Notes: generated by a model not told the origin, from the sequence alone. Shown: positions 1 through 42,133, counted from the first letter of the stretch. The stretch is DNA of 42,133 nt from Parcubacteria group bacterium M6-OD1-4 (GCA_003056205.1 LSNS01000003.1:1-42133), one strand, 5' to 3'. Made by a program: numbers and translations.

Positions 1-1
1 G

Positions 2-2146
2 ATTACTTTTGCGACTTCAACGGGAGTTACTAATATCACCGATACCTCGGCCACTATTTCCTGGACAACAGATGAACTTGCGACCTCTTCCTTATTCTAT
101 GGTCTCAATACTAGTTATGGATCAGACAAAACAAATACTAATCTTAATATTAATCACACCTATACTTTAACCGGTCTGGCTAAAGGAACTAAATATCATC
201 TCCAGTTAGCTAACACCGATGCTAGTGGAAATACAATGATTTCTAGTGACTACACTTTCACGACCACTGATAGCACGGACTATAGTTTGCCAGTGATTAG
301 TGCGACTTCTACTGATCCCGTCTTGGATAAAATTGCTGTTGTTAATTGGGATACTAATCGATTAACGACTTCAACTTTAGAATATGGCGTTGATGCTACT
401 ATTTTAGGATCAAAAATTATTGATAATAACTTAAATAAAACACATTCCATTACCATTTCTTCTTTACTAGCGAGTACTGAATATTATTATAAGATTACCG
501 CCATGGATACCAATCATGCCACTACTAGTAGTGAGGGCTCTTTTACTACTTTACAACCTCTTATTAGCACTACTGCTATGGAGCAAAAATTAGCCTTAGC
601 TACGGCGGCGGCTGCAGTTAGCAGTGGTGGCGGTGGCGTCTTAATTATTAACAAAACCGATCGGATTCCACCAGTTATTAGCAAGGTCAATATTTCTAAT
701 ATTACTAATAATTCGGCGCTTGTGACTTGGTCGACAAATGAAAATGCTGATGGCTATGTTCAGTTCGGGTTAGATAGTTCTTATGGTTCAGTAGCTGGAG
801 CACGAACCAGAACAACTAATCACCAAATTCAACTGAACAATTTAAAATCTGGATCACGCTATCATTACAATGTCAGTTCAGTCGATGCGAGTGGTAATTA
901 TGCCGAGACTGGTGATCTCACTTTTTCAACTCTTTCTCTGCGAGAAGCTTTGAAAGTGGTGTCTAAATCAAACTCAACTTCTACGACTTCTAGTGTTATC
1001 TCCTCACAAGTGACTAGTATTAAACATATCTTCAATTTAGCCGATCAAGCCGTTCAAAGATTGGTCGGGGTAATTAAAAATAATGTTTCTAAAGTTTCTC
1101 TTAATTTTATCGCTTCTTCTCTTGGCGGACAACAACGGTCCATTAATGAATTAGCAAAATTATTACCAGTACCAATAATGAGTGGTAGTCCCTCCGTAAC
1201 GGTTACCGATCAAACGGCGACTATCGGTTGGAAAACAGATAAAGCTGCTAATTCTTTAGTAGCCTTTTCTCCAAACAATCTTTATAATCGGGCAGTCACT
1301 AAACCCTATCTTCAGATTGCAGGTAATTCTACAGAATTAGTTACTGATCATCAAGTTACTCTTCGTGGTTTAACCTCCGATACTCTTTATCATTATCAAT
1401 TGGAAAGTAAACCCGCGGTTGGTCCAGCTGCCAAATCTAATGATTTTACCTTCCAAACCAAACGAGCTTCTTTAGGGATACAAAAATATGCTATTAAAAA
1501 TATTACTTCTGGTTCCGCCTCTTTTCAGTGGACGACCAGTGTTAATACTGATGCCACGGTGCAATATACCCCTTATCGAAATAATAAATTAGATCTATCG
1601 CAAACTCATGAGAAATATAATAAAACTCTCACCACTATTCATGATATTGGAATTAATGATTTAATCCCAGGAGTTGCTTATCGAGTAACTCTCAGCAGTA
1701 AAGATACCTCTGATAAAGTAGTCAAACAAGTTATTGATAACTTTTTTACCAATAAAATAGGAGTTGCTCCAGCCATTAATCAGGTACAAACCATTTCCGC
1801 TATTTCACCTGGTAAAAATATTAAGATTCAAACTGTTATTTCTTGGTTAACCAATGAGCCGGCGACTACTCGGGTTTACTATAAAAAAGGAGTTGCCAAG
1901 AAAGGTGATAAGCTAATACAAAAGACGGAATTAGATCAGAATTATAGCAAGAAACATGTCGTGGTGATTACTAAATTTGCTCCTGGCTCAATCTATAGTT
2001 TTCAAACTGAGAGTATTAATTATAATGGCAAAATATCCCTTTCCAAGATATATACTATTTTAACCCCCAGTCAAGAAGATTCAGTTTTTCAAGTGATTGT
2101 TAAGAATTTTCAAGGAATGTTTGGTTGGATTAATAAAATGCACTAA
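2..2146 (+). CDS. Fibronectin type III repeat surface protein (5' partial)
   Basis: The reading frame is open from base 2, so the ATG given in the ORF track at 236 is internal and the true start lies outside the window. The protein is a string of about six fibronectin type III-like modules. Each has the typical 'ATISWTTDELATSSLFYG' strand pattern followed by a Y-x-Y/H-x-L strand and 'DASGN' type turns. Modules start near bases 2, 290, 660, 1150, 1480 and 1770. A glycine/alanine-rich linker separates modules 2 and 3. No transmembrane segment or sorting signal is seen at the C-terminus, which ends in an amphipathic 'KNFQGMFGWINK' tail. Proteins of this kind are usually secreted adhesins or surface-layer components. 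The exporter genes that follow after 4 bp suggest export or surface display, but that link is inference. The family call is firm; the function is not. Confidence 0.85.
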   Translation: MTFATSTGVTNITDTSATISWTTDELATSSLFYGLNTSYGSDKTNTNLNINHTYTLTGLAKGTKYHLQLANTDASGNTMISSDYTFTTTDSTDYSLPVISATSTDPVLDKIAVVNWDTNRLTTSTLEYGVDATILGSKIIDNNLNKTHSITISSLLASTEYYYKITAMDTNHATTSSEGSFTTLQPLISTTAMEQKLALATAAAAVSSGGGGVLIINKTDRIPPVISKVNISNITNNSALVTWSTNENADGYVQFGLDSSYGSVAGARTRTTNHQIQLNNLKSGSRYHYNVSSVDASGNYAETGDLTFSTLSLREALKVVSKSNSTSTTSSVISSQVTSIKHIFNLADQAVQRLVGVIKNNVSKVSLNFIASSLGGQQRSINELAKLLPVPIMSGSPSVTVTDQTATIGWKTDKAANSLVAFSPNNLYNRAVTKPYLQIAGNSTELVTDHQVTLRGLTSDTLYHYQLESKPAVGPAAKSNDFTFQTKRASLGIQKYAIKNITSGSASFQWTTSVNTDATVQYTPYRNNKLDLSQTHEKYNKTLTTIHDIGINDLIPGVAYRVTLSSKDTSDKVVKQVIDNFFTNKIGVAPAINQVQTISAISPGKNIKIQTVISWLTNEPATTRVYYKKGVAKKGDKLIQKTELDQNYSKKHVVVITKFAPGSIYSFQTESINYNGKISLSKIYTILTPSQEDSVFQVIVKNFQGMFGWINKMH

Positions 2147-2150
2147 AAAT

Positions 2151-3512
2151 ATGAATCCTAAACCGATAATTAAAGTTAAAAATCTGGCTGTTACCTATTT
2201 TAAAGGTAAACCCAATGAAACCCATTCTCTTAAAAATATAAATTTGGAAATATTTCCTGGTGAATTTGTTATTTTTTTTGGACCTTCTGGTTGTGGTAAA
2301 TCAACCTTACTATATTCTATTTCTGGTCTAGAAACCAATATTGATGGAGAAATTTTTATCGATGATAAGAATATTAGTAAGTTAGGGACAAAAGAACTAG
2401 AACATTTTCACCAACAGAAGATTGGCATGATTTTTCAGGCTTATTATTTAATTGGTTCTTTGTCAGTATTAAAAAATGTTATTTTACCGCAGATTGCTAG
2501 TAGTGGTATTAGCAATAAGGAGAGGAAACGAAAGGCTTTAGCACTATTACAGAAATTTGGTTTACATCAAGAAGTCCACCGTTTTCCTAGTGAGTTGTCG
2601 GGTGGACAACAACAGCGAGTGGCGATTAGTCGAGCCTTGATTAATAATCCTGATGTCTTATTAGCTGATGAACCGACTGGTAATTTAGATTCTAAATCAT
2701 CAGAAGATGTTTTAAATTTATTTAGTGAATTAAATGAACAGGAGAATAAAACTATTATTCTTGTTACCCATAATCCCTCCAATTTAGACATTGCTCATCG
2801 AATATTTTTTATGAAAGATGGAGAGATTGTGAGTGTCAAAAGGAACCGAGAGCTTAATCAAAACTTTAGCAAAAAGAAGGAAATTCCCGCTTCTCAAGCC
2901 GGGGTTCCAGCCCATCTCCGAGATTTAGCAGTTCTTCAAAAAGCTTACGCTGAATTATCTGCCAATGAGTCTTCAGAAGAATTAACTAATTTTAAGGCTC
3001 GAGAACTTTTGCTTGAAGTTTTAGCTGGATTAACTTCCGATGAATTAAGTACTATTGAGAAACATGTTAAGAAATTATTAATTTCAGGGGTCGACACTAA
3101 AGGAGAGATATTCCATTATTTAGATCAGAATATTAAACTGGGCGGTCTTGGCTTTGACCGTCGAACAGCCCACAATATCAGTGAGAAGATTAAAGCCATC
3201 GTTAAAAAAATTCGTTTTTTAGAAAAGAAAAACAAAAATCAAGATACTAGTTGGTTTAATAATACTGCTTTACAATTGAGATTATATCTAGAAAAGGAAT
3301 TTAAAGTTAAGCTTAAAAATGAAGTTGCTCGACGGTTTTTCCACGAAAAAATTATTGATCGACTCCACGATAAAATTAGTAGTCAAGATTTACAGCTCTT
3401 AATAAATACTCCCGTTTCTAAGGGTGGTGCTGGTATTCATATTAGAAAAGCTAAGAAGATTAGCAATCGTTTAGAACTTTTGCTTTTAGGAAAATATAAT
3501 AATAAATTTTAA
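2151..3512 (+). CDS. MacB/LolD-type ABC transporter ATP-binding protein with C-terminal extension
   Basis: This is the ATPase of a MacB/LolD-type exporter. The ORF track starts at 2097 inside the upstream gene; the ATG at 2151 (MNPKPIIKVKN) starts 4 bp after the previous stop and fits the family N-terminus, giving 453 aa. Walker A is GPSGCGKST (about residue 45). The signature LSGGQQQRVAISRAL, Walker B with D-loop LLADEPTGNLD and the switch VTHN are all intact. The ABC domain ends near residue 230, the usual full length of LolD/MacB ATPases. About 220 further residues follow, charged and helical, with two similar motifs: 'LGGLGFDRRTAHNIS' and 'KGGAGIHIRKAKKIS'. The extension has no function I recognise. 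The permease gene follows 3 bp later, so the two are co-transcribed and probably form one complex at the inner membrane. Confidence 0.9.
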   Translation: MNPKPIIKVKNLAVTYFKGKPNETHSLKNINLEIFPGEFVIFFGPSGCGKSTLLYSISGLETNIDGEIFIDDKNISKLGTKELEHFHQQKIGMIFQAYYLIGSLSVLKNVILPQIASSGISNKERKRKALALLQKFGLHQEVHRFPSELSGGQQQRVAISRALINNPDVLLADEPTGNLDSKSSEDVLNLFSELNEQENKTIILVTHNPSNLDIAHRIFFMKDGEIVSVKRNRELNQNFSKKKEIPASQAGVPAHLRDLAVLQKAYAELSANESSEELTNFKARELLLEVLAGLTSDELSTIEKHVKKLLISGVDTKGEIFHYLDQNIKLGGLGFDRRTAHNISEKIKAIVKKIRFLEKKNKNQDTSWFNNTALQLRLYLEKEFKVKLKNEVARRFFHEKIIDRLHDKISSQDLQLLINTPVSKGGAGIHIRKAKKISNRLELLLLGKYNNKF

Positions 3513-3515
3513 GCT

Positions 3516-4721
3516 ATGAAAGCCTTAGATATTTTATCATTATCAACTAGAATGTTTCGGACGCGACCGATGCGAACTTTTTTAACTGTCTTAGGTTTGA
3601 GTGTTGGCATTGGTGCTGTTTTATTTTTAGTGTCTCTGGGCTATGGTTTACAGAAGGTAGTTTTAGGTAATATCACTACCGCTGATTCTTTGCTTAGTCT
3701 GGACGTTACTCCTGGAGCGAACAGCGTTATTCCAATTACTCGCCAAGATATTCAGAAAATTTCTAAAATTCCTCACGTGGAGTTAGTGAGTCCGATTGTT
3801 AGTTTTAGCTCCCAAATTACAGTGAATGGTTTTACGGGAAGTACGGTAGCTAACATTGTCGATTCTAACTTTTTTAAACTTAGTGGTTTAAAGACTAGTA
3901 ATGGTAAACTACCAGTGAATAATAATCCTTCTGGAGTTGTCATCTCTTCCGCTGGAGCTTCTTTGTTTGGGCTCAACTCTAAAAATGTCATTAATCAAAA
4001 AGCACAGATTTCTTTATTTATTTCTAATAAAAATCAATCTGGGGCAGGTGTTGACAATGTGATTGTCTCTAAAAGAAAAGGTCCGTACCGGATTATTGGG
4101 GTTATTCATGATAATAATTCTAATTACATTTATCTTCCTTCCTCAAGCGTGATTGATCTTAACCTTAATAAATTTGATCAATTGAAAATTAAAATTTCTG
4201 ATGCTAAATATGTTGACAGTGTCCGCAACAAAATTATTGATCAAGGTTTCTTAGTATCTTCTTTATCAGATATTATTAACCAAACTAAAAAAATATTTAA
4301 AGTTATTCAATTAGTCCTAGCAATTTTTGGTTTTATTGCTTTATTTGTTTCTTCAATTGGAATGGTAAACACTATGACCATTACTTTATTGGAAAGAATT
4401 AATGAAATTGGTATTATGCGGGCCATTGGAATTACTCGGAAAGATATTAAAATGATGTTTTTAGCTGAATCACTAATTATGGGATTTTTAGGTGGTATTG
4501 GTGGGGTAATCTTAGGCTATATTGGTGGTTTTCTAGTTAATGGTGGTATTAATTTATTAGCGCGGAGTTTTGGTGGAAAAGCTTTAAATCTCTTTTATTA
4601 TCCACCATGGTTTATTTATTTTATTATTATTTTTTCCACTTTAATTGGACTGTTAACTGGAATATTTCCTTCTATTAAAGCTTCAAAACTTAATCCTTTA
4701 GTTGCTTTGCGTTATAAATAG
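3516..4721 (+). CDS. MacB/FtsX-family ABC transporter permease
   Basis: The 401-aa protein has the MacB arrangement. There is an N-terminal transmembrane helix (about residues 20-45, 'RTFLTVLGLSVGIGAVLFLV'), then a large extracytoplasmic core of about 230 residues. Three C-terminal helices of the FtsX type follow (about 265-290, 320-345, 365-390), including the conserved 'INEIGIMRAIGITRKDI' coupling segment that contacts the ATPase. It starts 3 bp after the ATPase stop. Together they would form a mechanotransmission-type ABC exporter or lipoprotein/peptide translocator. The substrate cannot be read from the sequence, though the neighbouring surface protein and the anchored protein downstream are plausible partners. 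Confidence 0.9.
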   Translation: MKALDILSLSTRMFRTRPMRTFLTVLGLSVGIGAVLFLVSLGYGLQKVVLGNITTADSLLSLDVTPGANSVIPITRQDIQKISKIPHVELVSPIVSFSSQITVNGFTGSTVANIVDSNFFKLSGLKTSNGKLPVNNNPSGVVISSAGASLFGLNSKNVINQKAQISLFISNKNQSGAGVDNVIVSKRKGPYRIIGVIHDNNSNYIYLPSSSVIDLNLNKFDQLKIKISDAKYVDSVRNKIIDQGFLVSSLSDIINQTKKIFKVIQLVLAIFGFIALFVSSIGMVNTMTITLLERINEIGIMRAIGITRKDIKMMFLAESLIMGFLGGIGGVILGYIGGFLVNGGINLLARSFGGKALNLFYYPPWFIYFIIIFSTLIGLLTGIFPSIKASKLNPLVALRYK

Positions 4722-4726
4722 AAAAT

Positions 4727-5449
4727 ATGAAAATTACTAAATCCAAATCTAAAAACAAATTTTCTATTATTAATATAAAAAGAATAATGTTGTTTATTGA
4801 GAACCTGAAAATTAAAAAACATCAGAATATTTTTCAAATTTTTAAGAATAAAAAACATTTAATTTTATGGCTTATTTTAGTGAGCTTTTTAATTATTATT
4901 GGTATTTTTTATTTTTGGATTAATTTTTCTCAGAAATCAAATAATATTCAGCAGCAAAAATCAGCAGATGCACAATCAATATGTCTCAGCCAGGCTGGGC
5001 ACACTTGGTGTCTTAGTGAACAAAAATGTCTTCAATCCAGTACTGAATTTTGTAATGATGCTATCGTTAAGTTAGTTTCTAATATTAGTGAAAACACTGG
5101 GATTAATTTTGTTAATCAGGGTAAACATAATTTTGCGTGGAGTATTAAAATAGCTGGTCAAGCAGTTCAAGATAAAAGTATTACTGGAGACGAATATGTG
5201 GTTAATAATATTAAATTAGCTGAAATTAAAAAAATTGAAAATTATTTAAGTTCTGTTTCAAATCTTGATAAAGCCAATATAGTTAATGGTATTTCTGGTG
5301 GCTTACGAGGATATCGTTATTATAATCTAATTTGTTCTCTAAATTTTCGTTATCGAGCAATGAAAATTAATGCTCAATCGGCAATTGTTCCGGTTGCTGA
5401 CAGTCTTAATGCTAAGTTTAGCTGTGGACCAGCACCAGCCGGTTTATAA
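4727..5449 (+). CDS. Membrane-anchored hypothetical protein with cysteine motif
   Basis: I do not recognise this 240-aa protein. A lysine-rich cytoplasmic N-terminus of about 45 residues is followed by one transmembrane helix (about 48-68, 'LILWLILVSFLIIIGIFYFW'). The exterior part begins with a four-cysteine motif, 'CLSQAGHTWCLSEQKCL...C', and ends with a domain of about 120 residues with two more cysteines. The start lies 5 bp after the permease stop, so it is the last gene of the exporter operon. The pattern C-x8-C-x5-C-x8-C resembles small disulfide-stabilised motifs seen in secreted CPR proteins, from memory. It could be an accessory subunit or a cargo-binding protein of the exporter; that is inference. 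Confidence 0.6.
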   Translation: MKITKSKSKNKFSIINIKRIMLFIENLKIKKHQNIFQIFKNKKHLILWLILVSFLIIIGIFYFWINFSQKSNNIQQQKSADAQSICLSQAGHTWCLSEQKCLQSSTEFCNDAIVKLVSNISENTGINFVNQGKHNFAWSIKIAGQAVQDKSITGDEYVVNNIKLAEIKKIENYLSSVSNLDKANIVNGISGGLRGYRYYNLICSLNFRYRAMKINAQSAIVPVADSLNAKFSCGPAPAGL

Positions 5450-5504
5450 ATTTGATTATTTATTAATAATTGAAGTTCGGGCTAGAAAGCTGGGAATTGT
5501 TTAA

Positions 5505-5534
5505 TTGTTGTTCTGATTTAATTAAAGATATAAT
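5505..5534 (+). promoter_or_regulatory. Sigma-70-like promoter of the methyltransferase gene
   Basis: The -35 element TTGTTG and the -10 element TATAAT are separated by 18 bp. The -10 ends only 8 nt before the ATG at 5543, so the transcript is probably leaderless. Confidence 0.6.
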
Positions 5535-5542
5535 AAGCATAT

Positions 5543-6727
5543 ATGAAATATTTCTTTGTCCTAGGGACTAATACGACATTATCCGTGGCTGAGATTTTTG
5601 CTGTCTTACATTTTAAAAAAGCTAATTTATTAGCAAAAGACTTTTTGATTATTGATAGTGAACAGGAAATTGTCGTTGATAATCTTATTAAAAAACTCGG
5701 TGGAGTAATTAAAATTGGTCGAATAATCTCCGAAATTAATACTGCTAAGCAGCAGTTGTTGGAAAAAGAAATTAACAAACTGGCTTGCCATAAACAACTT
5801 AATGCTCAAGGAGGTAAATTTAAATTTGGTTTATCAGATTATGGACCACAAGTTTTTGATAAGAAAGATTTAGGTTTAAAACTAAAAAGATATTTTAAAG
5901 ATCAAAAAATCAGTGCTCGCTTAGTAGTTAGTCGAGAAAAAAATCTCTCCAGTGTTGTTGTTACTCAAAATAAACTACTAAAAAAGGGTCTGGAAATAGT
6001 TTTAGCTGTTCAAGGTTCAACAACTTTTATTGGCGAAACTTTAACTGTTCAAGCTTTTAAGGACTTATCACGGCGTGATTATGGTCGTCCAGCCCGTGAT
6101 GATCTCTCGGGAATGATTCCACCAAAATTAGCACAGATTATGATTAATTTAGCGCAGATTAACGATCAAGACGCTAGCATTATTGATCCCTTTTGTGGTT
6201 CGGGTACAATTCTTAGTGAAGCTATTCTGGCTGGTTATAAAAGTTTGTTCGGATCCGATATTTCTTTTCAAGCTATTCAAAATACTCGAAAAAACACAGA
6301 GTGGTTGAAAGAATTGTATGAAATTACTGATTGTAAGTTAAAATTATTAGTAAAAAACGCTATTTATTTGTCTAAATTTATTAAGAAAGAATCAATATCG
6401 GCTATTATTACTGAGCCCTATTTAGGGCCACAACGGGGACGAATAGATTTTTCAACAGTAACTAGTAATTTAGAGAAGTTATATTCGCAAGCTTTAGCGG
6501 AATTTCTGAAAGTATTAAAAAATAAAGGACGAGTAGTTATGATTTGGCCAATGTTTTATGGACAACGACCTATTACTCCTAATTATCAAGGATTTAAAAT
6601 TTTAGATATGATTCCTGAAAGTTTGAAAACTAGCAAATTTATTAAAAAGAACCAACGTCCGAGTATTATTTATGGTCGTCCTGGACAAAAAGTTTTTCGG
6701 GAGGTAGTTGTTTTAGAAAAAATATAG
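5543..6727 (+). CDS. Trm11/TrmN-like RNA (guanine-N2) methyltransferase
   Basis: This 394-aa protein looks like a THUMP-plus-methyltransferase RNA methylase of the Trm11/UPF0020 group. The N-terminal half (about 1-165) is a divergent THUMP-like RNA-binding region. The C-terminal half is a Rossmann methyltransferase, with 'GRPARDDLSGMIPPKLA' leading in, AdoMet motif I DPFCGSGTILSEA (about residues 214-226) and the catalytic motif 'TEPYLGP' in place of (D/N)PPY. The C-terminus 'NQRPSIIYGRPGQKV' is typical of the group. It probably methylates a tRNA guanosine such as G10; the target is inference. The gene is monocistronic, from its own promoter to the convergent terminator before ychF. The replacement of the usual N/D-P-P-Y by T-E-P-Y is notable, but I have seen it in related CPR sequences. 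Confidence 0.8.
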   Translation: MKYFFVLGTNTTLSVAEIFAVLHFKKANLLAKDFLIIDSEQEIVVDNLIKKLGGVIKIGRIISEINTAKQQLLEKEINKLACHKQLNAQGGKFKFGLSDYGPQVFDKKDLGLKLKRYFKDQKISARLVVSREKNLSSVVVTQNKLLKKGLEIVLAVQGSTTFIGETLTVQAFKDLSRRDYGRPARDDLSGMIPPKLAQIMINLAQINDQDASIIDPFCGSGTILSEAILAGYKSLFGSDISFQAIQNTRKNTEWLKELYEITDCKLKLLVKNAIYLSKFIKKESISAIITEPYLGPQRGRIDFSTVTSNLEKLYSQALAEFLKVLKNKGRVVMIWPMFYGQRPITPNYQGFKILDMIPESLKTSKFIKKNQRPSIIYGRPGQKVFREVVVLEKI

Positions 6728-6861
6728 AAAATTTGCTATTTTTAGCAAATATTGAGTTATTAGAGCAGTTTTTTAGGAATATAATCATCCAAATCAATCT
6801 TTGTTTCATTCTTAATATCGAAATTATTTAATATTTAGTAAATTTTTGCTTATATTAAAAC

Positions 6862-6890
6862 AAAAAAGAGCTTTTTTGCTCTTTTTTTAA
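6862..6890. terminator. Bidirectional intrinsic terminator
   Basis: A perfect 10-bp stem (AAAAAAGAGC / GCTCTTTTTT) with a 6-nt T loop sits between the convergent methyltransferase gene and ychF. It has a T tract in both orientations. A second, shorter hairpin without a T tract (ATTTGCT/AGCAAAT) lies just after the methyltransferase stop at 6731-6750. Confidence 0.75.
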
Positions 6891-6926
6891 TTATTTAATT
6901 CTAAAAAACTTTAAAATTTATCTATT

Positions 6927-7991
6927 TTACTTATTTATCAAAAAATTGGCAACATCTCCATCCTGAAAAACATAATCTTTGCCCTCTGTTCTGATTAATC
7001 CCAATTCTTTTGCTTTAATTTCTCCTCCGCAATCTACAAACTTTTCCCAGTTTATTACTTCTGCTCTAATAAAACCAGTAATAAAGTCAGTGTGGATACG
7101 ACCAGCAGCTTGAGGGGCTTTTGTACCTTTTTTAATAGTCCAAGCACGAGTTTCATCAGCTCCGCTCGTGAAGAAAGTTTCTAAACCCAATATTTCGTAA
7201 GCACTACGAATTAATTTATTTAAACCACTTTCTTCTAACCCTAGTTCTTTAAGGAACTCTTTTTGCTCATTTTCTGGTAAGTTGGAGATTTCTTCCTCTA
7301 ATTTAGCATTGATTCTAATAATTAAGTCTGTAGTTGTTGGCAAATGGTCGTTATTATCATCTTCACCAGTATTTAAGAGGTAAATAATAGGTTTAATTGT
7401 TAATAGATTGAGAGTTTTAACATAAATGTCTTCTTCATCATCAAAGTCTAATTCTCGAACGGCTTTGCCAGTGTTTAGATGTTGATAGATTTTGTCTAAT
7501 ATTACAGAATTATGTATTATTTCTTGATTACCACTCTTTGCTTCTCGTTTCATTTTGTCTAAACGTTTTTCTATAGAAGCTAAATCAGCTAATATTAGTT
7601 CAGTATTTATTGTTTCTCGATCTTCTTCGGGATTAACTTTGCCGGAAACATGAATAACATTTTCATCTTGAAAATCACGAATAACTTCGCAAATAGCATC
7701 ACATTCTCTAATATGAGCCAAAAATTTATTACCCAAACCCTCTCCTTGATGAGCTCCGGCTACTAAACCAGCAATATCGACAAATTCAATTGTGGTGGGA
7801 ATAATTTTAGCTGGTTTTGATACTTCAGCTAGCTTATCTAAGCGAAAATCTGGCACTTTAACTACTCCAACGTTAGGATCAATAGTACAAAAAGGATAAT
7901 TAGCAGTTTCGGCTTTATTTTTGGTTAAAACATTAAATAATGTTGATTTACCAACGTTTGGCAAACCGACAATCCCGATTGATAAGGGCAT
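6927..7991 (-). CDS. ychF: Redox-/ribosome-associated P-loop ATPase YchF (OLA1 family)
   Basis: At 354 aa the length is standard for the family. The G1 motif GLPNVGKST sits near the N-terminus, followed by 'ANYPFCTIDPNVGVV' and the G3 motif DIAGLVAGAHQGEGLGN. The G4-like 'NTGEDD' replaces NKxD, as is usual for YchF, which prefers ATP. The coiled-coil insert (about 125-210) and the C-terminal TGS domain, ending in 'KDYVFQDGDVANFLINK', are complete. YchF binds ribosomes and is implicated in the oxidative stress response. The gene is read leftwards from a long untranslated region that contains a candidate RNA and a terminator (8067-8118). Either the gene has a leader with attenuation, or it has a separate promoter close to its start, where a TATAAA lies 7 nt upstream of the ATG without a clear -35. 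Confidence 0.97.
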   Translation of the reverse strand: MPLSIGIVGLPNVGKSTLFNVLTKNKAETANYPFCTIDPNVGVVKVPDFRLDKLAEVSKPAKIIPTTIEFVDIAGLVAGAHQGEGLGNKFLAHIRECDAICEVIRDFQDENVIHVSGKVNPEEDRETINTELILADLASIEKRLDKMKREAKSGNQEIIHNSVILDKIYQHLNTGKAVRELDFDDEEDIYVKTLNLLTIKPIIYLLNTGEDDNNDHLPTTTDLIIRINAKLEEEISNLPENEQKEFLKELGLEESGLNKLIRSAYEILGLETFFTSGADETRAWTIKKGTKAPQAAGRIHTDFITGFIRAEVINWEKFVDCGGEIKAKELGLIRTEGKDYVFQDGDVANFLINK

Positions 7992-8066
7992 ATAATTATT
8001 TATAATTGAGCAAATGTCTACTGGAGAGTATAACTGATAATCTTCCTTTTGCCAAATTTAGAAATT

Positions 8067-8118
8067 AAAAAAGAGGCCCAACTGGCCTTTTTTATAGTTT
8101 ATAGACCTATTGGGCCTC
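8067..8118 (-). terminator. Intrinsic terminator of a minus-strand RNA upstream of ychF
   Basis: Read on the minus strand, a perfect 9-bp stem GAGGCCCAA / TTGGGCCTC is followed directly by TTTTTT. The 28-nt loop contains a second GGCC able to compete for pairing, so a switch between two hairpins is possible. The ychF start lies 76 bp downstream. Confidence 0.7.
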
Positions 8119-8374
8119 ATTTCAGAGTTAAACTCTGATAGAAGCCTTGCTAACTTAAAGCATGTATTCTTACCAACTCTTAGTAAATCAAGTATTCTTT
8201 TAATAATTTTTACTAACTTTAGATGAAATCTAGTAAAAAGATTCTTTTTGATTCTTATCAGATCTTATCATTTTTTGTTAGTCCGTTTTTGACTTACTCT
8301 TATATTTATCTGTTTTTATATTCTTTGTCACGTTAGCGTTGACAAAATATTCCACAGAGTTAGTTAAAGAACTT
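8067..8374 (-). ncRNA. Candidate structured noncoding RNA or ychF leader (about 300 nt)
   Basis: A strong promoter (8381-8409) and an intrinsic terminator (8067-8118) on the minus strand bracket about 300 nt without a coding frame. The predicted RNA has a 48-nt hairpin at 8310-8357 (CTGT...ACAG outer, TTTGTC/GACAAA and ACG/CGT inner). It also has an 8-bp stem TTAGTAAA/TTTACTAA at 8180-8216. A self-complementary CAGAGTTTAACTCTG can alternatively pair with AACTCTG near the 5' end. I find none of the landmarks of tmRNA (no tRNA-like ends), RNase P RNA (no GAGGAAAGUC) or T-box leaders (no AGGGUGGNACCGCG). It could be a stand-alone RNA or a riboswitch-like leader of ychF. One 13-codon ORF (MIRSDKNQKESFY) is present but has no ribosome binding site. 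Confidence 0.5.
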
Positions 8375-8556
8375 ATTATTAGTATAGCACTTCTAAATAT
8401 AAGGGTCAAGTACCCTAGACTTAAGTCTGATAATAATGATTATTTACTTAATATTAAATGAATTATTAACACCACTATCAATATTAATGTATTTAAGTCC
8501 ACAGTAGCCTAGACTTAAATATAATATTTATACACAAAAAACACAAGTTATCCACA
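8348..8556. other. AT-rich noncoding region with DnaA-box-like sites (possible origin or DnaA-regulated region)
   Basis: Two 9-mers match TTATNCACA exactly and in the same orientation: TTATACACA at 8528-8536 and TTATCCACA at 8548-8556. Two weaker ones share the TCCACA core (AAGTCCACA ending at 8503; TATTCCACA at 8348-8356). Between them lie AT-rich sequence, a 10-bp inverted repeat TATTTAAGTC/GACTTAAATA (8490-8521) and a direct repeat CCTAGACTTAA (8414, 8508). No dnaA, dnaN or other origin neighbour is in the window, so the origin role is only a possibility. Confidence 0.3.
8381..8409 (-). promoter_or_regulatory. Sigma-70 promoter driving the candidate RNA
   Basis: On the minus strand there is TTGACC, 17 bp, then TATACT, one mismatch from consensus in each hexamer. 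The predicted start is near 8374. The -35 lies inside the hairpin AGGGT-CAAGT-ACCCT, next to a 12-bp palindrome AGACTTAAGTCT (8417-8428). That palindrome could be an operator. Confidence 0.65.
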
Positions 8557-8564
8557 GTTTTTAT

Positions 8565-8589
8565 ATAAAAATACCCATTTAGGGTATTT
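8565..8589 (-). terminator. Terminator downstream of tRNA-Cys
   Basis: On the minus strand the 8-bp stem AAATACCC/GGGTATTT with a 5-nt loop is followed by TTATATAAAA. It sits about 50 bp after the tRNA-Cys 3' end. Confidence 0.6.
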
Positions 8590-8636
8590 ATAGTAAATAA
8601 CAGCTTTTGTTCAATAAATTTAATTATTTGATTTTG

Positions 8637-8710
8637 AGGCTCGAGCGGGATTCGAACCCGCGAATGACAGTTTTGCAAACTGCAGCGTTAAACCACTTCG
8701 CCATCGAGCC
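8637..8710 (-). tRNA. tRNA-Cys (GCA)
   Basis: The minus strand folds as a full cloverleaf: acceptor GGCTCGA/TCGAGCC, T-arm GCGGG-TTCGAAT-CCCGC, and anticodon arm GCAGT-TTGCAAA-ACTGT with anticodon GCA. The discriminator is U73, as expected for tRNA-Cys. CCA is not encoded (CAA follows). The gene lies 25 bp upstream of the tsaD 3' end on the same strand, so it may be read from the tsaD transcript. tsaD itself makes t6A on ANN-decoding tRNAs and so is not specific to this one. Confidence 0.95.
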
Positions 8711-8735
8711 TTACAATATTGGATATTAGCTTATT

Positions 8736-9815
8736 CTACTTAAGTTGTAAACTAGCATCAACCTGAAGATGCTTAAAATCTGTAAATTTACCCTGTTTGA
8801 CCTTGTAAGCAGCGGCAGTGGCAATCATCACGGCATTGTCAGTAGTATATTTTTTATCAGGAATCAAAAAATTTGCTTGCGGAATTTCTTTTTTAATTGC
8901 TTGGGCCATCTGAGTTCGTAATTCTGTATTGGCGCTTACCCCTCCAGAAAGCATAATTGTTTTACTTTTGAATTTTCGTGCTGCTTTAATAGTTTTAGTA
9001 ATTAGAATTTCAATAATTGCTTGTTGATATTCAAAACAATATTCCGGGATTCGTTTTCGCCAATTATGGTCTTTTTGTAGTTGATATAATAAAGCAGTTT
9101 TTAATCCTGAAAAAGAGAAGTCAAAATCTTTAGAATTAATCATCGGGCGGGGAAGAATGATTCGATTTTTTGGAGATGTTTTGGAAGAATTCGATTTATT
9201 ATTTTTTTTCTGATCCAAATTTTTTTGATATTGTTCAGCATACTTGGAAATAATTGGTCCGCCTGGATATTCAAGTCCTAACATCTTAGCTGCTTTATCA
9301 TAGGCTTCACCAGCGGCATCATCACGAGTTTCTCCAATAATTCTAATATTTCTTTTTTTGGTCATTCGTAAGAGAATGGTGTGTCCACCGGAAACAGTTA
9401 AAATTAGTGCCGGAAAAGTGATTGGAGACTGCGGGGCAATAAAATTAGAATAAATATGGCCATCAATATGATTAACCTCAACGATTGACTTGTGCCAAGC
9501 ATAAGCTAGCGTTCGGGCAGTTTCTACTCCAGTTATTAAAGAAGTAATTAAACCTGGGCCTTTAGTTACCCCGATACAATTCAATTGCTTTACTTTAAGA
9601 TGAGCAGCACTTAAAGCCTCATTAATCACTGGTAAAATATTAAGAACATGTTCTCGAGCGGCGACCTCTGGAACGACTCCACCATATTTCTTATGAATTT
9701 CAATTTGCGAAGAAACAATATTAGACAAGACCTGGATCTTTTCGGTCCGTGGATTAAAATTAATGACAGAAGCGGCAGTTTCGTCGCAACTAGTTTCTAT
9801 TCCTAAAATATACAT
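8736..9815 (-). CDS. tsaD: tRNA N6-threonylcarbamoyladenosine transferase TsaD
   Basis: At 359 aa this is a full-length TsaD/Kae1/YgjD. It transfers the threonylcarbamoyl group from TC-AMP to A37 of tRNAs decoding ANN codons, acting with TsaB and TsaE. The N-terminal signature is GIETSCDETAASV. The metal-binding 'HIDGH' motif (HxEGH in most relatives), the 'GETRDDAAGEAYDKAAKMLG' segment and the ATP-binding 'LSGGVSANTELR' are all present. A short lysine/serine-rich insert ('KKNNKSNSSKTSPKN') sits between the substrate lobe and the 'ILPRPMINSKDFDFSFSGLKT' segment. The start ATG lies 8 nt after a TACAAT -10 box, which implies a leaderless mRNA. tsaB and tsaE are not in the window. Confidence 0.97.
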   Translation of the reverse strand: MYILGIETSCDETAASVINFNPRTEKIQVLSNIVSSQIEIHKKYGGVVPEVAAREHVLNILPVINEALSAAHLKVKQLNCIGVTKGPGLITSLITGVETARTLAYAWHKSIVEVNHIDGHIYSNFIAPQSPITFPALILTVSGGHTILLRMTKKRNIRIIGETRDDAAGEAYDKAAKMLGLEYPGGPIISKYAEQYQKNLDQKKNNKSNSSKTSPKNRIILPRPMINSKDFDFSFSGLKTALLYQLQKDHNWRKRIPEYCFEYQQAIIEILITKTIKAARKFKSKTIMLSGGVSANTELRTQMAQAIKKEIPQANFLIPDKKYTTDNAVMIATAAAYKVKQGKFTDFKHLQVDASLQLK

Positions 9816-9823
9816 CTATCTGT

Positions 9824-9851
9824 ATTGTAGAGTATTTTTAAAAAAAAACAA
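9824..9851 (-). promoter_or_regulatory. Promoter of tsaD
   Basis: On the minus strand there is TTGTTT, 16 bp, then TACAAT. Exactly 8 nt separate the -10 element from the ATG. Confidence 0.5.
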
Positions 9852-9888
9852 ATTTTTTTTAATATTAATTAAATAACTAGTTGGTTGT

Positions 9889-9917
9889 TTGACAGAAAGA
9901 GACTTTATATATAGAAT
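9889..9917 (+). promoter_or_regulatory. Promoter of tRNA-Glu
   Basis: A perfect TTGACA is followed by a 17-bp spacer and TAGAAT. The tRNA begins 53 bp after the -10. Confidence 0.65.
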
Positions 9918-9969
9918 AAGTTTGAATCTAGTTTTTAGGTTTTTTATTTTTAAAAGTAAGATGATTAAT

Positions 9970-10041
9970 GGTCCCTTCGTCTAGTGGTTAGGACACCAGG
10001 TTTTCATCCTGGCAACAGGGGTTCGATTCCCCTAGGGACTA
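9970..10041 (+). tRNA. tRNA-Glu (TTC)
   Basis: The acceptor is GGTCCCT/AGGGACT (first pair G-U). The D-arm is GTC...GAC-like, the anticodon stem CCAGG/CCTGG has loop TTTTCAT (anticodon TTC), and the T-arm is AGGGG-TTCGATT-CCCCT. The discriminator is A73 and CCA is not encoded. Position 13 is U, the residue that TruD converts to pseudouridine in E. coli tRNA-Glu. A truD-like gene lies 0.7 kb downstream. Confidence 0.95.
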
Positions 10042-10049
10042 CAAATCAT

Positions 10050-10080
10050 AAAAGACGTATTGTTCGATACGTCTTTTATT
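10050..10080 (+). terminator. Terminator of tRNA-Glu
   Basis: An 11-bp perfect stem AAAAGACGTAT/ATACGTCTTTT with loop TGTTCG lies 8 bp after the tRNA 3' end. Confidence 0.75.
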
Positions 10081-10365
10081 GTGTAACGGTCTTAATTTGG
10101 AAATCAAATAAATTAAAATAAAAAATCTACCAGTAAAAGATGGCTAATTTTTAAAAAAGTATTTGATGAAGGAATTAAGAAAGTTATAAGATATCAGGGT
10201 CTGATGATACCATAAATTTGAAAAAATGACGCAATGATAATAATCTAGAACTGTGAATGTTAATGGATTAAGTTGATGAAGTTAGAAACAAATACTTTAA
10301 TTGAAAAGCACCTATAAGGTGCTTTTTAAGTAGGGCTAAGATGCCATTAGAAATAATTTCTATTT
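10081..10365 (+). other. Gene-free stretch between tRNA-Glu and the zinc-ribbon gene
   Basis: No convincing gene is seen. The longest plus-strand open stretch in the middle is about 30 codons (contains 'KRWLIFKKVFDEGIKKVIRY') with no start codon context. It could be the remnant of a decayed gene, but I cannot match it. A clear terminator at 10304-10327 closes the stretch, which implies that something here is or was transcribed. Confidence 0.35.
10304..10327 (+). terminator. Intrinsic terminator in gene-free stretch
   Basis: A 9-bp perfect stem AAAAGCACC/GGTGCTTTT with loop TATAA is followed by a short T run. There is no obvious gene directly upstream. Confidence 0.65.
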
Positions 10366-10392
10366 TTGACAGAAAATGATATTTATTATAAT
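10366..10392 (+). promoter_or_regulatory. Promoter of the zinc-ribbon gene
   Basis: A perfect TTGACA and a perfect TATAAT have a short 15-bp spacer. An alternative TATACT lies 5 bp further down with a long spacer. The gene has an exceptional ribosome binding site, AAGGAGGAGG, 6 nt before the ATG. Confidence 0.6.
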
Positions 10393-10440
10393 ATACTATT
10401 AGCAGAAAATAAGTTGTTCTTTTAAAAAGGAGGAGGCGTC

Positions 10441-10698
10441 ATGACTAAAAAAAATAAAGAATTTGTTATTAAGGTACTTTGTGCTAATTGTGGCACTATA
10501 TTGTATAAGTACAAAAAAGAAGGAGCTGGTTTTTTGGTTAAATGTTATGTTGACGGCATTTTAAAAGATTATACGCGAAAAGATCTTAAATGTCCTAAAT
10601 GTAATCAGCAATTTGCCAGATTGGCCAGATATCATAATCGTCCTGCACATAAAATTATTCATGGTAAAGTTATCGTGAAGGGGCATTGTGGTCAGTAA
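10441..10698 (+). CDS. Small zinc-ribbon protein, unknown function
   Basis: This basic protein of 85 aa has two CxxC knuckles (CANC near residue 14, CPKC near residue 51) spaced as in a zinc ribbon. A conserved-looking C-terminal segment 'RPAHKIIHGKVIVKGHC' follows. It is one of only two genes in the window with a strong Shine-Dalgarno sequence. It also has a near-perfect promoter, so it may be highly expressed. A hairpin with a U-rich tail follows its stop (10702-10742), so it may be a separate transcription unit from truD. Small zinc ribbons often bind RNA or ribosomes; for this protein that is a guess. Confidence 0.7.
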   Translation: MTKKNKEFVIKVLCANCGTILYKYKKEGAGFLVKCYVDGILKDYTRKDLKCPKCNQQFARLARYHNRPAHKIIHGKVIVKGHCGQ

Positions 10699-10701
10699 AT
10701 G

Positions 10702-10742
10702 CGAGGGGAGAGAAAAAGTTTCTTACCCTCGTATTATTTTTA
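10702..10742 (+). terminator. Terminator or attenuator between the zinc-ribbon gene and truD
   Basis: The outer stem CGAGGG/CCCTCG, inner stem AGAAA/TTTCT and following TATTATTTTT look like an intrinsic terminator. No other promoter for the truD block is obvious, so partial read-through is likely. Confidence 0.5.
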
Positions 10743-10757
10743 TTAAAACTAAAAATT

Positions 10758-11819
10758 ATGGAAATTTCTTATAAAATTAAACAAAAAAAAGAAGATTTTA
10801 TTGTTAATGAGATTTCATTGCAACCAAATTTTTACCCTCGTTGTAAGTCAAATTTTTCTTATCTTTGGATAGAAAAGAGAGGGATGACTACTTTCGATGC
10901 TTTAAATAAAATACTGGAAGCTTTTAATTTAAATATAGGTGATGCTGTGGCTCAAGGGCTAAAAGATGAAGATGGTGTTACCAGTCAATTAATATCTGTT
11001 CCAAAAATAATTTTTAAAAGAGATTTAAAGTTATTTAATAAAAACTTTACTTTAAATAATTATAAATTGCAGATAAAAAATATTGTTGGTTATGGGTTAA
11101 ATTCTTTAGTTCCTAGATCGTTGCATGGTAATAGTTTCCAATTAATTATTAGAGATTTAAATAAAAAGCACGCTGAAGCATTTTATAATTATTGTATTAA
11201 CCAGCGGTTTATTAGTTTTTTTAATTATTATGATAATCAAAGATTCGGTATTGTCGGTGGTCCATATAATACTCATTTAATCGGCAGAGCAATTATTAAT
11301 AATCAATGGGTTACCGCTTATAAAGAATTTAGTAAATCTCGGAATAGTGGACTAAGTAATATCAAAAAACCAATAAAAATGGATTATTCTCATTGTAAAA
11401 AATTTTTTACACAAATAAATTTTGCCAAGGTTCGTTTTTTTATTTCTTCTTATAATAGTTATTTATGGAATAAAGAAGCTAGCGCTTACATAAGCAAGAC
11501 AGTGAATACCTCACAATATTCATTTTCAAAGATTGGCCTCTTACCTTTAGTTAAAGGTAATATTTTTAAAGTTTATAATATTTTGTCAATTAAGGGTTAT
11601 GAAATTAATAAAAATACATACCGAATTTCCCCTAAAGAATTTATGCGTAATTTATTTATTACCACTACTATTTTCCCGACAAGCATTAAGCGAGATGACT
11701 TAAATAATAACAAATACAAAGTAGAAATTTCTTTTTTTCTTCCGACAGGATGTTACGCAACAATGTTAATAAAACAAATTTTTATAAAATTAAATAACAG
11801 TTTATGCCTGGAAAAATAA
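10758..11819 (+). CDS. truD: TruD-family tRNA pseudouridine synthase
   Basis: The ORF track begins at 10686, inside the upstream gene and a hairpin. The ATG at 10758 (MEISYKIKQKKEDFIVNEI) fits the TruD N-terminus and gives 353 aa, the family length. The catalytic motif is 'QGLKDEDGVTSQ', whose Asp matches D80 of E. coli. 'LHGNSFQLIIRDL' contains the conserved GN-x-F segment. 'NYYDNQRFG' is a diverged NYFGxQRFG. 'SSYNSYLWN' and 'LPTGCYATMLIK' mark the C-terminal part. TruD makes pseudouridine at U13 of tRNA-Glu in E. coli, and the upstream tRNA-Glu has U13. The next gene overlaps the 3' end by 16 bp. About half of its Arg codons are AGA, unlike most of the window. TruD-like enzymes also serve C-nucleoside antibiotic pathways, so a non-tRNA role is possible. 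Confidence 0.88.
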   Translation: MEISYKIKQKKEDFIVNEISLQPNFYPRCKSNFSYLWIEKRGMTTFDALNKILEAFNLNIGDAVAQGLKDEDGVTSQLISVPKIIFKRDLKLFNKNFTLNNYKLQIKNIVGYGLNSLVPRSLHGNSFQLIIRDLNKKHAEAFYNYCINQRFISFFNYYDNQRFGIVGGPYNTHLIGRAIINNQWVTAYKEFSKSRNSGLSNIKKPIKMDYSHCKKFFTQINFAKVRFFISSYNSYLWNKEASAYISKTVNTSQYSFSKIGLLPLVKGNIFKVYNILSIKGYEINKNTYRISPKEFMRNLFITTTIFPTSIKRDDLNNNKYKVEISFFLPTGCYATMLIKQIFIKLNNSLCLEK

Positions 11820-12427
11820 TCGCACTTGTTGGGCCCTCTGGAGTGGGAAAAAATTATGCTAAGCAAGCCATTAAAAAACAATTTCCTCTATTGCTCGAGT
11901 TAACAGTTTATACTACAAGACCCAAACGACCCTCAGATGGCTTAGATAGGAAAACCGATATTGCTACTGAGGATTTTTTAAAAATGAAAAAAGATAGTCA
12001 ACTCATTGCTACTCACCAGCCATTTGGAACTCAAGGTGATTGGTATGGGTTTTCTCAAAAACAAATTGATGAAATGCTGATTAATAATAAAATAATTTTA
12101 ACAGAAATTCATCCAGACAACATCCCTTTATTTAAAAAATTATATAGTGACCAAGTTTTTATTATTGCTTTAATAGCGAAAAATGAATATTTAAAATATA
12201 ATTTAAAATTAAGAAATTCTGAAAAAGAGACCGATAAGACATTAAGATTAAATAGAGCAGCCCAGGAAATAGAAAGTATTAGGAAAATGCAAAAAGAAAA
12301 ATTAATTAATAGTCTATTGGAGATTAATTGGAATAATAGAGATAAACTTTCAGAGCTAGTAGTTAATGAAGTGATGCAAGAGATTAGACCGTTGATTGAA
12401 CAAGAAAATAAATTAAAATTTAAATAG
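11804..12427 (+). CDS. Guanylate-kinase-like nucleoside monophosphate kinase with altered base site
   Basis: This 207-aa P-loop kinase has the guanylate kinase fold markers: GPSGVGKN at the N-terminus, 'YTTRPKRPSDGLD' matching the GMP-loop TTRxPRxGExxG, and 'DWYGFS' matching YYGTS. Several residues differ from true Gmk. Walker A ends in Asn instead of Ser/Thr. The Tyr after the GMP loop is lost ('RKTDIA' for 'xxYxFV'). The Glu that reads guanine (HAEVFG in E. coli) is replaced in 'THQPFG'. The enzyme may phosphorylate another NMP or be a specialised paralogue. It overlaps truD by 16 bp and is 7 bp from the next gene, so the three are translated together. Eight of nine Arg codons are AGA/AGG, the strongest codon anomaly in the window. 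Confidence 0.75.
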   Translation: MPGKIIALVGPSGVGKNYAKQAIKKQFPLLLELTVYTTRPKRPSDGLDRKTDIATEDFLKMKKDSQLIATHQPFGTQGDWYGFSQKQIDEMLINNKIILTEIHPDNIPLFKKLYSDQVFIIALIAKNEYLKYNLKLRNSEKETDKTLRLNRAAQEIESIRKMQKEKLINSLLEINWNNRDKLSELVVNEVMQEIRPLIEQENKLKFK

Positions 12428-12434
12428 ATACTTT

Positions 12435-13568
12435 ATGTCTAAATTATCGTGTAAAATATTGGGAACAACCTTTTCAAATCCTATTTGGCTAGGATCGGGA
12501 ACTATTTCAGATAATAAAGAAAGGGTTGATAAACTTTTAAAATCAAAAGCGGGAGCTATAATACCACGGACTACTAGATTTAAATATGCACCTGGCAGAA
12601 AAGCTCACCCTTCATATCATCTGGATATTAATATAGATGAAAAATGGATCAGAAATTGTGAATGGACGGGAAATTTAATAAATTATTGGCAATCATATCT
12701 AAAAGAACTCTCTAAATCAAAAAAGATTATTATGTCGGTTTCTGGTCGTGATATAAGCAATTGTTTGAAAGTTTGCAAAATAATTGATAAATATAATTTT
12801 CCATTTATAGAAATAAATATAAGTTGTGCTCACAGTAATGAAATTAATGGGTTTATCACAAGAAATTCTAAACACATTTCTACTTTAGTTAAAATTCTTA
12901 AGAAAAATATTAAAACTCCAATTGCCTTAAAGCTTGGTCATTCAGACTTTATTGTCAGTTTGGCAAAAATTGCCGAAGAATCTGGGATAGATGCAATTGT
13001 TGCTATTAATACTTATGGCCCCGTGATTGATTTTGATATAAGTACTGGTTGTCCTAAATTAACTTTAGGCATCGGCAACGGGAAAGGTGGATTATCTGGT
13101 AAAACTATTTTTCATATTGCATTAACTGATGTAGTTGATCTAAGCCAAAATTTAAATATACCGATTATTGCCTGCGGTGGCATCACAAAACCTGAAGATG
13201 CTATTAAGATGATTATGGCTGGGGCAAGCGCAGTACAAATATATTCAGCCGTTCATTTAGCTGGTCGTCAAGGAATTAAATTTCTAAATAAGTTTATTTT
13301 AGATTTTAACACCTGGTTAGATAAATACAAATATGAAGATATTAATGATTTAAAAGGTATGCTATTGCCATTATTATCCCGCCCTCATCACATGGGTCCC
13401 ATTATACCAAAATATAATCAACGTCTTTGTATTCAATGCCAAGCCTGTGTTAATATCTGTTTAGAAGGTGCTATTAGTCTTTTAGATAATAAAATAGTCA
13501 TTAACAAAAATAAATGTATTAGTTGTGGAGCTTGTGTATCGGTTTGCCCCACGAAAGCTTTAAAATAA
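12435..13568 (+). CDS. Dihydroorotate/dihydropyrimidine dehydrogenase-like flavoprotein with C-terminal 2[4Fe-4S] domain
   Basis: The 377-aa protein has an FMN TIM barrel of the class 1 DHOD/PreA type (about 1-310). The start 'NPIWLGSGTISDN', the active-site loop 'INISCAHSNEINGF' (Cys retained, usual PN replaced by AH) and the FMN-phosphate segment 'IIACGGITKPEDAIKMIMAGASAVQIYSA' are seen. The last 60 residues carry two CxxCxxCxxxC clusters ('CIQCQACVNIC', 'CISCGACVSVC'). This layout matches the PreA subunit/dihydropyrimidine dehydrogenase C-terminus rather than PyrD. It would reduce or oxidise a pyrimidine ring using ferredoxin-type electrons. No PreT partner or pyr genes are nearby. It shares the AGR-rich codon use of the two upstream genes. 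Confidence 0.8.
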   Translation: MSKLSCKILGTTFSNPIWLGSGTISDNKERVDKLLKSKAGAIIPRTTRFKYAPGRKAHPSYHLDINIDEKWIRNCEWTGNLINYWQSYLKELSKSKKIIMSVSGRDISNCLKVCKIIDKYNFPFIEINISCAHSNEINGFITRNSKHISTLVKILKKNIKTPIALKLGHSDFIVSLAKIAEESGIDAIVAINTYGPVIDFDISTGCPKLTLGIGNGKGGLSGKTIFHIALTDVVDLSQNLNIPIIACGGITKPEDAIKMIMAGASAVQIYSAVHLAGRQGIKFLNKFILDFNTWLDKYKYEDINDLKGMLLPLLSRPHHMGPIIPKYNQRLCIQCQACVNICLEGAISLLDNKIVINKNKCISCGACVSVCPTKALK

Positions 13569-13572
13569 ATAT

Positions 13573-14121
13573 ATGGAAATTGAAATTAGGGCCCAAATTA
13601 ATAATTCTCAGGATATTGAAAAAAAGATTATCGAGTTAGGTGCGAAGTTATTAGGAAAAAAGAAACAGATTGATGAATATTTTGGAGAAATTAATTTATA
13701 TAAAAAATTAGGGTATTCTTTTTTAATGCGAGTTCGGACTGAAGGAGACCAGAAATTTATAACCTATAAAGGCGCTCAATTAAAAAAAGATGGAGTTTGG
13801 GAGGAGTATGAGTTGGCGATAGATAATTCCGAAAAAGCAATTAAAATGTTTCAGGCGATGGGTCTTGAGAGAGTTATCGTCGTTCATAAATATCGGAAAG
13901 AGTATCGTTTGAATGATTTAACGATTTGTCTAGATCATTTAGAAAGTCTCGGTGAGTTTATTGAAATAGAATCTTTACAAAAGAAAGATATCAACAAGAA
14001 TGTTCTAAAAGATTTTTTGCAAAAATTAAATATCCCAGAAGACCAAATTATTCACCAAGGCTACGTGACCATGTTGTTGTCTAAGAACAAGACAGTCTTT
14101 TCAAAATATATCATTAATTAA
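13573..14121 (+). CDS. CYTH-domain protein (class IV adenylate cyclase/triphosphatase family)
   Basis: The 182-aa protein begins with 'MEIEIRAQI', an ExExR variant of the ExExK CYTH signature. It continues with 'RVRTEGDQKFITYKG', 'EYRLNDLTICLDHLESLGEFIEIES' and a C-terminal helix. CYTH enzymes bind triphosphates in a beta-barrel tunnel with divalent metals. Family members are adenylate cyclases, thiamine triphosphatases or inorganic triphosphatases, and the 'FIEIES' and 'LDHLESLG' wording is closest to the CyaB-like group. It starts 4 bp after the dehydrogenase gene and is probably co-transcribed. Its Arg codons are mostly CGN, like the rest of the window, so it may not belong to the transferred block. 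The actual reaction cannot be assigned. Confidence 0.75.
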   Translation: MEIEIRAQINNSQDIEKKIIELGAKLLGKKKQIDEYFGEINLYKKLGYSFLMRVRTEGDQKFITYKGAQLKKDGVWEEYELAIDNSEKAIKMFQAMGLERVIVVHKYRKEYRLNDLTICLDHLESLGEFIEIESLQKKDINKNVLKDFLQKLNIPEDQIIHQGYVTMLLSKNKTVFSKYIIN

Positions 14122-14213
14122 CTTTAATGGTTTAAATTATTTGAAAAATATAGTAGTTAGATTAAAGAGAGAAAATTAATTGTTGTCTTTGTTTATTTAG
14201 CTATGAATATTAG

Positions 14214-14312
14214 ATTTTTCTTGTATTAAATCGTCAACGAGTAATTTTATTTGGGCGACCAGGAAAATCAGTTGGTTCCGAAGCCTATATTTTAGGAACT
14301 TGGAAAAAATAG
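14214..14312 (+). pseudogene. Possible C-terminal remnant of a Trm11-like methyltransferase
   Basis: A 32-codon open stretch without a start encodes 'LNRQRVILFGRPGKSVGSEA' and ends in TAG. It resembles the C-terminus of the methyltransferase at 5543-6727 ('KNQRPSIIYGRPGQKVFREV'), sharing the N-(R)Q-R-x-I-x-x-GRPG-x-x-V pattern. This suggests a decayed paralogue or the tail left by a deletion. The rest of the 265-bp gap (14122-14386) shows nothing else. Confidence 0.4.
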
Positions 14313-14386
14313 ATTTCTTTATTTCTAAATATTTTGTATACTATTTAATATTAATTATCTTAAGTTTTATTTAAATTTTTAAAATT

Positions 14387-14944
14387 ATGACTAATGTTTT
14401 TATTATCCACGGAGCCTATGGCGATCCAGAAGAAAACTGGTTCCCCTGGTTAAAATCTCAACTTGAAAAATTGAATTGTCGAGTTTTTGTTCCTCAGTTT
14501 CCCAGTCCTAAAAAACAAACTTTAGATAATTGGTTTAAAATTTTTAAGCCGTATCAACAGTATTTAAATCGAGATACAATTATTATTGGCCATAGTCTTG
14601 GTCCAGCATTTTTGTTAAGTATTTTAGAAAAATTAAATCAACCAATTAAAGCTGCCTTTTTCATTTCTGGTTTTGTGGGTTTATTAGGTAATAAAGATTT
14701 TGATAAAATTAATAAAACTTTTGTTGATAAAGAATTCCATTGGCAGAAGATTAAACAAAATTGTCCTAAATTTCTTATTTTCCATTCTGATAATGACCCC
14801 TATGTTCCTCTAGAAAAAGCTGAGCAATTGGCTAAGATTTTAGGGGTAGAAGTAATTATTGTTAAGAATGCTGGGCATTTTAACGAAGAAGCTCGTTATA
14901 ATAAATTTGCTTTACTTCTGAAAAAAATTAAAGATGAACTTTAA
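14387..14944 (+). CDS. RBBP9/YdeN-type alpha/beta hydrolase
   Basis: This 185-aa serine hydrolase has a short alpha/beta fold. It starts with 'VFIIHGAYGDPEENWFPWL' (oxyanion region). The nucleophile elbow is GHSLG (about residue 69), the acid is in 'SDNDPYVP' and the His in 'NAGHFNEEA'. The RBBP9/YdeN family is of this length and has unknown physiological substrates. The gene stands alone, with a possible TATACT -10 about 45 bp upstream of the ATG. No signal peptide is seen, so the enzyme is cytoplasmic. Confidence 0.85.
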   Translation: MTNVFIIHGAYGDPEENWFPWLKSQLEKLNCRVFVPQFPSPKKQTLDNWFKIFKPYQQYLNRDTIIIGHSLGPAFLLSILEKLNQPIKAAFFISGFVGLLGNKDFDKINKTFVDKEFHWQKIKQNCPKFLIFHSDNDPYVPLEKAEQLAKILGVEVIIVKNAGHFNEEARYNKFALLLKKIKDEL

Positions 14945-15095
14945 TATCAAGTTAGTGATAGTCTAGCAAAGATTTAATCTCTAGGATCTGAATCATGAAA
15001 GTTGAAGGACCTTCATTATCTTATTAGTAGTTTTTTACTATTAATCAAACGGTTTATTTTGTGATACTTAATTATTATTAAAAATAAAATTTAAC

Positions 15096-16379
15096 ATGAG
15101 TCAAAAAATAGGTTTAAAAGAAGCAATTTCCATTGGCATTGGTGGAATGGTTGGCGGCGGGATTTTTGCTGTTCTCGGATTAGCGGTTTCCTTAGGAAAA
15201 GGAGGAACTCCGGTCTCTTTTTTGATTGCCGGTATTATTGCTTTAATTACTTCTTATAGTTATGTTAAATTATCCTTAGCTTATCCAGACCGTGGCGGAA
15301 CAGTGAAATTTATTAATAAAGGTTTTGGACGGGGAATTTTTAGTGGGGGCATCAATAATCTATTATGGGTGAGTTATATTATTATGTTGGCCCTGTATGC
15401 TTCAGCATTTGGTTATTATGCTCCCAATCTATTACCATTGACTGGTAGTCGGATTATAGATTTCCATATTTATTTGAGTGCGATTGTTATTTTTGCTTCA
15501 GTTATTAATTATTATAGTATTAAAGTTGTCGGTCAAATAGAATCTTATGCGGTTCTAATTAAGTTAATTATCTTAGTCTCTTTTGCCTTTATTGGTATTT
15601 ATGGTTTAGTTGGTAATCCTAATCTCAGTCAATTAGCAATTGGTAATTGGGAATCACCTTTGCAACTTCTAACGGCTGGAATGGTAATTTTTGTCGCTTA
15701 TGAAGGATTTGAGTTAATTGCTAATGCCGTTCCCGATATTATCAATCCTCGTCGTAATGTTGCCAAAGCTTATTATTATTCCGTAATTTTTGTTATTATT
15801 CTCTATATTGTAATTGCTTTTATTACCGTTGGTTCACTTCCTTTTAGTGAAATTGCAGTTGCTAAAGACTATGTTTTAGCTGAAGCTGCACGGCCCTTAC
15901 TAGGCAGAACGGGTTTTATAGTCATCACCATTGCCGCTCTCATCTCAACTTTTTCAGCTATCAATGCTTCTTTATATGGCGGGAGCCGAGTGAGCTATGA
16001 AATTTCCGAAGATGATGAGTTGCCGCATGAATTGACTAGCAAGCTTTGGAATCAACCGATTGGTTTATTTCTTACTGCATTAGCGACTCTTATTTTAGCT
16101 AATACTCTCAATTTAGAAAGTATCTCAACGGTGGGGAGCGTCGGATTCCTCCTAATCTTTGCCATGGTTAATTATGTTGGTTTGAAGTTATCAAAAAAGA
16201 TTCAAGGTCGAAAATCAATTCCGTTTTTGGGCTTTATCTTATCTTCAATTGCAGCCATCGTGCTCCTCATCCAACAATATTCAGCGAATCGTATTGGAGT
16301 TTTGGTCGCTGGAGGAATAATCTTCTTTTGTTTTGTATTAGAATTTATTTATAAGAAACGTAAATCACTAGTATTATAA
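15096..16379 (+). CDS. APC-superfamily amino acid permease
   Basis: The 427-aa protein has about 12 predicted transmembrane helices. The family signature at the start of helix 1, 'SIGIGGMVGGGIFAVLG', is followed by 'YVKLSLAYPDRGG' between helices 2 and 3 and 'FVAYEGFELIANAVPDI' in helix 6. These are hallmarks of the amino acid-polyamine-organocation superfamily. It would import amino acids by proton or sodium symport, or by exchange. An organism with few biosynthetic genes needs such uptake. The next gene starts 3 bp after its stop, so the two form an operon. The 151-bp gap before it holds no gene. Confidence 0.9.
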   Translation: MSQKIGLKEAISIGIGGMVGGGIFAVLGLAVSLGKGGTPVSFLIAGIIALITSYSYVKLSLAYPDRGGTVKFINKGFGRGIFSGGINNLLWVSYIIMLALYASAFGYYAPNLLPLTGSRIIDFHIYLSAIVIFASVINYYSIKVVGQIESYAVLIKLIILVSFAFIGIYGLVGNPNLSQLAIGNWESPLQLLTAGMVIFVAYEGFELIANAVPDIINPRRNVAKAYYYSVIFVIILYIVIAFITVGSLPFSEIAVAKDYVLAEAARPLLGRTGFIVITIAALISTFSAINASLYGGSRVSYEISEDDELPHELTSKLWNQPIGLFLTALATLILANTLNLESISTVGSVGFLLIFAMVNYVGLKLSKKIQGRKSIPFLGFILSSIAAIVLLIQQYSANRIGVLVAGGIIFFCFVLEFIYKKRKSLVL

Positions 16380-16382
16380 ATT

Positions 16383-17141
16383 ATGAGTCGACTTTTACAT
16401 CCGCATCATAGTCCAGTTTTAAAGGATAAAAAAAAGTCCGATGAGTTTTTATTTGCTTTTCAGCAAGCTCTTAAATATTTTCCAGAACTAGCGAGTAAAC
16501 AAGTTTTTATTTATCAGACTTCTTTTTTTGGGATTCAACATGCTTCTCGGGCCTACCCGCCACTACTTATTCCTGGCCATTTAAAATCTAGGTGGATTTA
16601 CCCGATTGTTATTAATAAACGGCAGGAAATTAAAACATTTTTAAAAACTTTATCCGAAGAACAGAAAATTGGTCTGATTGCTCATGAATTATCTCATACT
16701 CTCGCTTATTCTCGCTTGTCTACTCTCGGTGTTCTACTGTTTGCAATGAAATATGCGATTAGCAAAGAGTTTGTGCGAAAGATTGAGCGAGAGACTGATT
16801 TGCGAGTTATTAAAAGAGGGGCGGGAAAATTTTTGTTTTTAGAACGAATTGCTGTATTTAAATTCCGGGAGAATAAGCCTTACCCAGAAACTGAAGATAC
16901 TTATATTAGTCCAGTGAAGATTTTAGCAAATTTAAAAAAATATCCCAATTTATATCATGTGCAAGATTTAAGAATTTGTGCTCAACAATTACAGCCACTT
17001 ATTAAAGACATTAAATCTAGTCGTTTACCGTTTCGGATATCAACTTCTCGAAAGATTAAACATAGCTTAAAAACTATTATCGCTTTTTTCCCTGAAGTTT
17101 TTAAAACACTTTATTTAGTTTTAATAAAAAAACCTAAATAA
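16383..17141 (+). CDS. HExxH zinc metallopeptidase-like protein
   Basis: This 252-aa protein is not assignable to a named family with confidence. It has an HExxH zinc motif in 'IAHELSHTLAYSR' (about residue 98). A candidate third ligand lies in 'ERETDLRVIKRG' about 35 residues later, an M48-like arrangement. A hydrophobic stretch 'LGVLLFAMKYAI' lies between the two. The C-terminal 40 residues are basic and end with a possible amphipathic or membrane helix ('IIAFFPEVFKTLYLVLI'). It is co-transcribed with the amino acid permease (3 bp gap). It could be a membrane-associated peptidase or a catalytically modest relative. Confidence 0.65.
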   Translation: MSRLLHPHHSPVLKDKKKSDEFLFAFQQALKYFPELASKQVFIYQTSFFGIQHASRAYPPLLIPGHLKSRWIYPIVINKRQEIKTFLKTLSEEQKIGLIAHELSHTLAYSRLSTLGVLLFAMKYAISKEFVRKIERETDLRVIKRGAGKFLFLERIAVFKFRENKPYPETEDTYISPVKILANLKKYPNLYHVQDLRICAQQLQPLIKDIKSSRLPFRISTSRKIKHSLKTIIAFFPEVFKTLYLVLIKKPK

Positions 17142-17150
17142 ATTTAGGTT
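17124..17150 (-). terminator. Terminator of the minus-strand flavoprotein operon
   Basis: On the minus strand the inverted repeat AACCTAAAT...ATTTAGGTT is followed by TTTTTTTATT. It overlaps the stop codon of the convergent peptidase-like gene. Confidence 0.65.
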
Positions 17151-17186
17151 GAAAAAAATCTTCAGGATTATTTTTTTTATTCAAAG

Positions 17187-18554
17187 TTAGAATTTCCATT
17201 TAAACAATTCTTTTACTTCTTTTAAAGCAGTTCCTAGGGCATCTTCGGTGGCCATGATAATGGGATTCATAAAGGGCCAAGGGGTTAAACTGGGATGAGC
17301 AATGTAATTGAATTTTAATAAGGACAGAATATTTAAACGTAAACCAATAGCAAAACTAGCTACTTCCGCCGAAGATATTAATCCCTTACCAAAAGCTTCA
17401 TAACCTACTAAACGTAGTCGCAATCCTGCAAAAATTAACTTTATTTCTAGAGGCTTCTTATCTAGCATGTCTCGGTAAATATCAGTGGTTTGGGCTCGAC
17501 CAATAACGACAATGCGATATCTTTTACGAGCTATAGTTTCCGTTAAACCGACGCCTGAATATTCTTTTCCCATCGTTTGAAAAGCGAAAGCTCCAGTAGC
17601 TCCAGCATATTTTATGGGATAGCCAGCAATTTGGAAACCAACAATTTTTGCTTGTTGAATAGCAGAGCTAGCTAATTCACTGGGACGATTGTCTTTAGTA
17701 ATTGCAGAAATTGGATCACAACAATCGCCACAAGCAAAAACATCTTTAACATTAGTTTTCATTTCTCTATCAACTAAAATTCCTTTACGATTAAATTTTA
17801 TTTCAGTACCTTTAATAATATCTAAATTAGGTTTAACCCCGGTAGCAACAATTACAAAATCAGCGAAAATTTTTGTTTTTTGTGAACCCTTTTTAATTAT
17901 TAACTCGGATTGTTTAGTCTTTGTTTTTTTAATTTCTAGAACTTGACTTCTAAACATAGTTTTAATACCATTTTTTTTCAGATGAGCAATAATCATGTTA
18001 GAAAATTCATGGTCCGCAAGATGTTCAGAAATACCACTATTATATTCGACTAAAGTAACTTGAAGTCCTTGTGATTTTAAAGCCCCTGCCATTTCAATAC
18101 CAATTACCCCGCCACCAATAATAGCTACTTTCCTTTCGGCCTTAGCAAACTTTTGAATTTGGGCGATGTCAGCGCTGGTGCGAACTGTTAGTACATTTTT
18201 AGCCTCCAGCCCTTTAATTTTCGGTTTAACTGGGGAAGCGCCAGTGGAAATTACTAAATAATCATAAGTCAATAAACGGCCAGTATTAGTTTTAACTTGT
18301 TTACGATTGGTATCTAAGCTAATTGCTTTTTCGTGAATAATTTTAAAACCATATTTAGTGAACATTTTTTCAGGCTGAATCGTATCCTTTAATCGAGCTT
18401 GGCCGGTAATAATATAAGGGGCACTACAACGACAATAAATATTTTTCTCATCAGATAAAATAGTAGTTTTAAATTTTCCTTTTTTTAGTTGAGCAGGGAC
18501 AATCAAACTAAACATTCCGGCTCCGCCACAACCAATGGCTAGTATTCTTTTCAT
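17187..18554 (-). CDS. FAD/NAD(P)-dependent disulfide-reductase-family oxidoreductase (CoA-disulfide reductase/NADH oxidase-like)
   Basis: The 455-aa protein has the two-dinucleotide fold of the class III disulfide reductase group. The FAD motif is GCGGAG at the N-terminus, and the redox Cys region is 'IYCRCSAPYIITG' (about residue 42-44). ATG-type 'VISTGASP' precedes the NAD motif GGGVIGIE, and 'DVFACGDCCD' closes the FAD site. The C-terminal dimerisation domain (about 320-455) is present. Relatives reduce CoA disulfide or oxygen, or reduce rubredoxin or polysulfide. Two cysteines, rather than one, lie in the active-site loop, and another pair (DCCD) sits in the FAD motif. It is the last gene of a three-gene operon with the two permease-half genes, which suggests coupling of a redox reaction to transport. 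That coupling is inference. Confidence 0.8.
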   Translation of the reverse strand: MKRILAIGCGGAGMFSLIVPAQLKKGKFKTTILSDEKNIYCRCSAPYIITGQARLKDTIQPEKMFTKYGFKIIHEKAISLDTNRKQVKTNTGRLLTYDYLVISTGASPVKPKIKGLEAKNVLTVRTSADIAQIQKFAKAERKVAIIGGGVIGIEMAGALKSQGLQVTLVEYNSGISEHLADHEFSNMIIAHLKKNGIKTMFRSQVLEIKKTKTKQSELIIKKGSQKTKIFADFVIVATGVKPNLDIIKGTEIKFNRKGILVDREMKTNVKDVFACGDCCDPISAITKDNRPSELASSAIQQAKIVGFQIAGYPIKYAGATGAFAFQTMGKEYSGVGLTETIARKRYRIVVIGRAQTTDIYRDMLDKKPLEIKLIFAGLRLRLVGYEAFGKGLISSAEVASFAIGLRLNILSLLKFNYIAHPSLTPWPFMNPIIMATEDALGTALKEVKELFKWKF

Positions 18555-18587
18555 ATGATTTTATTTATTTTAAAATATATTAGTTTA

Positions 18588-19118
18588 TTATTTAGAAATT
18601 TTATAATCAATTAATTTTTCCGTGATTATTCCCTGAGGAATTGAAACTAGTGCCATAGTTAATAATAGGATTAAAGAATACATCCAACCAAAATAAGAGA
18701 TCAAAACTGGTGCCCATTGTAATTTTATACCTCGATTGTAAAGAAAACTTATTAAAAACCTATTTTTAACTCCTTGATTTTGCAAGTCTTTCATTAAAGG
18801 ATACCAAACATAAATTGGTCCAGCAGAGATAATTCCCGCCAGTATTGATATTAACCATCCTTTTAAACCAGCTTTTTCGCCCATTAATTTTTTTAAAGTT
18901 TTGTTGTCTATAAAATAATTCATTAAAAGCATGATAATATAAACTATTAAAAAAGCAGGTAGTATTTGAAGTGATAATTTAAGAAAAGAGTTCAAGACTA
19001 AAGCTCCCTTATCAGGAAAGATAAAGTATAAAGGGAAAAATAATAGTATAATAATAATTAAAAAATACCATTTAAAATTATTTTTCTTTTTTAAATTAGT
19101 TTTTTTAAGAGTTTCCAT
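18588..19118 (-). CDS. Permease, second half (PF03773/DUF318-like)
   Basis: This 176-aa membrane protein has about 4-5 helices and a lysine-rich cytoplasmic N-terminus. The segment 'GIISAGPIYVWYPLMKDLQNQG' resembles the conserved substrate-loop motif of UPF0718/ArsP-like permeases, normally encoded as one chain of about 300 aa or more with two repeats. It begins 5 bp after the gene for the other half, so the two would be made together and could form a heterodimer. The substrate is unknown; relatives include methylarsenite exporters. Confidence 0.55.
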   Translation of the reverse strand: METLKKTNLKKKNNFKWYFLIIIILLFFPLYFIFPDKGALVLNSFLKLSLQILPAFLIVYIIMLLMNYFIDNKTLKKLMGEKAGLKGWLISILAGIISAGPIYVWYPLMKDLQNQGVKNRFLISFLYNRGIKLQWAPVLISYFGWMYSLILLLTMALVSIPQGIITEKLIDYKISK

Positions 19119-19123
19119 ATTTA

Positions 19124-19558
19124 TTAAATAATGCTAAGCAAAAAAACAGTAAAAATAGCAACAATAATAGCTATTAAGAAAGCACTTATATTTCTAAAAA
19201 TAGCAAATCGTTTTCCCATAATTAATGATTCGGCTGGAAATTGGATTATTCCTACTGTTGTCCAAGAGACCATAAAGGCGGTAACAGCTATTAAACTGAT
19301 TCCTGCTTTCAAAAAACCGTTTCCTAAAATATAAGCTGTAATTGGATTGCCAGTCAATAGACTGCCTAGCACGCTACCAATAATAGGGTCAAAGAATAAA
19401 TTTCCAGTGAATATTTGTCCATAAACAGATTTAGGAATTAAAGTCATTAATACACTTATTAATATCAAAATTCCCAAAAGGATTGGAAGAATATCCCACA
19501 AACCTTGAAGTGATTTATTGTTAGCTTCTTTAAGTTTTGGATAATTTATTTTTTTCAC
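19124..19558 (-). CDS. Permease, first half (PF03773/DUF318-like)
   Basis: This 144-aa membrane protein has four predicted helices. 'LLTGNPITAYILGNGFLKAG' and 'AFMVSWTTVGIIQFPAE' resemble the first repeat of UPF0718 permeases. It is the first gene of the minus-strand operon. A -10-like TATAAT on the minus strand lies at 19643-19648, with no clear -35. The full-length family domain appears only when this protein is joined with the next one, so this is either a natural two-subunit version or an old split. Confidence 0.55.
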   Translation of the reverse strand: MKKINYPKLKEANNKSLQGLWDILPILLGILILISVLMTLIPKSVYGQIFTGNLFFDPIIGSVLGSLLTGNPITAYILGNGFLKAGISLIAVTAFMVSWTTVGIIQFPAESLIMGKRFAIFRNISAFLIAIIVAIFTVFLLSII

Positions 19559-19813
19559 TTTATTTTTTAGTTAGATAGAAATAAACAAATTAAAAGTTCT
19601 ATTAGTAATTATAAAATCTTTATTATTGTTTTTAGTATTTTAATTATAACACTAATTGCTAATAATTTCTTAGCCAAATGAATAATCTCATATTTTCTGG
19701 AGAGTTTTAAGTTTTAATATCAATTTTTATACTGAAGTGTTATGATGTCCATAGATAAGATTTCTATTTATTCTTAAGGGGTTTTTAATCATTTTTAATA
19801 GTTATTATTTTAT

Positions 19814-20617
19814 ATGTCTAGTTCTAAAAAAGTTGGTTTAGCTTTAGGTTCTGGTGCTTATCGCGGATTTGCGCATATTGGTGTAATTAAATCGTTAAAA
19901 AAGAATAAAATTCCCATTGATTATTTAAGTGGTTGTAGCGCTGGAGCCTGGATTGCGGCTTATTATGCTGCCTTTAAAGATCTTCGTCAAGTAAAAAAAG
20001 ATTTAATTAATAATAAGAAAGAAAGCGTTTCTTTATTATTAGATTTTGATTGGTCGGCAGGGTTAGTGAGTGGACAAAAATTAATCAGCTATTTAGAAAA
20101 AAGATTACCAGGTCGTAATTTTTCTTCTTTAAAAATTCCTTTACAAATTGTGGCAACAAATTTATCAACTGGTCAGGCCTTTGTTTTTGATCATGGAAAT
20201 TTAGCCCAAGCTGTACGCGCTAGTATTTCCGTTCCTCTCATCTTTAAACCTTTTTCTTATCAAGGTAAATTATTGATTGATGGCGGTTTGTCTAACCCTG
20301 TTCCAGGTGATTTAGTTAGAAAGATGGGCGCCGATTTAGTTATTGGTGTTAATTTATATCATCAAAAAGAATTTAAAACTGGTCGGGTAATGATGTCTAA
20401 TATTTTTAGAAGAGCGGAAAGAATAATTCTTTATAATTTAGCGCAAGCCTCCCTTCAAAATTGTGATGTAGTTATTAATCCTGATATTTCTCGTTATACT
20501 GGTAAAAGTGGTTTTATTAAATATTTTACCAAAGAAGCTGCTGACCAGATTATTTTAATTGGTGAACAAGCTACTGATAAAATGATGCCAATTATTAAAG
20601 CTAAATTAAAAACATAA
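19814..20617 (+). CDS. Patatin-like phospholipase (RssA/NTE family)
   Basis: The 267-aa protein has all patatin motifs. The oxyanion loop is 'GSGAYRGFAHIGVI', a GGGxRG variant with Ser at the second Gly. The nucleophile elbow is 'GCSAGA' (Ser about residue 42). The dyad Asp is in 'LIDGGLSNPVP'. Bacterial members hydrolyse phospholipid or lysophospholipid acyl chains. No signal peptide is seen. The phospholipase D-like gene starts 5 bp after its stop, giving a compact lipid-processing pair. For an organism expected to lack fatty-acid synthesis, remodelling of acquired lipids is a reasonable inferred role. Confidence 0.9.
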   Translation: MSSSKKVGLALGSGAYRGFAHIGVIKSLKKNKIPIDYLSGCSAGAWIAAYYAAFKDLRQVKKDLINNKKESVSLLLDFDWSAGLVSGQKLISYLEKRLPGRNFSSLKIPLQIVATNLSTGQAFVFDHGNLAQAVRASISVPLIFKPFSYQGKLLIDGGLSNPVPGDLVRKMGADLVIGVNLYHQKEFKTGRVMMSNIFRRAERIILYNLAQASLQNCDVVINPDISRYTGKSGFIKYFTKEAADQIILIGEQATDKMMPIIKAKLKT

Positions 20618-20622
20618 TTTTT

Positions 20623-21660
20623 ATGAAATATAAATTATACACTACCTCACAAAGTGCCTGGGAGGGAATGTTTCGGGCGATGGCTCGTGCCCAGCAGACA
20701 ATTTATTTGGAGATGTATATTTTTTTAGATGATACTCAGCGGACTCATAACTTTTTAAAATTATTAAAAGATCAAGCCCGAGCGGGACGAGAAATAATTG
20801 TTATTGCTGATTCTTTTGGGAGCTCCGCTTTACATCGAAAAACTATTAAAGAAATGCGTGCTGTTGGAATTGAATTTATTTATTTTAGTCATTGGTTTCG
20901 CCATACCCATCGTAAAATTTTGATTATTGACCAACGAGTCGCTTTTATTGGTGGTGTTAATATTGAGGAAAAGACTCGGAGTTGGCGAGATTTACAAATT
21001 AAACTTCAGGGAAAAATTATTAGTCCGCTCTTAAAATCTTTTGCTTATAGCTATGAAATGGCTGGTGGACAGAAAGAATCAATCTTAAAATTTAGTCGTA
21101 AACCAGTGGTTCAAAAGATTAAATCCTGGATAATCGACAATTTTGCGACGACCTCTAAGGCCTATTATCTTAATAATTATTATAAGAAAAAAATAATTGA
21201 AGCTCAACATTCTATTATTATTGTTACCCCTTATTTATTACCACCACGCTGGCTAATTGCTCTCTTAGATAATGCCTGTCGCCGAGGAGTTAAAGTAGAA
21301 ATTTTAATTCCCAACGATACTGATGTTAAACCATTAAATAAAGTGAATTATTTGAATGCTTGTCATCTCACTGACCTGGGAATTAAATTTTATTTAATGC
21401 CCACCATGAACCACGCTAAAATTATGTTAATTGATGGCTTAGAAGGTGTGCTCGGTTCACAAAATATGGATGTTTTATCCTTTAATTGGAATATTGAATT
21501 AGGGATGTTTTTCCGACAAAAGAATTTAGTCCATGATTTGTTAAAAATTATTGAACGCTGGAAATCAGAAGCAATTGTCACGGAAATCTTTAATCGGAAA
21601 ATTAAAATTACTGATCGTTTCCTAATGTTTATTCTAAAAATATTTTATACTATTTTTTAA
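20623..21660 (+). CDS. Phospholipase D-family protein / cardiolipin synthase-like
   Basis: The 345-aa protein has two PLD domains, each with an HKD motif: 'HTHRKILIIDQRVAFIGGVN' (about residue 90) and 'MNHAKIMLIDGLEGVLGSQN' (about residue 265). The start 'MARAQQTIYLEMYIFLDD' is typical of cardiolipin synthases. The N-terminal membrane helices of ClsA are absent, so it resembles ClsB/C-type or a soluble phosphatidyltransferase. A hydrophobic C-terminus ('RFLMFILKIFYTIF') could anchor it. It would join or transfer phosphatidyl groups. All its Arg codons appear to be CGN. It is co-transcribed with the patatin gene. Confidence 0.88.
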   Translation: MKYKLYTTSQSAWEGMFRAMARAQQTIYLEMYIFLDDTQRTHNFLKLLKDQARAGREIIVIADSFGSSALHRKTIKEMRAVGIEFIYFSHWFRHTHRKILIIDQRVAFIGGVNIEEKTRSWRDLQIKLQGKIISPLLKSFAYSYEMAGGQKESILKFSRKPVVQKIKSWIIDNFATTSKAYYLNNYYKKKIIEAQHSIIIVTPYLLPPRWLIALLDNACRRGVKVEILIPNDTDVKPLNKVNYLNACHLTDLGIKFYLMPTMNHAKIMLIDGLEGVLGSQNMDVLSFNWNIELGMFFRQKNLVHDLLKIIERWKSEAIVTEIFNRKIKITDRFLMFILKIFYTIF

Positions 21661-21707
21661 CGGGTTGAAGATAATCAATTAGCCTACTTTATCATTAGAA
21701 AATCTAG

Positions 21708-21729
21708 AGCCTCTAAGGCTTGTTTTTTT
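21708..21729 (+). terminator. Terminator after the phospholipase operon
   Basis: A short stem AGCCT/AGGCT with loop CTA is followed by TGTTTTTTT. The T run is also the -35 region of the uvrA promoter. Confidence 0.55.
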
Positions 21730-21748
21730 ATAACTTTTCCGCTATAAT
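21720..21748 (+). promoter_or_regulatory. Promoter of uvrA
   Basis: TTGTTT, 17 bp, then a perfect TATAAT. The uvrA start lies 66 bp downstream in a T-rich leader with no Shine-Dalgarno sequence and no LexA-box-like palindrome. Confidence 0.6.
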
Positions 21749-21814
21749 ACGGGAAATGTTTAATCGCTTTTAATTACTAAGCTTTTTCTTTGAGCTTTAA
21801 TTTTTTTTATTTTT

Positions 21815-24307
21815 ATGCACAATCCTGACCGGACTATTAAAATTAGAGGAGCGAAAACTCATAATTTAAAAAATATCGATTTAGATCTTCCCCGTAATCA
21901 ATTAATTGTGATTACTGGTTTATCGGGTTCGGGCAAGTCGTCTTTAGCTTTTGATACAATTTTTGCTGAAGGGCAGCGCCGTTACCTTGAATCTCTATCT
22001 TCCTATGCCCAACAATTTGTTGGTTTGCTGGATCGAGCGGAAGTAGATTTAATTGAGGGACTCTCACCAGCTATTTCTATTGACCAACGAACTATGGGTC
22101 ATAATCCTCGATCGACCGTGGGGACTATTACAAAAATTTATGATTATTTAAGATTATTATATGCCCGTTCTGGAACAGCTTATTGCTTAGATTGTCAGCA
22201 AGCCTTTAAAAAACAAGTTCGTGAAAAAAAGATTATTAAAACTAAAAACAATAAAAAAAGTTCTACTTCTAAATTAGAAAAAATTTTAGTTTGCCCCCAC
22301 TGCTCAGCAACTCGTTCTACTCTAGAACCACGTGATTTTTCTTTTAATTCCGCACATGGAGCTTGTTCAACTTGTGGAGGACTAGGGACTAAATTAGAGA
22401 TAGATCCGCGTTTAATCTTTAATTCTAGACTTAGTATTCTGGAGGGAGCGATTAAAGCTCTTCCTCGACTTAATCAAACTAGTAGTTTATTCCTAGAGTT
22501 AGAAGACTTAGCTACTCGTCATAGTTTTAATTTAAATTCAGCTATTAAAGACTTAAGTTTAGAGCAACAGAACTTTATACTAACTGGGGATAATCAGTTT
22601 TCTGGTTTGGTAACTTATTTGGATAATAAATATCAAGAAACCAAATCTAGTTTTGTTAAACAAGAGCTAGAAAAAGTAATGCACGTTTCTCTTTGCTCTT
22701 CTTGCCAGGGGGCACGCTTACAGGATAGCTCTTTGGCAGTAAAAATTAACAAGATTTCTATTAGTGATTTAAGTAATAAAAATGTTAAGGAATTACTTCA
22801 ATTGTTTAATAACTGGTTAAAGAAACTTTCCCCAGAAAGTGCGATGGGAAAAATTCGGGAACCAATAATTAAAGAAATAATTAAAAATTTAAAATTTTTA
22901 GTTAATGTTGGTCTAGATTATTTAACCCTTAATCGTAGTGTTACTACTTTATCCGGAGGAGAAGTCCAGCGAATTCGTTTAGCTTCACAGGTGGGATCAA
23001 CCTTGAGTGGAGTCTTGTATGTTTTAGACGAACCCTCAATTGGTTTACATCAACGTGATAATGATCGCTTAATTAAGATTTTAAAAAAACTACGAGATAA
23101 TGGTAATACGGTTATTGTTGTGGAACATGATGCGACGATGATGTTGGCCGCTGATTATTTAGTAGATATTGGTTTAGGAGCTGGAGAACTTGGTGGTCGG
23201 GTTTTATTTGCCGGACAGCCTTTGGATATTAAAAATTGTCAAGAGTCTTTAACTAGTGCTTATTTATTTGGCAGAAAAAAAATTGCTGAAAAAGATAGTT
23301 ATCGTCTGGGTAATGGTCAGTTTTTAGAAATTCTGGGAGCCCGAGAACATAATTTGAAAAACATTGATGTTCAAATTCCTTTAGGGGAACTGATTGCTCT
23401 CACCGGTGTTTCTGGTTCGGGGAAATCTACTCTTTTGAATGACATTTTAGTTAAAGCTTTAAATCGTCAATTCTATCATAGTAAAGATGAGCCGGGGCTT
23501 TACCGAGAATTAAAAGGCTTAGAATATATTAATAAAGTTATCAATATTGATCAATCGCCGATTGGGCGGACTCCTCGTTCTAATCCGGCAACTTATACTG
23601 GTCTTTTTACTTATATTCGTGATTTATTTGCACAAACCCCTGAAGCTAAATTACATGGTCTAACTGCTGGACATTTTTCTTTTAATGTTATTGGTGGTCG
23701 TTGTGAGAATTGCGCTGGTGAAGGGGCGGTTAAAGTTGAAATGCAATTTTTAACTGATGTTTATTTAACTTGTGAAGTTTGTGGCGGACAAAAATTTCAG
23801 CCAAAAATTCTCGATGTTTTGTATCATGGTAAAAATATTTATGAAATTTTAGAAATGACGGTGGGGGAGGCAAAAGATTTTTTTAGTGATCAACCCCCTC
23901 TGAGCCAAAAATTAAAAACTCTTGATGAAGTGGGACTAAGTTATATTAAGTTGGGGCAAAGTGCAACTACTTTTTCTGGCGGTGAAGCTCAACGCATTAA
24001 ATTAGCAACGGAGTTATCTCGGCGAGCAACTGGTAAAACGCTTTATATTCTTGATGAACCTACAACTGGTTTACACTTTGCGGATATTGAACGTTTACTA
24101 AAAGTTCTTAATATTTTAGTTGATCAAGGAAATACTGTTTTAATCATTGAACACAATCTGGATCTTATTAAATCTGTTGATTGGGTGATTGATCTTGGAC
24201 CAGAAGGGGGAGAAGCTGGTGGATATTTAATTACCGCTGGGACTCCACGAGCAGTCGCGCAAGTAAAACGTAGTTATACTGGGCAATACTTAAAGAAAAT
24301 TTTATAG
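21815..24307 (+). CDS. uvrA: UvrA-family excinuclease ATPase lacking the UvrB-binding domain
   Basis: The 830-aa protein has both ABC halves of UvrA. Walker A motifs are GLSGSGKSS and GVSGSGKST; signatures are [13 protein letters not shown] and [13 protein letters not shown]; the D-loops are [13 protein letters not shown] and [13 protein letters not shown]. Both zinc modules are intact (CPHC...CSTC and CENC...CEVC). Between 'CLDC' (residues 124-127) and 'CPHC' (160-163) there are only about 32 lysine/serine-rich residues. Canonical UvrA has roughly 130 there, holding the UvrB-interaction domain. The shortfall matches the length difference from the usual 940 aa. UvrA2-type proteins share this absence. 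UvrA normally finds lesions for nucleotide excision repair and loads UvrB; here that hand-over must differ. It is a single-gene unit with its own promoter and terminator. Confidence 0.92.
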
Positions 24308-24314
24308 CTAAATT

Positions 24315-24338
24315 AAAACCCCTTAAGCAGGGGTTTTT
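24315..24338. terminator. Bidirectional terminator between uvrA and the phosphoesterase gene
   Basis: An 8-bp stem AAAACCCC/GGGGTTTT with a 7-nt loop has a T run on both strands. It separates two convergent genes. Confidence 0.75.
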
Positions 24339-24351
24339 AATAGTAATAATT

Positions 24352-24852
24352 TTATTTGAGAATAGCTAGAATTTTTAATTCTAGTTTTTTATTATCAGTA
24401 TTTAAAGTGGCAAAACTAGCTTGGTATCCACTTCCTGCTAAATTCCCAGGATTAGCGATTATAGTATTTTTATTTTTTTTTAAAGTTGGACGATGAGTAT
24501 GTCCGTAAAAAATAAAATCTAAGTCATTTTTTTTAGCTTTTAAGATTAAATTTATTTTTTCTAGTTGATGACAAAAGCCAATATTCAGATTAGCTATTTT
24601 TATAATTCCAATTTCTTGGTAATAGCCGATGTTTTTATATCTTTGAAGCTCAGAATTAGAATAAATTTCGGCATTACCATTAGTTATAAAAATTTGACCA
24701 GAGAATTCACTGGCCAAATAGTCTATAGTTTCGATAGTCGTAGCGTCACCACAAAAAATAATTTTTTCTATTTTATTATTTTGACACCAATTTAAACATT
24801 TTTTTAAATTAGGAAGATTATCATGAATGTCTGAAACAATGACAATTAACAT
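24352..24852 (-). CDS. YfcE/MJ0936-type metallophosphoesterase
   Basis: The 166-aa calcineurin-like phosphoesterase has motifs in order: SDIHDN (metal site 1), 'FCGDATT', 'TNGNAE' (GNxD/E) and 'YGHTHRP', followed by the 'ANPGNL' turn. The YfcE/MJ0936 group hydrolyses phosphodiesters in vitro and has no settled cellular substrate. It is the last gene of the minus-strand operon and follows the translin gene after 15 bp. If translin acts as an RNase here, a phosphodiesterase partner would be logical, but that is a guess. Confidence 0.85.
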   Translation of the reverse strand: MLIVIVSDIHDNLPNLKKCLNWCQNNKIEKIIFCGDATTIETIDYLASEFSGQIFITNGNAEIYSNSELQRYKNIGYYQEIGIIKIANLNIGFCHQLEKINLILKAKKNDLDFIFYGHTHRPTLKKNKNTIIANPGNLAGSGYQASFATLNTDNKKLELKILAILK

Positions 24853-24867
24853 AGAAAATTTCTAATT

Positions 24868-25443
24868 TTATTCTTTATTTCGTAACTTTATTTCATAACT
24901 CATTACTTCTAATTTCCGAAGGTGATTCCTAGCTTGGTCATATTTAGTCCGAAGATAGCCAGTAAAGTCAAAGTCTACTAGCTGGGCCATAATTTCATTG
25001 GCAATTTTTTTTATTTTAGCAACGGCTGTAAAATCCCCTTGAGCCGCTTGATTAGTGGCAAAACGTACAAGTTCACCAATCATGTCGCACAAGCCCCCTA
25101 GATAAGCCTCATAATTTAAAGATAATTCTTTAACTTTTAAGATCTTTTTATTTTTAATTATGGAATAAAAAGTTTTTCCTTCTAAATATTCTTCGGCAGC
25201 GGCACGATAAGCACCTTCTCGTTGAAGACGATTTTGACCAAACTCTTTTTCTAATTTTTTAAAATTCTTCTCTATGGTAATAAATTTTTCTTCAGCAATT
25301 TTATAATCTTGACGTTGTAAAGCAAAAATAGTTTTTTTAGCTTCAAATAGGATTTGATTAGAAATATTGATAATTTGGTGTCTTTCCGATTCGTTTCGTT
25401 GATAATCTTGTCGGAGATTATTTAAAAATTTAGCATTAATCAT
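24868..25443 (-). CDS. Translin family (translin/TRAX-like) RNA/DNA-binding protein
   Basis: The 191-aa all-helical protein aligns by eye with translin across its length. The middle has 'RAAAEEYLEGKTFYSIIKN' (acidic residues of the TRAX active-site helix). The conserved 'YLGGLCDMIGELVRFA' matches translin 'YLSGVLILASELSRLS'. The C-terminus has 'YLRTKYDQARNHLRKLEVM', matching 'SLRKRYDGLKYDVKKVEEV'. Translin and TRAX form an octameric ring (C3PO) that binds and cuts RNA in eukaryotes; archaeal homologues are RNases. Bacterial examples are uncommon, in my knowledge mainly in CPR genomes. It lies downstream of the PilB fusion gene (62 bp gap) and upstream of the phosphoesterase. Confidence 0.8.
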   Translation of the reverse strand: MINAKFLNNLRQDYQRNESERHQIINISNQILFEAKKTIFALQRQDYKIAEEKFITIEKNFKKLEKEFGQNRLQREGAYRAAAEEYLEGKTFYSIIKNKKILKVKELSLNYEAYLGGLCDMIGELVRFATNQAAQGDFTAVAKIKKIANEIMAQLVDFDFTGYLRTKYDQARNHLRKLEVMSYEIKLRNKE

Positions 25444-25505
25444 AGAAAAATTTATTTTTATAATGTTAAGAGCGAATTATTTTTTTAATTTAATTATTAA
25501 CTGTT

Positions 25506-28500
25506 TTATTCAATAACTCGGAAAACTTCATCAATAGTGGTTTCTCCGCGAAGAGCTTTGAGAATTCCATCTTGGAGCATAGTAACCATTCCTTCTTCCA
25601 CGGCGGCAGTTTCAATATCAAAATCGGTAATATTTTCAGTCTGAATTAATTTTCTAATTTGCGGAGTCATCGGGATTGTTTCATATAATCCCAAGCGCCC
25701 CTTATAGCCAATTTGCCCACACTTCGTACAACCTGTCCCTTGATAAAATGTTAGTTTTTCGGGGATTTTTATCTGAGGATTTTTAATACTAGCCAGAATA
25801 TCTTTTACCCGTTGTAAGTTTTCTGGGCTAAGCTCTACAGTCGTTTTACAATTTGAACAAATACGCCGAACTAAGCGTTGACCAACGGTAAATTCAATAG
25901 CGTTAGCTAAGGTTTGACGATCTAAGCCCAAACCAACAAAACGAGAAATTGCGCCCGCAGCACTATTAGCATGAATGGTAGATAAAACTAAATGGCCAGT
26001 TAAAGAGGCTTCAATGGCAATTTTTGCTGTTTCACTATCACGGATTTCTCCAATCATCATAATGTTTGGATTCTGACGGAGAAGAGAACGCATTGCTGAA
26101 GAAAAAGTATAACCATGTTCTTCATCAATTTGAGTTTGCATTACTCCTGGAAGTTCATATTCTATTGGATCTTCAATGGTGATAATTTTAACATCGGGTT
26201 TGTTTAGCTGATTTAAAATACTGTAAAGGGTTGTAGTTTTACCCGAGCCAGTTGGTCCAGTGGTAACAATAATTCCGCTAGTTTTTTTCATGGCGAGATG
26301 CAAAGTTTTCAGAGCCACCGAATCTATTCCTAGTTTATTCATATCTAAATTAGTTGCCGAAGATGAGAGAAGGCGAATAACAATTGTTTCTCCGTAACCA
26401 CCAGCAATAATTGATAACCGACAATCTACTTTATTGTCTGGCAGATAAATTACAAAACGTCCATCAAAAGTAGCTTGTTTAATATTCGTCGCTTCGCCAG
26501 CCAAAATTTTTATTTTTGATAATAATGGAAGATAAGTTGTTTTTGGTAAACTGAGAATATCATGCAAAATCCCATCAATCCGAAAACGTATTTTAACTTC
26601 TTTTGCAGTAGGTTCAATATGAATATCCCCCGCTTCGCTCACCACTCCCAGAGACAAAACTAAATTCAGTAATTCATCGCTCGGAGTTTTTTGAGCAGCA
26701 GCAGCTATTTTAGTAATATCAGTGCTTAAGGTTTTAGCTAATTCAAGTTGAGGAGCGGTAACTTTGAGCCCACGACCAATAGTTTGTGAAATAACGATAT
26801 CATATAAATTATTGATATAATCAAAATCACCGATGACACGATAAACTTCTTCTAAAGAAGTTATACCATCTAAAGCTTTTAAAATTCCATCTTGGAGCAT
26901 GGTAATCATCCCGTCTTCAATCGCTTGCTGTAATATTTTAAAGGAAGGTGCTTTATCAATAGTTAGCTGTTTGATTTTATCATCCATTGTGAAAATTTCA
27001 TAAATACCAATTCGTCCATGATAGCCAGTAAAATTACAGAATTCGCATCCCGCCCCAGCTTTGTATATTTGTGGTAGCTTAGTGGGAATCTCAATTTTTG
27101 CTTTTGGCGAAATAACCGCTAAAATCTTATTAATTTGTTCTTGTTCTTCATCAATTAAAGAATGTTTTTCTCGGCAATGGTTACAAAGTTTACGAACTAA
27201 GCGCTGACCAATAACAACATTAATTGAGGGTACTAGGAAATATGGCTTGACCCCCATATCAACTAAACGGGGAATTGTGCCCGCAGCATCATTCGTGTGT
27301 AAAGTAGAAAGAACTAAATGTCCGGTTAAAGACGCTTGGACTGATATTTCAGCAGTTTCTAAATCACGAATTTCGCCGACCATAATAATATTTGGATCTT
27401 GCCTTAAGATAGAGCGTAAGCCATCTGAAAAGTTATAACCTTGCTTTTCGTTTATTTGACTTTGATTAATACCGCTTAATTCATATTCTATTGGATCTTC
27501 TAAAGTAATTATTTTAGTTTCCGGTTGGTTTAATCTATTGAGAATAGCGTAGAGAGTGGTAGTTTTTCCAGAGCCAGTGGGTCCGACAGTTAAAATCAAA
27601 CCATTGGGTTTAGAAATTTCTTTGGTGAGAATTGGCAATATTTCTGATCGAACTCCTAATTTTTCAAATTCTAAACTAGCCGTGGAAGAGTCTAGAAGAC
27701 GCATGACCACGCTTTCTCCATAGGCAGTTGGTAAAAAAGAGCAACGGACGTCAATCTTTTTATCTTGCAAATAAATCGTATAGCGCCCGTCTTGGGGCTT
27801 ATTAGAAATATTAATTTTAACTCGAGCCAGAATTTTTAAACGGGAGATAATCTTATGCCATTTTTGGAGGCTAATTAATGCCGCTTCCTGTAAAACACCA
27901 TCAATCCTAATTCTAACAACTACCCCCTTTTCTTCAGCTTCAATATGAATATCACTTCCTTTAACCTTGAGAGCAGTGGCCAACATTAAAGTAATAATAT
28001 CAGAGACATTAACTTTATTAATTTTATCATTCAGACTCTTATAGTTCTCAATATCAGCTTCAAATTTTTTCAAAGTCTCTTGATTTATTTCTACTCCACT
28101 TTCATATTTTTTGACCTTCGGTAAAGCTTGATAAGCTTCCCAGGCAATATCTAAACTAACTTGGGAAATTAAATATAAACGTGTGTTAGCGAAATATTGT
28201 TTGGCTAAATTATCCACCTCTTCTTGAATTTTTGCACTAGGGTTTAAACAAGCAAAACGAATATTTTTTCCATCATAGTAAAAACAAATAAAATTTAATT
28301 CCCGAGCACGGTCTTCTTGGACTAAAACTAAGGCCTCGGGACTAATCGGAAAGCCACTAAGATTAACATAACCCAAGCCAGCTTGTTGAGCTGCTTGTTG
28401 AGTTTGTTTTTCTATTTCTTTAATCTTAATTTCCGATTGCTTTTTAGCAAAACGACCGGTAACACTTTCGTCGTCATCGGTCGGATTAATTAAGTTTTCA

Positions 28501-28520
28501 ATTGATGAGAAATCACTCAT
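25506..28520 (-). CDS. Tandem type IV pilus assembly/secretion ATPase (two PilB/GspE modules)
   Basis: The ORF track starts at a TTG (28535); the ATG at 28520 (MSDFSSIENLINP) is the more likely start, giving 1004 aa. The chain has an N-terminal MshEN/PilB-N-like domain (about 35-150) and then two complete ATPase modules. Module 1 has GPTGSGKTT (about 313-321), 'IIMVGEIRDLETAE' and a zinc site CNHC...CEFC (about 446-495). Module 2 has a second GPTGSGKTT (about 755-763), 'IMMIGEIRDSETAK' and CSNC...CTKC (about 888-934). Both end in nearly the same segment ('MLQDGILKAL.G.T..EV.RVI'). All catalytic motifs look intact. PilB forms hexamers that power pilin polymerisation; a tandem chain would make a trimer of dimers. 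No pilin or pilC gene is in the window. Confidence 0.93.
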   Translation of the reverse strand: MSDFSSIENLINPTDDDESVTGRFAKKQSEIKIKEIEKQTQQAAQQAGLGYVNLSGFPISPEALVLVQEDRARELNFICFYYDGKNIRFACLNPSAKIQEEVDNLAKQYFANTRLYLISQVSLDIAWEAYQALPKVKKYESGVEINQETLKKFEADIENYKSLNDKINKVNVSDIITLMLATALKVKGSDIHIEAEEKGVVVRIRIDGVLQEAALISLQKWHKIISRLKILARVKINISNKPQDGRYTIYLQDKKIDVRCSFLPTAYGESVVMRLLDSSTASLEFEKLGVRSEILPILTKEISKPNGLILTVGPTGSGKTTTLYAILNRLNQPETKIITLEDPIEYELSGINQSQINEKQGYNFSDGLRSILRQDPNIIMVGEIRDLETAEISVQASLTGHLVLSTLHTNDAAGTIPRLVDMGVKPYFLVPSINVVIGQRLVRKLCNHCREKHSLIDEEQEQINKILAVISPKAKIEIPTKLPQIYKAGAGCEFCNFTGYHGRIGIYEIFTMDDKIKQLTIDKAPSFKILQQAIEDGMITMLQDGILKALDGITSLEEVYRVIGDFDYINNLYDIVISQTIGRGLKVTAPQLELAKTLSTDITKIAAAAQKTPSDELLNLVLSLGVVSEAGDIHIEPTAKEVKIRFRIDGILHDILSLPKTTYLPLLSKIKILAGEATNIKQATFDGRFVIYLPDNKVDCRLSIIAGGYGETIVIRLLSSSATNLDMNKLGIDSVALKTLHLAMKKTSGIIVTTGPTGSGKTTTLYSILNQLNKPDVKIITIEDPIEYELPGVMQTQIDEEHGYTFSSAMRSLLRQNPNIMMIGEIRDSETAKIAIEASLTGHLVLSTIHANSAAGAISRFVGLGLDRQTLANAIEFTVGQRLVRRICSNCKTTVELSPENLQRVKDILASIKNPQIKIPEKLTFYQGTGCTKCGQIGYKGRLGLYETIPMTPQIRKLIQTENITDFDIETAAVEEGMVTMLQDGILKALRGETTIDEVFRVIE

Positions 28521-28540
28521 ATTTATCACTAGCAATTATT

Positions 28541-29515
28541 TTAACGCTTAAAAATCCTTTCCAATTTAGCTACTACCCCCGGGTTCTTTAGTTGTAGAAA
28601 TAAATTGGTCCAGGTAGTAATTTGGAAAGCGGTGAGCACAGCGCCACAAGCTACTACTATTAAGAAGGCGAAGAAAATTACTAAGAATATTAACCAGTTT
28701 AGACTTAGAATTATTCCTAATAAGAACAGTGGTACCAAGAAAACTCCTAAAAAGACTAAAATTACTGCACTAGCCAGAAAATCAATAATAAATAAGATTA
28801 TTCCCGTTTCTAGACTGACCAACCAATTATTAATAAAGAGAATCACTCCTTGCTCAAAAGATTTAACAAAGGAATAATTATCTAACACTCGATAAGCAAT
28901 AGCATAATTAATCATTAAAGATAAACTAATTGAAACTGGAACAAAAATAACAAATAATATTGTATAACTAATGGCCAAGATGGTTGTATTTTCAATCACT
29001 AACAGCAGAAGTGGTAAGCTAACGATGAAAAAGATAGTAGCACTTAGTACTTTGATAGCCAGATTTAAAGATAAAACAGACCAAAAATGTTTATTGCCCG
29101 CGATTAAACTTTGACGAACACTTAAATAAGAATCCTTCTTTTTATTTCTTAATATTTTTTTAACATCATTAATCAAGCCCGCCTGGGTGGTGATTGCTAA
29201 CCAAATAAGAACGATGAGAATAATTATTACTACCAACAAAACGGATAAGACATTAAGAAGAACCAAAAAATTATTATGAAGCAAATTTCCTAATCCGAAG
29301 AAAAAATTTCTAGCTAAGTTAGTAATTGCTAAAACTGTTGTTAATTTATAATAAGAGCCATTGATTAAACCCTGGTTCATATTTTGGCTAAGAATTTGAT
29401 AGCCCCAGGCGCCACTGCCTCCAACTAAAGAAGCAAACAAACCCAGAAACCACAAATATTTATTTTTCCAAGTTATTTTCCAAGACTCGGTTAATAATGA
29501 TCGATAAGAAAACAT
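28541..29515 (-). CDS. Polytopic membrane protein, unknown function
   Basis: The 324-aa protein has about six to eight hydrophobic helices and starts with 'SYRSLLTESWKITWKNKYLWFLGLFASL'. This resembles the opening of uncharacterised CPR and archaeal membrane proteins with a W-K-NKYLW motif. I see no catalytic or transport motif. It is the first gene of the minus-strand operon and lies 20 bp upstream of the PilB start, so an association with the pilus or secretion apparatus is possible but not shown. It is driven by an extended -10 promoter. Confidence 0.7.
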   Translation of the reverse strand: MFSYRSLLTESWKITWKNKYLWFLGLFASLVGGSGAWGYQILSQNMNQGLINGSYYKLTTVLAITNLARNFFFGLGNLLHNNFLVLLNVLSVLLVVIIILIVLIWLAITTQAGLINDVKKILRNKKKDSYLSVRQSLIAGNKHFWSVLSLNLAIKVLSATIFFIVSLPLLLLVIENTTILAISYTILFVIFVPVSISLSLMINYAIAYRVLDNYSFVKSFEQGVILFINNWLVSLETGIILFIIDFLASAVILVFLGVFLVPLFLLGIILSLNWLIFLVIFFAFLIVVACGAVLTAFQITTWTNLFLQLKNPGVVAKLERIFKR

Positions 29516-29544
29516 ATAGTTATCACTTTTTATTATTTAATTTA

Positions 29545-29573
29545 TTGAAAAATCTGTTAAAGTCTGATAATAT
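29545..29573 (+). promoter_or_regulatory. Promoter of tyrS-argS-glyS
   Basis: TTGAAA, 17 bp, then TAATAT. It overlaps the divergent promoter of the pilB operon, so the two units may compete. Confidence 0.5.
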
Positions 29574-29601
29574 TATAGCATAAATTTTTAATTAGCACCA
29601 A
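29572..29601 (-). promoter_or_regulatory. Promoter of the membrane protein-pilB-translin operon
   Basis: On the minus strand there is TTGGTG, 18 bp, then a perfect TATAAT preceded by TG (extended -10, TGCTATAAT). The leader to the ATG is about 50 nt. Confidence 0.6.
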
Positions 29602-29609
29602 ATATTTAT

Positions 29610-30848
29610 ATGTCTAAAATAATCACTGATAAAAAACGAATTACCGAATTATTAACTCGCGGAGTGGAAAAAATTTATCCGAGTTATGAAGCTTTAGAAA
29701 AAAAACTGTTAAGCGGTGAACGTTTACGTTTATATTGTGGTTATGATCCTAGTGCCCCCGCTCTTCATGTTGGAAATGCTATTTCGATTAATAAATTAGG
29801 GCAGTTTCAAGCTCTGGGGCATGAAGTTATTTTTTTGATTGGTGATTTTACAGGATTAATTGGTGATCCTACTGATAAAAAGGCGGCTCGAGTAAAGTTA
29901 AGCAAAGAAGAGGTTTTACATAATGCTCGAAATTATCAACAGCAAGCTTCTGCTTATTTAAAATTTAGCGGTGATAATCCCGCTCAGGTTCGTTATAATA
30001 GTGAGTGGAACGGCAAATTAACCTTTTCAGATTTAATTGAACTGGCTAGTAATTTTACTGTTCAAAGAATGATTCAGCGTGATATGTTTCAAAAAAGACT
30101 AGCAGACGAAAAGCCAATTTATTTGCATGAATTCTTATATCCCCTCACACAGGCTTATGATAGTGTAGCCCTGGATGTTGATTTAGAGATTGGTGGCAAC
30201 GATCAAATGTTTAACATGATGTGTGGACGTGATTTATTAAAAACTTTGAAGAACAAAGAAAAATTTGTTTTAACTATGAAATTATTAACTGATGGTGATG
30301 GTCATAAAATGGGTAAGAGCGAAGGGAATGTTGTTTTTTTAGATGAAACTCCTGATAATATTTATGGTCAAATTATGTCTTGGCCGGATGGGGCAATTAC
30401 TTCGGCCTTAGAATTATGTACCAATTTACCTTTTGCTGAAGTGCTAGAAATGAAACAGAAATTAATATCTTCTACGGTTAACCCTCGTGATTTAAAAATG
30501 AAATTAGCCCATGAGATTACTAGGATTAATCGTGGCGAACAAGCTGCCCAAGAAGCTCAAGAAAATTTTATTAATACTGTCCAAAAAAAGGAATTACCGA
30601 CTGAAATTAAGTCTTGGCAGGCCGATCAAGATCAATATCTTCTCAGTGATTTATTATTTCTCTCAGGCTTAACGCGTTCTAAAACAGAGGCCCGACGCTT
30701 AATTGAACAAGGGGCAATTAAATTTTGGACAACTAATAATTCTTCTACTATTCGTGATATCAAAAAAATAATTATAGTAAAATCCGAATTAATTATTTCT
30801 CGTGGAAAGTTACATTTTATAAAAATAATTCCAAGTTCTAAAAAATAG
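29610..30848 (+). CDS. tyrS: Tyrosyl-tRNA synthetase
   Basis: The 412-aa class I synthetase has the HIGH-like 'HVGNAISINKLGQFQALGH' followed by 'GDFTGLIGDPTDK', the tyrosine site 'YPLTQAYDSVALDVDLEIGGNDQMFN' and the KMSKS variant 'KMGKSEGN'. The last 60 residues form an S4 RNA-binding domain ('LLFLSGLTRSKTEARRLIEQGAI'). The order and length fit bacterial TyrRS. It charges tRNA-Tyr. It leads a cluster of three synthetase genes (31 bp to argS, 9 bp to glyS). Confidence 0.96.
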   Translation: MSKIITDKKRITELLTRGVEKIYPSYEALEKKLLSGERLRLYCGYDPSAPALHVGNAISINKLGQFQALGHEVIFLIGDFTGLIGDPTDKKAARVKLSKEEVLHNARNYQQQASAYLKFSGDNPAQVRYNSEWNGKLTFSDLIELASNFTVQRMIQRDMFQKRLADEKPIYLHEFLYPLTQAYDSVALDVDLEIGGNDQMFNMMCGRDLLKTLKNKEKFVLTMKLLTDGDGHKMGKSEGNVVFLDETPDNIYGQIMSWPDGAITSALELCTNLPFAEVLEMKQKLISSTVNPRDLKMKLAHEITRINRGEQAAQEAQENFINTVQKKELPTEIKSWQADQDQYLLSDLLFLSGLTRSKTEARRLIEQGAIKFWTTNNSSTIRDIKKIIIVKSELIISRGKLHFIKIIPSSKK

Positions 30849-30879
30849 TTATTTAGAATTATGATGTTTTAAAATATTT

Positions 30880-32583
30880 ATGGTGTTCTTATCTGAGTTA
30901 AAATCAAAAATTATTCAAACCTTAGAATTAGAAACAGAACTGGCTGCTTTTTCTTATCCGCCACAAAGCAATTTAGGAGATCTTAGTTTGTCTTGTTTCG
31001 CTCTCGCTAAAATTCGTCATCAATCTCCTGAAAAAATTGCTCAAGAATTGTTAGTTAAAATTAAAAATAATTTAGAATTGAAAAAATATTTTTCAACTAT
31101 CAAGACGGTGGGACCTTATTTAAATTTTTTCATTTCTTCGGAGTATTTAGCGACTAGACTGATTAAAACAATTCAGCGTGAGAAAAATGATTATGGAACT
31201 AGCCCGACTGGTCAAAATCAACGAGTAATGATTGAATATTCTAATGGTAATACACACAAAGAATATCATGTTGGACATTTGCGTAATATTTCTTATGGCG
31301 ATGCCATCAGTCATTTATTAACAGCAAGTGGTTATCAAGTTTTACCAGTCTCTTATATTAATGATTTTGGAATTCATGTCGCGAAAACAATCTGGAATTG
31401 GCAACGGCATCCAGTTTATAATGAACGACCAGAACCGAAAGGTTATTTATTGGGACGTTGTTATGCTCAAGCTAGCCAGCTTTTAAAAGATAATCCATCA
31501 GGCAAGTTAGAGGTTACCGCGCTCATGAAGGAAATTGAAAGTCGTCAAGGAAAAAATTATCAGTTCTGGCAGGCTTCGCGTCAATGGAGCATTGATTATT
31601 TTAATGCCATTTATCAAGAATTAAATATCAAATTTGCGCATATTTTTTATGAAAGTGAGGTAGTGAACGAAGGCTTAAAAATTGTTAAAAATTTACTTGC
31701 TCAAGGAATATTAAAAAAAAGTCAGGGAGCAATCATTGCTGATTTAGAGCAATATGATTTAGGCGTTTTGCCAGTAATTAGAACCGATGGAACAGCTTTA
31801 TATGTTGTGGCAGATTTAGCTTTGGCTTCGGAAAAATTCCAAAAATATAATCTTAAGCAATCAATTTATATTGTTGACGTTCGTCAGAGCCTTTATTTTA
31901 AACAATTGTTTAAGATTTTAGAATTAATGGGCTATCATAAAAAACTTTTACATCTTACTTACGATTTTGTTACTTTACCGAGCGGCATGATGTCTTCCCG
32001 GTCTGGTAATATTATTACTTATCAAGAGTTAAAAGATAAAATTTCCGCTCAACTACTTTTAGAAACGAAACAGCGTCATGCTGGCTGGAACCCGGCGAAG
32101 ATTACAAAGGTTGTTAATAATCTAACTTTAGCTACCATTAAATTTGAGATGTTGAAAGTTAATGCTCATAAGATTATTACTTTTGATATTACAGAATCAA
32201 CTAAATTTGACGGTTACACCGCTTGTTATATTCAATATACTTATGCTCGCTGGCGAAGTGTTCTCCGTAAAAGTGTTTGGACTGATTTGTTAATTAAAAC
32301 TGATTATCAAAAGTTAACAGCGAAACAGGAAAAACTTTTGTTGCTGAAGATGGCGAAATATCCAGAAATTATTAGTGAGGCGGCACAAAAATATAATCCT
32401 AGTGCACTCACTAAATATTTATTTGAATTAGCCCAACTAAGTAATGATTATTATCATGAAGTTAATATTCTTAAGTCTTCTCCGGTGATTAAAAAAGTGC
32501 GTTTAATTTTAGTCCGGACCATTACTCAAGTTTTAGTCAATGGTCTAGATATTTTAGGAATAAAAGTTTTAGAAAAAATGTAA
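30880..32583 (+). CDS. argS: Arginyl-tRNA synthetase
   Basis: The 567-aa protein has the ArgRS N-terminal domain (about 1-100), then 'EYSNGNTHKEYHVGHLRN' containing the HIGH variant HVGH. 'VLPVSYINDFGIHVAK' and the KMSKS-equivalent 'MMSSRSGN' follow. The C-terminal anticodon-binding helical bundle ends in 'RTITQVLVNGLDILGI'. ArgRS needs tRNA for amino acid activation. Length and motif order are normal. It is second in the synthetase operon. Confidence 0.96.
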   Translation: MVFLSELKSKIIQTLELETELAAFSYPPQSNLGDLSLSCFALAKIRHQSPEKIAQELLVKIKNNLELKKYFSTIKTVGPYLNFFISSEYLATRLIKTIQREKNDYGTSPTGQNQRVMIEYSNGNTHKEYHVGHLRNISYGDAISHLLTASGYQVLPVSYINDFGIHVAKTIWNWQRHPVYNERPEPKGYLLGRCYAQASQLLKDNPSGKLEVTALMKEIESRQGKNYQFWQASRQWSIDYFNAIYQELNIKFAHIFYESEVVNEGLKIVKNLLAQGILKKSQGAIIADLEQYDLGVLPVIRTDGTALYVVADLALASEKFQKYNLKQSIYIVDVRQSLYFKQLFKILELMGYHKKLLHLTYDFVTLPSGMMSSRSGNIITYQELKDKISAQLLLETKQRHAGWNPAKITKVVNNLTLATIKFEMLKVNAHKIITFDITESTKFDGYTACYIQYTYARWRSVLRKSVWTDLLIKTDYQKLTAKQEKLLLLKMAKYPEIISEAAQKYNPSALTKYLFELAQLSNDYYHEVNILKSSPVIKKVRLILVRTITQVLVNGLDILGIKVLEKM

Positions 32584-32592
32584 ATAATATTT

Positions 32593-33987
32593 ATGAAAAA
32601 AACAACTCATCAGCATTCTTTAGAACAACTTGTTTCCCTTTGCAAACGGCGGGGATTTGTTTTTCCTTCATCAGAAATTTATTCTGGCTTGACGGCAGTT
32701 TATGACTTCGGTCCTTATGGAGTGGAATTACTTAATAATATTAAGGCCTATTGGTGGAAAAGTATGACCCAATTGCGTGATGATATTATTGGTTTGGATT
32801 CGGCTATTTTTATGAGTCCAAAGGTTTGGGAGGCTTCTGGCCATGTCAAGAATTTTTCAGACCCCCTGACTGAATGTAAAAAGTGTCATACTCGTCTCCG
32901 TTTAGATTCTTTATTAGAGGAAGCCGGTATTACTGCGGATGAAAAAATGAGCGAAGAAGAAATTAATCAAATTTTTACGGATAATAAAGAAAAAATAAAA
33001 TGTCCGGTTTGTGGCGCTCAAGATCTAACACCCGGAAAAAAGTTTAATTTATTGGTGCATTCTAATTTGGGAAATTTTACTAGTGACTGGACTAAAGACC
33101 CAACTTATTTGCGTGGTGAAACTTGCCAAGGAATTTATGTTAATTTTAAAAATGTTTTAGATTCGACACGAATGAAAATTCCTTTTGGTATTGCCCAGAT
33201 TGGTAAAGCTTTTCGGAATGAAATTACTGCTCGACAATTTATTTTTCGCACTCGAGAATTTGAGCAGATGGAAATGCAGTATTTTGTAAAACCTGGAGAT
33301 GATCATCAATATTATGAAGAATGGAAAAAAATTCGTTGGCAATTCTATTTAGATTTAGGAATTAGTCCAGATAATTTAAGATGGTTCAAGCATCAAAATC
33401 TCGCTTTTTATGCTCAAGAAGCATACGACATTGAATACCGTTTTCCTTTTGGTTTTAAAGAGGTGGAAGGCTTGCATGCTCGCGGTGATTATGATTTAAC
33501 TCAGCATAGTAAGTTTTCTGGGCAAGATTTAAGTTATCTGGATCCCTTAACTAATCAAAAATTTATTCCTCATGTTGTTGAAACCTCGGCGGGAGCGGGA
33601 CGCATATTTTTAGCTGTTCTAAATGAAGCCTATCAAGAAGAAGAACTAGAGAAAGGCTCCAGATTGGTTTTAAAATTAAATCCTCAATTAGCGCCAATTA
33701 AAATCGCCGTTTTTCCACTATTAAGAAATAAACCAGAACTAGTGAAAAAGGCGCGCGAAGTATATGATCTTTTAAAATTAAATTGGCGTTGTGAATTTGA
33801 TGATAATGGAAATATTGGGAAACGCTATCGTCGCCAAGATGAGATTGGCACTCCTTATTGCGTGACGATTGACTTTGATTCTTTAGAAAAAGCTTGCGTT
33901 ACTGTTCGTCATCGTGATACAATGAAACAAGAGATAATCGAGATTGTTAAATTGTTAGATTTTTTTTCAAAAAAGAATTTGAAATAA
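32593..33987 (+). CDS. glyS: Glycyl-tRNA synthetase, alpha2 (eukaryotic/archaeal) type
   Basis: The 464-aa class II synthetase has motif 1 region 'FVFPSSEIYSGLTAVYDFGPYG', a zinc-like insert with CKKC and CPVCG (about 95-140), motif 2 'IGKAFRNEITARQFIFRTREFEQME', motif 3 'VVETSAGAGRIFLAVL' and a C-terminal anticodon-binding domain. This is the homodimeric type found in archaea, eukaryotes, actinobacteria and mycoplasmas, not the alpha2beta2 type of E. coli. A strong terminator follows at 34021, closing the synthetase operon. Confidence 0.95.
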   Translation: MKKTTHQHSLEQLVSLCKRRGFVFPSSEIYSGLTAVYDFGPYGVELLNNIKAYWWKSMTQLRDDIIGLDSAIFMSPKVWEASGHVKNFSDPLTECKKCHTRLRLDSLLEEAGITADEKMSEEEINQIFTDNKEKIKCPVCGAQDLTPGKKFNLLVHSNLGNFTSDWTKDPTYLRGETCQGIYVNFKNVLDSTRMKIPFGIAQIGKAFRNEITARQFIFRTREFEQMEMQYFVKPGDDHQYYEEWKKIRWQFYLDLGISPDNLRWFKHQNLAFYAQEAYDIEYRFPFGFKEVEGLHARGDYDLTQHSKFSGQDLSYLDPLTNQKFIPHVVETSAGAGRIFLAVLNEAYQEEELEKGSRLVLKLNPQLAPIKIAVFPLLRNKPELVKKAREVYDLLKLNWRCEFDDNGNIGKRYRRQDEIGTPYCVTIDFDSLEKACVTVRHRDTMKQEIIEIVKLLDFFSKKNLK

Positions 33988-34020
33988 TTTTCGACAATCT
34001 CATTAATTAGAAAAAATAAA

Positions 34021-34057
34021 AAATTTCTCACCTTCGGAATCAGGTGGGAATTTTTTT
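34021..34057 (+). terminator. Terminator of the tyrS-argS-glyS operon
   Basis: A long stem AAATTTCTCACCT / AGGTGGGAATTT with loop TCGGAATC is followed by a T run. Confidence 0.8.
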
Positions 34058-34078
34058 ATAAAAAATTGGTAAAAACTA

Positions 34079-34107
34079 TTGCTACTTATTTTACTTAGTT
34101 ATATACT
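34079..34107 (+). promoter_or_regulatory. Promoter of the lysine-rich protein gene
   Basis: TTGCTA, 17 bp, then TATACT, about 80 bp ahead of the ATG. The transcript carries a strong ribosome binding site (GAGGGGGTGA). Confidence 0.6.
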
Positions 34108-34188
34108 AAGAGTAGAAAATATTTTTTAAAATAAAAAATAATTATCAAAATTTAAATTAAGAATTTATTACAGAGAGGGGGTGAAATT

Positions 34189-34407
34189 ATGAAGAAAAAA
34201 ATTACAAAAAAACCCGTTAAAAAAGTAGCTAAAAAAAGGCTTGCTAAAAAACCCGTTAAAAAAGTCATTAAGAAAAAACCTGTTAAAAAAGTTTCCAAAA
34301 AGGTAATTAGGAAAGTGGCTAAAAAAAAGGTGGTTAAGAAAAAGCTTGCTAAAAAACCAGTGAAGCGGGTGGCTAAAAAAAGAATTGCTAAGAAAAGAAA
34401 AAAATAA
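34189..34407 (+). CDS. Lysine-rich histone H1-like protein
   Basis: Of 72 residues, 36 are Lys and 5 Arg. The rest are mainly Val, Ala, Pro and Ile in short repeats of the type KKPVKKVAKKRLA. No acidic residue is present. It resembles the tails of H1-like bacterial proteins such as Hc2/AlgP, which bind DNA and help compact the nucleoid. It has its own promoter and one of the two clear Shine-Dalgarno sites in the window, 7 nt before the ATG, suggesting high expression. A role in chromatin organisation, or in binding RNA or polyphosphate, is inferred from charge only. Confidence 0.7.
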   Translation: MKKKITKKPVKKVAKKRLAKKPVKKVIKKKPVKKVSKKVIRKVAKKKVVKKKLAKKPVKRVAKKRIAKKRKK

Positions 34408-34452
34408 GCAAGTTTTTAATTTGAAAATTAGCTGAAAAATCGTCACGTTAGT

Positions 34453-34488
34453 TTTAAACTTTAGTTTAAAGGGCGGGGCGGTTTTTTT
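34453..34488 (+). terminator. Possible terminator after the lysine-rich gene
   Basis: The 8-bp stem TTTAAACT/AGTTTAAA is followed by GGGCGGGGCGG and a run of seven T. The GC-rich spacer between stem and T run is atypical, so the assignment is weak. Confidence 0.35.
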
Positions 34489-34606
34489 ATATTTAAAACT
34501 TTAACTTTTCTTCAGCTCTTATTTTATATAATAATATTTATTGTCTTGATTGGTGAAATAACGGGGTTTGTCCCGCCAATTTAATTTTTGGAAGAATAAA
34601 ATTAAA

Positions 34607-35455
34607 ATGTTTAAAAAATTTCTGAAACAATTTTTAAAGAAAAAAACCTTCGGGTGGAGTGCCGTTGTTATTTTATTAATTGTGCTGAGCGTTTATCAGT
34701 TTACTTGGCAAACAGCGCCGCTCATTGTTAATTTTTTAGATATTGGTCAAGGTGATTCAACGCTGATTACAATGCCTAATCATCAAGTAATTTTAATTGA
34801 TGGTGGACCCGACAATTCAGTTTTATATCGTTTGGGAACTATCTTGCCTTTTTATCGACGGAAAATTGATCTAATGATTTTTAGTCATTATCATCGAGAT
34901 CATATTATTGGTTTAATTGAAGTTTTAAAAAGATATCAGGTGGAAAAGATAATTTATGCTCCTAGCAAATTTAGTTCTTTGACTCTCCAGGTTTTATTAG
35001 CCACAGTTAAAAAACAAAAAATTCCTACAGTGCTAATAAATTCTACTGCTCAGCTCAATTTTTCTCCTAATTGTTCATTAAGCTTTCTTAATGTGGATAG
35101 TCTTGAAGTAAAAAAAGCGCAAAATAATTCTTTAGTGGTCAAACTTAATTGCCAACATCGCAAATTCCTCTTCACCGGTGATAATAGCGCTACAGTTGAA
35201 AAAGCTTTAGTTAATTCTGGCTGGGACTTAACAGCGGACGTTTTGAAAGCTGCCCATCATGGTTCACGGACAGCGAACAGTGAAGAATTTCTTCAAGTTG
35301 TTCAGCCCCGTTTTGTTTCTATCTCTGTGGGAGTTAAAAATCACTTTGGACATCCGAGCCCAGCTATTTTAGAACGTCTTTCCCGACTTCATATTAAATT
35401 TAAGAGGACCGATCAATCAGGAAGCATTCAAATTGTTGTTCCCAATTCTCCTTAA
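34607..35455 (+). CDS. ComEC/Rec2-type metallo-beta-lactamase domain protein, membrane anchored
   Basis: The ORF track starts at a TTG (34568); the ATG at 34607 (MFKKFLKQF) gives 282 aa and is preferred. One transmembrane helix (about 18-34) is followed by the MBL domain found at the C-terminus of ComEC. It has 'FLDIGQGDSTLI', the metal motif 'SHYHRDHIIG', 'LFTGDNSATVEKAL' and 'LKAAHHGSRTA'. The large ComEC competence channel is absent, so this is a free-standing version of its putative nuclease domain. In competent bacteria this domain is thought to degrade the non-transported strand. It stands alone between the lysine-rich gene and the next promoter. Confidence 0.85.
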   Translation: MFKKFLKQFLKKKTFGWSAVVILLIVLSVYQFTWQTAPLIVNFLDIGQGDSTLITMPNHQVILIDGGPDNSVLYRLGTILPFYRRKIDLMIFSHYHRDHIIGLIEVLKRYQVEKIIYAPSKFSSLTLQVLLATVKKQKIPTVLINSTAQLNFSPNCSLSFLNVDSLEVKKAQNNSLVVKLNCQHRKFLFTGDNSATVEKALVNSGWDLTADVLKAAHHGSRTANSEEFLQVVQPRFVSISVGVKNHFGHPSPAILERLSRLHIKFKRTDQSGSIQIVVPNSP

Positions 35456-35537
35456 TAATTCTCATAAAATATTAACAAATTAGTACTGCTTGAATAATTA
35501 AAGTAGAAATTTTTAAATTTTTTAATTTACTTCTAAG

Positions 35538-35566
35538 TTGACCAGTGACTCTTAGTTTGCTATGAT
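35538..35566 (+). promoter_or_regulatory. Promoter of the MBL-ndk-gyrA gene row
   Basis: TTGACC, 17 bp, then TATGAT, one mismatch from consensus in each hexamer. It lies 50 bp ahead of the ATG at 35617. The four genes that follow have gaps of 3-15 bp. Confidence 0.6.
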
Positions 35567-35616
35567 AATGATAAGGTTTTTGACCTATTTTTATTGTTTT
35601 AAGGCAGACAAAATAT

Positions 35617-36261
35617 ATGATTATTACTTGGCAGGGACATTCTTGTTTCAAAATTCAAGACAAGAGTGGACCCGAGGGAGTGACGATTGCCACCGATCCA
35701 TTTCACAAAGAGATTGGTTTAAAGGTACCAAATTTTGAAGCAGATATCATCACGGTTTCTCATCAACATGGGGATCATAACAATGTTAAAGCTTTGAGAG
35801 GTCAGCCTTTTGTTATTGATTGTGCTGGTGAATATGATTTTCGGGATATTCTTATTGAGGGGATTGATTCTTATCATGATGATCAGCAAGGAGCAGAGCG
35901 CGGAAATAATATTATTTTTCGCTTTGAAATTGACGATATTTCTTTAGTTCATCTTGGTGATTTAGGACAGACTTTGGATGATAGCCAATTAGAAAAATTA
36001 GCGGGAACTGATATTCTTCTAATTCCCGTTGGTGGGAAACATACTCTTGATGCTAAACGAGCGGTAGAACTTATTGCTCAAATTGAACCGCGGATTGTTA
36101 TTCCGATGCATTATCAAACTAAAGATTTAAAAATGGATTTAGCGGGGGTAGATAAATTTATTAAAGAATTAGGGCTTGTTCCAAGTTATGAAGAAAAATT
36201 AAAGATTTCCAAAAAGAATCTTCCGCAAGAAGAACGAGAATTAGTAATATTAAGTAATTAG
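35617..36261 (+). CDS. UlaG-like metallo-beta-lactamase fold hydrolase
   Basis: The 214-aa MBL protein begins 'MIITWQGHSCFKI', as UlaG/YtkL proteins do. It has the metal motif 'VSHQHGDHNN', a second-site Asp in 'LVHLGDLGQTL', 'DILLIPVGGKHTLDAKRAV' and 'IVIPMHY'. The substrate is unknown; the family includes lactonases and nucleases. It is the first gene of the unit leading to ndk and gyrA. It is distinct from the ComEC-type protein upstream, with which it shares only the fold. Confidence 0.88.
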   Translation: MIITWQGHSCFKIQDKSGPEGVTIATDPFHKEIGLKVPNFEADIITVSHQHGDHNNVKALRGQPFVIDCAGEYDFRDILIEGIDSYHDDQQGAERGNNIIFRFEIDDISLVHLGDLGQTLDDSQLEKLAGTDILLIPVGGKHTLDAKRAVELIAQIEPRIVIPMHYQTKDLKMDLAGVDKFIKELGLVPSYEEKLKISKKNLPQEERELVILSN

Positions 36262-36276
36262 ATTTATAAAAAGTAT

Positions 36277-36879
36277 ATGATTCATCCTTCAAAAGAAAGA
36301 ACTTTAGTTATTCTTAAACCTGATGCTGTTCAACGAGGTTTAATTGGAGAAACAATCAAGCGTTTTGAAAATACAGGACTAAAATTAGTTGCCTTAAAAA
36401 TTATTTTAGCAACTGAGAAACAACTTTGGGAACATTATAGCAAAGACAATGACTGGTTTTTAAAAAAAGGGCAACGAATTATTCAAGAAAGAAAATCTGC
36501 TGGCTTATCAACAGAAAAATCAGCTTTGGAATATGGTAAAGATATTATTCGGGCTTTAATTAAATTTATGACTGCTGGGCCAGTAGTTCCTATGATTTGG
36601 GAAGGTAATCAAGCAGTCGGAATAGTTAAAAAATTAGTTGGCTCTACAGAACCATTATCTTCTGATGGCGGAACCATTCGTGGTGATTACACTTTAGATT
36701 CTTATGCCTTGGCTAGCATTGATAGTCGTGCAGTGCGTAATTTAGTTCATTGTTCTGATCCAGTTATCGATGCGAAGCGAGAAATACCACTTTGGTTTAC
36801 TAGTGAAGAAATTATAAAATATCGTTTAATTAATGAACAAATTCTTTATGATGTTAATTTAGATGGTATTAAAGAATAA
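36277..36879 (+). CDS. ndk: Nucleoside diphosphate kinase with internal insertion
   Basis: NDK balances NTP pools by moving the gamma phosphate through a phosphohistidine. The start 'ERTLVILKPDAVQRGLIGE', 'MTAGPVVPMIWEGNQAV', 'GTIRGDYT' and the active-site His in 'RNLVHCSDPV' are all present. The chain is 200 aa against the usual 140-150. About 30 residues are inserted after 'WEHYSKDNDWFLKKGQR', and the C-terminus is extended. The insert is helical and charged. Longer NDKs of this kind occur in CPR and some archaea. It lies 15 bp after the MBL gene and 3 bp before the next. Confidence 0.93.
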   Translation: MIHPSKERTLVILKPDAVQRGLIGETIKRFENTGLKLVALKIILATEKQLWEHYSKDNDWFLKKGQRIIQERKSAGLSTEKSALEYGKDIIRALIKFMTAGPVVPMIWEGNQAVGIVKKLVGSTEPLSSDGGTIRGDYTLDSYALASIDSRAVRNLVHCSDPVIDAKREIPLWFTSEEIIKYRLINEQILYDVNLDGIKE

Positions 36880-36882
36880 TTT

Positions 36883-37407
36883 ATGTCCGAAGAAGACCGC
36901 CGAAAAAGGATTTTAATTATGAAAATTGGCGTCAGTGTTTTAACTGTAGCTATCTTGTTTTTTTGGATTTTTAATCTTAAAAATAATTGGCGCAGTGAAC
37001 AACAATCTACGGCTAATCAACAAAACTCTTTAAAAAGTTTTACTAGTAATTTCAATAAAGCCGTTCAGAATATTCAAGGGCAACTTAATAAGAACAAACA
37101 AATCCAAAATAATTTATCAACGACGAGCACGTCAACTTTATTAACACCAATAGTACCGAGTAAGAATTCTAATGCCACGATTTCTTCGTCAACAGTTTCA
37201 CAGATAGTTAGCAGTTCTACTTTAAAAAATATTCCTGCTCAACTTGTTACTAAGCATTCTCCCCCCATAATTTCCTCATCAACATCAACTTCTCGAGGTA
37301 ATATTCGTTGCCCCCAATATATAAATTGTATGCCGACCTATGGTCAAGCGGCTCGCTCTTGCCAAATCCCCACTGGTTGTGAAAATATAACTCAACTTGT
37401 TTATTAA
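36883..37407 (+). CDS. Membrane-anchored Ser/Thr-rich protein with cysteine tail
   Basis: The 174-aa protein has a short basic N-terminus and one transmembrane helix (about 12-29, '[18 protein letters not shown]'). A low-complexity Ser/Thr/Asn-rich stalk of about 95 residues follows. The last 33 residues hold a four-cysteine module, '[18 protein letters not shown]...GCENITQ'. A similar C-P-x-x-x-x-C-M-P...C-x-x-P-x-G-C tail occurs in other CPR proteins, to my memory, and may be a small disulfide-bonded surface module. The function is unknown. It sits 3 bp after ndk and 7 bp before gyrA. Confidence 0.6.
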
Positions 37408-37414
37408 ATTTTAT

Positions 37415-39994
37415 ATGTCTAAATCCATTTCTAAATCTAAAGCAGATAATCAAGAAAAAGATAATCAAGATAATTCCGAAGAACAAACACCAGCAACTGA
37501 TGATTTTTCTTCTGGTTTTAATAAAACACATAATTCTCGTGAAAAAACTGCCTATGGTTTAGTAGAAAAACAACCAGTAGTGGAAGAAATGAGTAAATCT
37601 TATTTAGAGTATGCCATGAGTGTTATTATCTCTCGCGCTTTACCAGATGTGCGGGACGGCTTAAAGCCTGTCCATCGCCGTATTTTATATGCCATGTGGA
37701 GTATTGGTTTAAAAGCTAGTGCAAAATTTCGTAAATCCGCTACGGTGGTTGGAGAAGTTCTGGGTAAGTATCATCCTCATGGAGATACTGCTGTTTATGA
37801 TTCTATGGTTCGTCTCGCTCAAGATTTTTCAATGCGTTATCCTTTAGTTCATGGTCAAGGAAATTTTGGTTCAATGGATGGTGATCGGGCTGCGGCGATG
37901 CGTTATACGGAAGCGAAACTATCAAGTATTGCTGAAGAGATGTTATTTGATATTGATAAAGAAACGGTTGATTTTATTCCTAATTATGATGGTAGTCATC
38001 AAGAGCCAAGCTTGTTACCAGCAAAACTTCCTAATCTATTATTAAATGGTACAATGGGGATTGCGGTTGGGATGTCTACTAATATTCCCCCTCATAATTT
38101 GCGAGAATTAGCTGGCGCCATTGATTATTTGATTAGTAATCCTGAAGCGAGTGTTGAAGATTTAATGAAATTTGTAAAGGGACCAGATTTTCCAACTGGA
38201 GGAATTATTTATGATCAAAAAGAAATTCTAACTGCTTATGCCACGGGACGTGGTGGTGTAGTTGTTCGCGGACGAGCAATAGTAGAAGAAGAAAAATCGG
38301 GTGGTTTTAAAATTATTATTTCGGAAATTCCCTATCAGGTTAATAAAGCTGATTTAGTAGAAAAAATTGCTACTTTAGTTAAAGATAAGAAAATTCAGGG
38401 GATTAAAGCTCTTCGTGATGAGTCTGATAAAGATGGTATTCGCATTGTGATGGAATTAAAAAAAGATTCTTATCCCAAAAAGATTTTAAATAGTTTATAT
38501 AAGCACACTTCTTTACAAATTACTTTTCATTTCAATATGTTAGCCTTAGTTGATCAGATTCAACCCAAGGTTCTAACTCTAAAGATGATTTTAGCTGAGT
38601 ATATTAAGCATCGGGAATTAGTTGTGCGTCGACGTATTCAATTTGAATTAACTAAAGCTCAAGATCGTGCTCATATTTTAGAGGGTTTAAGTATTGCTTT
38701 AAAGCACATTGATCAAGTTATTAAAACTATTAAAGCTTCTAAAGATAAAGAGGTGGCTCGGGTTAATTTAATTAAGAAATTTAAATTATCGGAAAAACAA
38801 GCCGTGGCTATTCTTGAAATGCGTTTACAAAGCTTAGCGAGTTTGGAACAATTAAAGATTGAAGAAGAACTTCAGGAAAAACGGAAGTTAATTATTAAAT
38901 TAAAAGCCATTTTAAAGTCAATCGTTAAAATTAGGAAGATTGTTAAAGACGAATTACAAGCTTTAACGGATAAATATGGCGATGAACGACGTACGGAAGT
39001 AGTTCCACATGGTATTAAAGAATTTAAAATTGAAGATTTAGTACCTAATGAAGAAACCGTAGTAATGATGACCCGAGATGGTTATATTAAAAGACTGGAA
39101 CCAGATACTTTCAAAGTTCAAGCTCGAGGCGGAAAAGGAGTTATGGGTTTAACCACCAAAGAGGAAGATATGGTGGAATTTATGTTTAGTTCTCAAACCC
39201 ATAATGACGTTTTATTCTTTACCACCAAGGGACGCGTCTTTCAATTAAAAATTTATGAAATTCCAGTTGCTTCACGAATTGCCAAGGGGACGCCAGTGGT
39301 CAATTTTTTACAACTAATTGGTGGTGAACAAATTTCTTCAATTTTGCCACTAGATAAAACAATTTTTAGTAAATATCTGTTTTTTGCCACGGAAAAAGGT
39401 TTAGTTAAAAAAGTAGAACTAAGTGCTTTTGCAAAAGTTCGTCGCAGTGGCTTAATAGCAATTAAAATTAAAAACGATGATAAATTAATTCGGGTGAAAC
39501 CAACTTCTGGTACTGATCAGATCCAATTAATAAGTGCTCAAGGGCAAGCCATTCGCTTTAAAGAAACCGATGTTCGTAGTATGGGGCGCGGAGCATCTGG
39601 AGTGCGTGGGATTAGATTACATAAAGAAGATTTAGTGATTGGTATGGGAGTAGCTAAAATCGATAAAAAACAAAAAAGGAATTATCAGATTTTGACAATT
39701 ATGGCCCATGGTTTTGGTAAACGAACAACTCTCAGTGCTTATAAGATTCAGGGGCGAGGTGGTAGTGGGCTTAAAACTGCTAAAGTAACTGCTAAAACTG
39801 GGGATATTACTAAAGCTTTTTTAGTCAATACGGATTTAATGAAAGACCATGATTTGATTGTTATCTCGGAAAATGGCCAAGTTATCAGAACCCCCTTCAA
39901 ATCAGTTAGCGTGCTGGGACGTGACACTCAAGGAGTGAAGATTATGCGTTTTAAAGATCCTCAAGATAAAGTGGCGGGAGTAACCTGGGTTTAG
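37415..39994 (+). CDS. gyrA: DNA gyrase subunit A
   Basis: The ORF track uses a TTG at 37397; the ATG at 37415 (MSKSISKSK) gives 859 aa and is preferred. An extra polar N-terminal tail of about 40 residues precedes the conserved '[20 protein letters not shown]'. The winged-helix active region '[20 protein letters not shown]' and the catalytic Tyr in '[11 protein letters not shown]' are present. The C-terminal beta-pinwheel carries the GyrA box as 'QARGGKG', which marks gyrase rather than topoisomerase IV. The residue equal to E. coli Ser83 is Thr, and Asp87 is kept. Together with GyrB (not in the window) it introduces negative supercoils. Confidence 0.96.
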
Positions 39995-40037
39995 TATAAA
40001 ACCATTTTTAACATATCTATCAAAATCCTATTAAAGT

Positions 40038-40325
40038 ATGGGATTTTTTAGTACTAAAAAGCTGAGAAACATTTTAATGCTAATTCAAGAATATTTAATT
40101 ATTGTAGAGATTTTTTTGGGTTTCTACATCGGTGTTTGGATATTCTTCATTGGCGGAATTGTTCAGATTGTTGAGGGTATCAAACCCTCTCCAGTTGTGC
40201 CTTGGAATATCTTAGAAGGAATTTTAAGAATGGTATTAGCTTTAATTGCGGGAGTAGTCTCTGCATTATTGTTGATATTTCCGGGTTGGCAAATGTTTTC
40301 TGCTCAGCCCAAAATAAAAAAATAA
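40038..40325 (+). CDS. Small two-helix membrane protein
   Basis: The 95-aa protein has two long hydrophobic segments (about 15-45 and 58-85) joined by a short loop with 'GIKPSPVVPW', and a lysine-rich C-terminus. I do not recognise it. It follows gyrA after 43 bp and is closed by a terminator. Small proteins with a similar 'GG(I/V)xQIxxG' first helix are common in CPR genomes, without a known role. Confidence 0.6.
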   Translation: MGFFSTKKLRNILMLIQEYLIIVEIFLGFYIGVWIFFIGGIVQIVEGIKPSPVVPWNILEGILRMVLALIAGVVSALLLIFPGWQMFSAQPKIKK

Positions 40326-40342
40326 TAAAAAAGCTACATATT

Positions 40343-40378
40343 AGCCCCCAGATTAAATTTAGTTCGGGGCTTTTATTT
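40343..40378 (+). terminator. Terminator after the small membrane protein
   Basis: AGCCCC pairs with GGGGCT across a 17-nt loop and is followed by TTTATTTTATT. The rest of the 40326-40579 gap holds AT-rich sequence and the rmuC promoter; the 84-codon ORF at 40202 is a shadow. Confidence 0.6.
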
Positions 40379-40565
40379 TATTCATTTTCTGTAAAATTAG
40401 CCTATTCAAAACAATCTTTTTCAATTTACTTGAACCCAGCTGGCCTGGATGTTTAATAAAAATTATTATTTAAATAAATTTTTTATCATAGCGAATAAAA
40501 AAAAGTTAAAAATCACACTTACTTATCACCGTAGTTATCCTCTATAAAAAAAATAAAAATTATAC

Positions 40566-40571
40566 TATAAT
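40566..40571 (+). promoter_or_regulatory. -10 element of rmuC (probable leaderless start)
   Basis: TATAAT ends exactly 8 nt before the rmuC ATG. No good -35 is seen at 17 bp. The element lies inside the inverted repeat ATACTAT-N6-ATAGTAT, which could be an operator. Confidence 0.45.
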
Positions 40572-40579
40572 GATATAGT

Positions 40580-41692
40580 ATGAATATAATTGTAATTTCA
40601 TTTTTATTAATTTTGATTGTTATCGCTCTTGGGGTCGTGTTGTTTTTATTATTAAGAAAACAAGATGATGGTAGTGATAAAAAGATTGATTTAGTTTCCG
40701 AACGTCTCATTCAGCAATCTGAAAAGTTAAATCAATTGTCTCAACAGAATAATCAATTACGACAGGAATTAGACAAGAAACTAACAGAAACCCATCGCCT
40801 TAACCAAGAGCAATTTGGACAAACAACTAAAATTGTTCAAAATATTACTTCTCAATCAGCAAGGTTAATTTCTGAGGTTACTGAGAAATTAACTAAATTA
40901 GATGAAACTAATAAACAGGTAGTGAATTTTTCGGCTCAACTTCAAAGTTTACAAGATATCTTAAAAAATCCTAAACAGCGTGGAGTGTTAGGAGAATATT
41001 TTTTAGAAGAAACTTTAAAAAATGTTTTACCGCCAAAATCTTATCAAATGCAATATCCTTTTAAAGACGGAACAATTGTTGACGCTGTGGTCTTTGTGAA
41101 AGACAAGATTATTCCAGTTGATGCTAAATTTTCTTTAGAAAATTATGAAAAACTAATTAATGTAGTTGATCCTGAGCTCCGCAAAAAACTAGAAGTTCAG
41201 TTTAAGCAAGACTTGAAAAATCGTATTGATGAAACTGCTAAATATGTTAAGCCTGCGGAAAATACACTGGAGTTTGCTTTTATGTTTATTCCTTCGGAAG
41301 CTATTTATTATGATTTATTGGTCAATTCAGTCGGCAATGTCAAAGTTAATACTCGAGATTTAATTGAATATGCTTTTCGTGATAAGAAAGTAATTATCGT
41401 TTCTCCTACTTCATTTTTAGCTTATCTTCAAACTGTTCTACAAGGCTTAAAAGCGATGCAGATTGAAGAAAAAGCGCAAGAGATTCGGAAGAATATTGAA
41501 AAATTGCAAAGACATATTGGGAGTTATGACGAGTTTATGAAAAAATTAGGGAATTCAATGTCGACGACAGTTAATCACTATAATAATGCTTATGCGGAAT
41601 TTAAAAAGATTGACAAGGATGTTACTAAAATTACTGATTCGAAGAGTAAGATTAAGACTTTAAAAATTGATCGTCCTCAAAACAATCAATAA
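40580..41692 (+). CDS. rmuC: DNA recombination protein RmuC
   Basis: The 370-aa protein has an N-terminal membrane helix (about 3-25), a coiled coil (about 38-130) and the RmuC nuclease-like domain. That domain has 'KQRGVLGEYFLEETLKNVLPP', 'VDAVVFVKDKIIPVDAKFSLENY', 'FAFMFIPSEAIYYDLL' and 'KVIIVSPTSFLAYL'. The D...DAK pattern is the core of a PD-(D/E)xK-like fold. RmuC limits inversion at short repeats, probably by cutting DNA structures. The start follows a -10 box by 8 nt. Confidence 0.93.
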   Translation: MNIIVISFLLILIVIALGVVLFLLLRKQDDGSDKKIDLVSERLIQQSEKLNQLSQQNNQLRQELDKKLTETHRLNQEQFGQTTKIVQNITSQSARLISEVTEKLTKLDETNKQVVNFSAQLQSLQDILKNPKQRGVLGEYFLEETLKNVLPPKSYQMQYPFKDGTIVDAVVFVKDKIIPVDAKFSLENYEKLINVVDPELRKKLEVQFKQDLKNRIDETAKYVKPAENTLEFAFMFIPSEAIYYDLLVNSVGNVKVNTRDLIEYAFRDKKVIIVSPTSFLAYLQTVLQGLKAMQIEEKAQEIRKNIEKLQRHIGSYDEFMKKLGNSMSTTVNHYNNAYAEFKKIDKDVTKITDSKSKIKTLKIDRPQNNQ

Positions 41693-41697
41693 ATTTA

Positions 41698-42133
41698 ATG
41701 TTTCAAGAAGATTTAAAAACAAATCGCTCATTACGAATAGAAATTTTGAAGATGATTATTTTTTTTGATTTGTTTAATTCGCCGTTAACAAGTTATGAAA
41801 TTTGGCAGCACTTTAATCAGCAGTACAAATTTAAAACTATTCAACAGATTTTAAAGCAAGAAACGGAAAATTTTAATTCCACTGAAGAATTATCAGCTCA
41901 AAGAATAATTCAAGAAAAAAATGGTTTTTATTTTTTAACTGGACGTGAGGAGATTATTATTATTCGTCGTCAACGCTATAACTATTTTTATCGAAAGTTG
42001 AAAATTGCTCGCCGTTTTACTCGTTTCTTTAGTTATTTACCGTTTGTTCAGGTAGTCACTTTGGCCAATATGCTGGGTAGTTATAATTTACGAGATGGTA
42101 GCGATATTGATTTTTTTAAGTGTGTACGTAGTC
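41698..42133 (+). CDS. Nucleotidyltransferase-domain protein (3' partial)
   Basis: This gene is missing from the ORF track because it runs off the window. The ATG at 41698 opens 145 codons (MFQEDLKTNRSLRIEIL...). The first about 90 residues look like a winged-helix region ('IIFFDLFNSPLTSYEIWQHF'). 'LANMLGSYNLRDGSDIDFF' then carries the GS-x(n)-DxD signature of polymerase-beta-type nucleotidyltransferases. Long proteins starting this way are frequent in CPR genomes and uncharacterised. It begins 5 bp after rmuC. Confidence 0.75.
   Translation, partial: MFQEDLKTNRSLRIEILKMIIFFDLFNSPLTSYEIWQHFNQQYKFKTIQQILKQETENFNSTEELSAQRIIQEKNGFYFLTGREEIIIIRRQRYNYFYRKLKIARRFTRFFSYLPFVQVVTLANMLGSYNLRDGSDIDFFKCVRS

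Follow-up and report, generated by a model that had tools for sequence, protein, structure and literature searches.

Three adjoining genes in a 42,133-nucleotide stretch of DNA from Parcubacteria group bacterium M6-OD1-4 (the window, analysed over its whole length) encode a TruD-family pseudouridine synthase, a guanylate-kinase (GMK)-fold enzyme and a PreA/DHOD-like flavoprotein, and a sequence-only reading had proposed that they may form a C-nucleoside or pseudouridine pathway. The locus raises the question of whether the genes form such a pathway or are housekeeping genes adjacent by chance, namely a TruD for tRNA-U13, the cell's GMP kinase and PyrD.

The locus in the window

The coordinates, order and coupling of the three genes are as first described: the TruD and kinase genes overlap by 16 bp, and the kinase and flavoprotein genes are separated by 7 bp. 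The three families form a coupled operon, as the trio had been taken to do, but the unit is larger, extending to five genes with a CYTH gene downstream and a Zn-ribbon gene upstream, all on one strand. The features are as follows.

9970..10042, + strand: tRNA-Glu (ttc) gene (ARAGORN), adjoining the cassette
10366..10394, + strand: promoter-like TTGACA-17-TAATAT, 5′ of the Zn-ribbon gene, a consensus match only
10441..10698, + strand: zinc-ribbon protein gene, 85 aa, with CxxC...KCY...CPxC and HNRPAHKII
10701..10733, + strand: terminator-like hairpin CGAGGG..CCCTCG, then T-rich, between the Zn-ribbon and TruD genes
10758..11819, + strand: TruD-like pseudouridine synthase, 353 aa, catalytic GLKDED motif kept, assigned to the C-nucleoside-cluster clade
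11804..12427, + strand: GMK-fold kinase, 207 aa, with TExHPxN, retaining the P-loop and phosphate arginines but not the guanine contacts
12435..13568, + strand: DHOD/DPD-like FMN protein, 377 aa, C-terminal 2x[4Fe-4S], PreA-like architecture
13573..14121, + strand: CYTH / triphosphate tunnel metalloenzyme, 182 aa, 4 bp 3′ of the flavoprotein gene

Promoter-like consensus matches numbered 31, against 26.7 expected by chance; the hairpin has a folding energy of -17.4 kcal/mol (z -3.75). Protein searches against Pfam and NCBIfam assigned the TruD to PF01142 (E 1.8e-35), the kinase to Guanylate_kin PF00625 (E 7.9e-10) and the flavoprotein to DHO_dh PF01180 (E 8.5e-37) with two Fer4 matches. An equivalog cut-off was reached by none of the enzymes except the CYTH, with the cyaB model. 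In the window genome the kinase and flavoprotein are the sole PF00625 and PF01180 members over the cut-off, which favours a housekeeping role for the pair.

Distribution and mobility of the cassette

The sequence-only reading had called for a search for the same three-gene order elsewhere, and the gene set is conserved in other CPR loci. GTDB genomes were pattern-scanned with the TruD alignment, which yielded ten loci, and their neighbours were then checked by tblastn; the rest of the cassette adjoins TruD at all scanned loci with enough contig, locus L112 excepted. The full set of five families is present at a minimum of 7 other CPR loci and in one Diapherotrites bin, with copies 60-90% identical. 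The loci come from bins carrying the labels Uhrbacteria, Kerfeldbacteria, Paceibacter and other Patescibacteria, in addition to the Diapherotrites bin, whose copy, on a 4.1-kb contig that lacks host flanks, may have been misbinned. In genomes G113, G194 and G082, which belong to other families, the nearest homologues of the window TruD, flavoprotein and Zn-ribbon sit together; the best kinase matches fall at these positions too in G113 and G194, and in G082 on a fragment at a contig end. Because the same families adjoin one another in further CPR genomes, the arrangement is more than chance, and five-gene linkage conserved in unrelated genomes argues against housekeeping genes brought together by accident. 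We found no published description of the cassette in the openly accessible literature.

The standard gene order is TruD>CYTH> <Zn <DHOD-Fd <kinase, in which two groups of genes face each other within a cassette of ~4 kb. Relative to the other cassettes, the window TruD, kinase and flavoprotein are 27-44% identical and the Zn-ribbon 60-65%, and the window CYTH is of a different subtype; by these comparisons the window copy is a deep, divergent variant. TruD was present in 1 of 39 genomes of the window's family, and any TruD in 30 of 381 genomes of the class sample.

Locus L112 holds TruD-CYTH alone and locus L102 kinase-flavoprotein-Zn alone; the cassette therefore comprises two separable sub-modules. 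The kinase and flavoprotein are fused in one 573-aa frame at L037/L110 (the same contig); in the predicted structure of the fusion the kinase half alone was confident, and the rest gave DHOD/DPD folds. The incomplete halves adjoin NUDIX genes (L102 8420-8929; L112 4288-5115, with a Ham1-like gene too in L112). In three cassette copies the TruD gene is frameshifted, each at a different place (L037 10598-10695, L038 2602-2638 and L112 3436-3484), through decay, assembly error or recoding.

Across eight cassette genomes, mean identity of the flavoprotein was 82% against 43% for rpsB, with no rank correlation between them (rho 0.02), and housekeeping PyrD pairs in the class averaged 49%. Flanking genes differ at most loci. 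These comparisons indicate that the cassette moves horizontally. Inverted repeats holding strong hairpins bound it in G113 (78 nt at 99%), in the Diapherotrites-bin contig (141 nt at 100%) and, less strictly, in G194 (46-74 nt at 84-89%); in those genomes the repeats occur almost nowhere but at the ends of the cassette, and G082 has a single additional copy. A tRNA gene lies within ~1.3 kb of six copies, the window included, and three of these have the same tRNA-Thr/tRNA-Tyr pair. The cassette includes neither a transposase nor an integrase; movement would therefore have to be driven in trans.

Further features were observed around individual copies. Attachment-site-like direct repeats of ~237 nt with a tRNA-Tyr fragment flank the G113 element outside the inverted repeats (L036 8742-8978 and 13390-13628), and a fragment that resembles a serine recombinase by eye overlaps tRNA genes near the G194 cassette (L037 8297-9289). 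At L109, a 59-nt inverted repeat, 93% complementary, stands on either side of the cassette (7283-7341 and 14120-14178); its arms lie at the starts of two unrelated genes, one miaA-like and one alanine-racemase-like.

In a phage collection no match was obtained for the kinase of the window or for a TruD from the cassettes, and the dehydrogenase matched distant DHODs only; pattern scans of IMG/VR based on the Zn, DHOD and TruD alignments were empty. A phage or viral origin was rejected on these results. The patchy, mobile and compact cassette with inverted repeats at its ends would suit nucleotide-based defence or competition, in which a toxic UTP-like C-nucleotide acts against viruses or neighbouring cells, and pseudouridimycin, made by a pathway with a TruD-like step, is an RNA polymerase inhibitor (PMC8724604). 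However, PADLOC anti-phage models gave only chance-level partial matches, on which a known defence system was discarded; no defence-gene neighbours were seen, and the cassette has no immunity or sensor gene. We regard this explanation as very unlikely.

Properties of the encoded proteins

The window TruD scored 123 bits against a PF01142 cut-off of 27, with catalytic and core motifs kept. The tree that the sequence-only reading had proposed as a check was built by maximum likelihood (41 rows, LG+C20) with TruDs from a malayamycin-like cluster carried by Mesorhizobium plasmids and an uncharacterised cyanobacterial (Gloeothece) cluster as the biosynthetic comparators, in place of PumJ and the malayamycin TruD itself. 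The cassette, Gloeothece and Mesorhizobium TruDs formed one clade (99/94), outside which fell E. coli-type TruDs (100/100) and CPR housekeeping TruDs (91/96); within it, the cassette TruDs were monophyletic with the window TruD at 86/59 only. Full-length alignment and a common GLKDED are confined to the TruDs of that clade. Against 72,556 plasmid records a cassette TruD had three matches only, two from Mesorhizobium and one from Gloeothece, and the same collection does hold housekeeping TruDs. By its membership in a biosynthetic rather than a housekeeping clade, the cassette TruD is thus assigned to the C-nucleoside-cluster type.

The Mesorhizobium TruD is neighboured by genes for an aminotransferase, radical SAM protein, 2OG oxygenase, methyltransferase, EPSP-synthase-like protein, carbamoyltransferase, small kinase and Tyr-phosphatase, a set matching the gene content of the malayamycin cluster (PMC8724604). 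This complete-looking malayamycin-type cluster, annotated gene by gene only, lies on root-nodule Mesorhizobium plasmids (CP050294.1, L178 5688-16426; NZ_CP050298.1, L179) and constitutes a C-nucleoside cluster outside actinobacteria. The Gloeothece TruD, on a plasmid of strain PCC 7822 (NC_014534.1, L177 3994-13784), has as neighbours genes for a glycosyltransferase, histidine phosphatase, sulfotransferase and ABC transporter.

With guanylate kinase (PF00625) and PhnN the cassette kinase has in common the GMK fold, the P-loop and the phosphate-binding arginines (TTRxxR). It differs in its base site: in alignment with yeast GMK, E69 is replaced by L/A, S80 by L/F and D100 by H, Y50 has gone, and TExHPxN does not vary among the aligned cassette kinases. 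Y50 and E69 are likewise lost in PhnN. The kinase nevertheless falls far under both equivalog cut-offs, with 66 bits against 160 for guanylate kinase, and identity as PhnN (ribose-1,5-bisphosphokinase) was rejected at a score of only 24-39 bits; a relationship to the AAA_33 kinase of the Mesorhizobium cluster was rejected for want of BLAST similarity. A separate, better-scoring PF00625 protein is present in G082, G194, G751 and G754, and among sampled relatives in the window's family no PF00625 protein over the cut-off was found. Because the contacts are lost, a GMK is encoded elsewhere in other cassette genomes and the family lacks one, the kinase is likely neither a GMP kinase nor a replacement of one, and the altered base site noticed from the sequence is borne out.

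The best solved-structure matches of the flavoprotein were PyrD-B and DPD, with Dus a weak match only. Like PreA of PreTA and domains IV-V of DPD, it has an FMN barrel with two C-terminal 4Fe-4S clusters, and alignment shows that the DPD pyrimidine contacts are kept (N609, N668, S670 and N736; T737 as S/T), together with catalytic C671 and H673. Its SC-x-H loop (SCAH/SCSH) and N-x-E are common to DPD, whereas PyrD has SCPN and N-x-I. It lacks the SCPN loop and PyrD-equivalog score of class 1 DHODs (171 bits against 269 for PRK07259), falls below the PreA equivalog (142 bits against 335) and is ~27-31% identical to plasmid-borne PreA-type proteins; unlike PreTA, the cassette has no gene for the NAD(P)H-oxidising, FAD-containing PreT partner, and the flavin-site Lys of DHOD and DPD is Arg. 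The proposed PreA/DHOD-like protein with two clusters thus holds up, with a DPD-like rather than an orotate-type site. Since some of the DPD asparagines are also common to DHODs, its substrate can only be inferred. DPD, whose contact residues are described, bonds ring N1 and tolerates C5 substituents (PMC10970046). A C5-linked nucleotide has a free N1 and a C5 substituent, and N1 of UMP is blocked; the flavoprotein would chiefly for this reason be placed after TruD.

Whether the two enzymes are simply the organism's only GMP kinase and PyrD, a case that the sequence-only reading had set against its own proposal, has a divided answer: they are the only members of their Pfam families here, but the residues of the kinase are not those of a GMP kinase, the family lacks GMK and the dehydrogenase site is DPD-like. 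Taken with the conserved cassette, the separate GMKs of other cassette genomes and the TruD tree, this led us to reject the housekeeping trio, which we consider extremely improbable.

The window CYTH exceeded its family cut-off and aligned to the archaeal triphosphate tunnel metalloenzyme SaTTM (Saci_0718; E 3e-12), its closest characterised relative, from which it differs in having ExExR where the motif is ExExK and in sitting in a cassette; other cassettes have another CYTH subtype. Although the cyaB NCBIfam fits (86 bits, cut-off 58), adenylate cyclase was rejected, SaTTM being a triphosphatase that makes no cyclic nucleotide (PMC8233210). The window CYTH is accordingly predicted to be triphosphatase-like. 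The Zn-ribbon is probably accessory, because members of its family are found by themselves in further CPR genomes; lone HNRPAHKII zinc-ribbon proteins were seen at L143, L144, L145, L146 and L147, near CTP synthase in L143-L145.

The main rival to a C-nucleotide function is a mobile RNA-modification module, in which TruD would make pseudouridine in tRNA or rRNA, the flavoprotein dihydrouridine-like bases, the Zn-ribbon would bind RNA and the CYTH strip 5′-triphosphates, with no free small molecule. RNA is the substrate of TruD and Dus-type enzymes, the Zn-ribbon and CYTH folds are known in RNA-binding and RNA-triphosphatase proteins, several cassette copies adjoin tRNA genes, and the cassette TruD may act on RNA only. 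Yet a small NMP-kinase-fold enzyme, once fused to the dehydrogenase, suggests a nucleotide as the substrate; the flavoprotein is of PyrD/DPD rather than Dus type, the TruD belongs to the clade of biosynthetic clusters, and 38 of 39 relatives have no TruD. We consider this module unlikely.

Pyrimidine salvage or repair for an auxotroph accounts for other observations. The flavoprotein would oxidise dihydropyrimidine nucleotides to UMP, the kinase would make the diphosphate and the CYTH would clear damaged triphosphates; CPR genomes are auxotrophic, the window's family has no GMK, and relatives with half a cassette adjoin NUDIX or Ham1 house-cleaning genes. This scheme leaves TruD without a job, and patchy distribution and high mobility are ill suited to an essential route, which makes it decidedly improbable.

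A proposed C-nucleotide pathway

We somewhat favour reading the five genes as a divergent version of a horizontally mobile CPR cassette whose function would be to make or handle a pseudouridine-type C-nucleotide inside the cell. The original C-nucleoside hunch is supported in part, and in a larger form, as a mobile cassette built around a TruD of the C-nucleoside-cluster clade; it is qualified by the unit being five genes and by the kinase and flavoprotein being the sole members of their Pfam families in this genome. We infer the following substrates, order of steps, product and role. The TruD-like enzyme would convert uridine to its C-nucleoside isomer, acting either on RNA or on a nucleotide, a step proposed for malayamycin and pseudouridimycin. 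The GMK-fold kinase, with a base site that has lost its fit to guanine, would then phosphorylate the C-nucleotide, and the flavoprotein would reduce (or re-oxidise) the 5,6-bond of the base, with electrons passing via the two 4Fe-4S clusters. The triphosphate form would be cleaved or bound by the CYTH, and the Zn-ribbon protein would be accessory, perhaps RNA-binding. We suggest only tentatively, as a rather unlikely extension, that the product is an undescribed reduced (5,6-dihydro) pseudouridine nucleotide acting in the cell, for instance as a nucleotide-based weapon, a defence or an RNA building block. Points against a C-nucleotide function are the absence of an exporter, a self-resistance gene and 5′-tailoring enzymes, the separable halves, the three frameshifted TruDs, the 86/59 monophyly, the DPD asparagines partly common to DHODs and the different CYTH subtype of the window.

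Like the malayamycin and pseudouridimycin clusters, the cassette is a self-contained set with a dedicated small kinase, and its TruD is of the same clade as that of the malayamycin-like cluster. It differs in its GMK-fold kinase, in adding a DPD-like flavoprotein, a CYTH and a Zn-ribbon, and in being mobile and found in reduced CPR genomes. Reading of the loci showed that tailoring genes of the pseudouridimycin/malayamycin type (aminotransferase, radical SAM, oxygenases, ligases) and an exporter are absent from the cassette and its flanks; the cassette likewise has no 2OG oxygenase, enoylpyruvyl or carbamoyl transferase, amide ligase, 5′-tailoring enzyme or self-resistance gene.

C-nucleoside pathways have been described from Streptomyces-type antibiotic producers. 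If the proposed function is correct, the cassette would represent a new, minimal route to C-nucleotides, in which an antibiotic-clade TruD is joined by a DPD-like flavoprotein and a re-tuned kinase of the GMK fold. Its four enzymes are small and soluble, which opens the scheme to direct tests in vitro. It would also be a rare biosynthetic trait jumping between reduced CPR genomes, which are thought to have almost none.
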